A stretch of DNA of 64,000 nt. Origin: Arthrobacter sp. B1805. GTDB lineage: Bacteria > Actinomycetota > Actinomycetes > Actinomycetales > Micrococcaceae. The notes beneath the pieces are model-generated. The model saw nothing but the letters and a program-made list of their open reading frames with translations. It was not told where the DNA came from and searched no databases. The translations under genes and the position numbers were made by a program. Positions 1 to 64,000 of the stretch are shown in pieces; positions within the stretch are counted from its first letter, which is position 1, and every line of letters starts with the position of its first letter. The stretch lies in the NCBI RefSeq assembly GCF_002929745.1, contig NZ_PJIQ01000005.1, positions 124,001 through 188,000 of the forward strand, written 5' to 3'.

Positions 1-152
1 CGGTTCTTGCCTACCGGCACTCCCCGAGGATAGCCATCCTCGGTTCGGACGCCGTCGACCTCGTCCTCACCGCTTTCGCGGTGAGGTCTCCCATCGAGAC
101 CCGGTTCTTCACCGATCGGGACGAGGCCGTGGGCTGGCTGCTGCAGGGCTGA
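1..152 (+). CDS. Unknown protein, C-terminal fragment
   Basis: Only the last 49 codons of a gene that begins before the window are visible. The frame opens at base 3 and closes with TGA at 150-152. The fragment ends TRFFTDRDEAVGWLLQG. A terminal phrase of this type, with a charged turn followed by a short helix carrying Trp, occurs at the end of small STAS/SpoIIAA-like actinobacterial proteins. Too little is left for a firm family call. Third-position GC is high, as expected for coding DNA here, and the next gene begins about 75 bases downstream on the same strand. Function not assigned. Confidence 0.55.
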   Translation, partial: VLAYRHSPRIAILGSDAVDLVLTAFAVRSPIETRFFTDRDEAVGWLLQG

Positions 153-228
153 CACCCCCACCGCCGACCGGCCCGACGCCGACCCCGCACGGAAGCCGCA
201 CCGGAAGGGCGCATGGCACACTCGATGC

Positions 229-1068
229 ATGGCGGCCGTAATCCTTGCATGGAACCCCGACGAGTCCCAGTGGACCGGCACGTATCCCGCCGACATGCAG
301 ACCGTGAGGAAAGCAGGTGTGCTGCGGCGGGCCTGGACAATTCCCTCCCCGGCAGCCCTCGACCCGGGGATGGATGTCTGGTTTCTCGTCGTCGGCCGGC
401 AGCAGGCAATGCGCGGACTCATCGGGCACGGCACCCTGGCGGGCATCAGCGGACGCACGGCAACGGGTAAAGTGCGCCTGGACATCGACGTCGACGTGCT
501 GCTGGCCCATGGCGACCAGGTCGGGATGTATCTGGTTGCCGAGCGCATTCCGGAGCTCGCCACCACGGAGTTCGATGCGCTCGTCGTGAGCGGCTCGGCC
601 GAGACCGCACTGCGCGCTCTCTGGGCGGAGGCCAACGCGCCGGAGGCGGCTTCGGTCTTTCCAGTACCCGGCGCCTTGCCGGCCTCGGCGGTGACCCGCA
701 TCGCCGTCAATTCATTCGAGCATGACGGGGATCTCCGCAGGGTCGCGCTGGCCCATCGCGGATCCGCCTGCCATGCCTGCGGACTCGACTTCGAGCAGGT
801 CTACGGCGTGGCTGCGGCAGACCTGGTACAGGTACATCTCATCACTCCCCTCGCGCACATCGACGAGACCTATAGCCCGGACGCCCTGGTGGATCTGATT
901 CCGCTGTGCCCCAGCTGCCACGTCGTGGTCCACAGCCGCTGGCCCGACCCCTACAGCGTGGAGGAAGTCAGGGCTCTCCTTCGCCGCAGCGGGTTCCTGC
1001 GGGGGACCGTCCTGTCGGACGAGCAGCTGGAGGCGGAGGCAGCGGCAGCCCGGATGCTCGGCGCCTGA
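229..1068 (+). CDS. EVE-like/HNH endonuclease-family protein with altered HNH motif
   Basis: A 279-residue protein. The first ~100 residues resemble an EVE/PUA-type modified-base reader (start ILAWNPDESQW, then VWFLVVGRQQAMRG). The C-terminal ~100 residues are an HNH fold with Cys181-x2-Cys184, a core VHLITPL (202-208), then Cys227-x2-Cys230-His231 and His235. EVE or SRA readers fused to McrA-like HNH domains usually act as modification-dependent restriction nucleases. Here the core histidine is replaced: McrA-like proteins read VHHxxPL at this point, and this gene has Leu204 (codon CTC, one base from CAC). It may therefore be inactive, or the neighbouring His203 may substitute. No Shine-Dalgarno precedes the ATG. 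A CACACT element about 7 bases upstream hints at a leaderless transcript. A second ATG at 225 is out of frame. Family confident, activity uncertain. Confidence 0.8.
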   Translation: MAAVILAWNPDESQWTGTYPADMQTVRKAGVLRRAWTIPSPAALDPGMDVWFLVVGRQQAMRGLIGHGTLAGISGRTATGKVRLDIDVDVLLAHGDQVGMYLVAERIPELATTEFDALVVSGSAETALRALWAEANAPEAASVFPVPGALPASAVTRIAVNSFEHDGDLRRVALAHRGSACHACGLDFEQVYGVAAADLVQVHLITPLAHIDETYSPDALVDLIPLCPSCHVVVHSRWPDPYSVEEVRALLRRSGFLRGTVLSDEQLEAEAAAARMLGA

Positions 1069-1131
1069 TACCTCGGTGGCCTCGGTCCGTGCGCCTGTGG
1101 TCGATGGCCGGCAGTACCTCACGCGGACTGC

Positions 1132-1152
1132 GGGCCTGCTTGCCGCAGGCCC
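1132..1152 (+). terminator. Hairpin after the HNH gene
   Basis: A perfect 8-bp stem (GGGCCTGC and GCAGGCCC) closes a 5-base loop, 64 bases after the HNH stop codon. There is no T-tract, so it is only a possible terminator. Confidence 0.3.
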
Positions 1153-1235
1153 GATCTCGTACAAGGCCCAGCCACAAGCGGCAACGAAGTACCTGCACAC
1201 GCAACTCGTGCATCGTCAAAGAGAGACAGCAGACC

Positions 1236-1433
1236 ATGATCACCCATCCGGGCGAGTACCACGACGCCGACTCGGGGGCCCCCATCCCCCAGTCCCGGCG
1301 AACCCTCGAGACCATCGAGCGGGGGCGGCTGATGCCTCCCCTACCCATCCAGGTGACCCTGCGCGGGAAGCTGCCTGCTCAGGTCTTGATGCTGCCCGTC
1401 CGCAGCCCGGCTCCTCAGGAAGAGGCCGCCTAG
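1236..1433 (+). CDS. Hypothetical 65-aa protein
   Basis: A short frame starting ATG-ATC-ACC (MITHPGEYHDADSG) and ending QEEAA. Codons are mostly G or C in the third position, and an AGAGAGA stretch lies about 10 bases upstream as a weak ribosome-binding site. The frame stays open upstream into the HNH gene, but this ATG is the sensible start because the upstream part would overlap that gene in another frame. The central part (GRLMPPLPIQVTLRGKLPAQ) could form one beta strand and a basic turn. No membrane segment, cysteine pair or recognisable family. It ends 159 bases before the convergent tRNA-Ala. It may be a lineage-specific gene or a chance frame in GC-rich DNA. Confidence 0.4.
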   Translation: MITHPGEYHDADSGAPIPQSRRTLETIERGRLMPPLPIQVTLRGKLPAQVLMLPVRSPAPQEEAA

Positions 1434-1542
1434 GGCTGCCGGCAGGCTCGTGCCTATCTGCTCGACCAGCCCCCCCCGGATCGGTGCTCGCCGACCGCCC
1501 TGGACCATGGCGCAGCTACGGGACGAGCCCTTTGAGGGCAAC

Positions 1543-1584
1543 AAAAAACCGCCGGACCAGGGCTTTCGCCCTGTAGTCCAGCGG
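1543..1584 (-). terminator. Intrinsic terminator of tRNA-Ala
   Basis: Read on the minus strand: CCGCTGGACTACAGGGC, loop GAAA, GCCCTGGTCCGGCGG, then six T. The stem is long with a few mismatches and begins 8 bases after the tRNA 3' end. The T-run on the minus strand fixes the direction. Confidence 0.85.
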
Positions 1585-1591
1585 TTCGTTG

Positions 1592-1664
1592 TGGAGCTAA
1601 GGGGATTCGAACCCCTGACCCCCTGCATGCCATGCAGGTGCGCTACCAGCTGCGCCATAGCCCC
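1592..1664 (-). tRNA. tRNA-Ala (anticodon GGC)
   Basis: The minus strand gives a complete 73-base cloverleaf. The acceptor GGGGCTA pairs with TAGCTCC, with discriminator A. The D arm is GCGCAGCTGGTAGCGC. The anticodon stem CCTGC/GCAGG holds the loop ATGGCAT, so the anticodon is GGC, reading GCC and GCU alanine codons. The T arm is CAGGGGTTCGAATCCCCTT. CCA is not encoded. It is a single tRNA with its own promoter and terminator, lying after the end of the rsfS/phosphatase operon on the same strand. Confidence 0.97.
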
Positions 1665-1712
1665 GTACTTCACTGCTCTCAGAAGGTCTTACCCCTCCGA
1701 AGCAACTTGATT

Positions 1713-1741
1713 AGTGTAGTAAATTTCGACCACTTCGCCAA
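1713..1741 (-). promoter_or_regulatory. Predicted promoter of tRNA-Ala
   Basis: Minus-strand TTGGCG (1741-1736), 17-base spacer, TACACT (1718-1713). Both hexamers and the spacing fit a primary-sigma promoter. It sits in an AT-rich pocket between the phosphatase stop codon and the tRNA and would give a leader of about 40 bases before the mature 5' end. Confidence 0.7.
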
Positions 1742-1760
1742 ATCGGCCGACTCCTCCGCC

Positions 1761-2441
1761 TCAGCCCTCGAGTGGCTCGACCGGCAACGAACCGAGACCG
1801 ACGTTGTGCTCGGTCAGCTGCCACCCGAAGAGCGCGTCATCCCTGCCCACCACCTCGTGGACCTCCGACCAGTGGCAGTTCGAGAGGCCGGCAAGGGCGC
1901 CCCAGCGCTTCGGCGGAAGCCCCATCAGTGCTGCCAGGGCTGCCCGGATCGCACCTCCATGACTGACGACCACGAGCGTCTCCGACGGCGCTACGCGCTC
2001 GACGGCCTCGGTGACGGCCGCGAGCATCCTCCGACCCACATCCAGGCGGCTCTCTGCTCCGCCTGCCCGCACCTCGGGGTCTCCCGCGCGCCAGGCGGCA
2101 TTGTCCTCGGCGAACTTCTCGTCGATCTCCGCGAAGGACAGACCCTGCCACTGCCCACCGTTCGTCTCGCGCAGCCGGACGTCATAGGTGACCTCCAGTG
2201 CGCTGAGTCCGGACAGAGCGGCCGCGGTATCCGCTGCCCGCCGCAGATCGGACGCGACGATCAGCGAAGGCTGACGCGCCGCGAGCACCTCCGCAGCACG
2301 TGCCGCCTGCTCACGACCTGTCTCGTCGAGGTCGATGTCCTCCTGGCCCTGGAAGCGCCCGGACCGGTTCCACTCCGTGCGCCCGTGGCGCCAGAAGATG
2401 ATGCGACGTGCAGCCGGATCGGCGTGGGGGTGCCGCGTCAC
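1761..2441 (-). CDS. Histidine phosphatase family protein (GpgP-like position)
   Basis: A 226-residue branch-1 histidine phosphatase. It has the phosphohistidine motif FWRHGRTEWN (His19), the supporting arginine in SDLRRAADTA, the acid/base region RLRETNGGQWQGL, and the second histidine in VVSHGGAIRA. I chose the GTG at 2441 because it overlaps the rsfS stop as GTGA and puts RHG near the N-terminus. The longer frame would run deep into rsfS. In mycobacteria the gene in the same place (nadD-rsfS-this) encodes glucosyl-3-phosphoglycerate phosphatase, so that role is a reasonable guess. Family members also include phosphoglycerate mutase-like and broad phosphatases, and specificity cannot be read from the sequence. 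Last gene of the operon. Confidence 0.9.
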   Translation of the reverse strand: MTRHPHADPAARRIIFWRHGRTEWNRSGRFQGQEDIDLDETGREQAARAAEVLAARQPSLIVASDLRRAADTAAALSGLSALEVTYDVRLRETNGGQWQGLSFAEIDEKFAEDNAAWRAGDPEVRAGGAESRLDVGRRMLAAVTEAVERVAPSETLVVVSHGGAIRAALAALMGLPPKRWGALAGLSNCHWSEVHEVVGRDDALFGWQLTEHNVGLGSLPVEPLEG

Positions 2442-2845
2442 TCCGCTGCGTCGTCGGACGCGGCCTGCGGTGAGCTCTGCAGCGCTCCCTCGAGCTGGAG
2501 ATCGATCGAGGGGCAATCCTTCCAGAGCCGGTCGAGCGCATAGAACACCCGATCCTCCTCATGCTGGACGTGGACGACCACCTGGGCGTAGTCGAGAAGC
2601 ACCCAGCGGCCCTCGCTGCGACCTTCGCGCCGCACCGGCTTGAGACCCTGCTTCGACAACTCCTCCTCGATGCCGTCGACGATGGCGTTCACCTGCCGCT
2701 CGCTCGGCGCGGAAGCGATCACGAAGACGTCCGTGATCGCAAGCCGGTCACTGACGTCGATGGCGACGATTTCCTGGGCGATCTTGTCCGCCGCGGCGTG
2801 TGCCGCTGTGCGGGCAATGCCGATGGACTGTTCGGTAGCGCTCAC
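2438..2845 (-). CDS. rsfS: Ribosome silencing factor RsfS
   Basis: 135 residues, full length for the RsfS/Iojap family, which binds ribosomal protein L14 and blocks subunit joining during starvation. Hallmarks are IVAIDVSDRLAITDVFVIAS (about residues 26-45), the RQVNAIVDGIEEEL helix, and EGRSEGRWVLLDYAQVVVHV. The C-terminal 20 residues are a loose Ala/Ser/Asp tail. GTG start with AAGGAG five bases upstream. It is translationally coupled to the phosphatase by a 4-base overlap and lies 27 bases after the preceding unknown gene. The same nadD-rsfS order is common in bacteria and supports the call. Confidence 0.96.
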   Translation of the reverse strand: MSATEQSIGIARTAAHAAADKIAQEIVAIDVSDRLAITDVFVIASAPSERQVNAIVDGIEEELSKQGLKPVRREGRSEGRWVLLDYAQVVVHVQHEEDRVFYALDRLWKDCPSIDLQLEGALQSSPQAASDDAAE

Positions 2846-2872
2846 TGATCTCCTTGTGTGTGGCCAGCAGTT

Positions 2873-4180
2873 TCACCCATTGAGGGAGCTGACTGTCATT
2901 ATTATCCCGGTTGTGAGGGCGCCTGCGCCCACGCCGAGCAACGAATACTGGATGTAGCGCAGCCGGCGGAGCCGTCCGAGCCCCGCGGTCATCGCGTCGA
3001 GCGGTTCGAGACCGAAGGCGCTCCGGGCCTCGATCGGCTCCGTCTCCTCGCCGCCGTCGACCTTCTCCTCCTCACGCTCCGCACCTGCGGGTTCCTCGCG
3101 GGCGGCAGGCGGTGCAGCCGGGGCCCGGCGCGGCCGCGGGAGCACGACGGGTACGTGGGAGGTCGAGGGAGCCCGCAGGACCGACTGCGCCGCACCCGGC
3201 ACCCGCACGAACTCGGGCGGAGCGACGATCGACAGGTTGTGGGCAGCGGTCGGGTCATTCGCGGCCGGTCTGCGCTGCTGGTTCTGCTCGGACAGCTCCT
3301 GCATGCGGCGCGCACGTGAGTTCAGGACGGCGGCCCGCTCGGCGAGGGCCTTCTGCTGCGACAGGACTTCCAGGTTGACGGTGAAAGGATCATCCGTGCC
3401 GCTGGCATTGAGCTCGGCCGCGTGCTCCCGGGCGTCCTCGACGATCGCCTGCCGCGCTGCAAGCGCCTCCTCGACGGTCATGTCCTCGACGCTGCGGGCC
3501 TTCGGCGCGTCCGCCGTCGTGGTGTTCGCCGGATCCGCTCCCGCCTGCACCGCTACCGTCGGGGCGGTCTGCTGCCGCCTCCGATCCCTGCGGCCCCCCG
3601 GCAACGGCTCCCCGGACGGACGCGCCACGGAAGCTCCCGTCCGCACATCCCCAGCACTCGCTGCAGGCCCACCTGGCAGTACTTCCGCGAGCCCTTCGGA
3701 TACCGCCGCCGACGGAACTCCGGCTTCCTCTCCGGCAGCTTCGTCCTCGGCGCGGGCCACTGCACCGGGGGCGGTGGATGGGGCACCCTGCGCGGCCGTA
3801 TCGACCTCGGCGATTTCCGGAGCCCCTGCGCGGGTCTGAGCCTGCTGCAACCGCAGCTGGCGACGGGTGGGAGTCTCGACGCGGGCGCCGTCCTCGCCCT
3901 GGACGGCCTGGCTCTCAGCCAGCGCGCGGTACGCCCTCAGCGCTTCCCGGTTGCGCGCACGGGCCTGCGACTCGCGCTCCCTGCGCTGCTCGGGCACGGC
4001 GTCCACGGGTGCCTCCGCGGCCCGCCTGCTGCGTCGCGATGCGCCGTCGACGGATGCCTGCTCGGAGGCGCCCTCGAGGACACCGGTGGTGTCGCTGCGC
4101 GTCACGTCGAGCCCCGGTGACTCGACACTGTCCGCTGGAGATGACCCTGTGAGCGGTGCGTCGTCGTTTGCCTTGCTCAT
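2873..4180 (-). CDS. Unknown Ala/Arg/Glu-rich protein with C-terminal membrane anchor
   Basis: 435 residues with no recognised domain. Most of the chain is low-complexity and probably disordered: Ala, Pro, Glu, Arg and Gln, with patches such as SRRSRRAAEAP, RRDRRRQQTAP and RRMQELSEQNQQRRP. Residues ~240-310 look helical (VEEALAARQAIVEDAREHAAELN) and may form a short coiled coil. The last ~25 residues (YSLLGVGAGALTTGIIMTVSS) are one hydrophobic segment, so the protein is probably tail-anchored with the bulk in the cytoplasm. The start ATG is 7 bases after the nadD stop, with GGGTGA six bases upstream inside nadD. The frame continues upstream through nadD and that part is discarded. Translational coupling to nadD and rsfS suggests co-regulation, but I cannot assign a function. 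Confidence 0.8.
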   Translation of the reverse strand: MSKANDDAPLTGSSPADSVESPGLDVTRSDTTGVLEGASEQASVDGASRRSRRAAEAPVDAVPEQRRERESQARARNREALRAYRALAESQAVQGEDGARVETPTRRQLRLQQAQTRAGAPEIAEVDTAAQGAPSTAPGAVARAEDEAAGEEAGVPSAAVSEGLAEVLPGGPAASAGDVRTGASVARPSGEPLPGGRRDRRRQQTAPTVAVQAGADPANTTTADAPKARSVEDMTVEEALAARQAIVEDAREHAAELNASGTDDPFTVNLEVLSQQKALAERAAVLNSRARRMQELSEQNQQRRPAANDPTAAHNLSIVAPPEFVRVPGAAQSVLRAPSTSHVPVVLPRPRRAPAAPPAAREEPAGAEREEEKVDGGEETEPIEARSAFGLEPLDAMTAGLGRLRRLRYIQYSLLGVGAGALTTGIIMTVSSLNG

Positions 4181-4187
4181 TGCTGAT

Positions 4188-4934
4188 TCACCCAGTTGGT
4201 TGTTGTACGGAGGTGGGGTTACCCCCGTGCTTTCCTTCCGCGGGAAAGACTTCGTCGTTGTCCGATGCGGGAAGTTGCCGCTCCCCGCGGTGCACCTCAC
4301 GCCGGTAGAGCCGGTGCTTGGCGATGTACTGCACGACACCGTCCGGTACGAGGTACCAGACCGGCTTCTCCTCGCCGACGCGTCGCCTGCAGTCCGTGCT
4401 GGAGATCGCCATGGCCGGCACCTCGAGCAGGCTCACGTCACGCCCACGGCCGTTCAGCTCGTGCCCCGGCCGTGTCACCCCGATGAAGTGGGCCAGGGAC
4501 CACAGCTCCTCCGCGTTCTTCCACGTGAGGATCTGCGCCATGGCGTCGGCACCCGTGATGAAGAACAGTTGGGCGTCGGGCCGCTCCACTTTCAGGTCGC
4601 GCAGGGTGTCGATCGTGAAGGTCGGACCCGGCCGGTCGATGTCCACCCGGCTCACCGTGAAGCTGGGATTGGATGCCGTGGCGACGACCGTCATCAGGTA
4701 GCGGTGCTCAGCAGCTGTGACGTCCTTGTCGGCCTTCTGCCACGGTTGGCCCGTGGGGACGAAGACGACCTCGTCCAGGTCGAAGACCGATGCGACCTCA
4801 CTCGCGGCTACGAGGTGGCCGTGGTGGATGGGGTCGAAGGTTCCGCCCATGACGCCGAGGCGCCACGGAGACCCGTCATGGTGCCGCTGCCGGGGCCCGC
4901 CCATGACGTCCCGTTCGATACTCTCTGCTGCCAC
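4188..4934 (-). CDS. nadD: Nicotinate-nucleotide adenylyltransferase NadD
   Basis: Adenylates nicotinate mononucleotide in NAD synthesis. The nucleotidyltransferase signature [11 protein letters not shown] (residues 30-40) gives the T/HxGH pair. [21 protein letters not shown] and the C-terminal [10 protein letters not shown] follow in the usual order. At 248 residues it is longer than most NadD proteins because of a ~20-residue N-terminal lead and a ~37-residue polar C-terminal tail (from about REVHRGER). The catalytic core could begin near residue 25, but no better start with a ribosome-binding site is visible. Eight bases separate it from the small membrane-protein gene upstream, and seven from the unknown gene downstream. 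Confidence 0.95.
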
Positions 4935-4942
4935 CGAGACCG

Positions 4943-5179
4943 CTAGTGCCGGTTCGCTTCGCCGTGGTCGTGATTGTTCGCGTGCTGCTTGTGCGGGTCC
5001 GTGTGCTCCTCGACGGCCTCGTGCCGGTTGCGGACGTTCGCGAAGGACACCGTGACGATCATGAGGGTGAGCAGGATGCCCATGGCGATCAGCCCGTACG
5101 CGATGGCAGGCATCGGCAGTTCGGTGTGGTGTTCCATGGCTTCGTTCGCCAGCAGTGCGCTGCCGAGGGAGTAGAGCAT
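4943..5179 (-). CDS. Small His-rich membrane protein
   Basis: 78 residues. One clear transmembrane helix ([22 protein letters not shown], about residues 25-47) is preceded by a short N-terminal segment. A ~30-residue tail contains seven histidines ([27 protein letters not shown]). The tail could bind a metal ion, but that is inference. The ATG has a good GAGGAAC site. It sits between proA and nadD with 8 bases to nadD. No family recognised. Length, composition and tight operon spacing make it a genuine gene. Confidence 0.8.
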
Positions 5180-5289
5180 CGTGGTTCCTCTGTCAGGTCA
5201 GGTATCGCCGGTCCGCTTCCGCCCGGCGCGAGAGTTCCCTCCCATGGTACGCGCAATGGTGCACGTCCCCGGCAGCCGCGCGACAGCTG

Positions 5290-6609
5290 TCAGCGTCGGA
5301 CCTGACCCGAGCCCTGCACGATCCACTTCGTGGTCGTGAGCTCCGACAGTCCCATGGGTCCGCGCGCATGCATCTTCTGGGTGGAGATGCCGACCTCGGC
5401 ACCGAGGCCCAGCTCACCGCCGTCGACGAACCGCGTCGACGCGTTGACCAGCACGGCTGCGGAATCGACGCCGGCGACGAATTCCTCCGATGATGCCAGG
5501 TTGTTCGTGATGATGGCCTCGCTGTGGCCGGTACTCCACCGCCGGATGTGCTCGAGCGCCTCCCCGACGCTGTCGACCGTCCTGACGGCGAGGTCGAGTT
5601 GCATGTACTCCCGACCCCAGTCCTCATCCGTCGCGGACGGCGCGTCCGCGCCCTCGGGCAGCAGGGCCCTCGCGCGGTCATCGACGTGGAGGGTCACGCC
5701 GGCGCGGAGGAGCGCCGCAAGGACACCGGGGGCCGCTGCCGATCGGTGGTGCACGAGCAGCGTCTCCACCGTGTTGCACACACTGGGGCGCTGCGTCTTC
5801 GCGTTGAGCAGGATGTCGGTGGCCATCTCCTCGTCCGCGCTCTCGTCGAGAAGGATGTGCACGTTGCCCTCGCCCGTCTCGATCACGGGGACGCGCGCCG
5901 TGGTCACGACGGACTGGATGAGGTCGCGCCCTCCCCGAGGGATCAGGACGTCGATCCGCCCGCGCGCCTGCATCAGCACCTGGGCGCCCTCCCTGCCGAA
6001 CTCGTCGATGGTGAGGACGGCGTCGTCGGGCAGTCCCTGGTCCTCGAGGGTGTCCCGGATGATTCCGACGAGCGCGCCGTTCGTAGCCGCGGCCGCGCTG
6101 CCGCCGCGGAGAATGACGGCGTTCCCGCTCTTGAGCGCCAACCCGACGATGTCCACGGTGACGTTGGGGCGCGCCTCGTAGATGGCGGCGACGACACCGA
6201 GGGGCACCCGGACCTGCCGCATGCGCAGGCCGTTGGGCAACGTCTCCGCCCGAACGGCGGTGCCGACGGGGTCAGGGAGGCCTGCCAGCTGAGCGAGCGC
6301 GTCCGCCAGGAGCCCGATGCGCTCGGGGTCGAGGCTCAGCCGGTCCAGCATGTACTCCGAGGTGCCGGCGGCACGCCCGCGCTCGACGTCGGACCTGTTG
6401 GCTGCCAGTACGAGGTCGCGCCGGGAGACGAGGGCGTCGGCGATGGCGAGGAGGACGCGATCCTTGCGGGCGCGGGTGACCCGGCCGAGGATGCGGGATG
6501 CCACGCGGGCCCTGTCCGTGATGGCGTGGACAGCCCGGGTGAGCTCATCCGGGGACAATGCCTCGGCGTTGTCGTTCCGGATCGTGGGCTCGGTCTTCAG
6601 GTCGGTCAT
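5290..6609 (-). CDS. proA: Gamma-glutamyl phosphate reductase ProA
   Basis: 439 residues, the normal length. It reduces gamma-glutamyl phosphate to glutamate semialdehyde, the second step of proline synthesis, in an aldehyde-dehydrogenase fold. Visible motifs are MRQVRVPLGVVAAIYEARPNVT, the glycine-rich NAD(P) stretch GNAVILRGGSAA, DVLIPRGGRDLIQ, and the catalytic cysteine in QRPSVCNTVETLLVH (near residue 279). The C-terminal GPMGLSELTTTKWIVQGSGQVR is typical. It lies 47 bases downstream of proB, so both steps are co-transcribed. Confidence 0.98.
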   Translation of the reverse strand: MTDLKTEPTIRNDNAEALSPDELTRAVHAITDRARVASRILGRVTRARKDRVLLAIADALVSRRDLVLAANRSDVERGRAAGTSEYMLDRLSLDPERIGLLADALAQLAGLPDPVGTAVRAETLPNGLRMRQVRVPLGVVAAIYEARPNVTVDIVGLALKSGNAVILRGGSAAAATNGALVGIIRDTLEDQGLPDDAVLTIDEFGREGAQVLMQARGRIDVLIPRGGRDLIQSVVTTARVPVIETGEGNVHILLDESADEEMATDILLNAKTQRPSVCNTVETLLVHHRSAAAPGVLAALLRAGVTLHVDDRARALLPEGADAPSATDEDWGREYMQLDLAVRTVDSVGEALEHIRRWSTGHSEAIITNNLASSEEFVAGVDSAAVLVNASTRFVDGGELGLGAEVGISTQKMHARGPMGLSELTTTKWIVQGSGQVRR

Positions 6610-6656
6610 TGCAGCATTCTACCGAGCGGTCGCTCTCGCGGTCTCGGAACGACGCC

Positions 6657-7814
6657 TCATGACACGACCGGGGCGTGAAGCACCACGAGATCGTTGACGT
6701 GCACCACGGACCGTTCGTACTCCGCGCCGAACTCGTCCGCCAGGTCGTGGGTGGAGCGTCCGAGCATGCGGGGAAGCTCCGTCGAGCTGTAGTTGACGAG
6801 GCCCCGCGCCACCACGGTCCCGTCCCCGTCGACGAGCTGCACGGGATCGCCTGCCTCGAAGGCTCCGGAGACGCCGACCACGCCGGCAGGCAGCAGGGAC
6901 CGTCGGCGCTCCCCCACCGCACGCACCGCACCGTCGTCGAGCACGAGGGTGCCGAGGACGCGCGCGAGGTGCGCCAACCAGAGCAATCGGATGGGCTGGC
7001 GTTTGCCGGTCGCCGTGAACCAGGTGCCGATGTCGTCTCCGCGCAGCGCAGCGGCTGCGTTGGCGGTCGACGTGACGAGGGCGGGGATGCCGGAGGACGC
7101 AGCGATCGTCGCAGCCTCTACCTTCGTGACCATGCCGCCCGTGCCGACCCCTGCCTTGCCCGCGCGACCGATGGTCACGCCGTCGAGGTCCGCAGGAGAG
7201 GTGACGAGCGGAATACGGCTGGCGCCCGCACCGGGTGGACCATCGTAGAGCGCGTCCACGTCGGACAGGAGCACGAGCGCATCCGCCTTGACGAGGTGGG
7301 CGACGAGCGCCGCCAGGCGGTCGTTGTCACCGAAGCGGATCTCGTGGCTTGCGACCGTATCGTTCTCGTTCACGATGGGGACGACACCGAAATTCAGGAG
7401 CCGCTCCATGGCCCGGTGGGCGTTGGCGTAGTGCGATCGCCGGATGAGGTCGTCAGCGGTGAGCAGGATCTGGCTCACCGTGACGCCGTGCGCTGCGAAT
7501 GCCTGCGAGTACTCGGCCATCAGCAGGCCCTGCCCCACACTCGCGGCCGCCTGCTGCGAGGACAGCTGGGACGGTCGCCGGGCGAGGCCCAGGGGCGCCA
7601 GACCCGCGGCGATCGCTCCCGAGGACACCAGGATGATCTCCGTGCCGGCGGTACGCCGCGAGGCGAGGACATCGGCGAGGCCCACGAGGGCCTCGCCGGA
7701 GATACCCCCGGAGACGGAGGTCAACGACGACGAACCGACCTTGACGACGATCCTGCCTGCAGCGGCAAGCTCCGAGCGGGAGGCCAGCGGCTGCCGGGAC
7801 TGTTCCGGGGCCAC
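6657..7814 (-). CDS. proB: Glutamate 5-kinase ProB
   Basis: 385 residues. The N-terminal amino-acid kinase domain (about 15-275) shows VVKVGSSSLTS, ILVSSGAIAAGL, PIVNENDTVA, FGDNDRLAALVA and the GTGGMVTKVEAA region. The C-terminal ~90 residues are the PUA domain (GALVLDDGAVRAVGE-like start, then GDPVQLVDGDGTVVARGLV). It phosphorylates glutamate as the committed, proline-inhibited step of proline synthesis. GTG start six bases after the obg stop, so it is translationally linked to obg. Confidence 0.98.
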   Translation of the reverse strand: MAPEQSRQPLASRSELAAAGRIVVKVGSSSLTSVSGGISGEALVGLADVLASRRTAGTEIILVSSGAIAAGLAPLGLARRPSQLSSQQAAASVGQGLLMAEYSQAFAAHGVTVSQILLTADDLIRRSHYANAHRAMERLLNFGVVPIVNENDTVASHEIRFGDNDRLAALVAHLVKADALVLLSDVDALYDGPPGAGASRIPLVTSPADLDGVTIGRAGKAGVGTGGMVTKVEAATIAASSGIPALVTSTANAAAALRGDDIGTWFTATGKRQPIRLLWLAHLARVLGTLVLDDGAVRAVGERRRSLLPAGVVGVSGAFEAGDPVQLVDGDGTVVARGLVNYSSTELPRMLGRSTHDLADEFGAEYERSVVHVNDLVVLHAPVVS

Positions 7815-7820
7815 GCGCGC

Positions 7821-9404
7821 CTAGTCCTGGGACTCGGCGTCTGCTTCCTGCCGGGCAGGGGCAGTCGGCTTGCGGTTCTGCACGGACTCGGTCCAGATAC
7901 CTGCCTTGCGGTCGGCCTCGAGGTCGGCCCGGGCCGCGGCCTTGGCGTCCTTCCGCTCCTGGTACTCCTCGCGCTTCTGCTCGCGCGTCGGCCGGATGTA
8001 CTCGGCGAGGCGCAGATCGGAGCCACGCGGTCCGGCGAGCAGTTCGGCGCCACCCATCATTGTGGGCTCCCAGTCGAAGACGACGCCGTCACCCTCGCCG
8101 ATCACCACGGTGTCGCCCGGCTTGGCACCGGATTTGAAGAGCTGCTCCTCCACGCCGAGCTTCGCGAGGCGGTCCGCGAGATAGCCGACCGCCTCGTCAT
8201 TGGTGAAGTCTGTCTGCTTGACCCAGCGCTCGGGCTTCTCGCCGAGGACACGGAACAGCGGCAGCGCGTCCTTCTCCTCGTTGCGGATCCGGAACGAGGC
8301 AGCGTTGACGCCCCGCGGCCGCAGGACGGGAGGCGCGACCTTCGGCGGTGCTGTCGCGACGGCCTTCCGGGCGTTCTCGACGATCTCGGCCATGGCGAAG
8401 CCGAGCTGGCGCAGCCCCTCGTGGCTGGACGCGGACACCTCGAACACACGGTAGCCGCGTGCTTCGAGCTCGGGACGGACGAAGCCCGCCATGTCCTTGC
8501 CGTCGGGGACATCCACCTTGTTGAGGGCGACGAGCCGCGGGCGCTCGTTCAGGGGGACGACGTCGCCGTCGGGCCCAGCGAAACTCATGTCGACGGCGTA
8601 CTTCTCCAGCTCGCGCTCGATGATCGCGAGGTCGTTGAGCGGATCACGGTCCGCTTCGAGGGCTGCACAGTCCAGGACGTGCACGAGGGCGGCGCAACGC
8701 TCCACATGGCGCAGGAAGTGGTGGCCGAGGCCCTTGCCCTCGCTCGCGCCCTCGATGAGCCCTGGGACGTCGGCGATCGTGAATCGCGTCGATCCGGCTT
8801 CGACGACGCCGAGATTCGGCACGAGGGTCGTGAAGGGGTAGTCGGCGATCTTCGGCCTCGCAGCGGACATGGCCGCGATCAGGCTGGACTTTCCGGCCGA
8901 CGGGAACCCCACGAGGGCGATGTCCGCGATGGACTTGAGTTCGAGGACGACGTCGCGCTCGTCACCCGGGATGCCGAGCAGCGCGAACCCGGGAGCCTTG
9001 CGCTTCTGGGACGACAGCGCGGCATTGCCGAGACCGCCCTGACCGCCCGCGGCGACGACGAACTCGGTGCCGTCTCCCACGAGGTCGGCGAGCACCTCGC
9101 CGTCCTTCGTCTTGACGACGGTGCCGTCGGGCACGGGCAGGATGAGGGTCTCCCCACTCTTGCCGCCGCGCCAGTCACCCATGCCGTTGCCGCCGTTCGT
9201 GGCGTGCCGGTGGGGGGCGTGGTGGTAATCGAGGAGTGTCGTCGTCTGGTGGTCGACGCGGAGGATGACGTCGCCGCCATCGCCGCCGTTGCCGCCGTCG
9301 GGCCCGCCGAGGGGCTTGAACTTCTCGCGGTGGACGGAGACGCAGCCGTGGCCACCGGTGCCTCCGGATACGTGCAGGACTACGCGGTCAACGAAGCTCG
9401 CCAC
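7821..9404 (-). CDS. obg: Obg-family GTPase (CgtA)
   Basis: 527 residues. The N-terminal Gly-rich Obg fold (1-160) is followed by a G domain with P-loop GFPSAGKSS, switch/G3 DVPGLIEGA and G4 NKVD. A C-terminal OCT domain (about 350-430) and a ~90-residue charged tail (RAREQK-type and QEADAESQD end) follow, typical of actinobacterial Obg. It works in 50S subunit maturation and links GTP/ppGpp state to growth. GTG start with AAGGAG upstream. The rplU-rpmA-obg order is ancient, but here a strong terminator stands between rpmA and obg. Confidence 0.98.
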
Positions 9405-9434
9405 GTCGGTCTCCTTCTACAAATGCTTCACTGT

Positions 9435-9490
9435 GCCGACCCTGGTCGGCTTAAAAGAAGGTGGGGCGAGCCGAAGAGGCTCACCCCACC
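9435..9490 (-). terminator. Intrinsic terminator/attenuator between rpmA and obg
   Basis: Minus-strand stem GGTGGGGTGAGCC, loop TCTT, CGGCTCGCCCCACC, followed by TTCTTTT (core 9452-9490). A second small hairpin GCCGACC/GGTCGGC (9435-9450) lies just after it in the obg leader. It should stop most ribosomal-protein transcripts before obg. Confidence 0.85.
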
Positions 9491-9531
9491 CGAATGCTTG
9501 GTGCACGGTCAGTGCATGCTCAGCAGGCAGA

Positions 9532-9792
9532 TTACTCTGCTGCCGCACCTACGATGTTGACGACCTTGCGTCCGCGGCGGGTACCGAATTCGACGGCACC
9601 TGCTTCGAGTGCGAACAAGGTGTCGTCGCCACCGCGGCCGACATTGGCGCCCGGGTGGAAGTGGGTGCCGCGCTGGCGGACGATGATCTCGCCGGCCTTG
9701 ACGACCTGGCCACCGAAGCGCTTGACGCCGAGGTACTGTGCGTTCGAGTCGCGGCCGTTGCGAGTGGAGCTTGCGCCCTTCTTATGTGCCAT
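9532..9792 (-). CDS. rpmA: 50S ribosomal protein L27
   Basis: 86 residues, full length. It begins [20 protein letters not shown] and contains the L27 signature [21 protein letters not shown]. The N-terminal extension reaches toward the peptidyl-transferase centre in the ribosome. No Firmicutes-type cleavable N-terminal leader is present. It lies 55 bases after rplU and is followed by a strong terminator. Confidence 0.99.
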
Positions 9793-9847
9793 GAGTTATG
9801 CCTGCCTTCGCTGAAGTGTCTGCTTGACCGATCGGAGCCCGGAGGGA

Positions 9848-10156
9848 CTACGCGATACCTGTGATTTTGACGCGGGTCAGTTCCGAACGGTGACCCTGGC
9901 GCTTCTTGTAGCCGGTCTTGTTCTTGAACTTCTGGATGACAATCTTCGGTCCACGAAGATTCTCGACGATCTCGGCAGTGACGGTGACCTTCGCGAGGTC
10001 CTCCGCTGCGGAGGTGATCTTGGCGCCGTCTACCAGAAGGAGGGCGGGCAGCTTGAACGTGCTTCCTGCCTGACCGGTGACGCGGTCAAGGGTAACGAGG
10101 TCTCCTACAGAAACCTTTTCTTGGCGGCCGCCTGCGCGGACAATCGCGTACACCAC
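9848..10156 (-). CDS. rplU: 50S ribosomal protein L21
   Basis: 102 residues from the GTG at 10156 ([19 protein letters not shown]), the usual L21 N-terminus. The longer open frame upstream has no homologous content. The C-terminal signature [21 protein letters not shown] binds 23S rRNA. AGAAGTGAG upstream serves as ribosome-binding site. First gene of the rplU-rpmA unit. Its promoter must lie in the ~225-base leader behind the thiamine gene. Confidence 0.97.
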
Positions 10157-10195
10157 TTGGGAACTCACTTCTCTCGACAATCTTGACTTCTGATG

Positions 10196-10217
10196 AAAAA
10201 ACCTGGGTGCGCCCTGG
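10196..10217 (-). terminator. Attenuator-like hairpin in the rplU leader
   Basis: Minus-strand CCAGGGCGCACCCAGG folds as a 5-bp stem with one A-A mismatch and is followed at once by six T. It lies 40 bases before the rplU start codon. The stem is weak. It could be a leftover terminator of the upstream thiamine gene or a leader attenuator. Confidence 0.35.
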
Positions 10218-10381
10218 CAGCAATCCTGGAGGTCGCCCTTCGTGCCGGATCCGCGCTGCGCGTCCACGACCGCCGCTGCCCTGGGGCTGCCGGTGTCGGT
10301 GGACATGATGCGCAATGTGGAATCCCTGCACAGTTGCCGCCGGACATGCCGGTTAACAGGCGAGTGCACCGAGGGTCCAGA

Positions 10382-11968
10382 TTACGTCAGAACAGCGTCT
10401 TCCCGCAAATCAGCGGGCTCCCGGGTCGCGGCGGGCAGCCGCTGGACCCGGGGCGCGTCGAAGAAGTCCCGCTCGTAGGCTGCGGACCGGAGGAACGCCG
10501 CGAGCATGGCCTCCCGTTCGGCTTCCGAGCCGCGACGGTGCGCTTCGTCCGATATCTGCTTCGCACGCTCGGTGGCTGCCGCGAAGTCGGCGTCCGCGTA
10601 GGTCGCGATCCAGTCCGCATATGGGTGCCGGGTATCGCTGCCCTCGAGCGGCGACTGCGCCTGCTCCTGGATCCAGTCGCCGACGGCCGCATAGAGCCAG
10701 AAGCACGGCAGGACGGCCGCGACGAGCTCAGCGTAGGAACCACGGACGGCGGTGGCCGTCAGGTGATCGCAGTAGGCGCGCGTGGCGGGTCCGGCTTCGC
10801 CCTCGCCGAAGCGCAAGCCCGCCGCATCCAGCCAGGTCCGGTGCAGCTCCGCCTCGGTCCGGAGGCACGACGTCGCGGCCGACAACCAGAAGAGCTGCTC
10901 GTCGTCCGTCGGAGCCATGGCGGCAGTCCTGGCGAGCACACCGCAGTACTCGCGCAGGTACAGCGCGTCCTGCTGCAGGTAGTAGGCGAAGTCGGCGGTG
11001 GAGAGGCTGCCATCGGTCAGGGCGCGAATGAAGGGGAGGTCGAGGATGTGCCGGCGGGTCGCTGCGCTCCGCCTCCATGCCAGGTCGGTGAATCGTTCGT
11101 GCGACCCCGTGCCGGCGGCGGCGTGGAATGCGGAGTGGAAGTGGTGCACGGGTCCGCTGCCTGCACCCACCTCCAGGTGATCCGCCGCGCGCAGCGCTCC
11201 TTCCAGCCAGAACTTCGCCTCACGCACCGCGGCGGGCCAGTCCGACGTCACCGCGTATCGTGTGGCGATGGCTGAGGAGAGTGAGCAGCCTGTCCCGTGG
11301 GTGTTCGTCGTCGTTATCCGCATGCCGTCGAAGGCGACCGCGTCCGCAGGCCGCCCGGGCGGGAGGATGAGCGCGTCGGGGCACCGCTCCCCCGGCAGGT
11401 GCCCACCCTTCACAAGGACACGCGTATTCAGCAGTGCGGCAAGGACACTCCCCTGCTCCAGGGCATCGGCCCACGACGTCGCCGGTTCGGCGCCGACCAG
11501 CACCGCGAGTTCGGGAATGTTGGGGGTGACCAGGGACGCCCGCCGGGCCAGGTCCACGACGGCGCGCACGGCGTCGTCGTCGAGCAGGCGAGCTCCGCTG
11601 GTCGCGACCATGACCGGATCCAGCACCACGACCGGCACGCGGACGTCGTCGAGCCACTCGGCGACCGCCCGGGCGACGTCCGCACTGCCGAGCATTCCGA
11701 TCTTCACGGCATCGATGGCCACATCCTCGGCGACGGCGTCGAGCTGTTGCCGGAGGAAGGCTAAGGGCGGCGTGTGGACGGCCGACACGCCCTGCGTGTT
11801 CTGCGCCGTCAGGGCCGTCAGCACGGCCATCGCGTAGCCGCCGTTCGCGCTGATGCTCTTGATGTCGGCCTGGACGCCGGCCCCGCCGCTCGGATCAGAG
11901 CCGGCGATGCTGAGCACGTTCGGAATCCGCGAGCTGTTCTTCGTCCCCGGTGCACGGACAGTATCCAT
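10382..11968 (-). CDS. thiD: ThiD-TenA fusion: HMP(-P) kinase with thiaminase II domain
   Basis: About 528 residues. The N-terminal half is ThiD, phosphorylating hydroxymethylpyrimidine (SIAGSDPSGGAGVQADIKS, AVKIGMLGS, VLDPVMVATSG, and the anion-hole THGTGCSLSSAIAT). The C-terminal ~220 residues are TenA, which salvages HMP from degraded thiamine. It shows FAYYLQQDALYLREY and the nucleophile-bearing LPCFWLYAAVGDW. Start choice: the first ATG (11977) touches the GGAGGG ribosome-binding site with no spacing, while the ATG at 11968 lies nine bases from it, so MDTVRAPG is preferred. A TPP riboswitch directly precedes it. It appears to be a single-gene unit upstream of rplU. Confidence 0.95.
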   Translation of the reverse strand: MDTVRAPGTKNSSRIPNVLSIAGSDPSGGAGVQADIKSISANGGYAMAVLTALTAQNTQGVSAVHTPPLAFLRQQLDAVAEDVAIDAVKIGMLGSADVARAVAEWLDDVRVPVVVLDPVMVATSGARLLDDDAVRAVVDLARRASLVTPNIPELAVLVGAEPATSWADALEQGSVLAALLNTRVLVKGGHLPGERCPDALILPPGRPADAVAFDGMRITTTNTHGTGCSLSSAIATRYAVTSDWPAAVREAKFWLEGALRAADHLEVGAGSGPVHHFHSAFHAAAGTGSHERFTDLAWRRSAATRRHILDLPFIRALTDGSLSTADFAYYLQQDALYLREYCGVLARTAAMAPTDDEQLFWLSAATSCLRTEAELHRTWLDAAGLRFGEGEAGPATRAYCDHLTATAVRGSYAELVAAVLPCFWLYAAVGDWIQEQAQSPLEGSDTRHPYADWIATYADADFAAATERAKQISDEAHRRGSEAEREAMLAAFLRSAAYERDFFDAPRVQRLPAATREPADLREDAVLT

Positions 11969-11977
11969 GGGTGACAT

Positions 11978-12070
11978 CCCTCCGCTAGGCCACGGGCGCG
12001 TGCGCCCACTAGATCAGGTTCGACGGGTTTGATCTCAGCCCCGCATCTGGCAGGGCACCCCGTGTCACAG
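11978..12070 (-). promoter_or_regulatory. TPP riboswitch (THI element)
   Basis: The minus strand shows the conserved THI segments in order: GGGGTGCCC, GGGGCTGAGAT, ACCCGTCGAACCTGATC, a variable GC-rich P3a-like hairpin (GGGCGCACGCGCCC), and the 3' strand CGGAGGGA. The last element contains the Shine-Dalgarno of the thiD-tenA gene. TPP binding would therefore close the ribosome-binding site, giving control at translation. Confidence 0.95.
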
Positions 12071-12138
12071 ACAAGCCTATCCCAGCCGGACGGCCGCGCT
12101 CGGGAGCGGGGCAGGAGCAGGACGGGAAGCTGCGGGGA

Positions 12139-12178
12139 CCCCAGAGGCCGGAGCCCTGACGGACTCCGGCCTCTGGGG
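12139..12178 (-). terminator. Terminator hairpin after RNase E/G gene
   Basis: CCCCAGAGGCCGGAG and CTCCGGCCTCTGGGG form a perfect 15-bp stem with a 10-base loop, 39 bases beyond the rne stop codon. No T-tract. It also insulates the thiamine riboswitch from rne transcription. Confidence 0.65.
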
Positions 12179-12217
12179 GTGGACGGGCATCGGACGATCG
12201 TCCGGGCCCGTCAGCGC

Positions 12218-15200
12218 CTACAGCTCCGAGGCGGGCACACCAACGCCGAAGATCAGCGGCTCGGCAGCGGCGGTTTCGGGCTTCCGCACGACGGGCTGAC
12301 CCTTGGCGACGTGGCGCGTCCCGGAAGGCTCGACGGCTCCCGCTCCCTGCGTCTCGATCGTCGTGTCCGCTGCGCCCTGCGCGCTGCGTGCTACGCGGCG
12401 CGGACGGGAACGACGGGCGGCTACGTCGGTGCGTGGAGGAACGACGGCGGATTCCTCCTCCGCACTGTCTCCGCCGGCGGTGGCCGGCGCTTCGGGCACT
12501 TCGTCCTCGCGTCCGGCATCATCCACTGCGGGCCTCCTGTTGAAGGCCTCACTGAGGCTGTCGAGCGTCAGCCGCGTCGCCGGCTCGGCCTGACCGTCCT
12601 GCATCTCCGGCCGACGGTTGTCCGCGCGCGGCAGCGTTACGGTCTCACCGTTGATGGTCAGGACGGCATCGGTCACCTGGACATCGGGCTCCGCAGTCGC
12701 CTGCTCGGCCGACTCCTCGTGGGCATGGTGGGTCGCGGCCGCGATGCTGGCGAGTGCGGCACGGGCCGCCTCCGCCTTGGCGGCGCGGTCCGGGCTCTCC
12801 GCCACCGGTGCCGGTGGCAGTGCGATGCCTTCATCCTGCTGCTGACCACCACGGCCCCGATTGCGCTTGCGCTCGCTCCGGGACGGCTTGTCCTGGCGCA
12901 CCTGCTGCTGTGCCTCGGGGGCGGTCGCGGAACGGCGGTGCTCGACGGGCTCCATGTGGGTGACGACGCCGCGTCCTGCGCAGTGCTCGCAATCCTCACC
13001 GAAGACTTCGAGCAGGCCGGTACCCATGCGCTTCCTCGTCATCTGGACCAGGCCCAGCGAGGTCACCTCGGCGACCTGGTGCTTGGTCCGGTCCCGGCCG
13101 AGGCACTCGACGAGGCGGCGGAGCACGAGGTCCCGGTTGGCCTCGAGCACCATGTCGATGAAGTCGATGACGATGATTCCGCCGATGTCGCGGAGCCGCA
13201 GCTGGCGGACGACCTCTTCGGCCGCCTCGAGGTTGTTCTTCGTGACCGTCTCTTCGAGGTTGCCGCCACTACCCGTGAACTTGCCGGTGTTGACGTCGAC
13301 GACGGTCATCGCCTCGGTGCGGTCGATTACGAGGGACCCCCCCGACGGCAGGAAGACTTTGCGGTCCAGGGCCTTCGCAATCTGCTCGTCGATGCGCGAT
13401 GCAGCGAAGATGTCCTCATCGCTCGTCCACTTCTCGAGCCTGCCGACGAGGTCCGGTGCCACGTACATGACGTAGGCCTCGATGGTGTCCCAGGCATCCT
13501 CTCCCGAGACCACGAGCTTCGAGAAGTCCTCGTTGAAGACGTCGCGGACCACCTTGATGGTGAGGTCGGGCTCGCCGTAGAGCAACTCGGGCGCAAGGGT
13601 CTTCGTGGAGCCGGCCTTGCGCTCGATCTCCTCCCACTGCGCCCGGAGGCGGTTGATGTCGTGCGTGAGCTCCTCCTCGCTGGCGCCCTCGGCCGCAGTA
13701 CGGACGATTACGCCGGCGTTCTCCGGCAGGCGGTCCTTGAGGATGCGCTTGAGGCGGTTCCGCTCGACGTCCGGCAGCTTGCGGGAGATGCCCGTCATGG
13801 ATCCGCCGGGCACGTAGACCAGGTAGCGTCCGGGCAACGAGATCTGGCTTGTCAGCCGCGCTCCCTTGTGGCCCACGGGGTCCTTCGTCACCTGCACGAG
13901 GACGGGATCGCCCGACTTCAGCGCGAGTTCGATACGCCGCGGCTGCCCGTCGAGGCCCGCGGCGTCCCAGTTGACCTCGCCTGCGTAGAGCACCGCATTC
14001 CGGCCGCGTCCGATGTCGACGAAGGCGGCCTCCATGCTGGGCAGCACGTTCTGCACCTTGCCGAGGTAGACGTTCCCGATCAGCGAATCCTGCTGCGTCT
14101 TGGAGACGAAGTGCTCCGCCAGGATCCCGTCCTCCAGCACACCGATCTGGATCCTGTCATCGCGCTGTCGCACGATCATCTGGCGGTCCACCGACTCACG
14201 CCGGGCGAGGAACTCGGCCTCGGTGATGACCTGCCGGCGCCGACCCGTGTCGCGGGACTCGCGGCGGCGCTGCTTCTTGGCCTCGAGGCGCGTGGAGCCA
14301 CGGACGCTCGTCACGCGGTCGGACACCGGCTCACTCGCCTGGCGGGGAGCGCGCACCCGTGTGACGGTGTTGGGGGGATCGTCGTCCTCACCACCGGCCA
14401 ACTCGAGATCCTGGTCTCCCCGGCGGCGTCGGCGGCGCCGTCGTGACGTGACACCAGCGCCCTCCTCGGGACCGTTCGGGCGGGGCTGCTCGTCCGTCCC
14501 CTCCGCCTCGACATCGTCCGTCACGTTCTGGCCGGCGTCGGTGCGACTGCGACCACGGGTGCGGCGGCTGCGGCGAGAACGGCGGCCGGATTCCTCCGAA
14601 GCCTCCTCGTCGGAACTGTCTTCGACAGGTGGCGCGACCTTCACCGAGGGCACTGTGACGGCGCTCAGGTCGGGCGCGTGGAACAGCAGCGAGAGGGGTG
14701 ACTCGGGTACGGCGAACGGATCGAAACGATTCTCGTCAACCGACGGCTCGCCGGTTGCGTCCTCCGGGGTCTCCTTCTGCGCGAGGGAGGCCGACTGTTC
14801 GGGGCTGGTGTCCGGGCTGACTGCCTCCGCGGCTGCCGGTGCTGCTCCTGCGGGATCCTCTGCCTGCGCGGGCTCCGACGCCCTGCGGGAGCGACGCCTG
14901 GACGCGGTCCGGCGCGTGCGCGCGGGCTTCTGCTCGGCAGCCCGGTCGTTGGTATCGACCGCACCGGCGGCGTCGGCGGCGGGCTCTGCCGTGGCGTCCG
15001 CGGGGACGGACTCCGAGGAGGCGGGCGCAACGGCGTTGGACGCGACAGCACTGGGCGGGGCGACGCTGGCCGGGCCTGCCTCTGCCGTCGCAGCACGACG
15101 ACGCGTGCGGGGCGCGCGGACAGGTGCGGATGATGCCGCGGCAACGGCAGTGGAATCGACGGCAGTGGGCTCGCCCGAGCCGGACTCGACGGGGGCGGAC

Positions 15201-15643
15201 TCGACGGCGGAGGACTCGACGGCGGAGGGCTCGACGGCGGAGGGCTCGACGGTACTGGTGTGGACGGTGCCGGCCGGACCTGCTTCGGCCGTCGCTGCGC
15301 GACGTCGTGCACGCGGCGCCTTTGCCGGTGCGGCTGCCGGAGCAGGGCTCGCCGTCGCTGCCGCTGCCTGAGAATCATCCGGAATTGCTGCGGTCTCGGC
15401 ATTCCCGCGATCCTCCGCGACGACCGGCTTGCGGGCCCGCGTTGCCCGCTTGCGGACCGGCACCACGTCCAGGTCCGGTTCTGCCGTCGTTACCGGCGGG
15501 GTAGGAGGCGCTCCAGCCGGTGCGCTCGCGGTGCGGCGCTTCCTCGGTGCCTTTGCGGGAGCGGCCTGGCCCTGGCTGTCCGGGGCGATAGACGGTGCTT
15601 CCGTTACGTTCTGTTCGTTCCCCTGCTGTTCTGACTGATCCAT
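12218..15643 (-). CDS. rne: Ribonuclease E/G
   Basis: 1141 residues, the long actinobacterial form with the catalytic core in the middle. Residues 1-500 are low-complexity Ala/Pro/Arg/Glu with RRRSRR-type basic clusters and internal repeats, a likely disordered RNA- and protein-binding arm. The S1 domain starts near 520 (GNVYLGKVQNVLPSMEAAFVD). The DNase I-like catalytic site is near 784 (TVVDVNTGK), with IGGIIVIDFIDM after it. The zinc link CEHCAGRG near 890 joins dimers. A ~240-residue tail follows. The start ATG is preceded by GGAG nine bases upstream, and a TTG farther out is less likely. It handles mRNA decay and rRNA/tRNA processing. Confidence 0.96.
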   Translation of the reverse strand: MDQSEQQGNEQNVTEAPSIAPDSQGQAAPAKAPRKRRTASAPAGAPPTPPVTTAEPDLDVVPVRKRATRARKPVVAEDRGNAETAAIPDDSQAAAATASPAPAAAPAKAPRARRRAATAEAGPAGTVHTSTVEPSAVEPSAVESSAVESAPVESGSGEPTAVDSTAVAAASSAPVRAPRTRRRAATAEAGPASVAPPSAVASNAVAPASSESVPADATAEPAADAAGAVDTNDRAAEQKPARTRRTASRRRSRRASEPAQAEDPAGAAPAAAEAVSPDTSPEQSASLAQKETPEDATGEPSVDENRFDPFAVPESPLSLLFHAPDLSAVTVPSVKVAPPVEDSSDEEASEESGRRSRRSRRTRGRSRTDAGQNVTDDVEAEGTDEQPRPNGPEEGAGVTSRRRRRRRRGDQDLELAGGEDDDPPNTVTRVRAPRQASEPVSDRVTSVRGSTRLEAKKQRRRESRDTGRRRQVITEAEFLARRESVDRQMIVRQRDDRIQIGVLEDGILAEHFVSKTQQDSLIGNVYLGKVQNVLPSMEAAFVDIGRGRNAVLYAGEVNWDAAGLDGQPRRIELALKSGDPVLVQVTKDPVGHKGARLTSQISLPGRYLVYVPGGSMTGISRKLPDVERNRLKRILKDRLPENAGVIVRTAAEGASEEELTHDINRLRAQWEEIERKAGSTKTLAPELLYGEPDLTIKVVRDVFNEDFSKLVVSGEDAWDTIEAYVMYVAPDLVGRLEKWTSDEDIFAASRIDEQIAKALDRKVFLPSGGSLVIDRTEAMTVVDVNTGKFTGSGGNLEETVTKNNLEAAEEVVRQLRLRDIGGIIVIDFIDMVLEANRDLVLRRLVECLGRDRTKHQVAEVTSLGLVQMTRKRMGTGLLEVFGEDCEHCAGRGVVTHMEPVEHRRSATAPEAQQQVRQDKPSRSERKRNRGRGGQQQDEGIALPPAPVAESPDRAAKAEAARAALASIAAATHHAHEESAEQATAEPDVQVTDAVLTINGETVTLPRADNRRPEMQDGQAEPATRLTLDSLSEAFNRRPAVDDAGREDEVPEAPATAGGDSAEEESAVVPPRTDVAARRSRPRRVARSAQGAADTTIETQGAGAVEPSGTRHVAKGQPVVRKPETAAAEPLIFGVGVPASEL
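15183..15257 (-). repeat. Five 15-bp tandem units inside rne
   Basis: Consecutive copies of a unit like CTCGACGGCGGAGGA repeat every 15 bases, coding for (A)VE(P/S)S units in the N-terminal arm of RNase E/G. The flanking APRARRRAATAEAGPA and APRTRRRAATAEAGPA are a larger duplicated segment. The repeats keep the frame, so they can expand or contract without breaking the gene. Confidence 0.85.
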
Positions 15644-16130
15644 GGGTACTCGCTCCAAGCCCCTGCGGCGCCGGCCACATTCCAGCGCCCTTCAGGGCGG
15701 TATGTCGGCCGGCCGCGGGCCCTTCGCCCGGCGGCTGACCGGAAGTCGTTGTCATATCGTCCGAGGTCACACCGTCTTGGGGGTGCGGAATCACTCGGAG
15801 ACCAGTGGCGCTTTTCCAACTCAGCCGCCGTTGTCGACGGTGGGTCCCACGAGCGGATTCTGCCTACTTCCGCCGACGTGGCGGACTCGGTAGGACGGAA
15901 GCATCGCTCGCGGAACGGAAGCCTGTCACTGGACCGGCGTAGGAATGTGGTTCCCGCGCCAGCCTTCGCTATTGTCTCACACCGCCCTTCGAACGGGCCT
16001 CGCAACCCGGGCTAGACTCGCCCGGGAGGACCATCCGGAGTGACCCGCCGCCTCGTCGGACGGGTTCGCCTCGAAGTGATCTATCGGCGCACGGACCCCA
16101 GAGGCAGCGCACGGCGGAAGGAGCACCGGC
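15644..16130. other. Divergent intergenic region rne/VKOR
   Basis: 487 bases without a convincing gene. For the plus-strand VKOR gene, TAGACT (16013-16018) is a plausible -10 and sits in a small CCGGGC/GCCCGG hairpin. The best -35 is TTCGAA at 15988 with a long 19-base spacer. For rne I see no clear promoter. The long minus-strand leader would suit an autoregulated RNase E mRNA, but no specific structure could be verified. Short frames on both strands lack ribosome-binding sites. Confidence 0.5.
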
Positions 16131-16766
16131 ATGGACACCCGCAGGACGACGAACGCCTCCGACACGACGGACGCGGGTGGACCTGATCACGGCCGGCGCA
16201 CCGCGGGGAGGCTGCCCATCGTCCTCCTGGTCTCCGGGACGATCGGTTGGGCGGCGTCCGCACAACTCGTGCTCGAGCGCCTCGCCCTGTACGCCGATCC
16301 GGACTACGTCACGACGTGCGATGTCAGTCCCTTGATCTCCTGCGGCGATGTGTTCCAAACAGCGCAGGCAAGTCTTTTCGGCTTTCCCAATCCGCTGATC
16401 GGCATCGTCGCCTTCGCCGTCGTCATCACGACGGCGATGGGGTTGCTCGCAGGCGCCCGGTTCGCCCGCTGGTACTGGCTCGGCCTCCAGGCCGGCGTGA
16501 CAGCGGGCCTCTCCTTCGTCGCCTGGCTCTGGTTCCAGGCCCTCTTCGTGATCCACATCCTGTGTCTCTACTGCATCGCGGTCTGGGCAGTCATGCTCGT
16601 GGTCTTCGTCGCCGTGACCGCGCACACCATGAGCACCGGCGTGCTGCAGGTAGGACCAAGGGCGCGCCGCGTCGCAGCGGAATGGTCGTGGGTCATCGCA
16701 CTGCTGCTCATCCTGGCGATGGCCGTATCCGTGGTCGTGTCCTTCGCGGACGCCTTCACCGGCTGA
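16131..16766 (+). CDS. Vitamin K epoxide reductase (VKOR) family membrane protein
   Basis: 211 residues with about five hydrophobic helices. After a polar N-terminal ~25 residues come the first helix and the periplasmic loop carrying the shuttle cysteines (TCDVSPLISCGDVF), then the FGFPNPLIGI motif, and the membrane CxxC active site in HILCLYCIAVW. VKOR homologues use quinone to reoxidise a DsbA-like partner and so drive disulfide formation outside the cytoplasm. This one lacks the fused thioredoxin domain found in some homologues, so its partner must be encoded elsewhere. Alone on its strand, convergent with dxs. Confidence 0.92.
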   Translation: MDTRRTTNASDTTDAGGPDHGRRTAGRLPIVLLVSGTIGWAASAQLVLERLALYADPDYVTTCDVSPLISCGDVFQTAQASLFGFPNPLIGIVAFAVVITTAMGLLAGARFARWYWLGLQAGVTAGLSFVAWLWFQALFVIHILCLYCIAVWAVMLVVFVAVTAHTMSTGVLQVGPRARRVAAEWSWVIALLLILAMAVSVVVSFADAFTG

Positions 16767-16802
16767 CCGACGGCATTCCGCGCCGTGCGGCGTGCCGTCG
16801 GT
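16766..16802. terminator. Bidirectional terminator VKOR/dxs
   Basis: ACCGACGGCA and TGCCGTCGGT form a 10-bp stem that starts on the VKOR stop codon and ends six bases before the dxs stop. It can serve both convergent genes. No long T-run. Confidence 0.6.
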
Positions 16803-16807
16803 GAGCC

Positions 16808-18781
16808 CTAGTGCTTGGGCAGTTGACCCGTGACCGGCGACTGGTCCCCGGCGATCGGGCGGGCAACCGGCACCTTCGTTCCGAGAACCTGGGCGACGAC
16901 GTCGTGCGTGATCTTCTGGGCCGTCAGCCCCACGCGCTCGAGGACCTGGTTGCGCGTTCCGTGATCGAGGAACTCCACCGGAAGACCGACCTCGTTGAGT
17001 GCAGTGTCGACGCCCGCCGTCCGCATCTCCTGCCGGATCCTGGATCCGACACCACCGGCGCGCACGCCGTCCTCGATGACGATCACGATGCGGTGCTCCG
17101 CGGCCAGGTCGATGACCGAGCGCCGGACCGGGAGGAGCCAGCGCGGATCGATGACCGTGGAGCTGATTCCCTGCGCTCCCAGCCGGTTCGAGACATCAAG
17201 GGCGAGCTCGCTCATGGCGCCGACACTGATGATCAGGACGTCGTTGAGGCGTGAGCCGGCAGGCCTGCGGGACAGGACGTCGACGCCGTCAGCGAGCCGC
17301 TCGATTGCCTCGACCTCCGCTCCGACGGAGCCCTTGGAATACCGGACGACGCTCGGGGCATCTGAGATGGCGACCGCCTCGCGCAATTCCTCACGCAGGC
17401 GGGAGGCGTCACGGGGAGCAGCGAGGTGCAGGCCGGGAACGGCCTGCAGCATTGCGAGGTCCCACATGCCGTGGTGGCTGGCGCCGTCGGGCCCGGTCAC
17501 GCCCGACCGGTCGAGTACGACCGTCACGCCCGCCCTGTGCAGGGCGACGTCCATGAGGAGCTGATCGAACGCTCGGTTCAGGAAGGTGGCATACAGGGCG
17601 ATCACCGGGTGCAGCCCGCCGAACGCCATGCCGGCGGCGCTCGTGAGTGCGTGCTGCTCGGCGATGCCGACGTCGAACACGCGGTCAGGGTGCCGGGCGG
17701 CGAAACGGTGCAGTCCGACGGGGATGAGCATCGCGCCGGTGATACCGACGATGTCGGGACGTTCGTCGGCGATGTCGGCGATCTCGTCCGCGAAGACGGA
17801 CGTCCAGGACTCGTGCCCTGCGGCGCCCACGGGCTCGCCCGTCTCCGGGTCGATGATGCCCACCGCATGGAACTGGTCCGCCTCATGCGCGCGGGCCGGA
17901 GCATAGCCGTGGCCCTTCTCCGTGATCGCGTGCACGATCACCGGCCCCTCGTAGTTCCGGGCGAGGTGCAACGCCTGCTCGACGGCGGACTGGTCGTGAC
18001 CGTCCACCGGGCCCACGTACTTCATGCCGAGGTCCTCGAAGAGCCCCTGGGGCGCCCACCAGTCCTTGATGCCCTTCTTCATGGCGTGGAGGCTCTTGTA
18101 GCTGAACTCCCCGACCGCGCCGCCGTTCTGCATGCGGTGCTTCACCCAGTCCAGGGTGCGCTCGTAGACACGGTGGGTGCGCACGGAATCGAGCGTCGGA
18201 CGCAGCGAGGCGAGATAGTCGGCCACGCCGCCGATCGTCGGGGCGTAGGAGCGGCCGTTGTCGTTGACCACGATGACGACGCGGCGCCGCTTGTCCGCCG
18301 CGATGTTGTTGAGCGCTTCCCAGGCCATCCCACCCGTCAGCGCACCGTCTCCGACGAGCACGACTGTGTAGCGGTCACCCTCGCCGTTGAGGACGCGGGC
18401 CCTGGAGATACCGTCCGCCCAGGAGAGTGAGGATGACGCGTGCGAACTCTCGACGACGTCGTGGACGGATTCCGCACGCGACGGGTAGCCCGACAGCCCG
18501 CCCTGCTGGCGCAGCGTGCTGAAGTCCTGCCGGCCGGTGACGAGCTTGTGCACATAGGACTGATGTCCCGTGTCGAAGATGATGCTGTCCCGCGGCGAAT
18601 CGAAGACGCGATGGATGCCGAGAGTCAGCTCGACCACCCCGAGGTTGGGCCCCAGGTGCCCGCCCGTGCGCGAGACGTTGCCGACCAGGAAGGTGCGGAT
18701 CTCCTGCGCGAGCGCTGTCAGTTGCGCAACGCTGAGCTTGCTCAGGTCCTGCGGGCCGCGGATTGTTTCCAAGAGTCCCAT
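16808..18781 (-). CDS. dxs: 1-deoxy-D-xylulose-5-phosphate synthase
   Basis: 657 residues. It condenses pyruvate and glyceraldehyde 3-phosphate using thiamine diphosphate, the first step of the MEP isoprenoid pathway. Motifs are [12 protein letters not shown], the ThDP/Mg site [24 protein letters not shown], the transketolase-type pyrimidine domain [30 protein letters not shown] and [15 protein letters not shown], with the C-terminal domain [19 protein letters not shown] with GAGGAGG upstream. A 128-base gap separates it from the methyltransferase on the same strand. It depends on the cofactor that the nearby riboswitch-controlled gene helps supply. Confidence 0.98.
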
Positions 18782-18909
18782 CGGCGCCTCCTCGATTCGT
18801 TCGGCATGGCGAGATCATCGCCCGAGATTCAGTTAACTCTAACGTTCGGGCTTGCTCGGCGGTGCCATTGACGGGCACGTCCGATGCGGGGAGGACCTCC
18901 CCCGACAGA

Positions 18910-20328
18910 TCACGACGACGGCGGCACGAGCCGCGCGAAGGACTCCATGTGGTGGGTGTGCGGGTAGAGATCGAAGACGCGCAGGGCGTCCAGGGACCAC
19001 CCCGCCCCGAGGAAGTAGCCGAGGTCGCGGGCGAACGATGCCGGATCGCAGGAGACGTAGCCGACGGCCCGTGGGCGCGCCTGGACGATCTGCCGGACGA
19101 CCTTGCTGCCGGCGCCGGCCCGTGGTGGATCGAGCAGGACGGCGTCGAGCGGTTCGTTCCATCGCCCCAGGACGTCGTCCACGCGACCCTGGAGGATCGC
19201 CACGTGGCCCTGCCCATGAAGGTTCCGGCGGGCATCCCTGCTGGTGCCCGCGGACCCCTCGACCGACAGGACCGACCCGCCGGGCCCGACGGCGTGGGCG
19301 AGCGGCACCGTGAACAGGCCCGCGCCTGCGTAGAGGTCGGCGAACCTCTCTCCCGCGGCCGGCTGGAGGCCCTCGAGCACGGCGGTGACGAGGGCCTCCG
19401 GGGCACTTCGGTGGATCTGCCAGAAGCCCGCCCCCGTGACGCGGTAGTCGATACCCAGCACGGTCTCCTGGAGCCAGGTACGGCCCTTCAGCCGCTGAAC
19501 CTGGCCGGACTCCGGGTCGAGCACGCCCACCGACGCACCCTCGATCGAGGACGCGACGCCCGCGACCCTGCGCGGCGTGGTCTTCGCATCCGGTACGAGC
19601 AGGACGAGGGGCTCTCCGCCGCCGGAAGGTACGGCGACATCGACCCTCTCGATACCCGTGAAGTCGATGGTCCACAGTTTCAGAGCGTTGATCGCCGGTA
19701 CGGCCAGAGGCATCTCCCGCACGGGGACGACGTCGTGCGAGCGGTGCAGGTGCATCGCCAGGCGCCCTGCGGCATCGACCGCGAAAGCGGCGCGGGTGCG
19801 CCACCCGAGTCCGTCGGGAGCTTCACCGGGCGCACCCTCGACGACCGCTTCCCTGTCCGTTGCGGCGAGGCGGGCCAGTTGTTCCGCGAAGATCGCTGCC
19901 TTGAGCCGGCGCTGCTCGTCGAGTGCGATATGCCCGAACTCCGCGCCGCCGACAGCGGAGCGGCCCCGCGCGGCGGCACGCAGGGCATCGGCGGCGGCCC
20001 AGGGGTGCGCAACGCGGTGCGGGGAGGCCTGCAGGACCTCGACCGTATCGGCACGCCAGAACCGTGCGCCCTCCTCGGTCTCCGTGAAGCGGACCCGCAC
20101 CACTTCGCCCGGCAGCGCGTGCCTCACGAAGACCACGCGACCCTCGTGGCGAGCCACGAAGTGGCCCCCGTGCGCAGCGCGCTCGATCGTCAGTTCGGCC
20201 GACAGTTCGGCGGTCGGCTCGGCAGCCGGGTCGGCGATCGGCTCCGCGGTCGGCTCGAACGAGCCTGCAGGACCGTTCGCCCCCACGCCTGCGGTCGCGG
20301 GAGCAGTGGTGGGTACGGCGTCCGTCAT
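18910..20328 (-). CDS. TRAM-domain class I RNA (uracil-5) methyltransferase
   Basis: 472 residues of the TrmA/RlmC/RlmD type. The N-terminal 45 residues are an imperfect Glu-Pro-Thr-Ala repeat. A TRAM domain follows (LTIERAAHGGHFVARHEGRVVFVRHALPGE, about 46-100). The methyltransferase domain has GFWQIH, the SAM motif FADLYAGAGLFTVPLA, DPPRAG, and the nucleophilic cysteine in VGYVSCDPASFARDL. The four-cysteine iron-sulfur motif of RlmD is not visible, as usual in actinobacteria. The target (tRNA T54 or a 23S uridine) cannot be fixed from sequence. It lies ten bases after the KimA-like gene and is probably co-transcribed. Confidence 0.9.
   Translation of the reverse strand: MTDAVPTTAPATAGVGANGPAGSFEPTAEPIADPAAEPTAELSAELTIERAAHGGHFVARHEGRVVFVRHALPGEVVRVRFTETEEGARFWRADTVEVLQASPHRVAHPWAAADALRAAARGRSAVGGAEFGHIALDEQRRLKAAIFAEQLARLAATDREAVVEGAPGEAPDGLGWRTRAAFAVDAAGRLAMHLHRSHDVVPVREMPLAVPAINALKLWTIDFTGIERVDVAVPSGGGEPLVLLVPDAKTTPRRVAGVASSIEGASVGVLDPESGQVQRLKGRTWLQETVLGIDYRVTGAGFWQIHRSAPEALVTAVLEGLQPAAGERFADLYAGAGLFTVPLAHAVGPGGSVLSVEGSAGTSRDARRNLHGQGHVAILQGRVDDVLGRWNEPLDAVLLDPPRAGAGSKVVRQIVQARPRAVGYVSCDPASFARDLGYFLGAGWSLDALRVFDLYPHTHHMESFARLVPPSS
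20191..20250 (-). repeat. 12-bp imperfect coding repeats
   Basis: Five successive ~12-base units of the type CGGCTCGGCGGT encode the Glu-Pro-Thr-Ala / Ala-Glu-Leu-Ser run at the N-terminus of the RNA methyltransferase. Confidence 0.7.
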
Positions 20329-20338
20329 GGGTTTCTTC

Positions 20339-22315
20339 CTACTTGAGGTCCTGGTAGATCTGCGCTGCGTCGGAGGACGCGAGCTGCCACGGCACGCTGG
20401 CGACCATCACGCCGGGCACGTAATGCAGGCGGGCCTTGATGCGGAGGGCGGTCTGGTTGTGCACCAGTTGCTCCCACCATTTTCCCACCACGTACTCGGG
20501 GATGTAGACCACGATGAGGTCCCGCGGGGAATCCCTCCTCATCGACTTGATGTAGTCGAGGATCGGCGAGATGGTGTCGCGGTACGGCGAGGCGAGGACC
20601 GTGATCGGCACGGGGATCTCGTACTTCTCCCAGTCGGCGAGCGTCTGACGGGTCTGGTCGGGATCGACGTCCACGGTGATGGCATCCAGGCGGGAGGGTC
20701 GCGACGCGCGTGCGAAGGCCAGCGCCCTCAGGACCGGCTTGCGGACGTGTGAGACGAGGATCACGGCATGGACGCGGGAGGGAAGGGCACGGAGCCGGAC
20801 GGCGTCGTCGATCGCGAGTTCCTCCGCGACGGTGTCGTAGTGCCTCTTGATGCTGCGCATGACGGCGAAAAGGATGGCCATCGCCAGGACCGCGATCCAG
20901 GCGCCGTACTCGAACTTGGTGACGAGGACGACCACCAGGACCGCAGCAGTGAGGCCGAAGCCGAGGGAGTTGATGGCTCGGGACTTGTGGATCCTCCAGC
21001 GCTCCTGCTTGCCGACCGTGCTGCGCAGGGTCCTGTTCCAGTGGCGGATCAGCCCGAGCTGACCGCCGGTGAAGGACACGAAGACCCCGACGATGTACAG
21101 CTGTACCAGAGCGGTGACATCCGCGCGGAAGACGAGGATGAGCACGACGGCGCCGAGGCCGAGCGCGAGGATGCCGTTGCTGAACGTCAGCCGGTCTCCC
21201 CTGGTGCGCAGCTGGCGGGGCAGGTAACCGTCCGTGGCGAGGATGGAGGCAAGGACGGGGAAGGCGTTGAAGGCCGCGTGTCCCGCGAGCATCAGGATCA
21301 GTGCCGTCGCCGCGACGACCAGGTAGAAGGCGGGCGAGTCGCTGCTGAAGATCGTCCGTGCCAGCTGGCTGACCACGGGCGCCTGGATGTAGTCGTCCGG
21401 AACGGGCTGCCCCTCGAGCAGCAGCTGGGACGAGGGGTCCTGGACGACGTGGACCCGTGTGGCATTGGCGAGGTAGATGATGCCCGCGAGCATGGCGGAG
21501 GACACGACGCCGAGGACGACGAGGGTCGTCGCCGCGTTGCGGCTGCGTGGAGGTTCGAAGCGCGGCACGTTGGAGCCGGGACCCTCGAGCCCGGTCAGTG
21601 CCGCCGCACCGGCGGAGAAGGCCCGGAGGATCAGGAGGGCGCCCGCCAGGCCGACGAGGCCCGCGTCGAGGGCTGCGTCCGGGACGATCTCGAACCGCGC
21701 GCTCGGAGCCTGCGCCAGCGTGCCGACGGCCGCCTGGACGACACCCGTGACGCACAGGGCGAAGATCCCCGCGAGGAAGGCGTAGGTGACGACGGCTCGG
21801 GCACGGACTCCGCGCGTGATCCCGCGCAGGTTCAGCAGCACGAGCACGGCGACTCCGACGACGGCGAGGGTGATGCGTGCGGGCTCGAGTGCCGGAGCGA
21901 GGGAGACGACGTACTGCGCGGCAGCCGAGACCGACACCGCAACGGTGAGCAGGTAGTCGATCATCAGAGCCGATGCGACAGTGGTGCCTGCACGCGGACC
22001 GATGTTCTGCTTGGCGATCTCGTAGTCACCGCCGCCCGACGGGTAGGCGTGTACCGCCTGCCGGTAGGAGGCGACGACGACGAGCAAGACGGCGATCACG
22101 GCCAGCCCGACCCAGGGCGAGATGGCGACCGAGGCGACGCCGGCGAGGGCGAGGGTCAGCAGGATCTCGTCCGGCGCATAGGCGACCGATGACAGCGCGC
22201 TCGCCGAGAAGACGGGCATGGCAAGGCGCTTGGGGAGGCTCCTGTTCCTCAGCCTGTCGCTGGCGAACGGCTTGCCCACCAGCACCCGCTTGACGGCCTC
22301 GAGAAAAGTCAGCAC
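20339..22315 (-). CDS. kimA: KimA-like potassium importer (APC-superfamily)
   Basis: About 658 residues with ~12 membrane helices and a ~150-residue cytoplasmic C-terminal domain. It would often be labelled an amino-acid permease, but it matches Bacillus KimA (YdaO) along its length: an RxLIGKP-like N-terminus (KRVLVGKPFASD), SSVAYAPDEILLTLAL, SYRQAVHAYPSGGGDYEIAKQNIG, IDYLLTVAVSVSAAAQY, AFSAGAAALTGLEG, RGDRLTFSNGI, VTKFEYGAW, and the terminal HNQTALRIKARLHYVPGVMVASVPW. KimA is a proton-coupled K+ symporter controlled by c-di-AMP. I chose the GTG at 22315 (MLTFLEAVKRVLVG). It is divergent from two TrkA-type proteins, as in the mycobacterial ceoBC neighbourhood. Confidence 0.85.
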   Translation of the reverse strand: MLTFLEAVKRVLVGKPFASDRLRNRSLPKRLAMPVFSASALSSVAYAPDEILLTLALAGVASVAISPWVGLAVIAVLLVVVASYRQAVHAYPSGGGDYEIAKQNIGPRAGTTVASALMIDYLLTVAVSVSAAAQYVVSLAPALEPARITLAVVGVAVLVLLNLRGITRGVRARAVVTYAFLAGIFALCVTGVVQAAVGTLAQAPSARFEIVPDAALDAGLVGLAGALLILRAFSAGAAALTGLEGPGSNVPRFEPPRSRNAATTLVVLGVVSSAMLAGIIYLANATRVHVVQDPSSQLLLEGQPVPDDYIQAPVVSQLARTIFSSDSPAFYLVVAATALILMLAGHAAFNAFPVLASILATDGYLPRQLRTRGDRLTFSNGILALGLGAVVLILVFRADVTALVQLYIVGVFVSFTGGQLGLIRHWNRTLRSTVGKQERWRIHKSRAINSLGFGLTAAVLVVVLVTKFEYGAWIAVLAMAILFAVMRSIKRHYDTVAEELAIDDAVRLRALPSRVHAVILVSHVRKPVLRALAFARASRPSRLDAITVDVDPDQTRQTLADWEKYEIPVPITVLASPYRDTISPILDYIKSMRRDSPRDLIVVYIPEYVVGKWWEQLVHNQTALRIKARLHYVPGVMVASVPWQLASSDAAQIYQDLK

Positions 22316-22416
22316 GCCCCACAGACTAGCGCGTCCGCGCCTGCGGCCAGCCACTAGGCTTGGTGCTGATACAGCTCGGAACAGCAGGACCTACGCAGGA
22401 ATCAGGGGTGCCCTCG

Positions 22417-23091
22417 GTGGCTCATTTTGTGATCATGGGATGCGGCAGGGTGGGGGTCAGCCTCGCCCACACACTGGATGAGTCCGGCCACTCGGTTGCG
22501 ATCATCGACCAGGACGACCGCGCTTTCCGCCGCCTGCGCTCCTCGTTCGGAGGCCGCAGGGTCACCGGTGTCGGATTCGATCGGGAAACGCTGAAGTATG
22601 CCGAGATCGAGGACGCCTACGCCTTCGCCGCCGTGTCCAGCGGCGACAACTCCAACATCCTCGCAACCCGTGTGGCCCGCGAGACCTTCCATGTGCCGCA
22701 TGTGGTGGCCCGCATCTACGATCCGGGACGCGCCGAGATCTACCAGAGACTCGGTATCCCCACGGTGGCCGCGGTGCGCTGGAGTGCCGACCAGGTGCTG
22801 CGGAGGATCCTTCCCGAGCAGACCATCAACGGTGACTTCCGCGAGACGTCCGGCCGGTTGATCCTCGCCGAGCTCGCCCTGAGCGACGCCTGGCTGGGCA
22901 GGTCCCTCCGGAGTATCGAAGCCGCGAGTGGTGTGCGCATCGCCTACATCACCCGATTCGGTGAGGGAATCCTGCCGACCGCGGAGACGAGTTACCAGCA
23001 GGGGGACATCCTGCACGCCATGATGAGGACGACGGCGACGGACGAGATCGGACGCATCCTCGCCGCCGCACCGAAGGAGGAGATCCAATGA
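22417..23091 (+). CDS. trkA: TrkA-type RCK potassium regulatory protein, first
   Basis: 224 residues. The Rossmann RCK_N domain begins at once (HFVIMGCGRVGVSLAHTL, acidic IIDQDDRAF), so it should bind NAD(H) or ATP. The RCK_C domain fills the C-terminal ~80 residues (GRLILAELALSDAWLGRSLRSIEAASGVRIAYI). Two GTG codons are possible starts: 22417 gives the conserved MAHFVIMGCGRVG, and 22408 adds three residues. The second TrkA gene overlaps the stop as ATGA, so the two proteins are made together and probably form a hetero-oligomeric ring. Equivalent to mycobacterial CeoB. Confidence 0.93.
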   Translation: MAHFVIMGCGRVGVSLAHTLDESGHSVAIIDQDDRAFRRLRSSFGGRRVTGVGFDRETLKYAEIEDAYAFAAVSSGDNSNILATRVARETFHVPHVVARIYDPGRAEIYQRLGIPTVAAVRWSADQVLRRILPEQTINGDFRETSGRLILAELALSDAWLGRSLRSIEAASGVRIAYITRFGEGILPTAETSYQQGDILHAMMRTTATDEIGRILAAAPKEEIQ

Positions 23092-23765
23092 GGGTAGTCA
23101 TCGCCGGGGCCGGGAGCGTCGGCTCGTCGATCGCCCGGGAACTGCTCGGCAACAAGCATGAGATCCTGCTCATCGACGAGAAGCCGGAGGTCATCGGGCG
23201 GAGCGGGCTCAAGGGCGCGAAGTGGCTGATCGGTGACGCCTGCGAACTCACGACGCTCAAGGATGCGCGGCTGGACGAGGCCGACGTCGTGGTGTCCGCA
23301 ACCGGCGACGACAAGGTGAACCTGGTCGTGTCGTTGCTCGCCAAGAGCGAGTTCGGCGTCGGGCGCACCGTCGGGCGGGTCAACAACCCGAAGAACGACT
23401 GGATGTTCGATGACTCGTGGGGCGTGGACGTGGCGGTCAACACACCGAGGCTCATGACGGCGCTCGTGGAGGAGGCCGTGGAGATCGGGGACCTCGTGCG
23501 CCTGCTGACCCTGCAGACCGGGGCGTCCTCGATCGTCGAGTTCACCGTCCCCCAGGACTCGCCGCTCGTCGGCGGGACGATCGGCTCGATCCTCCTGCCG
23601 GAGGACTGCGCCGTCGTCGCCGTCCTGCGGGACGACTCCCCCATCACTCCGAGCCCGGACGACGTCGTCGAGGGTGGGGACGAGATGTTCTTCCTCGCCG
23701 CCATAGCAGCCGAGGACGAACTGCGCGTGGCCCTGTCCGCCCGGAGCGACGGGGGCGGCGCCTAG
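23088..23765 (+). CDS. trkA: TrkA-type RCK potassium regulatory protein, second
   Basis: 225 residues with the same layout: RCK_N (VVIAGAGSVGSSIARELL, LLIDEKPE, DADVVVSATGDDKVN-like) and RCK_C (VGGTIGSILLPEDCAVVAVLRDD). The conserved GRVNNPKNDWMFDDSWGVDVAVNTPRLM segment is typical of the actinobacterial CeoC group. It is coupled to the upstream gene by a 4-base ATGA overlap and ends convergently, overlapping the DUF3159 gene stop by 4 bases. It likely gates K+ uptake by the divergent KimA-like importer or a TrkH elsewhere. Confidence 0.93.
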   Translation: MRVVIAGAGSVGSSIARELLGNKHEILLIDEKPEVIGRSGLKGAKWLIGDACELTTLKDARLDEADVVVSATGDDKVNLVVSLLAKSEFGVGRTVGRVNNPKNDWMFDDSWGVDVAVNTPRLMTALVEEAVEIGDLVRLLTLQTGASSIVEFTVPQDSPLVGGTIGSILLPEDCAVVAVLRDDSPITPSPDDVVEGGDEMFFLAAIAAEDELRVALSARSDGGGA

Positions 23766-24565
23766 CGTCCCTGGGCGCCGTTCACCGGGCCGTCGTCGGT
23801 ACTGCCAGGGACCGGTCCCGCTGCGGCACGCGGGCGGGAGACGATCCATGCGAGCCAGAGCCCGAGCGCGTACAGCGGGAGGCCCATCGCCACGCGGGTC
23901 GACCCGAGGGCTGCCACGTTCTCGGCGAGATAGAGCGGCACCTGCACCACGAGCCGCAGGGCGAGGACGGAGACGATGATCCAGGTGGCGACGGAGTAGG
24001 CGCGGACGCGCGCCGGATCCTTCCGCCATTCGATCCCCTCGTTGCGGATGAAGCCGAAGAGGAGCCCGGCGAACGGCCATCGGAAGACGACCGATGCGGC
24101 CATCGCGACGATATAGCCGCCGTTGATGAAGAAGCCGGGAAGGAAGAAGTCCTCGGCGTTGCCGGTGCGCAGGGCCACGAACGCACAGAAAGCGACGCCG
24201 ACGAGCCCGGCCAGGGCCTGCGTGACCGGCGTCCTCGAGACCAGCCGGATGAGGGTGAAGACCGCGGCGACGGCAAGCGCCGCGATGAGCGACACGGCAA
24301 GATCGGTGGTGAAGGTGAAGAGGACCGTGAAGACCAACCCGGGCGCGATGCTCTCCGCGAGCCCCTGCACTCCGCCGATGGAGGACAGGACGTCGATCTG
24401 ACCGGAATCGCCGCGCCGCACACCGGATTTCGCGGCGTAGCGGCTGGCGAGCTCGGCCGTCGAGGGCTGCGCCTGCGTGCTGGGCGGGCGCGATGCAGTA
24501 GGCGCTGCCCCGTCATCGGAAGAGGGCTCCGGGCCGGCGGTGGGATCGTCGATCGGGTGGCTCAT
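23762..24565 (-). CDS. DUF3159 membrane protein
   Basis: 267 residues. A disordered Pro/Ala/Ser N-terminus (~60 residues) leads to the family signature SIGGVQGLAESIAPGLVFTVLF, then about six membrane helices (AVSLIAALAVAAVFTLIRLV, QALAGLVGVAFCAFVAL, FFLPGFFINGGYIVAMAAS, FAGLLFGFI, VATWIIVSVLALRLVVQVPLYL). Function unknown. It is the last gene of a four-gene minus-strand set (dut, DUF3710, OB-fold, DUF3159) conserved across actinobacteria, and it overlaps the second trkA gene tail to tail. Confidence 0.9.
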   Translation of the reverse strand: MSHPIDDPTAGPEPSSDDGAAPTASRPPSTQAQPSTAELASRYAAKSGVRRGDSGQIDVLSSIGGVQGLAESIAPGLVFTVLFTFTTDLAVSLIAALAVAAVFTLIRLVSRTPVTQALAGLVGVAFCAFVALRTGNAEDFFLPGFFINGGYIVAMAASVVFRWPFAGLLFGFIRNEGIEWRKDPARVRAYSVATWIIVSVLALRLVVQVPLYLAENVAALGSTRVAMGLPLYALGLWLAWIVSRPRAAAGPVPGSTDDGPVNGAQGR

Positions 24566-24594
24566 GCCGGATTGCTCCTATCGAAGTGGCTCAT

Positions 24595-24948
24595 CTAGTA
24601 CTCCTCGGGGCGGCCGATGATCTCGTAGCGCGGGTTGTACACGGTGGGGGTGCCGTCCACCCGGCTCAGCATCCCCTCGAACCTCAGGGTGACGCCGGCC
24701 TCGACGCCGGGCACCCTGCGCTGGCCCATCCAGACGATGCGCACGTCCTCGCGCACACCATCCCGGTCGATCCGAGCCACGACGGTGAACGACGGCGGCG
24801 CCGACACCGGAGCGACCGTGACCCTGTGGATCACGCCGCGGGCCTTGATCCTCCCCCGCACGGGAAGCGGATTCGCCGCCTCGGGCACAGGGCGGCCCAC
24901 CGATCCCCTCGGATCAGTACCGCCGGGTGCGTACTGCCGGGAGGGCAC
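24595..24948 (-). CDS. OB-fold nucleic-acid-binding domain protein
   Basis: 117 residues. After ~25 polar residues comes a compact beta-rich domain (VRGRIKARGVIHRVTVAPVS, FTVVARIDRDGVREDVRIVWMGQRRVPGVEAGVTLRFEG) ending NPRYEIIGRPEEY. This is the single OB-fold found in this position in many actinobacteria, sometimes described as RecG-wedge-like. The GTG start lies 5 bases after the DUF3710 stop, so translation is probably coupled. Substrate not known. Confidence 0.85.
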   Translation of the reverse strand: MPSRQYAPGGTDPRGSVGRPVPEAANPLPVRGRIKARGVIHRVTVAPVSAPPSFTVVARIDRDGVREDVRIVWMGQRRVPGVEAGVTLRFEGMLSRVDGTPTVYNPRYEIIGRPEEY

Positions 24949-24953
24949 GGCGG

Positions 24954-25847
24954 CTAGCGGGTCTCGGTGATCTCGGGACCGCGCTCCAGCGGGTTCAGGT
25001 CAGGACGGGCCGGCGCGGCGGGCGGGGGTCCCGCCGCAGCGTCCTTCGGCAGCTTGAGCTGCAGCAGTTCACGCGGCGGAAGGGGGTGGTCGCCGCGGAC
25101 GACGACGACGTTGCGGAACAGCTCCTCGATCGGTGCTGCCGCAGTGTGCTCCAGCGCAGCCGGTCCACCGAACACGCCGCGGAGGAACCAGCGAGGGCCG
25201 TTGATCCCCACGAACCGAGCCACACGGTAGCCCGGCTGGCCGTCGGGAGTCTGTGCTGGAAGCTTGGCGAGGAGTTCGGTCCCGAGGCGTCCCGGACGTT
25301 CCTCGACGGTACCCCCCTGCGATCCCACGGAAGCACCGATCTGCTCCCTGATCTCGTCCCAGAGCCCTTCCGTCTTCGGCGCCGCGAAGGCTTGCAGCTG
25401 CAGCGTGGAACCGCCGAGGTCGAGGGTGACGGCGATGACGCGCTTGCTGCGCTCCTCGACCTCGAGGCGCAACTGGAGCCCCTCGGCCGCGTTGATGCGG
25501 AGGGCGCCGAGGTCGATGTAGCCGCTCTCGGTGTCCTGCTCCGAGACGTCGAAAGGCCCCAGAGTCGCACGGTCGTAGTCCGGGGTCGAGACGTGGCCGG
25601 CCGGCGCCGGGGGCGCTGCAGGCGCACTGTCGACGGCGCCCGTGCCACTGTCTGGGTCAGTGTCGGTATCAGTGTCGGTATCAGTGTCGGTATCAAGGTC
25701 CGTGTCACTGCCCGCCGATGCTGGACCGACAGCGCTCGGGGCAGCATCGGCTACCGCCACGTCATCCACCGGCTCAACCGGTGCGTGCTGCTCCGTCGAC
25801 GCCTCGGCGTCGACCTGCTTCTTCTTCCTGAGGCGCCCAAAAGCCAT
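24954..25847 (-). CDS. DUF3710 domain protein
   Basis: 297 residues from the ATG with AAGGAT nine bases upstream (MAFGRLRKKKQVD). The N-terminal ~85 residues are acidic and low-complexity, including an Asp-Thr dipeptide repeat. The DUF3710 domain follows, with GPFDVSEQDTESGYIDLGALRI, the conserved ITLDLGGSTLQLQAFAAPKTEGLWDEI-type strand and GPRWFLRGVFGGPAAL. The C-terminus is Pro/Ala-rich. Function unknown. Its fixed place next to dut and an OB-fold protein suggests a link with nucleotide or DNA metabolism, but that is guilt by association. Confidence 0.9.
   Translation of the reverse strand: MAFGRLRKKKQVDAEASTEQHAPVEPVDDVAVADAAPSAVGPASAGSDTDLDTDTDTDTDTDTDPDSGTGAVDSAPAAPPAPAGHVSTPDYDRATLGPFDVSEQDTESGYIDLGALRINAAEGLQLRLEVEERSKRVIAVTLDLGGSTLQLQAFAAPKTEGLWDEIREQIGASVGSQGGTVEERPGRLGTELLAKLPAQTPDGQPGYRVARFVGINGPRWFLRGVFGGPAALEHTAAAPIEELFRNVVVVRGDHPLPPRELLQLKLPKDAAAGPPPAAPARPDLNPLERGPEITETR
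25659..25694 (-). repeat. Three perfect 12-bp repeats
   Basis: AGTGTCGGTATC occurs three times head to tail and codes for (Asp-Thr)6 in the disordered N-terminus of the DUF3710 protein. Exact identity suggests recent slippage. Confidence 0.9.
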
Positions 25848-25925
25848 GTCCGGGATCCTTTCCTGGTGACGTTCTCGAGTAGGTGACACGTTCTGTGAAG
25901 CGAAAGGGGTGGCGTACGCCTCGCG

Positions 25926-26426
25926 TCAGCCGCCGGCGGGACTGTCGTAGGAGGCAGGCGAGATCTCGGAAGTACCGAATCCGCCGGTGGAGCCGAACCC
26001 ACCCGAGCCGCGCACGCTGCCGGGCAGTTCGTCGACGACGGCGAACACCGCGTGCTCGACGCGTTGGATGACCAACTGCGCGATCCGGTCACCCCTGGTG
26101 AGACGCACCGGGTCGGTCCGGTCCGTATTCAGGAGGCATACCTTGATCTCGCCCCGGTAGCCCGCATCGATGGTGCCCGGCGCATTGACGATCGTCACCC
26201 CATGACGTGCCGCGAGGCCGGAGCGGGGATGGACCAGACCGACATAGCCGTGCGGGAGGGCCATGGCGACACCGGTGGGGACGAGCGCCCGCTCCCCCGG
26301 AGCCAGAACGACGTCGACGGCCGTGCGCAGGTCCGCACCTGCGTCGCCGTCCGTGGCGTAGGCGGGGTGCTCGAGACCGTCGTCGAGCATCAAGATCTGG
26401 ACCGGCAGGTCCTGCTGTGTACCCAT
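25926..26426 (-). CDS. dut: dUTP diphosphatase
   Basis: 166 residues, trimeric dUTPase. All five motifs are present: GDAGADLRT (I), [11 protein letters not shown] (II), [16 protein letters not shown] (III, with the catalytic Asp), [10 protein letters not shown] (IV) and the glycine-rich [12 protein letters not shown] (V). It converts dUTP to dUMP and keeps uracil out of DNA. The ATG at 26426 has GGGAG at nine bases. The ATG nine bases farther upstream abuts that site and is less likely. First gene of the dut-DUF3710-OB-DUF3159 set, divergent from DUF3093. Confidence 0.97.
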
Positions 26427-26647
26427 TGACCGCATCTCCCACGCAAGCTATCCGGTTACCAGCACCCCACTTTAGCGCCTTTGCCGGGGCCCCAGCTGAC
26501 CGTCCACCAGCGCGACGGCGGCAGCAGCCCGCAGGCGGACGGGCAACGCCGCGAACGGCCTGTCCGAGGTACATCGGCACACGCGCGTCCCTGCCACACG
26601 ATGCCTGTTGGGATGAGAAGGACAGGAAATGGTGGAATGCTGGTCCC

Positions 26648-27124
26648 ATGTCCAGTGCGCCAGGGGAAGCACCCCAGAACACACCCGATCAGGCCGTCCA
26701 GTACGAGGAGCGCCTGTGGCCCTCGCCCTGGGTCTGGCTCATCGCGGCAGGCTTCTCGTCCGCCACGATCGTGATGTTCGCGCCCATCTCCATGGAGGTC
26801 GGCTACGGCGCCGCCGCCGTCGTCGCGGTCATCGTGTTCACCCTGCTCATCCTGTCGACACCCCGCATCACGGTGACTGCGACGACCCTGACCGTGGGGC
26901 GCGCGACCATCGAACGGAAGTACCTCGGGACCGTGCAATGGTTCACCGGGGACGACGCCACCAACCAGCGCGGCCCGGGCCTGAACGGCCTCGCGTACCT
27001 CTGCATCCGCGGGTGGATCTCCCCCGTCGTCAGGATCGAGATCTCCGATCCGGAGGACCGCACGCCCTACTGGCTCGTGTCCTCGCGCCACCCGGAGCGG
27101 CTCGCGGCTGCACTGGCCGGCTGA
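26648..27124 (+). CDS. DUF3093 membrane protein
   Basis: 158 residues. Two adjacent hydrophobic helices (WVWLIAAGFSSATIVMFAPI and AAAVVAVIVFTLLILST) are followed by a soluble beta-rich domain ending PYWLVSSRHPERLAAALAG, the DUF3093 signature. Function unknown, but it is nearly always divergent from dut in actinobacteria. The segment LYCLIRGW-like (LAYLCIRGWISPVVRIEI) is well conserved in the family. Start ATG chosen because the longer frame runs into DNA with dut promoter signals. Confidence 0.9.
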   Translation: MSSAPGEAPQNTPDQAVQYEERLWPSPWVWLIAAGFSSATIVMFAPISMEVGYGAAAVVAVIVFTLLILSTPRITVTATTLTVGRATIERKYLGTVQWFTGDDATNQRGPGLNGLAYLCIRGWISPVVRIEISDPEDRTPYWLVSSRHPERLAAALAG

Positions 27125-27188
27125 TGCCCCGGTGGGGCTGATCCGAGCCTGGGCAGGCCATCGCGGAACCTGCTTGTGGAGCGGGAAC

Positions 27189-27219
27189 GCCGTCGTCGTT
27201 CACTCTCGGCGACGGCTTT
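27189..27219 (+). terminator. Terminator after DUF3093
   Basis: GCCGTCG and CGACGGC close a 14-base loop and are followed by TTTCCT, 65 bases after the DUF3093 stop. It sits between convergent genes and could also act for DUF4193. Confidence 0.5.
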
Positions 27220-27268
27220 CCTGCACATTCCTTGTTCCTGCCGTGTCCCTGCGCGTTCCCCGGGGCTG

Positions 27269-27601
27269 TCAGCCCTCGCAGTCCGAGCAATACAGCTGCC
27301 CGTCCCTTTCGAGGGCGATCTGCGAGCGGTGCCGCACGAGGAAGCACGAGGCGCAGGTGAACTCGTCGGCCTGGGCGGCGAGGATCTGCACCGACACCTC
27401 TTCGCTGGAGAGGTCGGCGCCCGGCAGGTCGAATGCTTCTGCCGCAGCCAGCTCGTCCTCGTCGAGCAGATCCCTCGTCAACAGGGTGCCGGAAGGGACC
27501 TTCATGGTTCCCTGCTGCCCCGCGCGGTGGCGCCTGGCTTCACCGGTGCGGGTGTCCCCGTCACCGAGAGCGGTGTGCGGAGCGTCGTAGTCTGTCGTCA
27601 T
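27269..27601 (-). CDS. DUF4193 zinc-ribbon-like protein
   Basis: 110 residues. The acidic helix-forming middle DLSSEEVSVQILAAQADEF leads to a Cys4 knuckle: CASC (LVRHRSQIALERDGQLY) CSDC. The four cysteines at this spacing suggest bound zinc. The N-terminal MTTDYDAPHTA is typical of the family. Strictly actinobacterial, usually near the primary sigma factor and dut. Function unknown. Divergent from sepH across a 212-base gap. Confidence 0.92.
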   Translation of the reverse strand: MTTDYDAPHTALGDGDTRTGEARRHRAGQQGTMKVPSGTLLTRDLLDEDELAAAEAFDLPGADLSSEEVSVQILAAQADEFTCASCFLVRHRSQIALERDGQLYCSDCEG

Positions 27602-27813
27602 ACCCGTCTTTTCTCATCCGTTCTCATCGTCACTGCCCGTGTCACTGGTCATGCTGCTGTACGCCGTTCCACCCTACGGCTGAGGCAACGCCGTGAGGTC
27701 CCGATTTGTGCCCGGTCCCGGACGAGCAGGCGCCACGCCTGACCGCATAGTAGGAAAGGTCGCCGTTCAGTGGCAAAGTTTCATTCAGGAATTATTGTCG
27801 GCTGGAGGATTTA

Positions 27814-29118
27814 ATGCAGGAGTTACGCCTGGTGGGTGTCCATGAGGATGGCGAACATCTGCTGTTGAGCGGCGAGAGGGGTACGTCCTACCGCCTACCC
27901 ATCGATGACGCGCTGCGTGCCGTGAGCGGTCGTGGTGCCGGGTACTCGACGGCGTCACCCGCTACCGTTCCGGACGAGCACCGGCAGAAGCCCGCTAAGC
28001 CGCCGGTCCACCTGACCCCCCGCGACATCCAGGCTCGCATCCGCTCCGGCGCGACGGCGCAGCAGGTCGCTGCCGAGTCAGGACTCGACCTAGCCCATGT
28101 GGAGCGCTACGAGGGGCCGGTGCGCGCCGAGCGGGACTACGTCGCCTACCTTGCACAGCGCGTGGAGGTCGCGACACCCCTGCCCAGCCATGACGGCTAC
28201 CGCTCGGCGTTCGGCGATAGTCCAGCGATGCTGGGAGACATGGTCACGTACCGGGTGCAGAGCTACGGGATCGATCCGGCGTCGCTCGAATGGGACTCCT
28301 GGCGCCTGCAGGACGGCTCGTGGCACGTCGAAGCGGCCTTCGACCTGCCCGAGGACTCCGCCGTCGACCTCGGGGAGCAGCCGCCGGCCCGATGGGCCTA
28401 CAACCCCACGCGGAAGACCGTGACGAACGGCAACCGCTGGGCTCAGGTCCTGAGCGAACTCGAGCCGCTCGACGGCCCTCTGCCCTCACGCCGACTCAGT
28501 GCGGTGGCCGATCGCGTGTTCGACTTCGAAGCGGAGAAGGAGGATGAGGCGCCGGACGCCGCATCCACCGACCAGGACGGCCTCCTGGACGTCCTCAGGT
28601 CACGCCGCGGGCAACGCCTCGGCCTTGATGAGGATGGCGACGACGCCCTGGCCGAACTCCTGACGCGAGGCTCGATACCTGCCGCACACCCTCGCGGCGA
28701 CGACGGAGCAGACCAGGATGCGCCCCACGAGAGGGATGCTCGGATCCCCGGCCTGGTGCTGGCCCCGAGAGCGGCAGGAGACATTCCTGATGCTGACGCC
28801 GCCGATCCGGACCACCACGACGACGGCACGCCCAGGCTCTACGACGGCGTCAGTACGGACACGCGCGAGATCAGCATCTTCGCGCAACCGATCCGTAGGC
28901 TGCAGCCTCCGGCGGATAGCCAGGTGCCCGATGCGGGGACGGCGAGCGGTGGAAGGCGTGACGCCGACGCAAGGGAGACGACAAGGGCTTCCGAGGTCGT
29001 TGCCGGCAAGGACACCGGCAAGGCTGCCGTGGAAGCCGGCCCCGAGCGTCGCGTGAAGCCGAAGCGCTCGAGCGTCCCGAGCTGGGACGACATCGTGTTC
29101 GGACGGAAGGGCGACTGA
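27814..29118 (+). CDS. sepH: Septation protein SepH
   Basis: 434 residues. The conserved N-terminal domain (MQELRLVGVHEDGEHLLL, then PRDIQARIRSGATAQQVAAESG with a helix-turn-helix look, and VERYEGPVRAERDYVA) is that of SepH (DUF3071), which binds FtsZ and promotes filament assembly at division sites in Streptomyces and mycobacteria. The second half is acidic, disordered and variable. The C-terminal tip KPKRSSVPSWDDIVFGRK is a conserved short motif, probably a binding peptide. TGGAGGATTT precedes the ATG. Confidence 0.95.
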   Translation: MQELRLVGVHEDGEHLLLSGERGTSYRLPIDDALRAVSGRGAGYSTASPATVPDEHRQKPAKPPVHLTPRDIQARIRSGATAQQVAAESGLDLAHVERYEGPVRAERDYVAYLAQRVEVATPLPSHDGYRSAFGDSPAMLGDMVTYRVQSYGIDPASLEWDSWRLQDGSWHVEAAFDLPEDSAVDLGEQPPARWAYNPTRKTVTNGNRWAQVLSELEPLDGPLPSRRLSAVADRVFDFEAEKEDEAPDAASTDQDGLLDVLRSRRGQRLGLDEDGDDALAELLTRGSIPAAHPRGDDGADQDAPHERDARIPGLVLAPRAAGDIPDADAADPDHHDDGTPRLYDGVSTDTREISIFAQPIRRLQPPADSQVPDAGTASGGRRDADARETTRASEVVAGKDTGKAAVEAGPERRVKPKRSSVPSWDDIVFGRKGD

Positions 29119-29282
29119 CCGCTCCGGCCTGTCCCAGGAGTACGCGCATCGACGGCTTCTCCGGTCCGCGCCGATGGCGGCCGGGTATGAGCTGGTGCAG
29201 GCCATCCCAGGGAGACGCCCCGACGTGGATCCGAGGCGGCGGACGCAGGAACAGCAGGCCGAACCGGTCGCCCTGGCAGAAC

Positions 29283-30023
29283 TCAGATCCGGCCGGATTC
29301 CCGTTCCCGTGGGTCGAGCTGCCGCGGGTCGAAGGGAAGCGGTTCCTCGTTGGAATAGAGGGACGGCGAGGTCCTCGACGTCTGGCGGCGCATGTGGTGC
29401 CGCCGGCAGAGGGTCTCGTAGCCGACCACGGATTCCCGACCGGCTGTGCGCACTGCGTCCGTCGCGGCCGCGAAGCTGTCCTGATCGATCGGCTGATCGA
29501 CGTCGCCCACCACCATCTGGTCGCCTTCGACGACCATGACGCCGTCCACCGTCCGAGCGTTGTGGGTGGCCCGCTTGCCGCACCAGCACAGGGCCTCGAC
29601 CTGCAGCACCTGCACCCGGTCGGCGAGCTCTATGAGCCGCTGGGATCCGGGGAACAGCCGGGTGCGGAAGTCCGAGGTGATGCCGAAGGTGAAGACGTCG
29701 ATGTCCATCTCGTCCACCACGCGCGCGAGCTGGTCGATCTGAACCGTCGTATAGAACTGCGCCTCGTCGCAGATGACGTAGTCGATGCGCGCTCCCATGG
29801 TCTGTCGCAGGGTCAGCTCCGCCCAGAAGTCGGTCCCGGGGAAGACCTCGACGGCGGGAACCTGCAAGCCGAGGCGGCTGGAGATCATGGACTCGCCTGC
29901 GCGGTCGTGCGAGCTGAACAGGATCCCACGCCGCCCGCGGGCCTTGTGGTTGTGATCCATCTGCAGGGCAAGGGTCGACTTGCCGCAGTCCATGGTGCCG
30001 GAGAAGAACAGCAGCTCAGCCAC
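29283..30023 (-). CDS. tdk: Thymidine kinase
   Basis: 246 residues of the type II (bacterial/cytosolic TK1-like) family. P-loop FSGTMDCGKST (residues 7-17), the catalytic Glu in ICDEAQFYT, FGITSDFRT, and the zinc lasso beginning ALCWCGKRATHNAR with later CRRHH. It phosphorylates thymidine in salvage. The GTG at 30023 is preceded by AAAGGGGG and gives the standard MAELLFFSG start. It overlaps the stop of the phosphatase-like gene by eight bases. The last ~35 residues are a polar tail specific to this lineage. Confidence 0.96.
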   Translation of the reverse strand: MAELLFFSGTMDCGKSTLALQMDHNHKARGRRGILFSSHDRAGESMISSRLGLQVPAVEVFPGTDFWAELTLRQTMGARIDYVICDEAQFYTTVQIDQLARVVDEMDIDVFTFGITSDFRTRLFPGSQRLIELADRVQVLQVEALCWCGKRATHNARTVDGVMVVEGDQMVVGDVDQPIDQDSFAAATDAVRTAGRESVVGYETLCRRHHMRRQTSRTSPSLYSNEEPLPFDPRQLDPRERESGRI

Positions 30024-31221
30024 GCTCGGCCCCCTTTCCACTCCCCCGGCGACGTCCGCCACCGATCGGTGGAGCCAGGGTCAGCAGTGGGATGTCCCGC
30101 TCCGCCCGCGTCAGGGAACCGTGCTGGCCGACCACGCCGAAGGCGGCAGGCTGGACGCGGCGCCCGTCGATCAGGGCGATGCCCTCCCTCGCCAGGACGA
30201 CCAGGTCACCGATGCGCGGCAGCACCGTGTCCGCCACGGCGCCGAAGTAGCCGTGATCCACCGCTTCCTTCCGCGTGAGGATCCAGGCCTTCGAACCGAA
30301 CACCTCGTGCCAGCGCGCTGCTACCGCCTCACGCTCTGTAGCGGCCAGGCCCTGCTCGAAATAGAGGTGCAGCATGCGCGGTTCGCCTCCTGTGTGCGCG
30401 AGGCCGTGAAGAAGCTCCGGGCGCTCGGAGTAGTCGATGCGCTGGGAGGCGGGTATATCGACCATGCCGTGGTCCGCCGTCAGGAGCAGGAGGGTGTCGG
30501 GCGGGACCCGGCGGGCCAGCAGCTTCAATGCCGCGTCGAGGTCCTCGAGCGCCCTCACCCACTCGGTGGAGTCGATTCCGTACCGGTGGCCGGCCTTGTC
30601 GAGATCGTTCACGTAGAAGTACATGAGCATGCGCGAAGCCTGCGAAAGGTGCTGCGCTGCGGCATCGATCCTTGCGTGGATGGTGTTGGCTCCGACGAAG
30701 ATCCCACCGCGCAGTGCCGCCTGGGTCATGGGCGACTCCGCGAATCGCGGCTGACTCACCGTCACGACGGGAAGGTGCTCGGATACGCGCTCGAAGACCG
30801 TCGGGTGGGGCTGCCAGGCAAGAGGATCGACGCCGGCATCCCAGCCTCCGAGCATGTTGACGACGCGTCCCTGCGCCGGGTCCAGGACGTCGTAGCCCAC
30901 CATGCCGTGCTGTCCCGGCGGGAGCCCGGTCCCGAGACTCGCCAGTGAGGCGGCCGTCGTCGATGGAAAAGCCGAGGACAGCACCCGTGCCGAATCGAGG
31001 CTGTCGCGCAGGAACGGAGCATGCGCCGCGTGCTTCTTGAGCAGGACCATCCCGAGACCGTCCACCATGACGACAACGATCCGGCGGGACTCCGGCAGCG
31101 TGAGGGCATTGGCGAAGGAGTCCACTCCGAGTGCTGCGGCGGAGCTGGTCATCACCTCGGCCACGGTGGAGGCGCCGTAGGCCGGTGGAGCCGGAAGGGG
31201 TTCCCGGTGCAGGAAGGGCAT
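30016..31221 (-). CDS. Nucleotide pyrophosphatase/alkaline-phosphatase family protein
   Basis: 401 residues. Alkaline phosphatase superfamily fold with metal ligands in VVVMVDGLGM, the nucleophile Thr in SSAFPSTTAASLASLGTG, a conserved GYDVLDP, the metal site in LTADHGMVDIP, and late VVGQHGSLT. This matches the type I phosphodiesterase/nucleotide pyrophosphatase branch. No signal peptide is evident, so it probably acts in the cytoplasm. Substrate unknown. Encoded between DUF5998 (6 bases) and tdk (8-base overlap), as in other actinobacteria. Confidence 0.9.
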   Translation of the reverse strand: MPFLHREPLPAPPAYGASTVAEVMTSSAAALGVDSFANALTLPESRRIVVVMVDGLGMVLLKKHAAHAPFLRDSLDSARVLSSAFPSTTAASLASLGTGLPPGQHGMVGYDVLDPAQGRVVNMLGGWDAGVDPLAWQPHPTVFERVSEHLPVVTVSQPRFAESPMTQAALRGGIFVGANTIHARIDAAAQHLSQASRMLMYFYVNDLDKAGHRYGIDSTEWVRALEDLDAALKLLARRVPPDTLLLLTADHGMVDIPASQRIDYSERPELLHGLAHTGGEPRMLHLYFEQGLAATEREAVAARWHEVFGSKAWILTRKEAVDHGYFGAVADTVLPRIGDLVVLAREGIALIDGRRVQPAAFGVVGQHGSLTRAERDIPLLTLAPPIGGGRRRGSGKGAERG

Positions 31222-31227
31222 CAATCG

Positions 31228-31905
31228 CTACCGCTGGTGGTGCGCCCGGTTGAACCGGCCGCCGAACCCGGGCTGACGACGGGGCGCGTCGTCCGGTGCG
31301 GGGAGGTACCCCCCGGACACGGGGCTCGCCGTATTGACCTTCCGCAGCGCGCGCGCGAACCCCTTCGCGTTCTGCACGGCCTGCGCACCGTCCGCCTCCG
31401 CACTGACCCGCAGGACGATGTCCTCCTGGGCGACGGTGCCGGTGAAGCCATGGTCGGCGTCGCACTGCGGGTCACCGCAACTGGCAGGTCCGATGTCGAG
31501 GCGCTGTCCGCCCGACCACGCGATCGCGAGCGTCATCTCACGGACCGGGTCGCTGGGCTTGTAGTCCTGGGGCTGGGCGTAGAGGTAGCTGAGGACCACG
31601 GACCGGATCTGGCTGACCGGAACCGATTCCGTCGAGACCTGCGCCATGACCTGCTCGCCGGCGTCGTCCAGCTGCTGGTCGTCGACGTGGGTGATGACCA
31701 GCATGTCCTCGGTGAGCACCAGCACCGTGATGTGCCGGTGGACCTCCGTGCGCTCGAAATGCGTCTCGAGGTGCGCTACGTGCGACAGTGGCTCCCGACC
31801 GTCGAGGGCGTCGTGGACGACGTCGGCCACGAGCCGTGGGTAGAAGCCGGCGCGTTCGAGCGATGCATCGAGGTCACGCCACTGGGCGGAAGGCGATGGG
31901 GTCAT
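31228..31905 (-). CDS. DUF5998 family protein
   Basis: 225 residues. The family pattern is plain: LERAGFYPRLVADVVHDAL, HLETHFERTEVHRHITVLVLT, and the cysteine loop PASCGDPQCDADHGFTG, followed by a helix and a Gly/Arg-rich tail. ATG chosen with GGGGGAAA upstream, since a GTG six codons earlier lacks spacing. Function unknown. The operon with the pyrophosphatase-like gene and tdk is conserved. Confidence 0.88.
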   Translation of the reverse strand: MTPSPSAQWRDLDASLERAGFYPRLVADVVHDALDGREPLSHVAHLETHFERTEVHRHITVLVLTEDMLVITHVDDQQLDDAGEQVMAQVSTESVPVSQIRSVVLSYLYAQPQDYKPSDPVREMTLAIAWSGGQRLDIGPASCGDPQCDADHGFTGTVAQEDIVLRVSAEADGAQAVQNAKGFARALRKVNTASPVSGGYLPAPDDAPRRQPGFGGRFNRAHHQR

Positions 31906-31952
31906 GTCCCCAGTTTCCCCCACCGACCCGTGGTGTGCCTAACCAGCAGGCG

Positions 31953-34772
31953 TCAGTCACGCATCGCGCGGCGGGCGCTGTCGGTTCGTCGCTGCGGGTT
32001 GCCCACGTCGATCGCGGCACTCAGCACGGTGAGGCCCGACGTCGCGACGAGCACGGGATTGAAGTCCAGCCGGGCGATGTCGGGGTGGTTGTCCTTCATG
32101 ACCGCCGTGCGCGCGACCAGGTCCTCGATCGCCGCGACGTCCGCGGGCGGGAGCCCCTGGTAGCCGAGCAGCTTCCGGGACGCCCTCGGAGCCCTGACGA
32201 GGTCCGCGATGTCACCCGTGCTCAGCGGGGGGACCGCGTGCGCCCAGTCGTCGAGCAGGTTGACGGCGTCCCCTGCCATGCCGAAGGACACCACGGGGCC
32301 CATGAGGGGATCCTCGATGGCACGGATGCTGCAGGCCTGGCCGGATGGCGCCATCGACTGTACCTCCATGCCGAAACTCCCGAAGCCGGCCAGGACCTTC
32401 TTCATCTGCTCGATGTTGTCCCGCAGGGACTGCGCGTCGTCGATGTTCAACCGGACACCGCCGAGGTCGAGGCGGTGCCTCAGGTGCTCGTCCATCGTCT
32501 TCAGTGCAACCGGCCAGCCCAGCCGCTCCGCATGCTCCACCGCTTCCTCCGTCGACGAGAAACGGGCCGACGGAAGCAGCCGGACACCATAGGCGCCCAG
32601 AAGCGCCGCGCATTCCTCCGGGGTGAGGCGGGTGAGTTCGACGTCGGTGACGCGCGAGCGTACTTCCATCAGGATCCTCGACGCGGCGTCCGCATCGACG
32701 CCCTCCGGGTCGAGGAACTCGCCGTGGTCGCGCGAGCGCCAGAGCGAGTACCTGACGACGGCACCGAGCGCAGCGAGAGCAGAGCCCGGACTGGGGAAGC
32801 ACGGGAGTCCGCGCTGCAGCTGCAGCGGTTCGTCCGCTACCTGTCCGGCCGACCCTGTGACATCGACCGGGCCACGCGCTATCGGGCTGTCGAGGGGCAG
32901 CCTGACCGGCGCTGTCGCCGCCGGTGTCGGCCCGGCGGCAGGGCCAGTCGCAGGGGCTGTCGAGGCGGCAACGAGTCCGTCGAGCTGCAGTCGCGCGTCG
33001 AGGATGCCGGTGAAGGAGGCGATCACCGGCTTCCCAGCCGTCTCTGCACAGCGCTGCAGGCAGGCGGCCAGCGCTTCGGCGGTGAGCCCGCGGGCAGGCA
33101 GGGTGGTGACGACCGCCGCGTGGACCGATACGTCCTGGAGTGCCTGGAAGACAGCCGATTCGAGGGCAGGCAGGGCCACCGACTGTCCTGTGTCGAGCTG
33201 CAACCCCGCGTCGAGGTGCGCGACGGTCATGCCCTGTGAGACGACCCCGTCCGCCACGACCTTCCCGAGAGCGGACGAGTTGCTGAAGACGGCGACTCCG
33301 GGTCCCTGCGGCAACGGCTGGCTCGCGACGATCTGGGCGATGTCCATCAGCTGCTCGGTCGTCTCGACCCTCATGACGCCCGATTGCCGGAGCATCGAGT
33401 CCAGTGCGCCGCGAGGAGCCTGACTGGTACGGACGGCGTGTCCCGGCGGGAGCTGCAGCCCGGTGACATCGGACTTCGCCACGATGACGGGCTTGGTCCG
33501 GGCGAGACGGCGGGCTATGCGCGAGAACTTCCTCGGGTTGCCGATCGACTCGAAGTAGAGGCCCACGGCGCGTGTGGTCGGATCGTCCTCCCAGAACTGC
33601 ATCGCGTCGTTGCCGGACACGTCGGCGCGATTGCCCGCGGAGATCACGGACGAGACTCCGAGCCCGCGGCGGTACGCGCTGGCGTACAGGAGCACTCCGA
33701 GGCCTGCGGACTGGCTGAACAGCGAAAGCGCTCCCCGTCGGGGCAGGTCGGGCGCCATCGAGGCGTTGAGGCGCACCTCGGGATCGGTGTTGACGAGCCC
33801 GAGCGACGCGGGTCCGACGACGCGCATCCCGTGAGCCCTTGCCCGGTGCACAAGGGCCCGCTGGCGCGCGAGCCCGTCGGCGTCATCGTCCGCGTATCCG
33901 GCCGTCACGACGAGCAGGCCCTTGACGCCGGCCCGCGCGCACTCGTCGACGACGGCGTCGACCTGATCGTAGGGCACGGCGATGACCGCCAGGTCGACGG
34001 GCTCCGGCACCTCGGCCAGCGAGCCGTGGGAGATCATGCCGTGCAGTTCGAAGGCCTCGGGGTTGACGGCGTAGACCCGCCCCGTGAAGCCGCCGTCGAT
34101 GAGATGTTCCAGCAGGGCGTACCCCACCGTGCCCCACTCCCGGCTCGCGCCGATGACCGCGACCGACGACGGCGTCAGGAGTTCGGCCATGCTCCTGGCC
34201 TCGGCGCGATGCTCGCGGGCCTCCATGACGGCCTGGGACCTGCGCGTGGGGTCGATGTCGAAACGGAGCATGACGACGCCGTCGTCGAAGTGCCGCTCCA
34301 CCTCGTAGCCCGCTTCGGCGAAGACGGTGATCATCTTGCGGTTCTCGGGCAGCACCTCTGCCGAGAACCGCCGGATCCCGTTCTCGCGGGCGGCGACGGC
34401 GAGGTGTTCGAGCAGGATGGAGCCGACTCCGCGGCCCTGGTGGTGATCCGAGACGTTGAATGCCACCTCGGCCTCCAACGGATCGTCGAGCCGGTCGTAG
34501 CGGCCGATCCCGATGATGTCGGTGCCGCGCGTGATGACGAACGCCGCGCGATCGCGGTGGTCCACCTCGGTGAACCGCTTGAGCTCCTTTGCGCTGAGCT
34601 TCGCCTTGTAGGTGAAGAAGCGCAGGTAGATCGAGTTCTGCGACTGCCGCACATGGAAGGCCTGCACCGCGTCCGCGTCCGCGGGCGAGATGGGCCGCAG
34701 GTGCGCGGTTCCGCCGTCGCGCAGGACGACATCAGCTTCCCAATATTCCGGGTATTGTCCGTCCGCCACCAT
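31953..34772 (-). CDS. GNAT/acyl-CoA-synthetase-like protein lysine acetyltransferase (Pat type)
   Basis: 939 residues. GNAT domain first (about 15-185; acetyl-CoA loop HHQGRGVGSILLEHLAV), then the CoA-binding and ligase-like domains of ADP-forming acyl-CoA synthetases (SSVAVIGASREWGTVG near 205), and finally an ATP-grasp-like domain (LLGAYGVRLLP, GWPVALKT, and end DFNPVLV). An Ala/Pro/Thr linker near 625-650 separates the last two. The catalytic phosphohistidine of true synthetases (SHTG context after KPV) is absent: the equivalent stretch reads KPVIVAKSDVTGLQLPPGHAVRTSQAPRG. This fits a sensor/acetyltransferase such as Streptomyces Pat or E. coli PatZ, which acetylates and silences acetyl-CoA synthetase. 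Divergent from parC. Confidence 0.9.
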   Translation of the reverse strand: MVADGQYPEYWEADVVLRDGGTAHLRPISPADADAVQAFHVRQSQNSIYLRFFTYKAKLSAKELKRFTEVDHRDRAAFVITRGTDIIGIGRYDRLDDPLEAEVAFNVSDHHQGRGVGSILLEHLAVAARENGIRRFSAEVLPENRKMITVFAEAGYEVERHFDDGVVMLRFDIDPTRRSQAVMEAREHRAEARSMAELLTPSSVAVIGASREWGTVGYALLEHLIDGGFTGRVYAVNPEAFELHGMISHGSLAEVPEPVDLAVIAVPYDQVDAVVDECARAGVKGLLVVTAGYADDDADGLARQRALVHRARAHGMRVVGPASLGLVNTDPEVRLNASMAPDLPRRGALSLFSQSAGLGVLLYASAYRRGLGVSSVISAGNRADVSGNDAMQFWEDDPTTRAVGLYFESIGNPRKFSRIARRLARTKPVIVAKSDVTGLQLPPGHAVRTSQAPRGALDSMLRQSGVMRVETTEQLMDIAQIVASQPLPQGPGVAVFSNSSALGKVVADGVVSQGMTVAHLDAGLQLDTGQSVALPALESAVFQALQDVSVHAAVVTTLPARGLTAEALAACLQRCAETAGKPVIASFTGILDARLQLDGLVAASTAPATGPAAGPTPAATAPVRLPLDSPIARGPVDVTGSAGQVADEPLQLQRGLPCFPSPGSALAALGAVVRYSLWRSRDHGEFLDPEGVDADAASRILMEVRSRVTDVELTRLTPEECAALLGAYGVRLLPSARFSSTEEAVEHAERLGWPVALKTMDEHLRHRLDLGGVRLNIDDAQSLRDNIEQMKKVLAGFGSFGMEVQSMAPSGQACSIRAIEDPLMGPVVSFGMAGDAVNLLDDWAHAVPPLSTGDIADLVRAPRASRKLLGYQGLPPADVAAIEDLVARTAVMKDNHPDIARLDFNPVLVATSGLTVLSAAIDVGNPQRRTDSARRAMRD

Positions 34773-34894
34773 AGACTCAGGGTAGTCGGCATCCCCCCGA
34801 CCGTGGGTCGGACGCAACCGGAACCGCCTGCGGGGCCCGGATGCCCGCCGACCACCCGATCACACACCTGAGTTGTTGAGGAACCGCCACGCAC

Positions 34895-37504
34895 ATGGCC
34901 AGGCGCCAGAACTCCGCTCCGCCGGAGGATTTCACCGAGAAGATCATCGACATCGACGTCGAAGCCGAGATGGAAGAATCCTTCCTGGAGTACGCGTACT
35001 CCGTCATCTACTCGCGCGCTCTTCCTGACGCCCGCGACGGGCTGAAGCCCGTGCAGCGGCGCATCCTGTACATGATGACGGACATGGGGCTGCGCCCGGA
35101 CCGTGGCCATGTGAAGTCCGCACGAGTCGTCGGCGAGGTCATGGGCAAGTTGCACCCGCACGGGGACAGCGCCATCTACGACGCCATGGTGCGGATGGCG
35201 CAGGACTTCTCCCTGAGGCTTCCGCTGATCGACGGGCACGGCAACTTCGGCTCGCTCGACGACGGTCCTGCCGCTGCGAGGTACACCGAAGCGCGCCTCG
35301 CCGCCGCCGCCCTCACGATGACGGACCACCTCGACGAGGACGTCGTCGACTTCGTCCCGAACTACGACAACCAGCTCACCCAGCCGGAAGTGCTGCCGGC
35401 CGCGTTCCCGAACCTGCTCGTCAACGGGGCCAGCGGCATCGCCGTCGGCATGGCGACCAACATGCCACCGCACAATCTGGGGGAGGTCGTCGCGGCGGCA
35501 CGACACCTCATCGCCAACCCGGATGCCTCGCTCGAAGACCTGACGCGTTTCGTCCCGGGTCCCGATCTCCCGAGCGGCGGCAAGATCGTCGGTCTGGAGG
35601 GCATCCGGGACGCGTACGCCACCGGCCGCGGTTCCTTCAGGACCCGCGCCACCGTGACCGTCGAACAGCTGTCCGCGCGGCGCACCGGGCTCGTGGTCAC
35701 GGAGCTCCCCTACACGGTCGGGCCCGAGAAGGTCATCGAGCGCATCAAGGACGCCGTCACGTCCAAGAAGCTGCAGGGCATCTCCGACATCGTCGACCTC
35801 ACGGACCGCATGCACGGCCTGCGCCTCGTGATCGAGCTCAAGAACGGGTTCAACCCCAATGCGGTCCTCGCGCAACTGTACCGCTTCACGCCGATGGAGG
35901 ACTCCTTCGGCATCAACAACGTGGCCCTCGTCGACGGGCAGCCGCGCACCCTCGGGCTGGTCGAGCTGCTCCAGGTCTACATCACGCACCGGATCCTCGT
36001 CGTCCGCCGTCGCACGTCCTACCGGCTGCAGCGCAAGCGGGACCGCCTGCACCTCGTGGAAGGCTTGCTGGTCGCGATCGTCGACATCGACGAGGTCATC
36101 CAGATCATCCGGTCCTCCGACGAGTCCTCGGCGGCGCGCGAGCGGCTCATGGCCATCTACGACCTCTCGGAGATCCAGGCCAACTACATCCTGGAGCTCC
36201 GACTCCGTCAGCTGACGAAGTACTCGCGGATCGAGCTGGAGAAGGAACAGGAGCAGCTCCGCCTCGAGATCGCCGAGCTCGAGGCCATCCTCGGCTCCGA
36301 GGGACGGCTCCGCGCGCTCGTGTCCGACGAGCTCGCCGAGCTGTCGGAGCAGTTCGCGACGCCCCGCCGCACGGTGCTCCTCGAATCCGAGGCCGCGGCG
36401 CCGCTCAAGGGCTCCGTCCTCCCCGCTCCCGCCGGCAAGGGTGCAAAGGCCGTCCTGCCGCTGGAGATCGCCGACGATCCCTGCTGGGTCCTGTTGTCCG
36501 CCTCCGGCCAGCTCGCGCGCACCTCCGACCGCCAGCCGCTCGGTGACGGCCAGCGCATCAAGCACGACGCCTTCCGGTCCGTGTTGCCGTCGACGGCACG
36601 CGGAGAGGTCGGAGCCGTGACGTCCGCCGGTCGCATGATCCGGCTCCAGGTCATGGACATGCCGGCCCTTCCGCCTACCGCCGGTGTCCCGAACCTCGCC
36701 GGCGGCGTGCCGTCGTCCGAATTCATCACCCTGCAACGGGGTGAGAGCCTCGTGGGGCTGGCGCCGCTCAACGGCGTCATGGCGCTCGGAACAGCACAGG
36801 GAGTGGTGAAGCGGGTGCAGCCGGACTATCCGCTGAACCGGGACGACTGGGAGGTCATCTCGCTCAAACCGAAGGACAAGGTGGTCGGCATCGCCGCGGC
36901 GTCGGATGCCGATGACCTCGTATTCATCACACGTCTCGCCCAACTGCTGCGCTTCCCGGCGTCGGCGGTCCGTCCCCAGGGCCGCACGGCCGGCGGCATG
37001 GCAGGCATCAAGCTGGCCCCCGGCGACAGCGTGCTGCACTTCGGCGCCGTCGCGAACGGGGACGACCAGGGCGTGGTGGTGACGATCGCCGCGGCAGGGA
37101 ACGCACTGCCGGGTACGGCCGCCGGTTCGGCGAAGATCACCGAGTTCGCCGAATACCCAGCCAAGGGGCGTGCCACGGCCGGGGTGAGGGCCCATCGCTT
37201 CCTGCGCGGGGAGGAGTCGCTGTCGCTGGCGTGGGCGGGCCACGGTCCGGCGCGCGCCGCGTCGGCCAACGGGGTTGCACGGGCCCTTCCCACGGAGCAC
37301 GGGCGGCGCGACGGCTCGGGGGTCCCCCTGACGCAGCAGATCGACGCCGTCGGGCCGAGCCTGCTCGGGCTCATCGAAGCGTCCCGCCCGGCGGCACCGG
37401 CTGCGGGCGGATCCTCCGGGGGTGTTCGGATCGTGGACGGGTCGGCCCCCGAGGTCCCCGTGACGGAGCAGGATCCCGACGACGGGCAGGGCACGCTGCT
37501 CTAG
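34895..37504 (+). CDS. parC: DNA topoisomerase IV subunit A
   Basis: 869 residues of the GyrA/ParC family. Winged-helix and tower: [27 protein letters not shown], the DNA-gate segment [19 protein letters not shown] with Ser and Asp at the usual quinolone positions (wild-type-like), and the catalytic Tyr130 in AARYTEARL. The C-terminal beta-pinwheel has only a degenerate box ([12 protein letters not shown]) instead of the GyrA box QRRGGKG, which favours topoisomerase IV over gyrase. Start ATG lies 122 bases from the divergent acetyltransferase gene. Its partner parE is 9.4 kb away on the other strand. Confidence 0.93.
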
Positions 37505-37596
37505 ATCGACCCCGTTCTCTCTCGACGCCGCTTCCTATCGACGCCGCTCGGAGCCCTGATGCCGGCTCGGTCACCCGTTCCCGCAGGGGTGCGGGG

Positions 37597-37628
37597 CAGC
37601 TCGCCCCGCCATGCAGGGCGGCGAGCCG
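37597..37628. terminator. Possible bidirectional terminator parC/GNAT
   Basis: GCTCGCC and GGCGAGC frame an inner CCGCC/GGGCG pairing in the 158-base gap between two convergent genes. No T-tract. Confidence 0.4.
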
Positions 37629-37662
37629 GGAGGTGTGTGTCGGGAAGCGCGACGGACGTTTC

Positions 37663-38715
37663 CTACTCAGCGCCTACTCTCAGCGGCAGGTCGAACACGA
37701 TGGAGCGCTGCGTGGGCACGTAGCCCATCCGCTCGTAGAGCCCCAGCGCTCCCGAGGGGTTCTCGGTATCGACGCCGAGGCCCGCGTTCTCCATACCGGC
37801 TGCACGGTAGCGCTTCATCGCCTCGGCGAGGAGCGCGGGCGCGAGCCCCCGGCCCCGCCACGTCCTCCTGACACCCAGCAGGTCCGTGTACCCCTCGGAG
37901 TGGCCCAGCAGGTCCTTCGAGTCCGGGTCGTAGCTGGCGAGCTGGTATGCGACGACGTCGCCCGCCGCCGGGTCGAGGAGCGCGATACTCCAGTCGGCGC
38001 GGAACTCCGGGTGGCTGACCGTGAACTGCCATGACTCCTGGTCACGGGGCTCGCTTCCCCAGTGGTCCTGGAACGCGTCGTTGTGGGCCAGGCGGACCAG
38101 TTCCACGATATTGCGGTCCGCACCGTCGGCGAAGCTCACCAGCTCCAGCTCCGGTGGGAAGGGCAGCTCGGGTATCGGCTGGTCGAGCGGCCGCGTCATC
38201 TCCGTGAAGTACCGGACGATACTGCTTCCGCTCGCCGTCAGCAGTGCGAGATGCGATGGATTGCGTTCCTCGACGTAGTTCCTGAAGACGCCTTCGGCCT
38301 GCCCGGTCTCCCGCAGGCGCATTCCGGCCCGCCACGCCTGCCACTCGAGGACCTTCCGGCCGATGCCGCGCCCGCGCCACACCGGGTCCACGCCCCCGGC
38401 CCCGTGCACGAGCGACGATCCGGGATTCATGGACAGGCGTCCGAAGGCGCGCAGCACGCCGTCGTCGTCGAACCCGCCGACGCTGTCCCTGCGAGGGTCG
38501 TTCTTCGATGCATGCAGTGCCTGCTCGAGATCAGCGCGCTGCTCGACCCAGTCCGGCTCGTCCTCCGCAGCGATGCGCCTGACCAGTTCCAGCCAGCGGT
38601 CGATGTCGGAGTGGGCCAGCGGCCGCCATCGGAGCACCCCCGGCAGGATCGGTGCGGCGGGCCCGGGGGTTCCCGTGGCGTGGACTTCCTGTCCTGGCAG
38701 ATCGGGCGTGGTCAT
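37663..38715 (-). CDS. Tandem-domain GNAT N-acetyltransferase
   Basis: 350 residues with two GNAT folds. The first (about 35-190) has the acetyl-CoA loop VWRGRGIGRKVLEWQ. The second (about 200-345) has TWRGRGLAPALLAEAMKRY and the end DTENPSGALGLYERMGYVP. Two-domain enzymes of this kind include mycothiol synthase (MshD) and several antibiotic or small-molecule acetyltransferases. The architecture recalls MshD, but the sequence does not clearly match it. ATG at 38715 chosen, since the frame upstream is non-homologous. Alone between parC and cydDC. Confidence 0.85.
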   Translation of the reverse strand: MTTPDLPGQEVHATGTPGPAAPILPGVLRWRPLAHSDIDRWLELVRRIAAEDEPDWVEQRADLEQALHASKNDPRRDSVGGFDDDGVLRAFGRLSMNPGSSLVHGAGGVDPVWRGRGIGRKVLEWQAWRAGMRLRETGQAEGVFRNYVEERNPSHLALLTASGSSIVRYFTEMTRPLDQPIPELPFPPELELVSFADGADRNIVELVRLAHNDAFQDHWGSEPRDQESWQFTVSHPEFRADWSIALLDPAAGDVVAYQLASYDPDSKDLLGHSEGYTDLLGVRRTWRGRGLAPALLAEAMKRYRAAGMENAGLGVDTENPSGALGLYERMGYVPTQRSIVFDLPLRVGAE

Positions 38716-38839
38716 GATTCCAGCGTATGGCAGGGCGGGCCGCTCTGCGCGGACCTCCTGCCCGAACGCGGGAATCGGGGCCCACCGGACCAGGGTGGCG
38801 GGGTGCAACCTGCGGGGTCGCGTGCCTTCCACCCGTGCC

Positions 38840-41800
38840 TCACACTGCAACCCGGGCTGGTGACGCAGTTGTCGCGCCGAGCACCACGACGTCGTCGCAG
38901 GTGGCTGCTTCGTCCGGATCATGGGTGACCAGCAGCACTGCAGTATCGGGGAGCCCCTGCCGCAGGTCCGCCAGCAGCGAGCGGGCGCCGTCAGTATCGA
39001 GGTGGGCGGTGGGCTCGTCGAGCAGGAGGACCCTGGTCCGGGTGAGCAGAGCGCGCGCCACAGCCAGCCGCTGGCGCTGGCCGCCGGACAACCGCGATCC
39101 GCCCGGGCCGACAGGAGCGTCGAGACCCTGCTCCAGACCGGCCACCATATCCGTCAGCCCGACCGCTCGGATCGTGGCCGCCAACTCTTCCTCGGTGGCG
39201 GGATCATCGGGCAGGCGAGCCAGCTGCAGGTTCGACCGCACGCTGGACGAGAAAAGATGGCTCTCCTGGGGACACCAGGCGATGCGCGGACGGTTTCCGT
39301 CGCTCGGCGCTCCATCCAGGAGCAGCCGGCCCTCCTCGAGGGGCAGGAACCCCAGCAGCGCCCCGATCAGCGTCGACTTCCCACTTCCCGAAGGACCGGT
39401 GAGACCAGTCCAGCGACCGGGCACCAGTTCGAGATCGACGCCGGTCACTACCGGGTGCCCTGCCTCGTAGCCCACATGCGCGCCCTCGAGGGCGATCGTC
39501 CGTACCGGGACCTGTCGCCCCACGGCGCCGTCGGGCTCCTCCTGCCACTCATCCGATGAGCCGAGGCGCGGCAGGATCCGGCGGGTGACGGCTGACAGCG
39601 GACCCCAGTGCTGCACCGCTGACGTGCCGGCGACGAAGGGTTCGATCAGCGCGAGCTGCATGAGCACGAGTACCGCTGTCAGATCGGCGGGCAGACCCGT
39701 TGCAGTCACCAGGATGCCGAGGGCTGTGGTGCAGCAGGCCGCCACGATGACAGCGGTGGAGGCGCCGGCTGCGGCGGCGGATCGCCGGGCGGCGGTCGAC
39801 GCCTCCCCGTCGAGTTGCGTGGTCGACCGGAGCGCAGCGCGGTGTGCGTTGTTCACGCGCAGATCCGGTGCTGCGCGCAGCAGAGCGGTCACGCGCTCGA
39901 GCGCATCCGCCCGGACCCGTACCGCGGCGGCACCGGCGGACCGCTCGCGCACCACCGCGATTGTCGGCGCGACGACGAGTGCGACCGCGACCGGAAGTGC
40001 CTGCCAGCCGAGGGATGCCGGGTGCAGTACGGCCGTGGTGACGATCGCGGCAAGCGCCGTCAGCACCGACGTGACGAAGGGCAGCAGGGCCCGGGAGGAC
40101 AGGTCCCGCAACTCGTCGATGTCTCCGACCAGCCGTTCGATGCCGCCCGATCCGTGCGCGATGGTGCGCCACGACTGTCCCGCTCGGAGGAGGCCGGTCC
40201 ACAACCGCAACCGGGTGTCGTCGGCGCGGCAGAACACCGCCCGGTGCAGCCAGAGGCGTTCCTCGTAGCGCAGGAGGGAACGCCCGATCCCGAAGAACCG
40301 GACGCCGACGATGGCGGTGAGGAGGTAGAGGATCGGCGGTTGCTCGGCGGCGCGCACGATCAGCCAGCCGCTCAGTGCCGTCAGTGCAACGGCGAAGACC
40401 GACGCTCCGAACTCCAGGCCTGCTGCGGCAAGGAATCGCCTGTCCCAGGGACGCACGAGGGCCAGGACGCCACGCGCTGAATCGACCACCGTCCGCGAAG
40501 GAACAGCGACTGTCATCGCGTCTGGAGCATCCGGCCCGGCTGCGCCCGACGCGCCGGTCGAACGGGCGGCGCCCGGATCGAGTCCCGGATCGACACGGAC
40601 CCGATCGGCACCCGGATCGGCGCCTGACGCGTCGGCCGGACGGGCCGCACCCGGATCGGCACCGCCCGCGGTTGCGTCGGCCGTCGCGACGTCGGCCGTC
40701 GTGAGGCTCGCGGTTGCAAGGGTGGCCGTCGCAGGCGTACGCGGAGGGGAAGCAGGTGAACCGGTCCCGCTCGCTACGGGGCCCAAAGCCCGCCGGGCGG
40801 GAGCCGATCCGAGCCACACCTCGCGGGACGCGATGCCGGCAGTGTCGTCGTCGTGAGCGATCAGGAGGACTGTCAGACCGGGTCGACGTGCCTCGATCGC
40901 CTTACGGATGGCGCGCGAAGCATCCGCGTCGACGTGTGCGGTCGGCTCGTCGAGCAACAGCAACCGGACCGAGGTGTCCTGGGCCCTCAGTAGCGCGCGG
41001 GCGACGGCGACCCGCCGCAGCTCGCCCGGGCTCAGCTCCGCACCCCTGCGCTCCGCGAGTCCCGCTGCGCCCGTGGACGCAAGCTGGTCCTCGATGGCGG
41101 GGGCATCCTCGGCCAGACCCGCGTACAGGGCGAGCTCGGCACGCACCGTGCCGAGCAGGAGCTCCGGGTGCTGCGGCACCCAGGCGACGCTGCCGTCATC
41201 GCGCCCTTCGATGCGCCCCTCCAGACGGAGCCCGGCGGGGACGGCCGCTCCCCCTGCCATGGCTCGCATGAGGGTGGATTTGCCGGAACCGCTCGCACCG
41301 CGAAGAGCCGTCACGGTTCCTGGCTTCAGGACGAACGAGATGTCGTCGACCACCGGTTCGAGGACGCCGTCGTACCGTGCGGTGAGTCCCTGGACCCTGA
41401 TGCTGCCCGGGACGAGACCCTCGCCCGAGCCGTCATGGGACGAACCGCCGGCGGGGGTGGTGTCCGGTACTGCGGGAGCGTCGATGACTGCGCGGACACT
41501 GGCACCCGCCTCCTCGCCGTCCTCGCTGGCGTGGTGCGCCGCACCGACGTCGCGCAGGGGGCCGTAACATTCCGGCGCGAGGATCAGCGCGATCAGTGCT
41601 GTCTCCAGGTCGAGGTCCCCGTGGATGAGGCGAACCCCGGCGAACACCGCGACGACGGCGACCGAGATGGTGCTGATGAGTTCGAGCGCGAGCGAGGACA
41701 GGAAGACAGTGCGCAGCGTCGTCATGGTGCGCGAGGTGTAGGCGCCGGCGATGTCGCGCAGGGCACGGGTCTGTTCCGCCGCACGGCCCAGCCCGACGAG

Positions 41801-42523
41801 GACGGGCAGTCCCCTCGCCAGTTCGAGCAGGTGGTCGGAGAGGCGTGCCAGCGCGGCCGCCGCCTGCTGCGTGCGTTCCTGCGTGTGGAGCCCGATCAGC
41901 ACCATGAAGACCGGCACGAGTGGCACGGTCAGGACGATGATGAGGGCGCTGATCCAGTCGGCTGCGAGGATCCGCGCACCGATCAGCAGCGGAACCACGG
42001 CGCAGGTGATCAGGGCGGGGAGGTACTGCGTGTAGTACTTGTCGATTCCGTCCAGCCCGCGGGTCAGCAGCACGGCGAGTGATCCCTGGCCACTGCCCGG
42101 GACCGCCGCACGGGTGGTGCCGCCGTCGTCGAGGACACGCAGCAGGGCGGCCTCCCGCATCCGCTCCTTCACGCCGAGAGCGAGGCGCGCTGCGGTCGCA
42201 TCCTGCCCCCAGGCGGCAACGGTGCGCAGTGCGGCGCCGAGAATTCCCTGCACCAGGACGGCCCGGACGTCCAGCGGCCCCGACGCGGCCGACGCGATGC
42301 CGAGCGCGAGGGCCTGCGCCATCAGCACCAGCCCGGCAGCTCGGGCTGCGGCGAGGCCGCCCAGAAGGTAGACCGCTGCCGCCGATCCCGCTGCTCCCGC
42401 CGGTCCGCCCGATGTCAGCACTGCCATCGGGGAGACCGGGCGGGCCCGCGGCCTGGTACTGCCTGCCGGGGTGATCGCTGGGTCCTGGTGCTGGGACATG
42501 GCCGTCCTGATCGCTTCGCTCAC
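38840..42523 (-). CDS. cydDC: CydDC fused ABC transporter for cytochrome bd assembly
   Basis: About 1227 residues: two ABC half-transporters in one chain. The CydD-like half has six helices and an ATPase (Walker A GASGSGKST near 412, signature LSPGELRRV, Walker B LLLLDEP). The CydC-like half has six helices and an ATPase (Walker A GPSGSGKST near 1046, LSGGQRQRLAVARAL, LLLDEP, switch His in LLVTHDPDE). Between them lies a ~90-residue Ala/Thr/Asp/Gly linker with DPGAARPADASG-like repeats. In E. coli the CydDC heterodimer affects the reduced-thiol/heme state needed for bd oxidase. The GTG start overlaps the cydB stop as GTGA. Fused CydDC is known in actinobacteria. Confidence 0.93.
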   Translation of the reverse strand: MSEAIRTAMSQHQDPAITPAGSTRPRARPVSPMAVLTSGGPAGAAGSAAAVYLLGGLAAARAAGLVLMAQALALGIASAASGPLDVRAVLVQGILGAALRTVAAWGQDATAARLALGVKERMREAALLRVLDDGGTTRAAVPGSGQGSLAVLLTRGLDGIDKYYTQYLPALITCAVVPLLIGARILAADWISALIIVLTVPLVPVFMVLIGLHTQERTQQAAAALARLSDHLLELARGLPVLVGLGRAAEQTRALRDIAGAYTSRTMTTLRTVFLSSLALELISTISVAVVAVFAGVRLIHGDLDLETALIALILAPECYGPLRDVGAAHHASEDGEEAGASVRAVIDAPAVPDTTPAGGSSHDGSGEGLVPGSIRVQGLTARYDGVLEPVVDDISFVLKPGTVTALRGASGSGKSTLMRAMAGGAAVPAGLRLEGRIEGRDDGSVAWVPQHPELLLGTVRAELALYAGLAEDAPAIEDQLASTGAAGLAERRGAELSPGELRRVAVARALLRAQDTSVRLLLLDEPTAHVDADASRAIRKAIEARRPGLTVLLIAHDDDTAGIASREVWLGSAPARRALGPVASGTGSPASPPRTPATATLATASLTTADVATADATAGGADPGAARPADASGADPGADRVRVDPGLDPGAARSTGASGAAGPDAPDAMTVAVPSRTVVDSARGVLALVRPWDRRFLAAAGLEFGASVFAVALTALSGWLIVRAAEQPPILYLLTAIVGVRFFGIGRSLLRYEERLWLHRAVFCRADDTRLRLWTGLLRAGQSWRTIAHGSGGIERLVGDIDELRDLSSRALLPFVTSVLTALAAIVTTAVLHPASLGWQALPVAVALVVAPTIAVVRERSAGAAAVRVRADALERVTALLRAAPDLRVNNAHRAALRSTTQLDGEASTAARRSAAAAGASTAVIVAACCTTALGILVTATGLPADLTAVLVLMQLALIEPFVAGTSAVQHWGPLSAVTRRILPRLGSSDEWQEEPDGAVGRQVPVRTIALEGAHVGYEAGHPVVTGVDLELVPGRWTGLTGPSGSGKSTLIGALLGFLPLEEGRLLLDGAPSDGNRPRIAWCPQESHLFSSSVRSNLQLARLPDDPATEEELAATIRAVGLTDMVAGLEQGLDAPVGPGGSRLSGGQRQRLAVARALLTRTRVLLLDEPTAHLDTDGARSLLADLRQGLPDTAVLLVTHDPDEAATCDDVVVLGATTASPARVAV

Positions 42524-43542
42524 AGCGCGGTGATGGCATGTGCTGCCGGAATACTCGCTTCCGAGACGCGCCGCCGGAAGACCCAGTATGTCCACGCCTG
42601 ATACGCCAGGACAAGCGGCAATCCGAAGCAGGCGACGACGCTCATGAGGCCGAGCGTGTACGGCGAGGAGGCTGCGTTCTGCGTCGTCAGGTCGAAGGCG
42701 TCGTCGAGCGTCGAGGGAAGGACGACCGGGAAGACCGCGCCGAAGATCGATCCGACCAGCGCAAGCATTCCGACGCCGAGCGCCGCGAAGGCACGCCCGT
42801 CCCGTCCCGCGGTGGAGGATCGGTGAGCGGCGACGAACGCCACCACGGCGAGGACGACGACGAGCCAGGTGACCACCGATCCCGTGTCGGCCTGGACCAG
42901 AAGCGCCCAGCCGACGAACGGGACCATCGCCAGCGGAAGCAAGCGTCGGAACAGGCGGTCCGCCTGACCGCGCACACCCCCTTCGGTCTTCAGTGCAAGG
43001 AATGCAGCGGCGTGCACGAGGCAGAACAGCACGACGGCGGCCGCCCCGAGGAACGCCGGAGCGGTGGCCCAGGCGAAAGCGCCACCTACGCGATTGCCGT
43101 CGGCGTCGAGCGGAAGTCCCGTCGTCGTCAGCGCGAGGGCGGCGCCGATGCCTGCTGCGGCCGTGAAGGATCCGATCGCGATAGCCCAGTCCCAACGATT
43201 GCGCCACGCGTCACTGTCCCGCTTGCCGCGCCACTCGAAGGCCACGGCGCGGAAGATCAGGCCGAGCAGCACGACGAGGAACGGAAGGTAGAGCGCGGAG
43301 AGGAGTGAGGCGTACCAGTGGGGGAACGCTGCGAACGTCGCACCGACCGCTGTCACGAGCCACACCTCGTTGCCGTCCCAGACGGGGCCGACGGTATTCA
43401 GGAGCACGCGCCGCTGCGTGTCGTTGCGAGCCATGAGCTTCATGAGCATCCCCACCCCGAGATCGAACCCCTCGAGGAAGAGGTATCCGGCCCACAGAAC
43501 GGCGATCAGTACGAACCAGAGGGTGGGCAGTGCCTCGGTCAT
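42520..43542 (-). CDS. cydB: Cytochrome bd ubiquinol/menaquinol oxidase subunit II
   Basis: 340 residues, about nine membrane helices. It begins MTEALPTLWFVLIAVLWAGYLFLEGFDLGVGML, the CydB hallmark, with WDGNEVWLVTAVGATFAAFP following. It partners CydA in the high-affinity oxidase that reduces oxygen without pumping protons and resists low oxygen, nitric oxide and sulfide. It is 93 bases downstream of cydA and overlaps cydDC by four bases, so the three are one unit. Confidence 0.97.
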   Translation of the reverse strand: MTEALPTLWFVLIAVLWAGYLFLEGFDLGVGMLMKLMARNDTQRRVLLNTVGPVWDGNEVWLVTAVGATFAAFPHWYASLLSALYLPFLVVLLGLIFRAVAFEWRGKRDSDAWRNRWDWAIAIGSFTAAAGIGAALALTTTGLPLDADGNRVGGAFAWATAPAFLGAAAVVLFCLVHAAAFLALKTEGGVRGQADRLFRRLLPLAMVPFVGWALLVQADTGSVVTWLVVVLAVVAFVAAHRSSTAGRDGRAFAALGVGMLALVGSIFGAVFPVVLPSTLDDAFDLTTQNAASSPYTLGLMSVVACFGLPLVLAYQAWTYWVFRRRVSEASIPAAHAITAL

Positions 43543-43635
43543 CGTGGAACCTTCCAGGCTTTCGGGGCGGTTATCGGTGCGGGAGTATTTCCAGGGGCGC
43601 CGTCGACCGTGCCGGCGGATCCGCCGGCAGCGGGG

Positions 43636-45210
43636 TCAGTACGCAAAGGCGAGGACATCGCCGTCGTCCTTCCTGTCGGGCTGCGGGCGGGACGCCTCGT
43701 CCTGATGTGCCAGCTCCGGCATGGCGGAGGCCGTACCGCCGCGGACGTAGGTGAAGAGGAGCTTTACCTCGACGACGAGGAGGACGGCGTACACGGATGT
43801 CAGCACGATGAGGGAGGCGACCAGCTCGGCGAGGGACACTCCGGGCGAGACGGCTGCCGCGGTGAACATGAAGACGCTGTCGATGCCGGAGGGATCCGGG
43901 TTGGGTGCCACGACGAACGGCTGCCGTCCCATCTCGGTGAAGATCCAGCCTGCCGAGTTGGCGCCGAACGGGGCGAGGATGCCGAACACCGCGAGCCGCA
44001 TGAGCCAGCGTGACTCCGGGACCGTTCCCCTGCGCAGGACCCACAGGGCGACTGCTGCCGCGCCCGCGGCGATCGCGCCGAAGCCGATCATGATGCGGAA
44101 CCCCCAGTAGGTCACTTCCATCACCGGCAGGTAGTCGATCTCGGTCCCGGCGCGCTCGCCGTACATGGGGTCGTCCGGAAGCGTCGTGCCGTACTTTTCC
44201 TGGTACTCCGGGAGGAGGGTGTTCACACCCTTCACCTCGGTGGTGAAGTCTCCGTTGGCGAGGAAGGACAGCACCCCGGGTACCTCGATGACCGCTGTGA
44301 TGTCGTCGCAGCTCTGCGCGCCCAGGTTGCCGACGGAGAGGATCGAGAAACCCGTCCCGTCGTGGCAGGCAGCCTCGGCGGCAGCCATCTTCATGGGCTG
44401 CTGGTCGAACATGAGCTTGCCCTGGAGATCGCCCGTGATGCCGGTTCCTGCGAAGGCGATCATGGCGACGACGGCGCCGGCGCGAGCGGACCGGAGCCAG
44501 ACCTTATGGTCCGTCGTGTCGCGGGACCCACTTCCGTTCCCCACGACGACGGCTCCGTCCGGACCGACGGTGTCGAGTCCGTCGTGGCGCCGCTTCCACA
44601 GGTGGTACCAACTGATGCCGAGGAGGAACGCTCCCGCGACGGCCAGGGCGCCGAAGACAGTGTGCGGAAACGCCACCAGTGCGGTGTTGTTGGTGAACAC
44701 CGCCCAGGCGTCCACCATCACGGGCCGTCCGTCGACCATCTCGACGCCCACGGGATGCTGCATCCAGGAGTTGGCCACCAGGATGAAATAGGCGGAGAAC
44801 ACGGAGGCCAGGACGGCTGCCCACAGGGACAGCAGGTGGATGACGCGTGGTAGCCGCCCCCACCCGAAAATCCAGAGGCCGAGGAAGGTGGATTCGACGA
44901 AGAAGGCGAGGAGTGCCTCCATCGCCAGGGGAGCTCCGAAGACATCGCCGACGAAGCGGCTGTACTCGCTCCATGCCATCCCGAACTGGAACTCCTGCAC
45001 GAGCCCGGTAGCCACGCCCATGATGAAGTTGATGAGGAAGAGCTTGCCCCAGAACTTGGTCATGCGGAGGTAGTGGTCCTTGCCGGTGCGGTGCCACATG
45101 GTCTGCATCACGGCGACCAGGAGCCCCAGCCCGATGGTCAGGGGAACCATCAGGAAGTGGTAGACAGTGGTGATTCCGAATTGCCACCTGGCAATTTCCA
45201 AGGCTTCCAT
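43636..45210 (-). CDS. cydA: Cytochrome bd oxidase subunit I
   Basis: 524 residues. Nine helices with heme b595 ligand His18 in TTVYHFLMVPLTIGLG, the quinol (Q-loop) region, and GRQPF in EMGRQPFVVAP in place of the usual GRQPW. The C-terminal ~30 residues are polar. ATG preceded by AGAGG at seven bases. First gene of cydA-cydB-cydDC. The leader and promoter are embedded in the inverted repeats shared with the divergent BlaI-type repressor gene. Confidence 0.97.
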   Translation of the reverse strand: MEALEIARWQFGITTVYHFLMVPLTIGLGLLVAVMQTMWHRTGKDHYLRMTKFWGKLFLINFIMGVATGLVQEFQFGMAWSEYSRFVGDVFGAPLAMEALLAFFVESTFLGLWIFGWGRLPRVIHLLSLWAAVLASVFSAYFILVANSWMQHPVGVEMVDGRPVMVDAWAVFTNNTALVAFPHTVFGALAVAGAFLLGISWYHLWKRRHDGLDTVGPDGAVVVGNGSGSRDTTDHKVWLRSARAGAVVAMIAFAGTGITGDLQGKLMFDQQPMKMAAAEAACHDGTGFSILSVGNLGAQSCDDITAVIEVPGVLSFLANGDFTTEVKGVNTLLPEYQEKYGTTLPDDPMYGERAGTEIDYLPVMEVTYWGFRIMIGFGAIAAGAAAVALWVLRRGTVPESRWLMRLAVFGILAPFGANSAGWIFTEMGRQPFVVAPNPDPSGIDSVFMFTAAAVSPGVSLAELVASLIVLTSVYAVLLVVEVKLLFTYVRGGTASAMPELAHQDEASRPQPDRKDDGDVLAFAY

Positions 45211-45250
45211 CGGGCCCTCTCAGCAGCGCCTGGCGTCGGCGTCGACAATA

Positions 45251-45269
45251 CTTCTACAGCTTGTAGAAG
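45251..45269. promoter_or_regulatory. Predicted BlaI-type operator 1
   Basis: CTTCTACA-GCT-TGTAGAAG: a perfect 8-bp dyad with core CTAC-N5-GTAG. It lies in the predicted cydA 5' leader, just past the likely transcription start, where a bound repressor would block elongation. Confidence 0.75.
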
Positions 45270-45271
45270 AA

Positions 45272-45293
45272 GTTCTACTACATATCGTAGAAC
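45272..45293. promoter_or_regulatory. Predicted BlaI-type operator 2
   Basis: GTTCTAC-N8-GTAGAAC, also readable in the shared register TACTAC-ATATC-GTAGAA. It covers the predicted cydA -10 (minus-strand TACGAT, 45289-45284). Its centre is about 24 bases from operator 1. Confidence 0.75.
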
Positions 45294-45305
45294 AAATTCC
45301 GCCTC

Positions 45306-45326
45306 ATTTCTACGCAGAGTAGAAAT
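45306..45326. promoter_or_regulatory. Predicted BlaI-type operator 3
   Basis: ATTTCTAC-GCAGA-GTAGAAAT: a perfect 8-bp dyad, core CTAC-N5-GTAG. Both arms supply a TAGAAA -35-like hexamer, minus strand 45312-45307 toward cydA (17 bases to TACGAT) and plus strand 45320-45325 toward the repressor gene (17 bases to TACGTT at 45343-45348). One site could thus silence both promoters. Confidence 0.75.
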
Positions 45327-45433
45327 GTTGGCGACGACGCTGTACGTTAGATGCATCACGCATTATCGCTCCCTGTGGGGAGCGGGTTCGGATCCTTCGC
45401 AGGCCCGGATCCAGTCTCGATTGAAGGAAGAAC

Positions 45434-45802
45434 ATGGCAACGCTCGGAGACCTCGAACGCACAGTGATGGAACTGCTGTGGGCAACGCCTGAAGCGATGA
45501 CCGCCAACGAACTGCGGGACGCGATCGCAGAAGCCCCATCGGGAGAAGCGGGGCGCGAACTCGCCGTGACAACGGTGCTCACCGTGTTGTCACGACTGGA
45601 GAAGAAGGGCCTTGTGGAGCGGGAGCGCGACAGTCGCCCCCACCGGTACAAGTCCGTGACGAGCCGCGAGGACCACACTGCGGAGCTCATGCACGAAGTC
45701 CTCGTGACGGCGCCGGACCGTGAAGCCGTCCTCGCCCGTTTCATCGGCAGCGTCTCGGAGGCGGAGGCCGAGACACTCCGCAAGCTGCTCGGCAGCAGCT
45801 GA
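45434..45802 (+). CDS. BlaI/MecI/CopY-family transcriptional repressor
   Basis: 122 residues, full length. The winged helix-turn-helix occupies ~1-80 (LGDLERTVMELLWATPEAMTANELRDAI, TVLTVLSRLEKKGLVERERD, PHRYKSVTSREDH). The dimerisation helices lie at the C-terminus (LARFIGSVSEAEAETLRKLL). Family members repress by binding TAC/GTA-type dyads and are inactivated by proteolysis (BlaI/MecI) or metal (CopY). No CopY cysteine motif is seen, so the proteolysis route fits. The next gene, seven bases on, encodes a membrane metallopeptidase. AAGGAAG precedes the ATG. Three matching dyads lie directly upstream. Confidence 0.95.
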   Translation: MATLGDLERTVMELLWATPEAMTANELRDAIAEAPSGEAGRELAVTTVLTVLSRLEKKGLVERERDSRPHRYKSVTSREDHTAELMHEVLVTAPDREAVLARFIGSVSEAEAETLRKLLGSS

Positions 45803-45809
45803 CCCCACC

Positions 45810-46805
45810 GTGTTCTGGGCCTCGTACCTGCTCGCGGCGCTCGCGATCATCCTCGCCTGGCCCGCCCCTATCGCGCTCTCCCGCGCATCGTGGCCCGCAC
45901 GAGCTCCCTTCACCGCCATGGTGCTGTGGCAGTCCATAGCTCTCGCGGGCGGGCTCTCCATGATCGGGGCGATGCTCGTCTGGGGTCTGGAACCACTCGG
46001 TGACAACCTCATCTCGGCCTCGGCGGGCTTCATCAGGATCCTGCTCGACGACGGCTCCGCCCAGACGCTGGGTGTCGTCCACGTCTTCGCCATCAGCGCA
46101 GCAACCCTGCTGTTCGGACACCTCGTCTTCACCCTGGCGCTGACCTTCGTCCGCATCAGGCGGCAGAGACGGCGGCACCGGGACATGCTCAGCCTGCTCA
46201 GCTCCCCGGCGGCGAACCAGCCGGCGACGCTCGTGATCAACCATCCCGCACCTGTTGCGTACTGCCTGCCCGGGGGCGCCCGGTCCGTGACCGTCATGTC
46301 GGACGGGCTCATGGACCTCCTGACGCAGGCGGAACTCGAGGCCGTCCTGACGCATGAGAACGCCCACCTGCACCAGCGACACCACCTGTTGCTCTGGGCC
46401 TTCGCTGCGTGGCGGTCGGCGCTCCCGTGGCTGCCCACCTCGCAGCTGGCGCAGCATGCCGTGAGCGAACTGATCGAGATGCTCGCCGACGACGAGGCCC
46501 TACGGCACGTGGACGAGACGACCCTCGTGCGGGCCATCGCCATCGTCGGATCCGGTGCGCTTCCGTCCTCCCGCGACGCGCTCGACGACCCCCTCGCCGA
46601 CGCGGGCAGGAGAGCGCCCGAACCCGCGATCGCCGATGTGAGTGGTGGCGCGGCCGACGTACAGTCGATCGCCCACCGTGTCCGCCGGCTCCTCACTCCC
46701 CTGCCGCCGCTCAGCCGCCTGCAGCAGGGGCTCGCCCTGTCGTCCGCCGGGATACTTCTGGTCGTGCCGCCGGTCCTGCTGGTCGCTCCCGAACTGCTCG
46801 GCTGA
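45810..46805 (+). CDS. M56-family membrane metallopeptidase (BlaR1-like, no sensor domain)
   Basis: 331 residues from a GTG seven bases after the repressor stop. Three N-terminal helices are followed by a cytoplasmic domain with the zinc motif HENAH (182-186) in VLTHENAHLHQRHHLL, a distal Glu region ELIEMLADDEALR, and a final C-terminal helix (GLALSSAGILLVVPPVLLV). BlaR1/MecR1 have this protease plus an extracellular penicillin-binding sensor. That sensor is missing here, so any signal must be sensed within the membrane or by a partner. Presumed to trigger cleavage of the BlaI-type repressor. Confidence 0.93.
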   Translation: MFWASYLLAALAIILAWPAPIALSRASWPARAPFTAMVLWQSIALAGGLSMIGAMLVWGLEPLGDNLISASAGFIRILLDDGSAQTLGVVHVFAISAATLLFGHLVFTLALTFVRIRRQRRRHRDMLSLLSSPAANQPATLVINHPAPVAYCLPGGARSVTVMSDGLMDLLTQAELEAVLTHENAHLHQRHHLLLWAFAAWRSALPWLPTSQLAQHAVSELIEMLADDEALRHVDETTLVRAIAIVGSGALPSSRDALDDPLADAGRRAPEPAIADVSGGAADVQSIAHRVRRLLTPLPPLSRLQQGLALSSAGILLVVPPVLLVAPELLG

Positions 46806-46916
46806 CGCGTCGACCGATCATCAACGGGCAGCCGTTCCTGCTCGCCGGCGCGGTCCGATTCGGCGCACCGGTACCGCGGCACCCGACGTGGAACTCCGAA
46901 CGCAGCAGTTCCCCCG

Positions 46917-49025
46917 TCAGGCGTCGATGCGGTCCCGGTCGAGCGACGCTGCTCCGGCGACGATGAAGTCCTTGCGCGGCGCTACGTCGCTGCCCATCAG
47001 CAGGTTGAAGACGCGCTCGGCCGATTCGGCCTCCTGGATCCGAACGCGCCGCAGGGTCCGGTGGCGGGGATCCATCGTCGTCTCCGCCAACTGGCCGGCG
47101 TCCATCTCGCCCAGGCCCTTGTAACGCTGGATCGGCGACTTGTAGCGCTTGCCCTGCTTTTCCATGGTGGCCAGAAGGCGGGTCAGTTCGGCCTCGGAGT
47201 AGGTGTAGATCATCTCGTTGGCCTTCGAGCCACTATTGATCACCTCCACGCGGTGCAGGGGCGGAACAGCGGCATAGACGCGTCCCGCCTCGACCAGGGG
47301 GCGCATGTAGCGGAAGAAGAGCGTCAGGAGCAGGGTCCGGATGTGCGCGCCGTCGACGTCTGCGTCCGTCATCAGGATGATCTTGCCGTAGCGGCGCGCG
47401 TCGAGCTGGAAGCTCCGCCCCGACCCGGCGCCGACGACCTGGATGAGGGCTGCACATTCTGCGTTGGACAGCATGTCCCCCACCGAAGCCTTCTGCACGT
47501 TGAGGATCTTTCCCCTGATCGGCAGGAGCGCCTGGTAGTCCGAGGACCGCGCGAGCTTCGCCGTTCCCAAGGCACTGTCGCCCTCGACGATGAAGAGTTC
47601 GGATCGCTCCTGGTCGTCGATCCGGCAGTCAGCCAGCTTTGCCGGCATGGTCGAGGTCTCCAAGGCGTTCTTGCGCCGCTGGGTCTCCTTGTGGACCCTC
47701 GCCGAGATGCGGGACTTCATCTCGGCGACGACTTTCTCGAGCAGAAGCGCCGACTGCGCCTTGTCGTTCCGCGCCGGTGAGGACAAACGTGCCTGCAGCT
47801 CCTTCTCGACCACCTTCGCGACGATCGCCTTCACCGCGGAGGTTCCCAGGATCTCCTTGGTCTGGCCTTCGAACTGCGGTTCTGCGAGACGGACGGTGAG
47901 GACCGCGGTCAACCCGGCGAAGACGTCGTCCTTCTCGATCTTGTCGTTGCCGGCCTTGAGCTTGCGCGCGTTCGCCTCGATGACCTTGCGGAAGGTCTTC
48001 AGCAGCGCCTGCTCGAATCCGCTCTGGTGCGTTCCACCCTTCGGCGTCGCGATGATGTTGACATAGCTGCGGACAGTGGTCTCGTACCCGATGCCCCAGC
48101 GGAGGGCGATGTCGACGTCGCAGTCGCGCTCCACCTCGGCCATCTGGCTGTGGCCACGCTCGTCCAGAACCGGGACCGATTCCTTGAAGCGGCCTGACCC
48201 CTGGAAACGCCACACGTCGGTGACGGCCGCGTCGAGGGCCAGGAACTCGGCGTACTCGGAGATGCCCCCGTCGTGCTGGAAGACCTCCTCCACCGGGCCC
48301 GATTCGCCCGGAGTGCCGGGCAGCTTCCGCTCGTCCCGTAGCAGGATCCGCAGGCCCGGCACGAGGAACGAGGTCTGGCGCGCGCGGGTCTGCAGTTCCT
48401 CGTAGGAGAAGGTGGCATCCGGCGTGAAGATCTGCCGGTCCGCCCAGTACCTGATGCGTGTTCCCGTCACGCCGCGCTTGGTCGATCCGACCACCTCGAG
48501 GCGGGAACCGTCGAGGAACGGTTCGAAGGAGGACGTGGGCGACGGCGTCCTGCCGTCCCTGAAGATGCCCGGCTCACCACGGCGGAACGACATCGCGTAG
48601 GTCTTGCTTCCTCGGTCGACGAAGACGTCCAGCCGCGAAGACAACGCATTGACGACGCTCGCTCCGACCCCGTGGAGTCCGCCCGACGCCGTATAGGACC
48701 CGCCGCCGAACTTGCCGCCCGCGTGCAATTTGGTGAACACCACCTCGACACCGGTGAGGCCGGTCTTGGGTTCGATGTCCACCGGTATGCCCCGGCCGTC
48801 GTCGTGGATCTCGACAGATCCATCGGCATGGAGAATCACGGTGATGCTCTGCCCGTGGCCGGCAAGGGCTTCGTCGACGGAGTTGTCGATGATTTCCCAG
48901 AGGCAGTGCATCAGCCCGCGCGAATCCGTCGACCCGATGTACATTCCAGGGCGCTTGCGGACTGCCTCCAGGCCCTCGAGGACCGAGAGGTGGCGAGCTG
49001 TGTAGTCCGAAGTGGGGGGTGTCAC
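46917..49025 (-). CDS. parE: DNA topoisomerase IV subunit B
   Basis: 702 residues. GHKL ATPase (EGLEAVRKRPGMYIGST, EIIDNSVDEALAGHG, DDGRGIPVD, the ATP lid GGLHGVGASVVNALS), transducer with QTKE-type lysine region, and TOPRIM with EGDSALG and DADVDGAHIRTLLLTLF. C-terminal GLGEMDAGQLAETTMDP is typical. At 702 residues it has no GyrB insert. Partner of ParC encoded 9.4 kb away. A TAAACT -10-like hexamer lies at 49109-49104 in its upstream gap. Convergent with the M56 gene. Confidence 0.94.
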   Translation of the reverse strand: MTPPTSDYTARHLSVLEGLEAVRKRPGMYIGSTDSRGLMHCLWEIIDNSVDEALAGHGQSITVILHADGSVEIHDDGRGIPVDIEPKTGLTGVEVVFTKLHAGGKFGGGSYTASGGLHGVGASVVNALSSRLDVFVDRGSKTYAMSFRRGEPGIFRDGRTPSPTSSFEPFLDGSRLEVVGSTKRGVTGTRIRYWADRQIFTPDATFSYEELQTRARQTSFLVPGLRILLRDERKLPGTPGESGPVEEVFQHDGGISEYAEFLALDAAVTDVWRFQGSGRFKESVPVLDERGHSQMAEVERDCDVDIALRWGIGYETTVRSYVNIIATPKGGTHQSGFEQALLKTFRKVIEANARKLKAGNDKIEKDDVFAGLTAVLTVRLAEPQFEGQTKEILGTSAVKAIVAKVVEKELQARLSSPARNDKAQSALLLEKVVAEMKSRISARVHKETQRRKNALETSTMPAKLADCRIDDQERSELFIVEGDSALGTAKLARSSDYQALLPIRGKILNVQKASVGDMLSNAECAALIQVVGAGSGRSFQLDARRYGKIILMTDADVDGAHIRTLLLTLFFRYMRPLVEAGRVYAAVPPLHRVEVINSGSKANEMIYTYSEAELTRLLATMEKQGKRYKSPIQRYKGLGEMDAGQLAETTMDPRHRTLRRVRIQEAESAERVFNLLMGSDVAPRKDFIVAGAASLDRDRIDA

Positions 49026-49289
49026 GGCGGGAAGGTCTCCTTGGCGGAACGGGCACGATCCAGGACAGGCGTCAGGAGGGTGATGGCGGGGAAGAATCGC
49101 CTCAGTTTATTACGAGCCGCCGACACCGGCGGGAAGGCGCGTCCCGCGGAAGGATCCACTGCTGGCTTCTGCCGGCTCGTGGTGTGACCCATACCCCTGG
49201 TACGCCTGGAGCGAAAGGAGGCCAAGCCTGCGAAGCGGTGACGACGAATAGTGGTTATATGAGTACACGATCCACATGAGGAGGCAATC

Positions 49290-49511
49290 ATGACCACTGC
49301 AGTAGCAACTCGCGAACTAACTGCCCTGGACCGCTGTGACCGATGCGGCGCCCAGGCCTACGTGCGGGCAGTCCTTCAGTCCTCCGGTGGAGAGCTTTTG
49401 TTCTGCGGCCACCACGCGCGCGCGGTTGAAGCGAACCTCAAGCCGCTCACGTCGGAGTGGCAGGACGAGACACAGCGGCTCCACGAGAAGCCGGCCGTCG
49501 TCGGCGACTGA
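49290..49511 (+). CDS. DUF7455 small zinc-binding protein
   Basis: 73 residues. DRCDRCGAQAYVRAVL and ELLFCGHHARAVEANLKPL supply Cys-x2-Cys and Cys-x-His-His ligands for one zinc ion. A conserved small protein found beside the primary or secondary sigma gene in many actinobacteria. Role unknown. GAGGAGG lies 8 bases before the ATG. Divergent from parE across a 264-base gap that includes an AT-rich TTATATGAG patch. Confidence 0.92.
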   Translation: MTTAVATRELTALDRCDRCGAQAYVRAVLQSSGGELLFCGHHARAVEANLKPLTSEWQDETQRLHEKPAVVGD

Positions 49512-49576
49512 GCGTTTCAAGACGCCGCACCCACACCTCTAGCAAGCGCCCCGTGTACAGGCGCTGACCCTTCGAC

Positions 49577-49612
49577 AAGGGCCCCCTCCACCGGAGGGGG
49601 CCCTTGTTGTTG
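49577..49612 (+). terminator. Terminator after DUF7455
   Basis: AAGGGCCCCCTCC, loop ACC, GGAGGGGGCCCTT, followed by GTTGTT. A very stable stem 65 bases after the stop codon. Confidence 0.8.
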
Positions 49613-49662
49613 GTGCAGGACGGCATCCGGCTGCTGCTGCACGCTCCCGGGTGGCTCCTGGT

Positions 49663-49703
49663 ACGACGCAGGGCCCCTCCCGGAGGAGAGGCCCTGCGTC
49701 GTG
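49663..49703 (-). terminator. Terminator after sigA
   Basis: ACGACGCAGGGCCCCTCC and GGAGAGGCCCTGCGTCGT pair across a CGGA loop with one bulge, 24 bases past the sigA stop codon. T-tract lacking. Confidence 0.65.
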
Positions 49704-49727
49704 GTCCTGACGGGGTGGTCCTGACTG

Positions 49728-50945
49728 TCAGTCGAGGTAGTCCCGCAGCACCTGCGAACGTGAGGGGTGCCGCAGCTTGGACATGGTCTTCGATTCGATC
49801 TGACGGATCCGCTCACGCGTGACTCCGTACACCTTCCCGATCTCGTCGAGGGTTTTCGGCTGGCCATCGGTGAGTCCGAAGCGCATGGCCACGACGCCGG
49901 CCTCCCGCTCGGAGAGGGTGTCCAGTACCGAGTGGAGCTGCTCCTGCAGGAGCGTGAAGCTCACGGCGTCAGCGGGCACGACGGCCTCGGAATCCTCGAT
50001 GAGGTCTCCGAACTCCGAATCGCCATCCTCCCCCAGGGGTGTGTGGAGGGAGATGGGCTCGCGCCCGTACTTCTGCACCTCGACGACTTTCTCGGGCGTC
50101 ATGTCGAGCTCGAGCGCGAGTTCCTCCGGAGTGGGTTCGCGACCGAGGTCCTGCAGCATCTGGCGCTGGACCCGAGCGAGCTTGTTGATGACTTCCACCA
50201 TGTGCACGGGAATGCGGATGGTGCGGGCCTGATCCGCCATGGCACGGGTGATGGCCTGGCGGATCCACCACGTGGCATAGGTCGAGAACTTGAAGCCCTT
50301 GGTGTAGTCGAACTTCTCCACAGCGCGGATGAGGCCCAGGTTGCCCTCCTGGATGAGGTCCAGGAAGAGCATGCCGCGGCCCGTATAGCGCTTGGCCAAG
50401 GACACGACGAGACGTAGGTTCGCTTCGAGCAGGTGGTTCTTCGCCCGCTTGCCGTCATGGATGACGAACTCCAGCTCGCGCTTCAACTTCGGATCCATGT
50501 CCGGATCGGCAGCGATCTTCTCCTCTGCGAAGAGGCCGGCCTCGATCCGCAGGGCCAGGTCGACCTCCTGCTCCGCATTGAGCAGTGCTACCTTGCCGAT
50601 CTGCTTGAGGTAGTCCTTGACGGGGTCAGCCGTGGCGCCCGCCGAGACCACCTGCTGCGCGGGGGCGTCGTCGTCGTCTGCGTCGGAGTAGACGAAGCCG
50701 GTGGTCGTGCCGACCTCGGCGGCTTCTGGCTTGAGGTCCTCGGGGTCGACGTCGACGGCGACATCGATGGCGGGGTCCGCGACGTCGAGCGTGTCTACCG
50801 AGCCCTGTGCGTCCGAGGTCGAAGCCTTCGCGGCCGCAGCGGAGGAAGCAGCCTTCGTGGCGGGCTTCTTAGCCGCTACCCGTCGCTTGGTAGTGGTGGT
50901 ACCGGCGTCTGTCGACGCCGGTGCTGCTGTCTTCTTGACCGACAC
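49728..50945 (-). CDS. sigA: Primary RNA polymerase sigma factor (SigA/HrdB)
   Basis: 405 residues. The N-terminal ~95 residues are Lys/Ala/Thr-rich then acidic (a short region 1.1-like arm). Region 1.2 is at [25 protein letters not shown]. Region 2 is at [42 protein letters not shown] (part) with [13 protein letters not shown] for -10 recognition and melting. Region 3 is at [15 protein letters not shown]. Region 4 is at [27 protein letters not shown] for the -35. These are the marks of the essential sigma-70. GTG start with AAAGG upstream. The 332-base upstream gap holds a SigR-like promoter. Confidence 0.97.
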
Positions 50946-51277
50946 AGAGAACCTTTCATACGGCGGTGTGCGGTGCCATCAGAGGGACAACACCACTATG
51001 ACCCTGTCAAGTCCGTGCTTTTTACCATGCAACTCCGGCAGGACCAGCTCCCTGAGAAACGGTCCCGCTGCCCTCGCTATTCCCCGGGAACACGCTGTTC
51101 TGCGATGCCCCCGATACAATGCTCGGTGGTGTTGTGGTGCACGGACCCAACCGGGTCTCAAATTTCATTGTCTCATGAGTCCGGGGTCCCTCGTAAATTG
51201 TCGTGGTCCGATGTGAGCATCCCGTCGGGGTCGTCCGCCGTATCGGCCTCGCGGTCGACGACGGACGCTACACGGCA
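50946..51277. other. sigA upstream region
   Basis: A 332-base gap between sigA and the DUF4192 gene, both on the minus strand. Apart from the SigR-like element at 51058-51083, a perfect TTGACA (51010-51005) lacks any -10 at 16-18 bases, and TGTATC near 51113 lacks a -35. No convincing gene on either strand. Confidence 0.6.
51058..51083 (-). promoter_or_regulatory. SigR/SigH-type ECF promoter upstream of sigA
   Basis: The minus strand reads GGAAT (51083-51079), exactly 18 bases, GTT (51060-51058). This equals the consensus of the thiol-oxidative-stress sigma SigR of Streptomyces (SigH of mycobacteria). Transcription would start near 51052, giving a ~105-base leader to sigA. Streptomyces hrdB is known to have a SigR-dependent promoter. 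Confidence 0.6.
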
Positions 51278-52657
51278 TCACGCCGCCCGGGACGGCGACC
51301 TGGGAGCGCTCGAGGTCCAGGCCGTGGAGCGGCTTCGAGCCCATGCCGGCAGCCCTCCGCGACGCAGCAGTTCCTGGAGCAATCGCGCCAACCGATAGCC
51401 GGGTACCGCGGCCTCGGCGGCGTCGAGGAGGACTGCCGCTCGGGAGCCGCGCCCGCGCGCGTATTCGAACCACCCGGACATCGTCAGGGCCGCAGCACGG
51501 GACTCACCGCTGGATACGGCGACCAACCGCGCGAGGATACCGGTCATGTGGTCCACCCGCTTCCAGCGGATCTCCCCTGTGTAGCGGCCGGCCAGGATGT
51601 CGGCATAGAGTACTGCCGCATCCCTTCCGGTCCCCTCCTCGCCTACCCGCAGCAGTGTGGCGGCGAGCTGTTCGACCGGAGGCGCCCCGGCAGCCAGCAC
51701 GGCGTCTACCGCACTCCTCAGTGCGCCTGCACGGCGCACCGCGGGCAGGACCGGTCGTTCCACCGGATCTCCTTCGTCCGCGCGTGACTCGACCGGTCGG
51801 ACAGAACCGATCAGGCCGCAGGAGGCAGCTCCTTCGAGCGCCGCGTCGGATCCGATGCACGCACTCACGAGGAGGAAGTCGCGGACGGTCCTCGACTCGA
51901 GACTGGCCAGGAGGAACGCCGCGACAGCAGGCTCCATGCCTTCAGGCAGCTCCCCCGGTCGCTCGAGAACGGCATCCCAGAACGACGAGGTGGCCCGGAA
52001 CTGGACCGCGCTGTCCCACCGGCCGGAGCAGGACGCTGCATACTCAGCCTGTGCGTCCTCGATCGCCTGGGTATCGACCTCCGATGACTCCATCCTCCCG
52101 GTGATGAAGGGAGCCGCACGGAGCACTGCAATGGACGCGGACGAGTCGAAGGCGCTCCCGCCGAAAATGAGCTCCGCGTTCAGGGGACTGTCCCGGACCT
52201 CGTCGAGGGTGTGTCCGGGCCAGGGGCAGCACTCGTCGTCCGTGCAGAAGTAGTCGCGCCACGCGTGGTCGGAGACGAACCACCCGCCGCGGACGGGCAG
52301 GCCTGCGGCTCCGAGGACGGCCTCGACGTTCAGCACAAGCGCGTTGCGCGGCGGCGGCGCGAGCTGGGGCCAGCCCTCCGAGGTATAGACGGCCAGGAGC
52401 ACGCCGTCCGCAGCGGTGTCGCCCTGCAGGAAGGACAGCACTCCCTCGGCGAAGGCGAGAGGATCCGCCTCGGCGGACGGCAGGTCCACCCGGAGCGTGG
52501 CTCCCAGCCGCCGTCCGTCGGTCGTCAGCACCACCAGACTCTCGACGGGCATGAAGCCGAGGGCATGCGGTATGTAGGACAGGATGTCCGCCGGCGACGT
52601 GACGGCGAAGGTCGGGGAGGCTGGACTGCCCTGCTCGGGGCTCGAAGAGGATGACAT
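51278..52657 (-). CDS. DUF4192 domain protein
   Basis: 459 residues. The family start SPADILSYIPHALGFMPVESLVVLTTDGRRLGATLRVDLP is clear, followed by the conserved FCTDDECCPWPGHTLDEV (with three cysteines) and a helical second half. DUF4192 proteins are soluble, actinobacterial and of unknown function. The gene next to sigA is often one of them. The last ~25 residues (RSRSTAWTSSAPRSPSRAA) look degenerate and may reflect a shifted stop codon. No operon partner within 80 bases. Confidence 0.9.
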   Translation of the reverse strand: MSSSSSPEQGSPASPTFAVTSPADILSYIPHALGFMPVESLVVLTTDGRRLGATLRVDLPSAEADPLAFAEGVLSFLQGDTAADGVLLAVYTSEGWPQLAPPPRNALVLNVEAVLGAAGLPVRGGWFVSDHAWRDYFCTDDECCPWPGHTLDEVRDSPLNAELIFGGSAFDSSASIAVLRAAPFITGRMESSEVDTQAIEDAQAEYAASCSGRWDSAVQFRATSSFWDAVLERPGELPEGMEPAVAAFLLASLESRTVRDFLLVSACIGSDAALEGAASCGLIGSVRPVESRADEGDPVERPVLPAVRRAGALRSAVDAVLAAGAPPVEQLAATLLRVGEEGTGRDAAVLYADILAGRYTGEIRWKRVDHMTGILARLVAVSSGESRAAALTMSGWFEYARGRGSRAAVLLDAAEAAVPGYRLARLLQELLRRGGLPAWARSRSTAWTSSAPRSPSRAA

Positions 52658-52741
52658 GCCGCCAGCCTGCTACTCCTGCCTCGCCGTCGGTGGGCCACCG
52701 GAACCTATGTGGACAAGGCCGCGTCACGGCGCGGCCCCTGC

Positions 52742-54085
52742 TCAACCGGTCGCGTTCCTCCGGGCGGCTCTCCTCTCCCGGCGGAGACGCCGTTCGCGGG
52801 CGAGTGCATCGCGCAGTGGCGGAACAATGACCCCCTGGTCGGCCATTCGCCGTCGTACTTTCCTCCGTGCGATGACCACGGCACACGCGCCGACCGCGAG
52901 GAGGACGAGCTGCGCCCCCATCGCGAGGCGGAACGACGGCAGCGCATAGAGATCCCCGCGGGAGAATCCGCTGCCGAGGAGGACGTCGAGGACGACTCCG
53001 ATGACGAACATGGAGAGAAGGGACGCGACGAAGCCGCCGATGTTGACGATGCCGGTCGCCGTGCCGATCCGGGCAGCCGGGTTGAACGTGCGGGCGAAGT
53101 CGAAGGCGATCATCGAGCCCGGTCCTCCGATGGCCAAGGCGACCACGAGCAGCGTCAGCAGCGGCAGGGGCGCCGGACCCGGGTACAGCAACACCGCGAG
53201 CCAGGCCCCCGCCATCAGCGCTGCGATGGCGAGCACCATGGTCGACCGCCGCAGCGGGTGGCGCCCGACGTAGCGACCGAGGAGCGGCCCGCACGCGATG
53301 CCCACGGCGACGAACAGGGTCATCAGGGCTGACGCGGGTCCCTCTCCGACCTTCTCCGCGCGGATGAGGTACGGATAACCCCACATGAGTACGAAGACCG
53401 TGCCCGGGAACTGGATGGTGAAGTGCGACCACAGTCCGAGTCGCGTGCCCGGCTGCTTCCACGCCTCCGCCAACGACGTACCGGTCTGGCGGAGCGTCTG
53501 GCTGGTCGGCTCGTTGTCCTCATGCGGAGAGTTCCGGATGACCGTGACGGAGAGGACGACGGCGACGACCGACAACGCTGCCGCCGCGAGGAAGGCGGGC
53601 TGCCAGCCGAGCGTCGAGAGCAGAGCGACGAACGGGATCACCGAGACCACCTGGCCGAGCTGGCCGACGATGCCGGTCCATTGCGTCAGCACCGGAATAC
53701 GTCGGGGCTCGAACCAGGCCGGGAGCAACCGGAGGACGCTGATGAAGGTCATCGCGTCCCCCGCGCCGACCAGCAGGCGGCCGGCGATGCCTGCACTGAC
53801 GGAATCGGCGAACGCCAGTTGTGTCTGACCGAGTGCCATCAACACGCCGCCGGTCACGATGAGAGCGCGGGGGCCCCATCTGTCCACCAGGACACCGACG
53901 GGAACCTGCAGGCCCGCGTACACCAGGAGCTGCACCACTGTGAAGACCGACAGCTGGGAGGCCGAGGCATCGAACCGATCGGTCGCCTCCAGCCCTGCGA
54001 CGCCGAACGTCGTGCGTTGCGTCACGGCGACGAGGTAGGCAGTGACGCCCGCTCCCCACACCAGAAGTGCCCTCGAAGAATTCAC
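52742..54085 (-). CDS. MFS transporter
   Basis: 447 residues with 12 predicted helices. The MFS loop motif after helix 2 is GVLVDRWGPRAL, helix 1 begins LLVWGAGVTAYLVAVTQR, and RIGTATGIVNIGGFVASLLSM is in helix 11. The C-terminal ~50 residues are Arg-rich and cytoplasmic. It resembles nitrate/nitrite or sugar-acid type major facilitators in general shape, but the substrate is not readable. GTG start. Single gene between DUF4192 and PAC2 on the same strand. Confidence 0.9.
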   Translation of the reverse strand: MNSSRALLVWGAGVTAYLVAVTQRTTFGVAGLEATDRFDASASQLSVFTVVQLLVYAGLQVPVGVLVDRWGPRALIVTGGVLMALGQTQLAFADSVSAGIAGRLLVGAGDAMTFISVLRLLPAWFEPRRIPVLTQWTGIVGQLGQVVSVIPFVALLSTLGWQPAFLAAAALSVVAVVLSVTVIRNSPHEDNEPTSQTLRQTGTSLAEAWKQPGTRLGLWSHFTIQFPGTVFVLMWGYPYLIRAEKVGEGPASALMTLFVAVGIACGPLLGRYVGRHPLRRSTMVLAIAALMAGAWLAVLLYPGPAPLPLLTLLVVALAIGGPGSMIAFDFARTFNPAARIGTATGIVNIGGFVASLLSMFVIGVVLDVLLGSGFSRGDLYALPSFRLAMGAQLVLLAVGACAVVIARRKVRRRMADQGVIVPPLRDALARERRLRRERRAARRNATG

Positions 54086-54162
54086 TTCCCCATTATCCCG
54101 TGCGGCAAGCCGGGTGGAGGTGCGCGCCGATGTCCGTTCCAGCCCGGCACGAACGCGGAAGA

Positions 54163-54186
54163 GCCCGCCGCCATGGGGCGGCGGGC
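54163..54186 (-). terminator. Hairpin after PAC2 gene
   Basis: GCCCGCCGCC-ATGG-GGCGGCGGGC, a perfect 10-bp stem 43 bases past the PAC2 stop codon. No T-tract. Confidence 0.45.
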
Positions 54187-54228
54187 CTGCCCGGCGGCGG
54201 GAGGCGTGAGCTCGGCCGCCCGGGGGCC

Positions 54229-55305
54229 TCAGACTGCGGAACGCGGTCCCGGTCCAGCCGGCCCTTCGTCGCGCCCATCGAGCTCACCGGTGGGCTGCCC
54301 GCCGGATCCGTGCTCGTCGCTACTGCCGTCCGTCGTGCCGTAGTCGATGGGAGTCGTGCCGAGGAACTCGGTGTCCCAGAGGAGCGTGGATTCCTCTTCG
54401 GCCTGCGGACTCGCAAGATAGGCCTCGACAGCGGCGCCCAGTTCCTCCGCACTTGCGAGCTCGCTGTTGTCCTTGACCAGCAGCGACCGGCGCGCGGCAC
54501 CGTCGGCGTATTCGTCGTACCGCTTCTCCAACGACGCCACCACCGACTGCACCTCGGTGGAGTTGCCCACCTGCCGCGCGATCTGGCGTTCGACGTCACG
54601 TCCCGTCTCCCGCAACCGGTCCGTCGGCAGCACGAGCCGGGCGGTCGCTCCTACGTACTCGAGGCCCGCGACCGCGGCGGGCGGGTACTCGGCCTCGGCG
54701 AGGTAGTGCGGAACGTGGATGACGTGCCCGACGACGTCGTGCCCCGCCTCGATCAGGCGCAGTTCCAACACGTGGCCGATGGAGGCCTGCAGTTCGGCCG
54801 TCGGGCGCCAGGCATTCATGCCGTCGATGATGTCGGTCCGATTGCCGTGCAGAGTCACGCCGATGGGGCGCGTATGGGGGACGGGCATCGGGATCGCGTG
54901 GAGCCACGAGATGAGCGGCACCTCGAGCTCGGTCACGAGTCCGATGACGGAGCTCACGAAGCGCTCCCACTGCAGATCGGGCTCGACGCCGGTCAGGAGC
55001 AGGAATGGCTCCCCCAGTCCGTCGAACATCCGGTGCAGCTCGAGCCGGTGCGGCTGGTAGTCCGTCAGGTGGTCCTCGACGAAGGTGATCTTCGGCCTGC
55101 GACCGCGGTAGTCCATGAGCTGATCGGCGTCGAACTCGGCCACCATCTCGTGCTCGAGGATCTCGAGGAGTTCCTCGCTCACCTGGGAGACGACGTGGCC
55201 CGCGTCCATGAAACCGGTCAGGCTGATGATCAGCGGAAGCCCCTTGAGGGCGGGATCGCCGACGACATCGGGGTTGGTGTTGTACAGGGTCTGTGGATCC
55301 AGCAT
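54229..55305 (-). CDS. PAC2 (proteasome assembly chaperone-like) family protein
   Basis: 358 residues from the ATG with GGAGAGAG upstream (MLDPQTLYNTNPD). PAC2 fold: PLIISLTGFMDAGHVVSQVSEELLEIL, EFDADQLMDYRGRRP, HLTDYQPHRLELHRMFDGLG, FLLLTGVEPDLQWERF, and later GHVIHVPHYLAEAEYPPAAVAGLEYV. The C-terminal ~40 residues are acidic and Gly-rich. Actinobacterial PAC2 proteins were linked to proteasome assembly by distant homology, but the role is not proven. Divergent from pepA. Confidence 0.92.
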   Translation of the reverse strand: MLDPQTLYNTNPDVVGDPALKGLPLIISLTGFMDAGHVVSQVSEELLEILEHEMVAEFDADQLMDYRGRRPKITFVEDHLTDYQPHRLELHRMFDGLGEPFLLLTGVEPDLQWERFVSSVIGLVTELEVPLISWLHAIPMPVPHTRPIGVTLHGNRTDIIDGMNAWRPTAELQASIGHVLELRLIEAGHDVVGHVIHVPHYLAEAEYPPAAVAGLEYVGATARLVLPTDRLRETGRDVERQIARQVGNSTEVQSVVASLEKRYDEYADGAARRSLLVKDNSELASAEELGAAVEAYLASPQAEEESTLLWDTEFLGTTPIDYGTTDGSSDEHGSGGQPTGELDGRDEGPAGPGPRSAV

Positions 55306-55586
55306 GGCTCTCTCCTCCGGTTGGGTCCTGTCGTTGTCAACACCACGTGCGTGCTCTTCATTCCGGCCGTTCTTCGCGCCTGCAGTTCCCTGCTCCCTCT
55401 TTCCCCGGCACCGCGCGACATGGTGGCCGCGAGCCGACGATCGCGCTCTGCGCATGGGCGGATCCCCCGCCGACCCGACCGGGGTAGAGACTACGATCGT
55501 TGGGACGGTTCCCGGACCACCAGATACCGGGGCCACGAGTGATGCAGCATCTGGACAACCCATCCGGACACGAGGAGACAGATTCC

Positions 55587-57134
55587 GTGATCAAGACGAC
55601 CGAACTACACCTGACGGCTTCCGCCAAGGACATCAAGAAGATTCCGAGCGACGCGCTCGTGATCGCGGTCGCGAAGGGTACGGCCGGGCCGGTCCTGCTC
55701 GCCGGCCCGCTGCCTGCGAAGGCTGCTCGAGCACTCGGCGACTCGCTCCAGGTGCTCGGCATCACCGGTGCGGCCGACGAGGTACGCCGCCTTCCCGGGC
55801 TGCCCGAGACAGGGGCCGATTCCCTCGTGCTCTCCGGTGTCGGTCCGGTGACCGCCGGTGAGGTGCTCGCTCCCGAGACCCTGCGACGCGCAGCCGGCGC
55901 TGCCGTCCGACAGCTGACCGGTCTCGACACCGTCGTCCTCGCTCTGCCTGCCGACACCGTCGCCTCCGCTACAGCCGTCGCCGAAGGCGCCGCTCTCGGC
56001 GCGTACAGCTACGAGGGCCACAAGTCGGGGATGAAGGCGGACGGCACGGTCTCCCCGGCAACCGACAAGGCCGCGGTCCGCAACGTCGTCGTTCACACGC
56101 CTGCGGCCGACGACGTCGAGCTCGCACCTGCTTTCCGGCGTGCCGTCGTCCTCGGTAAGAACGTCAACACCACGCGCTCGCTCGTGAACCTGCCGCCGAG
56201 CCACCTCTACCCCGAGACCTTCGCACAGGCCGCGAAGGACCTTTCGCGCGGACTCCCCGTGAAGGTCACGGTGATGGACGAGAAGCGCCTCGAGCGTGAC
56301 GGCTACGGCGGCATCCTCGGAGTGGGCAAGGGATCGTCGCGTCCACCGCGCATGGTCAAGGTCGAGTACTCGCCGGCCAAGTCCGCCGTCCACCTCGCAC
56401 TCGTGGGCAAGGGCATCACGTTCGACTCCGGGGGACTCTCGCTCAAGCCGGCCGCCGGCATGCAGACGATGAAACTGGACATGGCCGGCGCCGCCGTCGT
56501 CCTGACGACTCTCCTCGCCGTCGCCGAACTGGGCCTGCCCGCGAAGGTCACGGCCTGGCTCTGCCTTGCGGAGAACATGCCCTCGGGTACAGCGCAACGC
56601 CCCGAGGACGTCCTCTCGATCTACGGCGGGCGCACCGTCGAGGTCCTGAACACCGACGCCGAGGGCCGGCTCGTCCTCGCCGATGGCCTTGCCGCTGCCA
56701 GCGAGGAAGCACCCGATGCGATCATCGACATCGCCACGCTGACGGGAGCGCAGATGATCGCGCTCGGTACTCGCGTGTCGGGGGTCATGGGCGACGACGG
56801 CGTGCGGGATGCAGTAAAGGCCGCCGCGGACCGAGCGGGCGAGCAGTTCTGGCCCATGCCCCTTCCCGAGGAACTGCGACCGAGCCTGGAGTCGCAGGTC
56901 GCCGACATCGCGAACATCGGCGAGCGGAACGGCGGGATGATGACGGCCGCGGTGTTCCTCCGCGAGTTCGTCGGCCAGGTGGACGGCGAGAAGATCCCGT
57001 GGGCACACCTCGACATCGCCGGACCCGCGTTCAACGACGGCGCCGCCTACGGCTACACGCCGAAGTCCGGCACCGGCGTGGGTGTCCGCACGCTGCTGGC
57101 GTACGTCGAGGACGTCCTCGCGCGCACCGCCTGA
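55587..57134 (+). CDS. pepA: Leucyl aminopeptidase (M17)
   Basis: 515 residues. The GTG has GAGGAGA nine bases upstream (MIKTTELHLTASAKDIKK). An earlier in-frame ATG at 55542 would add 15 residues without a better site. The metal/catalytic core contains GKGITFDSGGLSLKPAAGM, MDMAGAA-type KLDMAGAAVVL, and the family signature NTDAEGRLVLADGL. It removes N-terminal residues from peptides using two metal ions in a hexamer. Together with PAC2 and the tricorn-type protease it gives the window a peptide-turnover flavour. Confidence 0.96.
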   Translation: MIKTTELHLTASAKDIKKIPSDALVIAVAKGTAGPVLLAGPLPAKAARALGDSLQVLGITGAADEVRRLPGLPETGADSLVLSGVGPVTAGEVLAPETLRRAAGAAVRQLTGLDTVVLALPADTVASATAVAEGAALGAYSYEGHKSGMKADGTVSPATDKAAVRNVVVHTPAADDVELAPAFRRAVVLGKNVNTTRSLVNLPPSHLYPETFAQAAKDLSRGLPVKVTVMDEKRLERDGYGGILGVGKGSSRPPRMVKVEYSPAKSAVHLALVGKGITFDSGGLSLKPAAGMQTMKLDMAGAAVVLTTLLAVAELGLPAKVTAWLCLAENMPSGTAQRPEDVLSIYGGRTVEVLNTDAEGRLVLADGLAAASEEAPDAIIDIATLTGAQMIALGTRVSGVMGDDGVRDAVKAAADRAGEQFWPMPLPEELRPSLESQVADIANIGERNGGMMTAAVFLREFVGQVDGEKIPWAHLDIAGPAFNDGAAYGYTPKSGTGVGVRTLLAYVEDVLARTA

Positions 57135-57282
57135 GGTCGTGGAGGGCGCGGCGCACGGGCCTCGGGTACCGCGCCCCCACGCAGTGACGGCGTCGGAATG
57201 TCCTGCACGTGACTCTGCGCACATCGGGCCGCTCCGGCGTGGTCCACCTGCACTTCAAGTGGATGATGGTCCCTTCTGGGGA

Positions 57283-57288
57283 TAGGGT
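57283..57288 (+). promoter_or_regulatory. Possible -10 of lpdA
   Basis: TAGGGT in GGGGATAGGGTG, with a poor TGGATG -35 17 bases upstream, about 110 bases before the lpdA start. Suggestive only. Confidence 0.3.
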
Positions 57289-57396
57289 GAAAAACGAGCA
57301 CGGAAAGCACCTGCGACCGCACCGCGACCGCAACGGCAATCGATCTATCAACCGACGCGTCCTGCGCGTCAACAGACCACGCGAGGGAGCGTTCAA

Positions 57397-58779
<1,383 letters not shown>

Positions 58780-58924
58780 GGCAGCACGCACAACCGGGCT
58801 TGGTCCACGTTCCAAGGGCGTGGACTAAGCTCGGACGCAGGAACTTCAAAGCATTGCCAGCTGGACGGGCCCCGCTCGTCGACCAGCTGCCAGGAACGAT
58901 CTATAAAGGAGAAACGGGCGCATT

Positions 58925-60724
58925 ATGTCTGAATCCGTGAACTTGCCCGCTCTCGGTGAAAGCGTCACCGAAGGCACTGTCACCCGCTGGCTCAAGCAGG
59001 TCGGTGACCGCGTCGAGGTCGACGAGCCCCTCCTCGAAGTCTCCACAGACAAGGTCGACACCGAAATCCCCTCGCCGATCGCCGGCGTCATCGAGGAGAT
59101 CCTCGTCGCGGAGGACGAGACCGCGGAGGTCGGCGCCCCGCTGGTGCGCATCGGAGACGGATCCGGTGGTGGCGATGCGGGCAACGCAGCTCCGGCCGCA
59201 GAGGAGGCTCCCGCCGCACCCGAGCAGCCGGCAGCTGCGGAAGCTCCGCAGGCCCCCGAGCCTGCATCGAGCGACGACTCGGACGGCTCCGCCGAGGGTA
59301 CCGAGGTCACTCTCCCCGCCCTGGGCGAGAGCGTCACCGAGGGTACGGTCACCCGCTGGCTCAAGGCCGTCGGCGACGACGTCGAAGTCGACGAGCCGCT
59401 GCTCGAGGTGTCGACAGACAAGGTCGACACGGAGATTCCCTCCCCTGTTGCGGGCAAGCTCCAGGAGATCCGGGTCAACGAGGACGAGACCGCCGAGGTC
59501 GGCGCCGTCCTCGCCGTCATCGGATCCGGTGCAGCCGCACCGAAGAAGGTCGAAGCAGCGTCCGGTGATCCGCTCGTAGCGGCGCCGGCCGAGGAGCGCA
59601 ACGACGCCCCGACCGAGAAGCCCGGTGCGGACCAGGAAGCCGAGCGCGCCTCGACCACCTCGGAACCGGACGACGACGCAAGCGGCGCTCCGGCCCCGGA
59701 GCCCGCGGCCGAGCAGGCGCCCGCAGCGGAGAAGAGGCCGGAGGCGGAAGAGTCCGGAAGCTCGGATACCTCCACCTACGTCACTCCCCTCGTCCGGCGT
59801 CTCGCGAACCAGAACAAGGTAGACCTCTCCACGGTCAAGGGCACGGGGGTCAGTGGCCGCATCCGCAAGCAGGACGTCCTCGAGGCTGCCGAAGCCCAGA
59901 AGGCGGCGACGCCGGAACCTGCAGCTGTTCCGCAGTCACCGGCACCGGCAGCACCGGCAGCACCATCGAGGCCGGCCGCTCCTGCCGTCGAGCCCTCGAA
60001 GCTGCGTGGCACCGTCGAGAAGGCTCCGCGGATCCGGCAGACCATCGCGAAGCGGATGCGTGAATCGCTCGAGGTCTCCGCCCAGCTGACCCAGGTGATC
60101 GAGGTCGACATGACCCGTATCGCCAAGCTGCGCGCGGTGTCCAAGGATTCGTTCCAGGCACAGAACGGCGCGAAGCTGACCTTCCTGCCCTTCATCTCGA
60201 AGGCCGTCACCGAGGCGCTGAAGCAGCACCCGAAGCTGAATGCGTCCTTCGACGAGGAGAAGAAGGAAGTCACGTACCACGACGCCGAGCACCTCGCGAT
60301 CGCGGTCGACACCGAGAAGGGCCTGCTGGTTCCCGTCATCAAGGACGCCGGCAACCTCAACCTGGGCGGACTCGCCAAGAAGATCGCCGATGTCGGGGCT
60401 CGCACCAGGAACGGACAGATCGGCCCGGACGAGCTCTCCGGTGGCACTTTCACGATCACGAACATCGGGTCGGCCGGTGCTCTCTTCGACACCCCGATCA
60501 TCAACCAGCCACAGGTCGGCATCCTGGGTACCGGCATCATCGTCAAGCGTCCGGTGGTCATCACCGGAGTCGACGGTGATGACACGATCGCCATCCGTTC
60601 GATGATGTACCTGAGCCTGACGTACGACCACCGCCTCGTGGACGGCGCCGATGCGGGCCGATTCCTGCAGACGCTGAAGGCACGCCTCGAGGGTGGAGCC
60701 TTCGAGGCCGACCTCGGCCTGTAG
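58925..60724 (+). CDS. sucB: Dihydrolipoyl acyltransferase E2 with two lipoyl domains
   Basis: 599 residues. Two nearly identical lipoyl domains (residues ~3-78 and ~125-200), each with the lipoylated Lys in [14 protein letters not shown], are joined by Ala/Pro/Glu linkers. The E3-binding domain follows near 282 ([23 protein letters not shown]), and then the catalytic domain ending [26 protein letters not shown] with the active-site His. This is the SucB/AceF type shared by pyruvate and 2-oxoglutarate dehydrogenases in actinobacteria. AAAGGAGAAA lies upstream. A terminator follows. Confidence 0.95.
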
Positions 60725-60749
60725 TCTCGTCCGATCGGTTCGACCGACA

Positions 60750-60788
60750 GGAGCCGCTTCCCTTGAGGGAGGCGGCTCCTTCCTTTTC
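60750..60788 (+). terminator. Intrinsic terminator after sucB
   Basis: GGAGCCGC and GCGGCTCC stem with inner TCCCTT/GAGGGA pairing, then TTCCTTTT. Confidence 0.85.
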
Positions 60789-60893
60789 CGGCTGTCCGCC
60801 CGGACGCCCGATGGAACTCCCCACCCGCGCTCCCTAGGATGGGAGTGAAGTACCGGACGCGAAACCCGCGCCCGTCAGACACCAAGGAGAACC

Positions 60894-61325
60894 ATGGCTA
60901 CCATTCGCACAGCCCACACCGTCTGGAGTGGAGACCTCCCCACAGGCTCGGGTCAGGTAACGCTTGATTCATCCGGTATCGGCACCTACGACGTGACCTG
61001 GAAGGCACGCGCCGAGCAGTCCGAGGGCAAGACCAGCCCGGAGGAACTCATCGCCGCCGCACACTCCGCATGCTTCTCGATGGCGTTCAGCCACGCACTG
61101 GGTGAAGAGGGCAAGACCCCGGAGCACGTCGAGACGAAGGCAGAGGTCGATTTCCAGCCGGGCACAGGCATCACCGCCATCCGTCTCACACTCGAGGCGA
61201 CCGTTCCCGGGCTCTCCGAGGAGGACTTCCAGCGGGTTGCCCAGGCCGCGAAGGAGGGCTGCCCCGTGTCGCAGGCCCTTGCCGCCGTCAAGGACATCAC
61301 GCTGAGCGCGACGCTGAAGGGCTAG
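60894..61325 (+). CDS. OsmC/Ohr-family peroxiredoxin
   Basis: 143 residues, full length. The two redox cysteines are in AAHSACFSMAFSHALGEEG and EGCPVSQALAAVKDI, and the N-terminus runs RTAHTVWSGDLPTGSGQVTL. OsmC-type proteins reduce organic hydroperoxides, and some use lipoylated proteins with dihydrolipoamide dehydrogenase as electron donor. The adjacent E2 and E3 genes make that donor plausible. AAGGAGAACC precedes the ATG. Closed by a strong terminator. Confidence 0.95.
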   Translation: MATIRTAHTVWSGDLPTGSGQVTLDSSGIGTYDVTWKARAEQSEGKTSPEELIAAAHSACFSMAFSHALGEEGKTPEHVETKAEVDFQPGTGITAIRLTLEATVPGLSEEDFQRVAQAAKEGCPVSQALAAVKDITLSATLKG

Positions 61326-61352
61326 CCGGACCCTCCGGCCGCACAGCTGGCA

Positions 61353-61389
61353 AGAAGACCCCCGGACATCAGGTGTCCGGGGGTCTTCT
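61353..61389. terminator. Bidirectional terminator OsmC/tricorn
   Basis: AGAAGACCCCCGGACA-TCAGG-TGTCCGGGGGTCTTCT, a perfect 16-bp stem midway between convergent genes, with pyrimidine-rich 3' ends in both directions. Confidence 0.85.
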
Positions 61390-61412
61390 GCATGCGCGTG
61401 GGGGTTACCGGA

Positions 61413-64000
61413 TCAGTCGCCCAGATCCTGTGGTCGCGGGGGCAGCGATCCCGGCTTCCGGGAGGGGTAGCCCTCCTTCAGCGGCGGTATGTCCGTAGGG
61501 ATCTCGGCGAGCATCTCCCGAAGTATCCCGACCCCATGTTCGAGCTGCGGATCCTCCCCAGCCGCGTATGCATGCGGTGGGAAGGGCACCTCGATGTCCG
61601 GATCCACGCCGTAGTTCTCGATGGACCATCCGACGCCGCCCGTCACGTGGAAGCCGTACCGCGGCTGGTTCACCCCAGTGCCATCCGCGAGCTTGAACCG
61701 GCCGTCGATGCCGATGACTCCGCCCCAGGTCCGGGTACCGATCACCGGTCCGATACCGCGCAGCTTCACGACCTGCGTGATGATGTCGCCGTCGGAGCCC
61801 GCGAACTCGTCGGTCAGGACCACCACGGGACCGCGTGGTGCGTGGGCCGGGTAGGTGCCGGGAGTCTCCCCCCGGGGCATCGACCACGCCGTGACCCTCC
61901 GCCCGATGAGCTCTGCGACCAACTGCGAGGTGTGACCGCCGCGATTGCGTCGGACATCGATCACGAGGGCGTCCCGGGTCGTCTCACGATCGAGGTCGCG
62001 GTGCAGCTGTCCCCATCCGTTCGCAACCATGTCCGGGATGTGCAGGTAGCCGAAGCGCCCGTCGGAGGCACGCTGCACGATCGCCCGGTTCGCCGCTACC
62101 CAGTTCTGGTAGCGCAGGCGCTCCTCACTGCGGAGTGGAACCACGGCGACACGACGGCGTTCCGCGCCGTCACCGGGCCGCACCGTGAGTTCGACTGCCA
62201 TTCCTGCAGCTCCTGTCAGGAGCACCGAAGGGCCGAAGCGGGCCGGCACAGGGACACCGTCGATGGCTTCGATGACGTCTCCAGCACGGACGGCGACGCC
62301 CGGCGCGCTCAGGGGCGACGCCGCGAGCGGATCCGACGACTCGGCCTCGAAGATCCGGGTGACCGCCCAGCCGTCCCGGGCCGGCGCGAATTCCGCCCCG
62401 AGGAATCCCTGGTGTCCTCCGGCTTCGCCTACGAGCGCTGGTGCGACGTAGGCATGGGATGTCCCGAGCTCCCCGTGCAGTTCCCACAGGACGTCCACGA
62501 GGTCGTCATGGCTGCCCAGGCGATCGACCAGTGGCAGGTAGCGCTCCCGTACGCCGTGCCAGTCGACCCCGGCCATGTCCTCGGTCCAGTAGAAGTCCCG
62601 CTGGAGCCGCCAGGCCTCCTCGAACGCCTGTCTCCACACCCGGACCGGATCGAGCGAGACCCGGATGCGCTGGAGCCCGACCTCGACCCGTTTCGGCGAG
62701 TCCGTATCCGTCGCGCCGTCCGTAGGGATCGCCGTGACCTTCCCGCTCGACATATGGACCGCCGTCGCGCCGTCCCTGCTCACCTCGTAGGCGTCGATGT
62801 CGGCCGCGAGGACCTCGACTCTCCTGCGCTCCAGATCGAAACGCTCCAGACGCCGGGCGGGCTCGCCGTCGGAGGATGACGCGCGCCCCTCGCCCGTTAC
62901 TCCCCCGATGTCGCCGGCGGTCCAGAGCAGTGCACCGTCGACGGCTCGAAGGTCGTCGTACGTTCCCTGCGCAACCGGAACCGCGATGGTGCGCGCCATG
63001 ATGAGTTCAGGATCGACGACGACGGTCGCAGGTGCTTCCTCGCCGTCACGTCCCTCACTACCAGCGGAACCAGCAGCACCCGGAGCACCTGGAGCACCAG
63101 AGCTTCCCCTACCGTCGTTGCGATCGGTGTCGCCGCCCGTCAGCGCGGCGCGCGGGCCGAAGGGCGACGGCGTCCCGGCGGCGAGCGCCACCAGGTGGGG
63201 TTTCGTCGACGCCGGAAAACTGAGGTCGAAGCGGTGGGTGTCGTAGACGGGGTCGAAGCTACGATCCGAGAGGAAGGCGAGATACTTCCCGTCCCGGCTG
63301 AACGTCGGCGACCAGTCCCGGAACCGTCCGTCCGTGACGTCGATGATCTCGTCGGGTGCGGAAGCCGAGGCAAGGCGGATTCGGCTCCGCGCGCCCTCCT
63401 GGGCCATGGGCTCCGCCCAGGCGAGCCATGCCGAATCATGGGAGAAGGTAACGGCTTCGATCACTCCATGCTCCGTCGAGACGACGCGGCGGCTCTCCCC
63501 GGTGGCAACCGTCAGGAGCTCGAGGGAGCCGGTCTCGGACGGCACCGCGATGCGGCTGCCGTCCGGACTGACTGCCACTGCCGATGCGCGGAAGCGCCCC
63601 TCGAAGGTGAAGCGCTGGAGACTGGAGCGGGGCAGTGCGGACTGGGCATCGACCAGGGCTGCCTCCGGTCCGGAAGCACCGTCATCGGGCTGCTCCAGAC
63701 GTGCGCGGCTGCCCGCGTCACCGCCTCCGGGTGCAGTATCGCTCGCCTCGTCACTCGCTCCGCCACTCGCCCCGTCATCGTATGGCCGGTGCGGGCCATC
63801 GGAAAGACTCAGTGCACTCACGGGCGCGGGCAGGACCTGAACGCCATCGCTGTCGCTCTCCGACCCGTTCAGCTCCGCCCCGTTCCGGCCGGGGCCGACG
63901 TGCTGGGACCCGGCGTGCTCCGATCGGCCCGTGAGCTCGGACTGGTCGGCGGTTGCTTCACCGTCGGCCGGTGCGAAGACGTCGCGCACATAGAGGGCCT
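61413..64000 (-). CDS. Tricorn-type S41 protease, C-terminal part (runs off the window)
   Basis: At least 862 residues. The frame continues past the window edge (ALYVRDVFAP), so the N-terminal beta-propeller is cut and no start should be drawn. Visible parts: the second propeller with WD/TolB-like blades, a helical core (AWRLQRDFYWTEDM), the Ser-His pair in GELGTSHAYVAP, a PDZ domain (PGVAVRAGDVIEAIDG), and the catalytic Ser in DEFAGSDGDIITQVVKL, then TWGGVIG and the S1 acidic site in ENYGVDPDIEVP. Tricorn degrades oligopeptides produced by the proteasome. A 65-residue acidic insert lies before the second propeller. Confidence 0.93.
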   Translation of the reverse strand, partial: ALYVRDVFAPADGEATADQSELTGRSEHAGSQHVGPGRNGAELNGSESDSDGVQVLPAPVSALSLSDGPHRPYDDGASGGASDEASDTAPGGGDAGSRARLEQPDDGASGPEAALVDAQSALPRSSLQRFTFEGRFRASAVAVSPDGSRIAVPSETGSLELLTVATGESRRVVSTEHGVIEAVTFSHDSAWLAWAEPMAQEGARSRIRLASASAPDEIIDVTDGRFRDWSPTFSRDGKYLAFLSDRSFDPVYDTHRFDLSFPASTKPHLVALAAGTPSPFGPRAALTGGDTDRNDGRGSSGAPGAPGAAGSAGSEGRDGEEAPATVVVDPELIMARTIAVPVAQGTYDDLRAVDGALLWTAGDIGGVTGEGRASSSDGEPARRLERFDLERRRVEVLAADIDAYEVSRDGATAVHMSSGKVTAIPTDGATDTDSPKRVEVGLQRIRVSLDPVRVWRQAFEEAWRLQRDFYWTEDMAGVDWHGVRERYLPLVDRLGSHDDLVDVLWELHGELGTSHAYVAPALVGEAGGHQGFLGAEFAPARDGWAVTRIFEAESSDPLAASPLSAPGVAVRAGDVIEAIDGVPVPARFGPSVLLTGAAGMAVELTVRPGDGAERRRVAVVPLRSEERLRYQNWVAANRAIVQRASDGRFGYLHIPDMVANGWGQLHRDLDRETTRDALVIDVRRNRGGHTSQLVAELIGRRVTAWSMPRGETPGTYPAHAPRGPVVVLTDEFAGSDGDIITQVVKLRGIGPVIGTRTWGGVIGIDGRFKLADGTGVNQPRYGFHVTGGVGWSIENYGVDPDIEVPFPPHAYAAGEDPQLEHGVGILREMLAEIPTDIPPLKEGYPSRKPGSLPPRPQDLGD

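What the first reader, a model, noticed from the sequence alone, without database searches (positions are those of the whole stretch)
45211..46805. Cytochrome bd operon apparently ruled by a BlaI-type repressor and a sensorless M56 protease
cydA-cydB-cydDC is divergent from a BlaI-family gene followed by an M56 metallopeptidase gene. The 223-bp gap holds three inverted repeats with one shared core, CTAC-N5-GTAG (centres near 45260, 45284, 45316). The outer two have perfect 8-bp arms. Operator 2 covers the predicted cydA -10, operator 1 lies just after its start, and operator 3 provides TAGAAA -35-like hexamers to both directions. Known: BlaI/MecI repressors bind TAC/GTA dyads and are destroyed after a BlaR1/MecR1 M56 protease is triggered. 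Here the protease lacks the beta-lactam sensor, so the signal could be respiratory (quinone redox, membrane energetics, low oxygen or nitric oxide). Inference: a membrane-protease-driven switch for the alternative oxidase. A BlaI link to respiratory genes has been reported in mycobacteria, so the repressor part has precedent. The full arrangement with M56 beside cyd is what looks new.
Basis: partly seen in the sequence, partly recalled or inferred. Interest (0 to 1): 0.82.

Follow-up and report, generated by a model that had tools for sequence, protein, structure and literature searches.

The report
Protease-linked repressor controlling bacterial respiration genes
A repressor of the kind best known from penicillin resistance, paired with a membrane protease that lacks the penicillin sensor, sits next to an alternative oxygen-using enzyme in Arthrobacter and, judging by its conserved DNA sites, appears to control much of the respiratory machinery instead of drug resistance.

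Summary
Three CTAC-N5-GTAG dyads lie in the cydA/blaI gap, none elsewhere in the window. In the 80 closest BlaI relatives kept, all have M56 similarity downstream and an exact dyad; 71 have divergent cydA. In the 5 of 15 chosen genomes whose cydA lies away from blaI, a dyad pair 23-25 bp apart precedes cydA. Over 149 genomes of the order, TTCTAC-N5-GTAGAA occurs in 26, all with a BlaI, and in none of 86 without one. Sites recur at hemQ, qcrC, flavohaemoglobin, truncated haemoglobin and a rhodopsin. BlaI is divergent from cydA in 41 of 96 scored class genomes. The protease keeps BlaR1's HExxH...ExxxD signature at the same spacing, without a sensor domain. I read it as a BlaI-M56 respiratory regulon: repression is well supported by comparison; proteolytic induction and a respiratory signal are inferred. 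Precedent: a 2017 paper says M. tuberculosis BlaI binds cytochrome bd and ATP synthase promoters and that mycobacterial BlaR lacks the sensor.

The parts
38840..42529 (-). cydDC, one frame holding CydD and CydC (ABC exporter for bd assembly); start codon uncertain
   Evidence: TIGR02857 at 52-567 and TIGR02868 at 688-1205 of the translation, both above cut-off
42520..43542 (-). cydB
   Evidence: PF02322 330 bits
43636..45210 (-). cydA
   Evidence: PF01654 499 bits
45252..45268 (.). Operator 1 (O1), TTCTAC-N5-GTAGAA, centre 50 bp before the cydA start
   Evidence: O1-O2 centre spacing 23-25 bp in 71 of 72 cydA-adjacent loci, window included
45276..45292 (.). Operator 2 (O2), TACTAC-N5-GTAGAA (one mismatch)
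   Evidence: 66 of 71 cydA-adjacent relatives have three full palindromes in the gap, 5 have two
45284..45289 (-). Predicted cydA -10 (TACGAT) inside O2
   Evidence: sequence; A at spacer position 3 kept in 68 of 71 loci; prediction
45307..45312 (-). Predicted cydA -35 (TAGAAA), overlapping O3
   Evidence: sequence, 17-nt spacing; not found by the generic scan; prediction
45308..45324 (.). Operator 3 (O3), TTCTAC-N5-GTAGAA, the blaI-side operator (centre 118 bp before blaI)
   Evidence: where cydA is displaced or not found, blaI keeps one such site (8 of 9 loci) or two (L030)
45320..45325 (+). Predicted blaI -35 (TAGAAA) in O3, with TACGTT at 45343-45348 as -10
   Evidence: sequence only; prediction
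45434..45802 (+). blaI-family repressor, 122 aa
   Evidence: PF03965 78.3 bits; nearest solved structure 2g9w, E 1e-23 with profile A2; the only PF03965 match in the genome at E <= 0.001
45810..46805 (+). Sensorless BlaR1-like (M56-type) membrane metalloprotease, 331 aa, GTG start
   Evidence: H182, E183, H186, E223, D227 invariant in 48 sequences; Foldseek's three top hits are BlaR1, weakly
46353..46367 (+). Codons of H182-E-N-A-H186, the zinc/catalytic motif

Best explanation
A BlaI-type dimeric repressor binds TTCTAC-N5-GTAGAA operators. At cydA two or three operators cover the -35, the -10 and the first transcribed bases and shut the cytochrome bd operon; the blaI-side operator makes blaI-M56 autoregulated. 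The same protein acts in trans on further sites at genes of the main bcc-aa3 oxidase, haem synthesis, NO-handling globins and, in some relatives, a proton-pump-type rhodopsin, so it governs respiratory capacity as a set. The M56 protease encoded just downstream, a BlaR1-like protein without the beta-lactam sensor, is the likely inducer: under a membrane or respiratory signal it would cut BlaI and release the regulon. SHOWN by sequence comparison: operators, their anatomy, conservation, co-occurrence with BlaI, and an intact protease motif. INFERRED: binding by this BlaI, repression, co-transcription, cleavage by this M56, and a respiratory signal.
For: (1) Dyads: 3 in the gap, 0 elsewhere in the window. 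Of the 71 cydA-adjacent relatives 66 keep three full palindromes and 5 keep two, while spacers vary (47 and 29 distinct at O1 and O3). (2) Rearrangement: 15 genomes were chosen (the 9 whose BlaI locus lacks cydA in place, plus 6 controls). In the 5 with cydA elsewhere (G003, G005, G006, G008; G009 3.8 kb off) two exact palindromes 23-25 bp apart lie 35-98 bp before cydA, while blaI keeps one; in 4 (G001, G002, G004, G007) no cydA was found, and blaI, M56 and a blaI operator remain. (3) The motif follows BlaI: in 149 genomes, 26 have it and all 26 have a BlaI (E <= 1e-10); 0 of 86 without BlaI have it; 22 of 23 with a close BlaI (E < 1e-38, a line drawn after seeing the data) have it. 111 exact sites against 22 for the reversed control, which turns up in 20 genomes (my sum). 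(4) 93 exact sites in the 15 genomes against 4 controls; of 76 read by script, 75 lie before a gene seen again or named: hemQ in 12 genomes, cydA 11, qcrC 10, hmp 8, a small membrane protein 7, truncated haemoglobin 4, rhodopsin 2. (5) 27 of 27 cydA-blaI gaps from other families hold CTAC-N5- or N8-GTAG; none has N4, N6 or N7, and the reversed control occurs once. (6) In 7 f22 genomes, where blaI is unlinked, 7 of 7 cydA upstream regions and 0 of 7 blaI regions hold such a dyad; BlaI of one of them matches 2g9w at E 7e-59. (7) M56: HExxH and ExxxD 41 residues apart, as in BlaR1 H201/E242.
Against: No binding, expression or cleavage data exist for this organism. In the window's own genome only three exact palindromes exist (O1, O3, qcrC); at one mismatch or less 19 against 9 controls, at two 99 against 141, and the bare core 20 against 212, so about half of the one-mismatch sites (ctaB, CtaG, sucC, ABC and others) could be chance. 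The reference proteins used to name sites came from site neighbours, so only recurrence across genomes is independent. The 80 relatives are the best 80 of 349. Genomes without cydA are drafts of untold completeness. The qcrC sites lie 13-14 bp before the start, between ctaE and qcrC, and may not act on a main promoter; G008 and G012 have no exact qcrC site. The frame choice favoured HExxH. Pfam ranks the protease M48 before M56; the model is mediocre (pLDDT 67) and the fold match weak (E 0.07). f37 cydA shows no dyad (0 of 2), and f22, f35 and f37 show no adjacency.
Confidence: 0.72

Rival explanations
1. BlaI represses these genes, but the M56 protein is not its inducer: it is an HtpX/M48-like quality-control protease, and BlaI is released by a ligand, metal or redox change of its own, as CopY is by copper.
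For: Pfam M48 43.6 bits against M56 21.2 below cut-off, and HtpX models in NCBIfam, all below cut-off; TIGR02698 CopY is the best NCBIfam hit for BlaI, far below its cut-off.
Against: M56 similarity follows BlaI in all 80 relatives and in the 27 cross-family loci; motif spacing is that of BlaR1 and Foldseek's top three are BlaR1. The BlaI alignment shows no Cys-X-Cys, the metal motif of CopY.
Confidence: 0.17
2. A classical beta-lactam response: the pair answers cell-wall damage and cyd is an accessory target.
For: Family homology to BlaI/MecI; in M. tuberculosis BlaI represses blaC.
Against: No sensor domain found; none of the site targets named is a beta-lactamase or penicillin-binding protein gene (7 of 93 sites were not read, one had no target); the recurrent targets are mostly respiratory or haem genes.
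Confidence: 0.07
3. The dyads are read by another regulator; BlaI is a bystander.
For: No binding data.
Against: The exact palindrome occurs only in genomes with a BlaI (26 of 26; 0 of 86 without); all 80 blaI relatives have a dyad upstream; related repressors bind TAC/GTA dyads.
Confidence: 0.03

Closest known systems
M. tuberculosis BlaI-BlaR (Rv1846c-Rv1845c)
   Same: 2g9w, by my recollection M. tuberculosis BlaI, is the nearest solved structure. A 2017 eLife paper says BlaR lacks the extracellular sensor in all mycobacteria and that BlaI binds promoters of cytochrome bd and ATP synthase genes, citing Sala 2009 (passages of PMC5473688); gel shift on the Rv1303-atp promoter (passages of PMC12565901).
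   Different: In the mycobacterium-like family f22 blaI is not beside cydA (0 of 14), and the papers seen treat the pair mainly as beta-lactam and atp control. Here it adjoins cyd and the sites recur at hemQ, qcrC, hmp, truncated Hb and rhodopsin. Sala 2009 was not read; its list may hold more of these.
S. aureus BlaI/BlaR1 and MecI/MecR1
   Same: Repressor plus gluzincin membrane protease with HExxH...ExxxD 41 residues apart; TACA/TGTA-type dyads; two operators for BlaI (passages).
   Different: No beta-lactam sensor domain; other targets; TAC-N5-GTA here against TACA-N2-TGTA (TAC-N4-GTA) there.
CopY/CopR copper repressors
   Same: Same DNA-binding family; TACANNTGTA-type operators (passages).
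   Different: Metal-released through C-terminal Cys-X-Cys, not seen in the BlaI alignment.
HrrSA of Corynebacterium glutamicum
   Same: An overlapping target set: ctaE-qcrCAB, cydAB, ctaB, haem genes (passages of PMC7337898).
   Different: A haem-responsive two-component system that activates the oxidase genes; unrelated proteins. An analogue, not a relative.

Membership tests
BlaI/MecI/CopY repressors (PF03965) | Penicillinase_R domain above the curated cut-off | tested here: met
   78.3 bits, cut-off 22.6
BlaI/MecI/CopY repressors (PF03965) | TAC/GTA dyads at own and target promoters | tested here: met
   Sequence and conservation only. The spacing differs from the TACANNTGTA quoted for this family: N5 here, N8 in f38
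BlaI/MecI/CopY repressors (PF03965) | Binding and repression by the protein | not testable with these tools
   Needs protein or cells
CopY copper repressors | C-terminal Cys-X-Cys metal motif; TIGR02698 cut-off | tested here: not met
   No CXC in alignment A2; 30.4 bits against 121.95
BlaR1/MecR1 (M56) proteases: 'works like', not filed as a certain member | Gluzincin HExxH...ExxxD | tested here: met
   H182, E183, H186, E223, D227 invariant in 48 and in the window plus 33 cross-family relatives, whose frames were picked with a preference for HExxH; BlaR1 H201, E242
BlaR1/MecR1 (M56) proteases: 'works like', not filed as a certain member | Pfam PF05569 gathering score | tested here: not met
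   21.2 bits, cut-off 31
BlaR1/MecR1 (M56) proteases: 'works like', not filed as a certain member | BlaR1 fold | tested here: inconclusive
   Top 3 Foldseek hits are BlaR1 but E 0.07 to 1.3, TM by query 0.24-0.27, on a pLDDT 67 model
BlaR1/MecR1 (M56) proteases: 'works like', not filed as a certain member | Extracellular beta-lactam sensor domain | tested here: not met
   331 aa, no further Pfam domain; also absent from the M. tuberculosis homologue (passage)
BlaR1/MecR1 (M56) proteases: 'works like', not filed as a certain member | Cleavage of the cognate BlaI | not testable with these tools
   Needs protein or cells

The most novel reading that the evidence does not exclude
A transmembrane protease-repressor pair that senses the state of respiration directly, without a receptor domain, and sets the whole chain at once: both terminal oxidases, haem and cytochrome assembly, NO-detoxifying globins and a light-driven proton pump. 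The sensor would be the protease body itself; an A-Y-C-x-P motif before the active-site helix is kept in the window protein and all 33 cross-family relatives counted, and its cysteine (C152) is a candidate redox, NO or zinc-ligand switch.
Probability: 0.25. Interest if true: 0.9.

Novelty: new variant of a known kind. Interest (0 to 1): 0.72.

Why it matters
What sensorless BlaI-M56 pairs respond to is an open question, also for M. [quoted passage not shown] If the Arthrobacter module is a respiratory regulator, watching respiration may be the older job of this pair, and the signal becomes testable in soil bacteria with a ready-made reporter, the cydA promoter. It would also add a regulator of both oxidase branches beside known actinobacterial ones such as HrrSA.

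Tried and rejected
Haem ligands in the M56 membrane helices: H91 and H104 are invariant in 48 close sequences but not across families; dropped. Terminator reading of the dyads: one terminator-like hit at O2, dropped because like dyads recur upstream of unrelated genes. Generic promoter scan: nothing found. Own-genome scans with two mismatches (99 against 141 controls) and with the bare core (20 against 212): no enrichment. Families f22, f35 and f37 have no cydA-blaI adjacency (0 of 14, 0 of 15, 0 of 13), nor do the few genomes scored of f2, f17, f24, f31, f32, f50 and f53. The two f37 proteins behind BlaI showed no HExxH. Passages of PMC11561320, PMC8765290 and PMC10581053 gave nothing on BlaI and respiration.

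Counts left incomplete. The printed list was cut: of 93 exact sites 76 were read by script, 10 more are the blaI-side sites of nine genomes, and 7 (G004, G013, G014, G015) were never read. In one search only printed rows were used (102 BlaI and 130 cydA genomes of 197; whole tallies 114 and 138). In one search I took 7 of the 14 f22 genomes, 2 f37 and 1 f35. In one search one fragment (L212) and the two f37 proteins were dropped before counting 33 plus the window. In one search, 77 of 80 M56 frames were taken (two cut by contig ends, one not recovered; one of the 77 is only 171 aa); 47 plus the window went into A1, and 35 BlaI plus the window into A2. Most paper searches list only the top 12-20 of more hits.
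Full report
CHECK. The window belongs to an Arthrobacter near A. agilis: the twelve closest BlaI relatives are 92-96% identical, eleven of them labelled Arthrobacter. CTAC-N5-GTAG occurs three times in the window, all in the 223-bp cydA/blaI gap, against 0.11 expected. Two of the three are full TTCTAC-N5-GTAGAA palindromes and the middle one has one mismatch.

OPERATOR ANATOMY. In 72 loci with cydA adjacent (window included), 71 have an O1-O2 pair with centres 23-25 bp apart, and 67 of these have an O3. O2 keeps A at spacer position 3 in 68 of 71, which on the cydA strand gives TANNNT, the -10 form; O1 and O3 show no such preference. So O2 probably contains the cydA -10, O1 lies just downstream, and in the window O3 overlaps the likely -35. 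The generic scan found no promoter, so this rests on conservation and reading. The near-constant O1-O2 spacing suggests two dimers side by side (inference).

CONSERVATION. The 80 best BlaI relatives (of 349) all have M56 similarity downstream (four only over 71-143 aa) and at least one exact dyad upstream; 71 have divergent cydA in place, 66 of them with three full palindromes and 5 with two. Eight lack cydA at the locus and one (L097, genome G009) has it 3.8 kb off. In four of these nine genomes no cydA was found (drafts, completeness untold); the other five carry two exact palindromes 23-25 bp apart directly before the displaced cydA, while blaI keeps one. This natural rearrangement ties the double operator to cydA and the single one to blaI, and argues for action in trans.

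SPECIFICITY. In 15 chosen Micrococcaceae genomes the exact palindrome occurs 93 times against 4 for the reversed control. In 149 genomes of the order 26 have it; all 26 have a BlaI and none of 86 BlaI-less genomes has it; 22 of 23 with a close BlaI (E < 1e-38, chosen after the fact) have it (Fisher 3e-21 and 5e-12). By my sum there are 111 sites against 22 control hits, the latter scattered over 20 genomes. Two same-family genomes without BlaI (G072, G142) have none. In the own genome the bare 13-bp core is not enriched over its reversed control (20 against 212).

REGULON. Of 76 exact sites read by script, 75 lie shortly before a gene that I could name or that recurs: hemQ in 12 of the 15 genomes (-31 to -68), cydA in 11, qcrC in 10 (-13/-14, once -38), hmp flavohaemoglobin in 8, a small membrane protein without Pfam match in 7, group III truncated haemoglobin in 4 (-16/-17), microbial rhodopsin in 2, and one or two genomes each for a phosphatase gene next to a ResA-like gene, VKOR, a pyridoxamine-oxidase-like gene and an unknown 199-aa protein. 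The reference proteins came from site neighbours, so recurrence is the independent part. A one-mismatch site 128-130 bp before ctaE was seen in the own genome and in 9 of the 10 relatives whose qcrC site was read, not in G009. Pfam and PDB searches support the names; the rhodopsin's nearest solved relatives are a bacteriorhodopsin, Gll0198 and xanthorhodopsin, which I recall as proton pumps. In Arthrobacter sp. H20 (G007), where no cydA was found, the rhodopsin carries two sites 24 bp apart, one with a mismatch: the cydA format. In the window's own genome exact sites exist only at cydA/blaI and qcrC. One-mismatch sites at hemQ, ctaE and the small membrane protein gene are backed by relatives, as is, less directly, the one at a ResA-like gene (sites before ResA-like genes also in G040); those at ctaB, a CtaG/CopD gene (-10), sucC and an ABC gene are not, and 19 sites against 9 controls says many may be chance.

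BREADTH. Of 197 class genomes, 96 have both a BlaI row and a cydA row printed; 41 have the two divergent within 3 kb: 15 of 15 in f38, 8 of 8 in f45, 6 of 6 in f19, 9 of 13 in f36, 2 of 2 in f1, 1 of 1 in f47, and none in the other families. All 27 cydA-blaI gaps read from f6, f19, f36, f38, f45 and f47 hold CTAC-N5-GTAG or CTAC-N8-GTAG, none has N4, N6 or N7, and the reversed control occurs once; M56 similarity follows BlaI in all 27. In f22, 7 of 7 cydA upstream regions read carry such a dyad although blaI is elsewhere, and 0 of 7 blaI regions do; the BlaI of one f22 genome matches 2g9w at E 7e-59, so I take f22 as mycobacterium-like. The link between BlaI and cyd thus looks old in the class.

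PROTEASE. H182, E183, H186, E223 and D227 are invariant in 48 close sequences and in 33 cross-family relatives, whose frames were picked with a preference for HExxH; BlaR1 has H201EXXH and E242XXXD (passages of PMC9834060), the same 41-residue step. No further domain follows. The AlphaFold model is mediocre, and Foldseek's three top hits are BlaR1, weakly. Pfam prefers M48. A-Y-C-x-P is kept in the same 33 and the window protein.

MECHANISM. Most likely: BlaI dimers on paired operators block cydA and moderate the other genes; M56, encoded 7 bases behind blaI, cuts BlaI when respiration or the membrane is disturbed; autoregulation resets the system. Repression and trans action are well supported by comparison; cleavage follows from likeness to BlaR1; the signal is inferred from the target set, which fits blocked haem-copper respiration, NO or low oxygen.

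LITERATURE (passages only). PMC5473688: mycobacterial BlaR lacks the sensor domain, and BlaI binds promoters of cytochrome bd and ATP synthase genes, citing Sala 2009. PMC12565901: gel shift on the Rv1303-atp promoter. PMC8265638, PMC5874750, PMC7924339: atp and, in the first, sigC as BlaI targets. PMC7337898: HrrSA controls a like set in Corynebacterium. PMC7253601: TACANNTGTA operators. The rows listed by ten searches showed no description of the cyd-linked pair or of the wider regulon; most lists were capped, and Sala 2009 was not read.

VERDICT. Real, conserved, and broader than first thought; a new variant of a known kind, with precedent in mycobacteria for the cyd link and the missing sensor.

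Noticed in passing
L168:2976-3945; L179:2993: A microbial rhodopsin gene carries the operator in two Arthrobacter genomes (G006, G007), in G007 as two sites 24 bp apart, one with a mismatch.
   Followed up: partly
L170:3091-3423 and relatives in L115, L145, L148, L167, L177, L186; own genome L130: A small membrane protein without Pfam match has an exact operator before it in 7 of 15 genomes; in two loci checked the gene before it is a MatE transporter.
   Followed up: partly
window 46263-46265 (C152 of M56): A-Y-C-x-P motif with a cysteine kept in the window protein and 33 cross-family relatives.
   Followed up: partly
L025 (WNZI01000013.1): Record titled Vibrio cholerae strain 35D holds an Arthrobacter-like cyd-blaI-M56 locus (BlaI 93%, CydA 94%); perhaps mislabelled or contaminated.
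   Followed up: no
G086 (same family): A 2.7-Mb same-family genome has 15 exact palindromes, the most of 149; its targets were not read.
   Followed up: no
L201:3049, L202:3014-3046: In family f15 sites precede a PepSY_TM membrane protein gene, with BlaI and M56 similarity nearby in L201.
   Followed up: partly
L204:2980, L203:7893: In family f19 a separate exact site precedes the cydDC-like frame, away from the cydAB/blaI gap.
   Followed up: partly
L214-L218, L226, L227 gaps: These gaps (f38, one f45, f47) use only CTAC-N8-GTAG, others N5 or both: the operator spacing shifts between families.
   Followed up: partly
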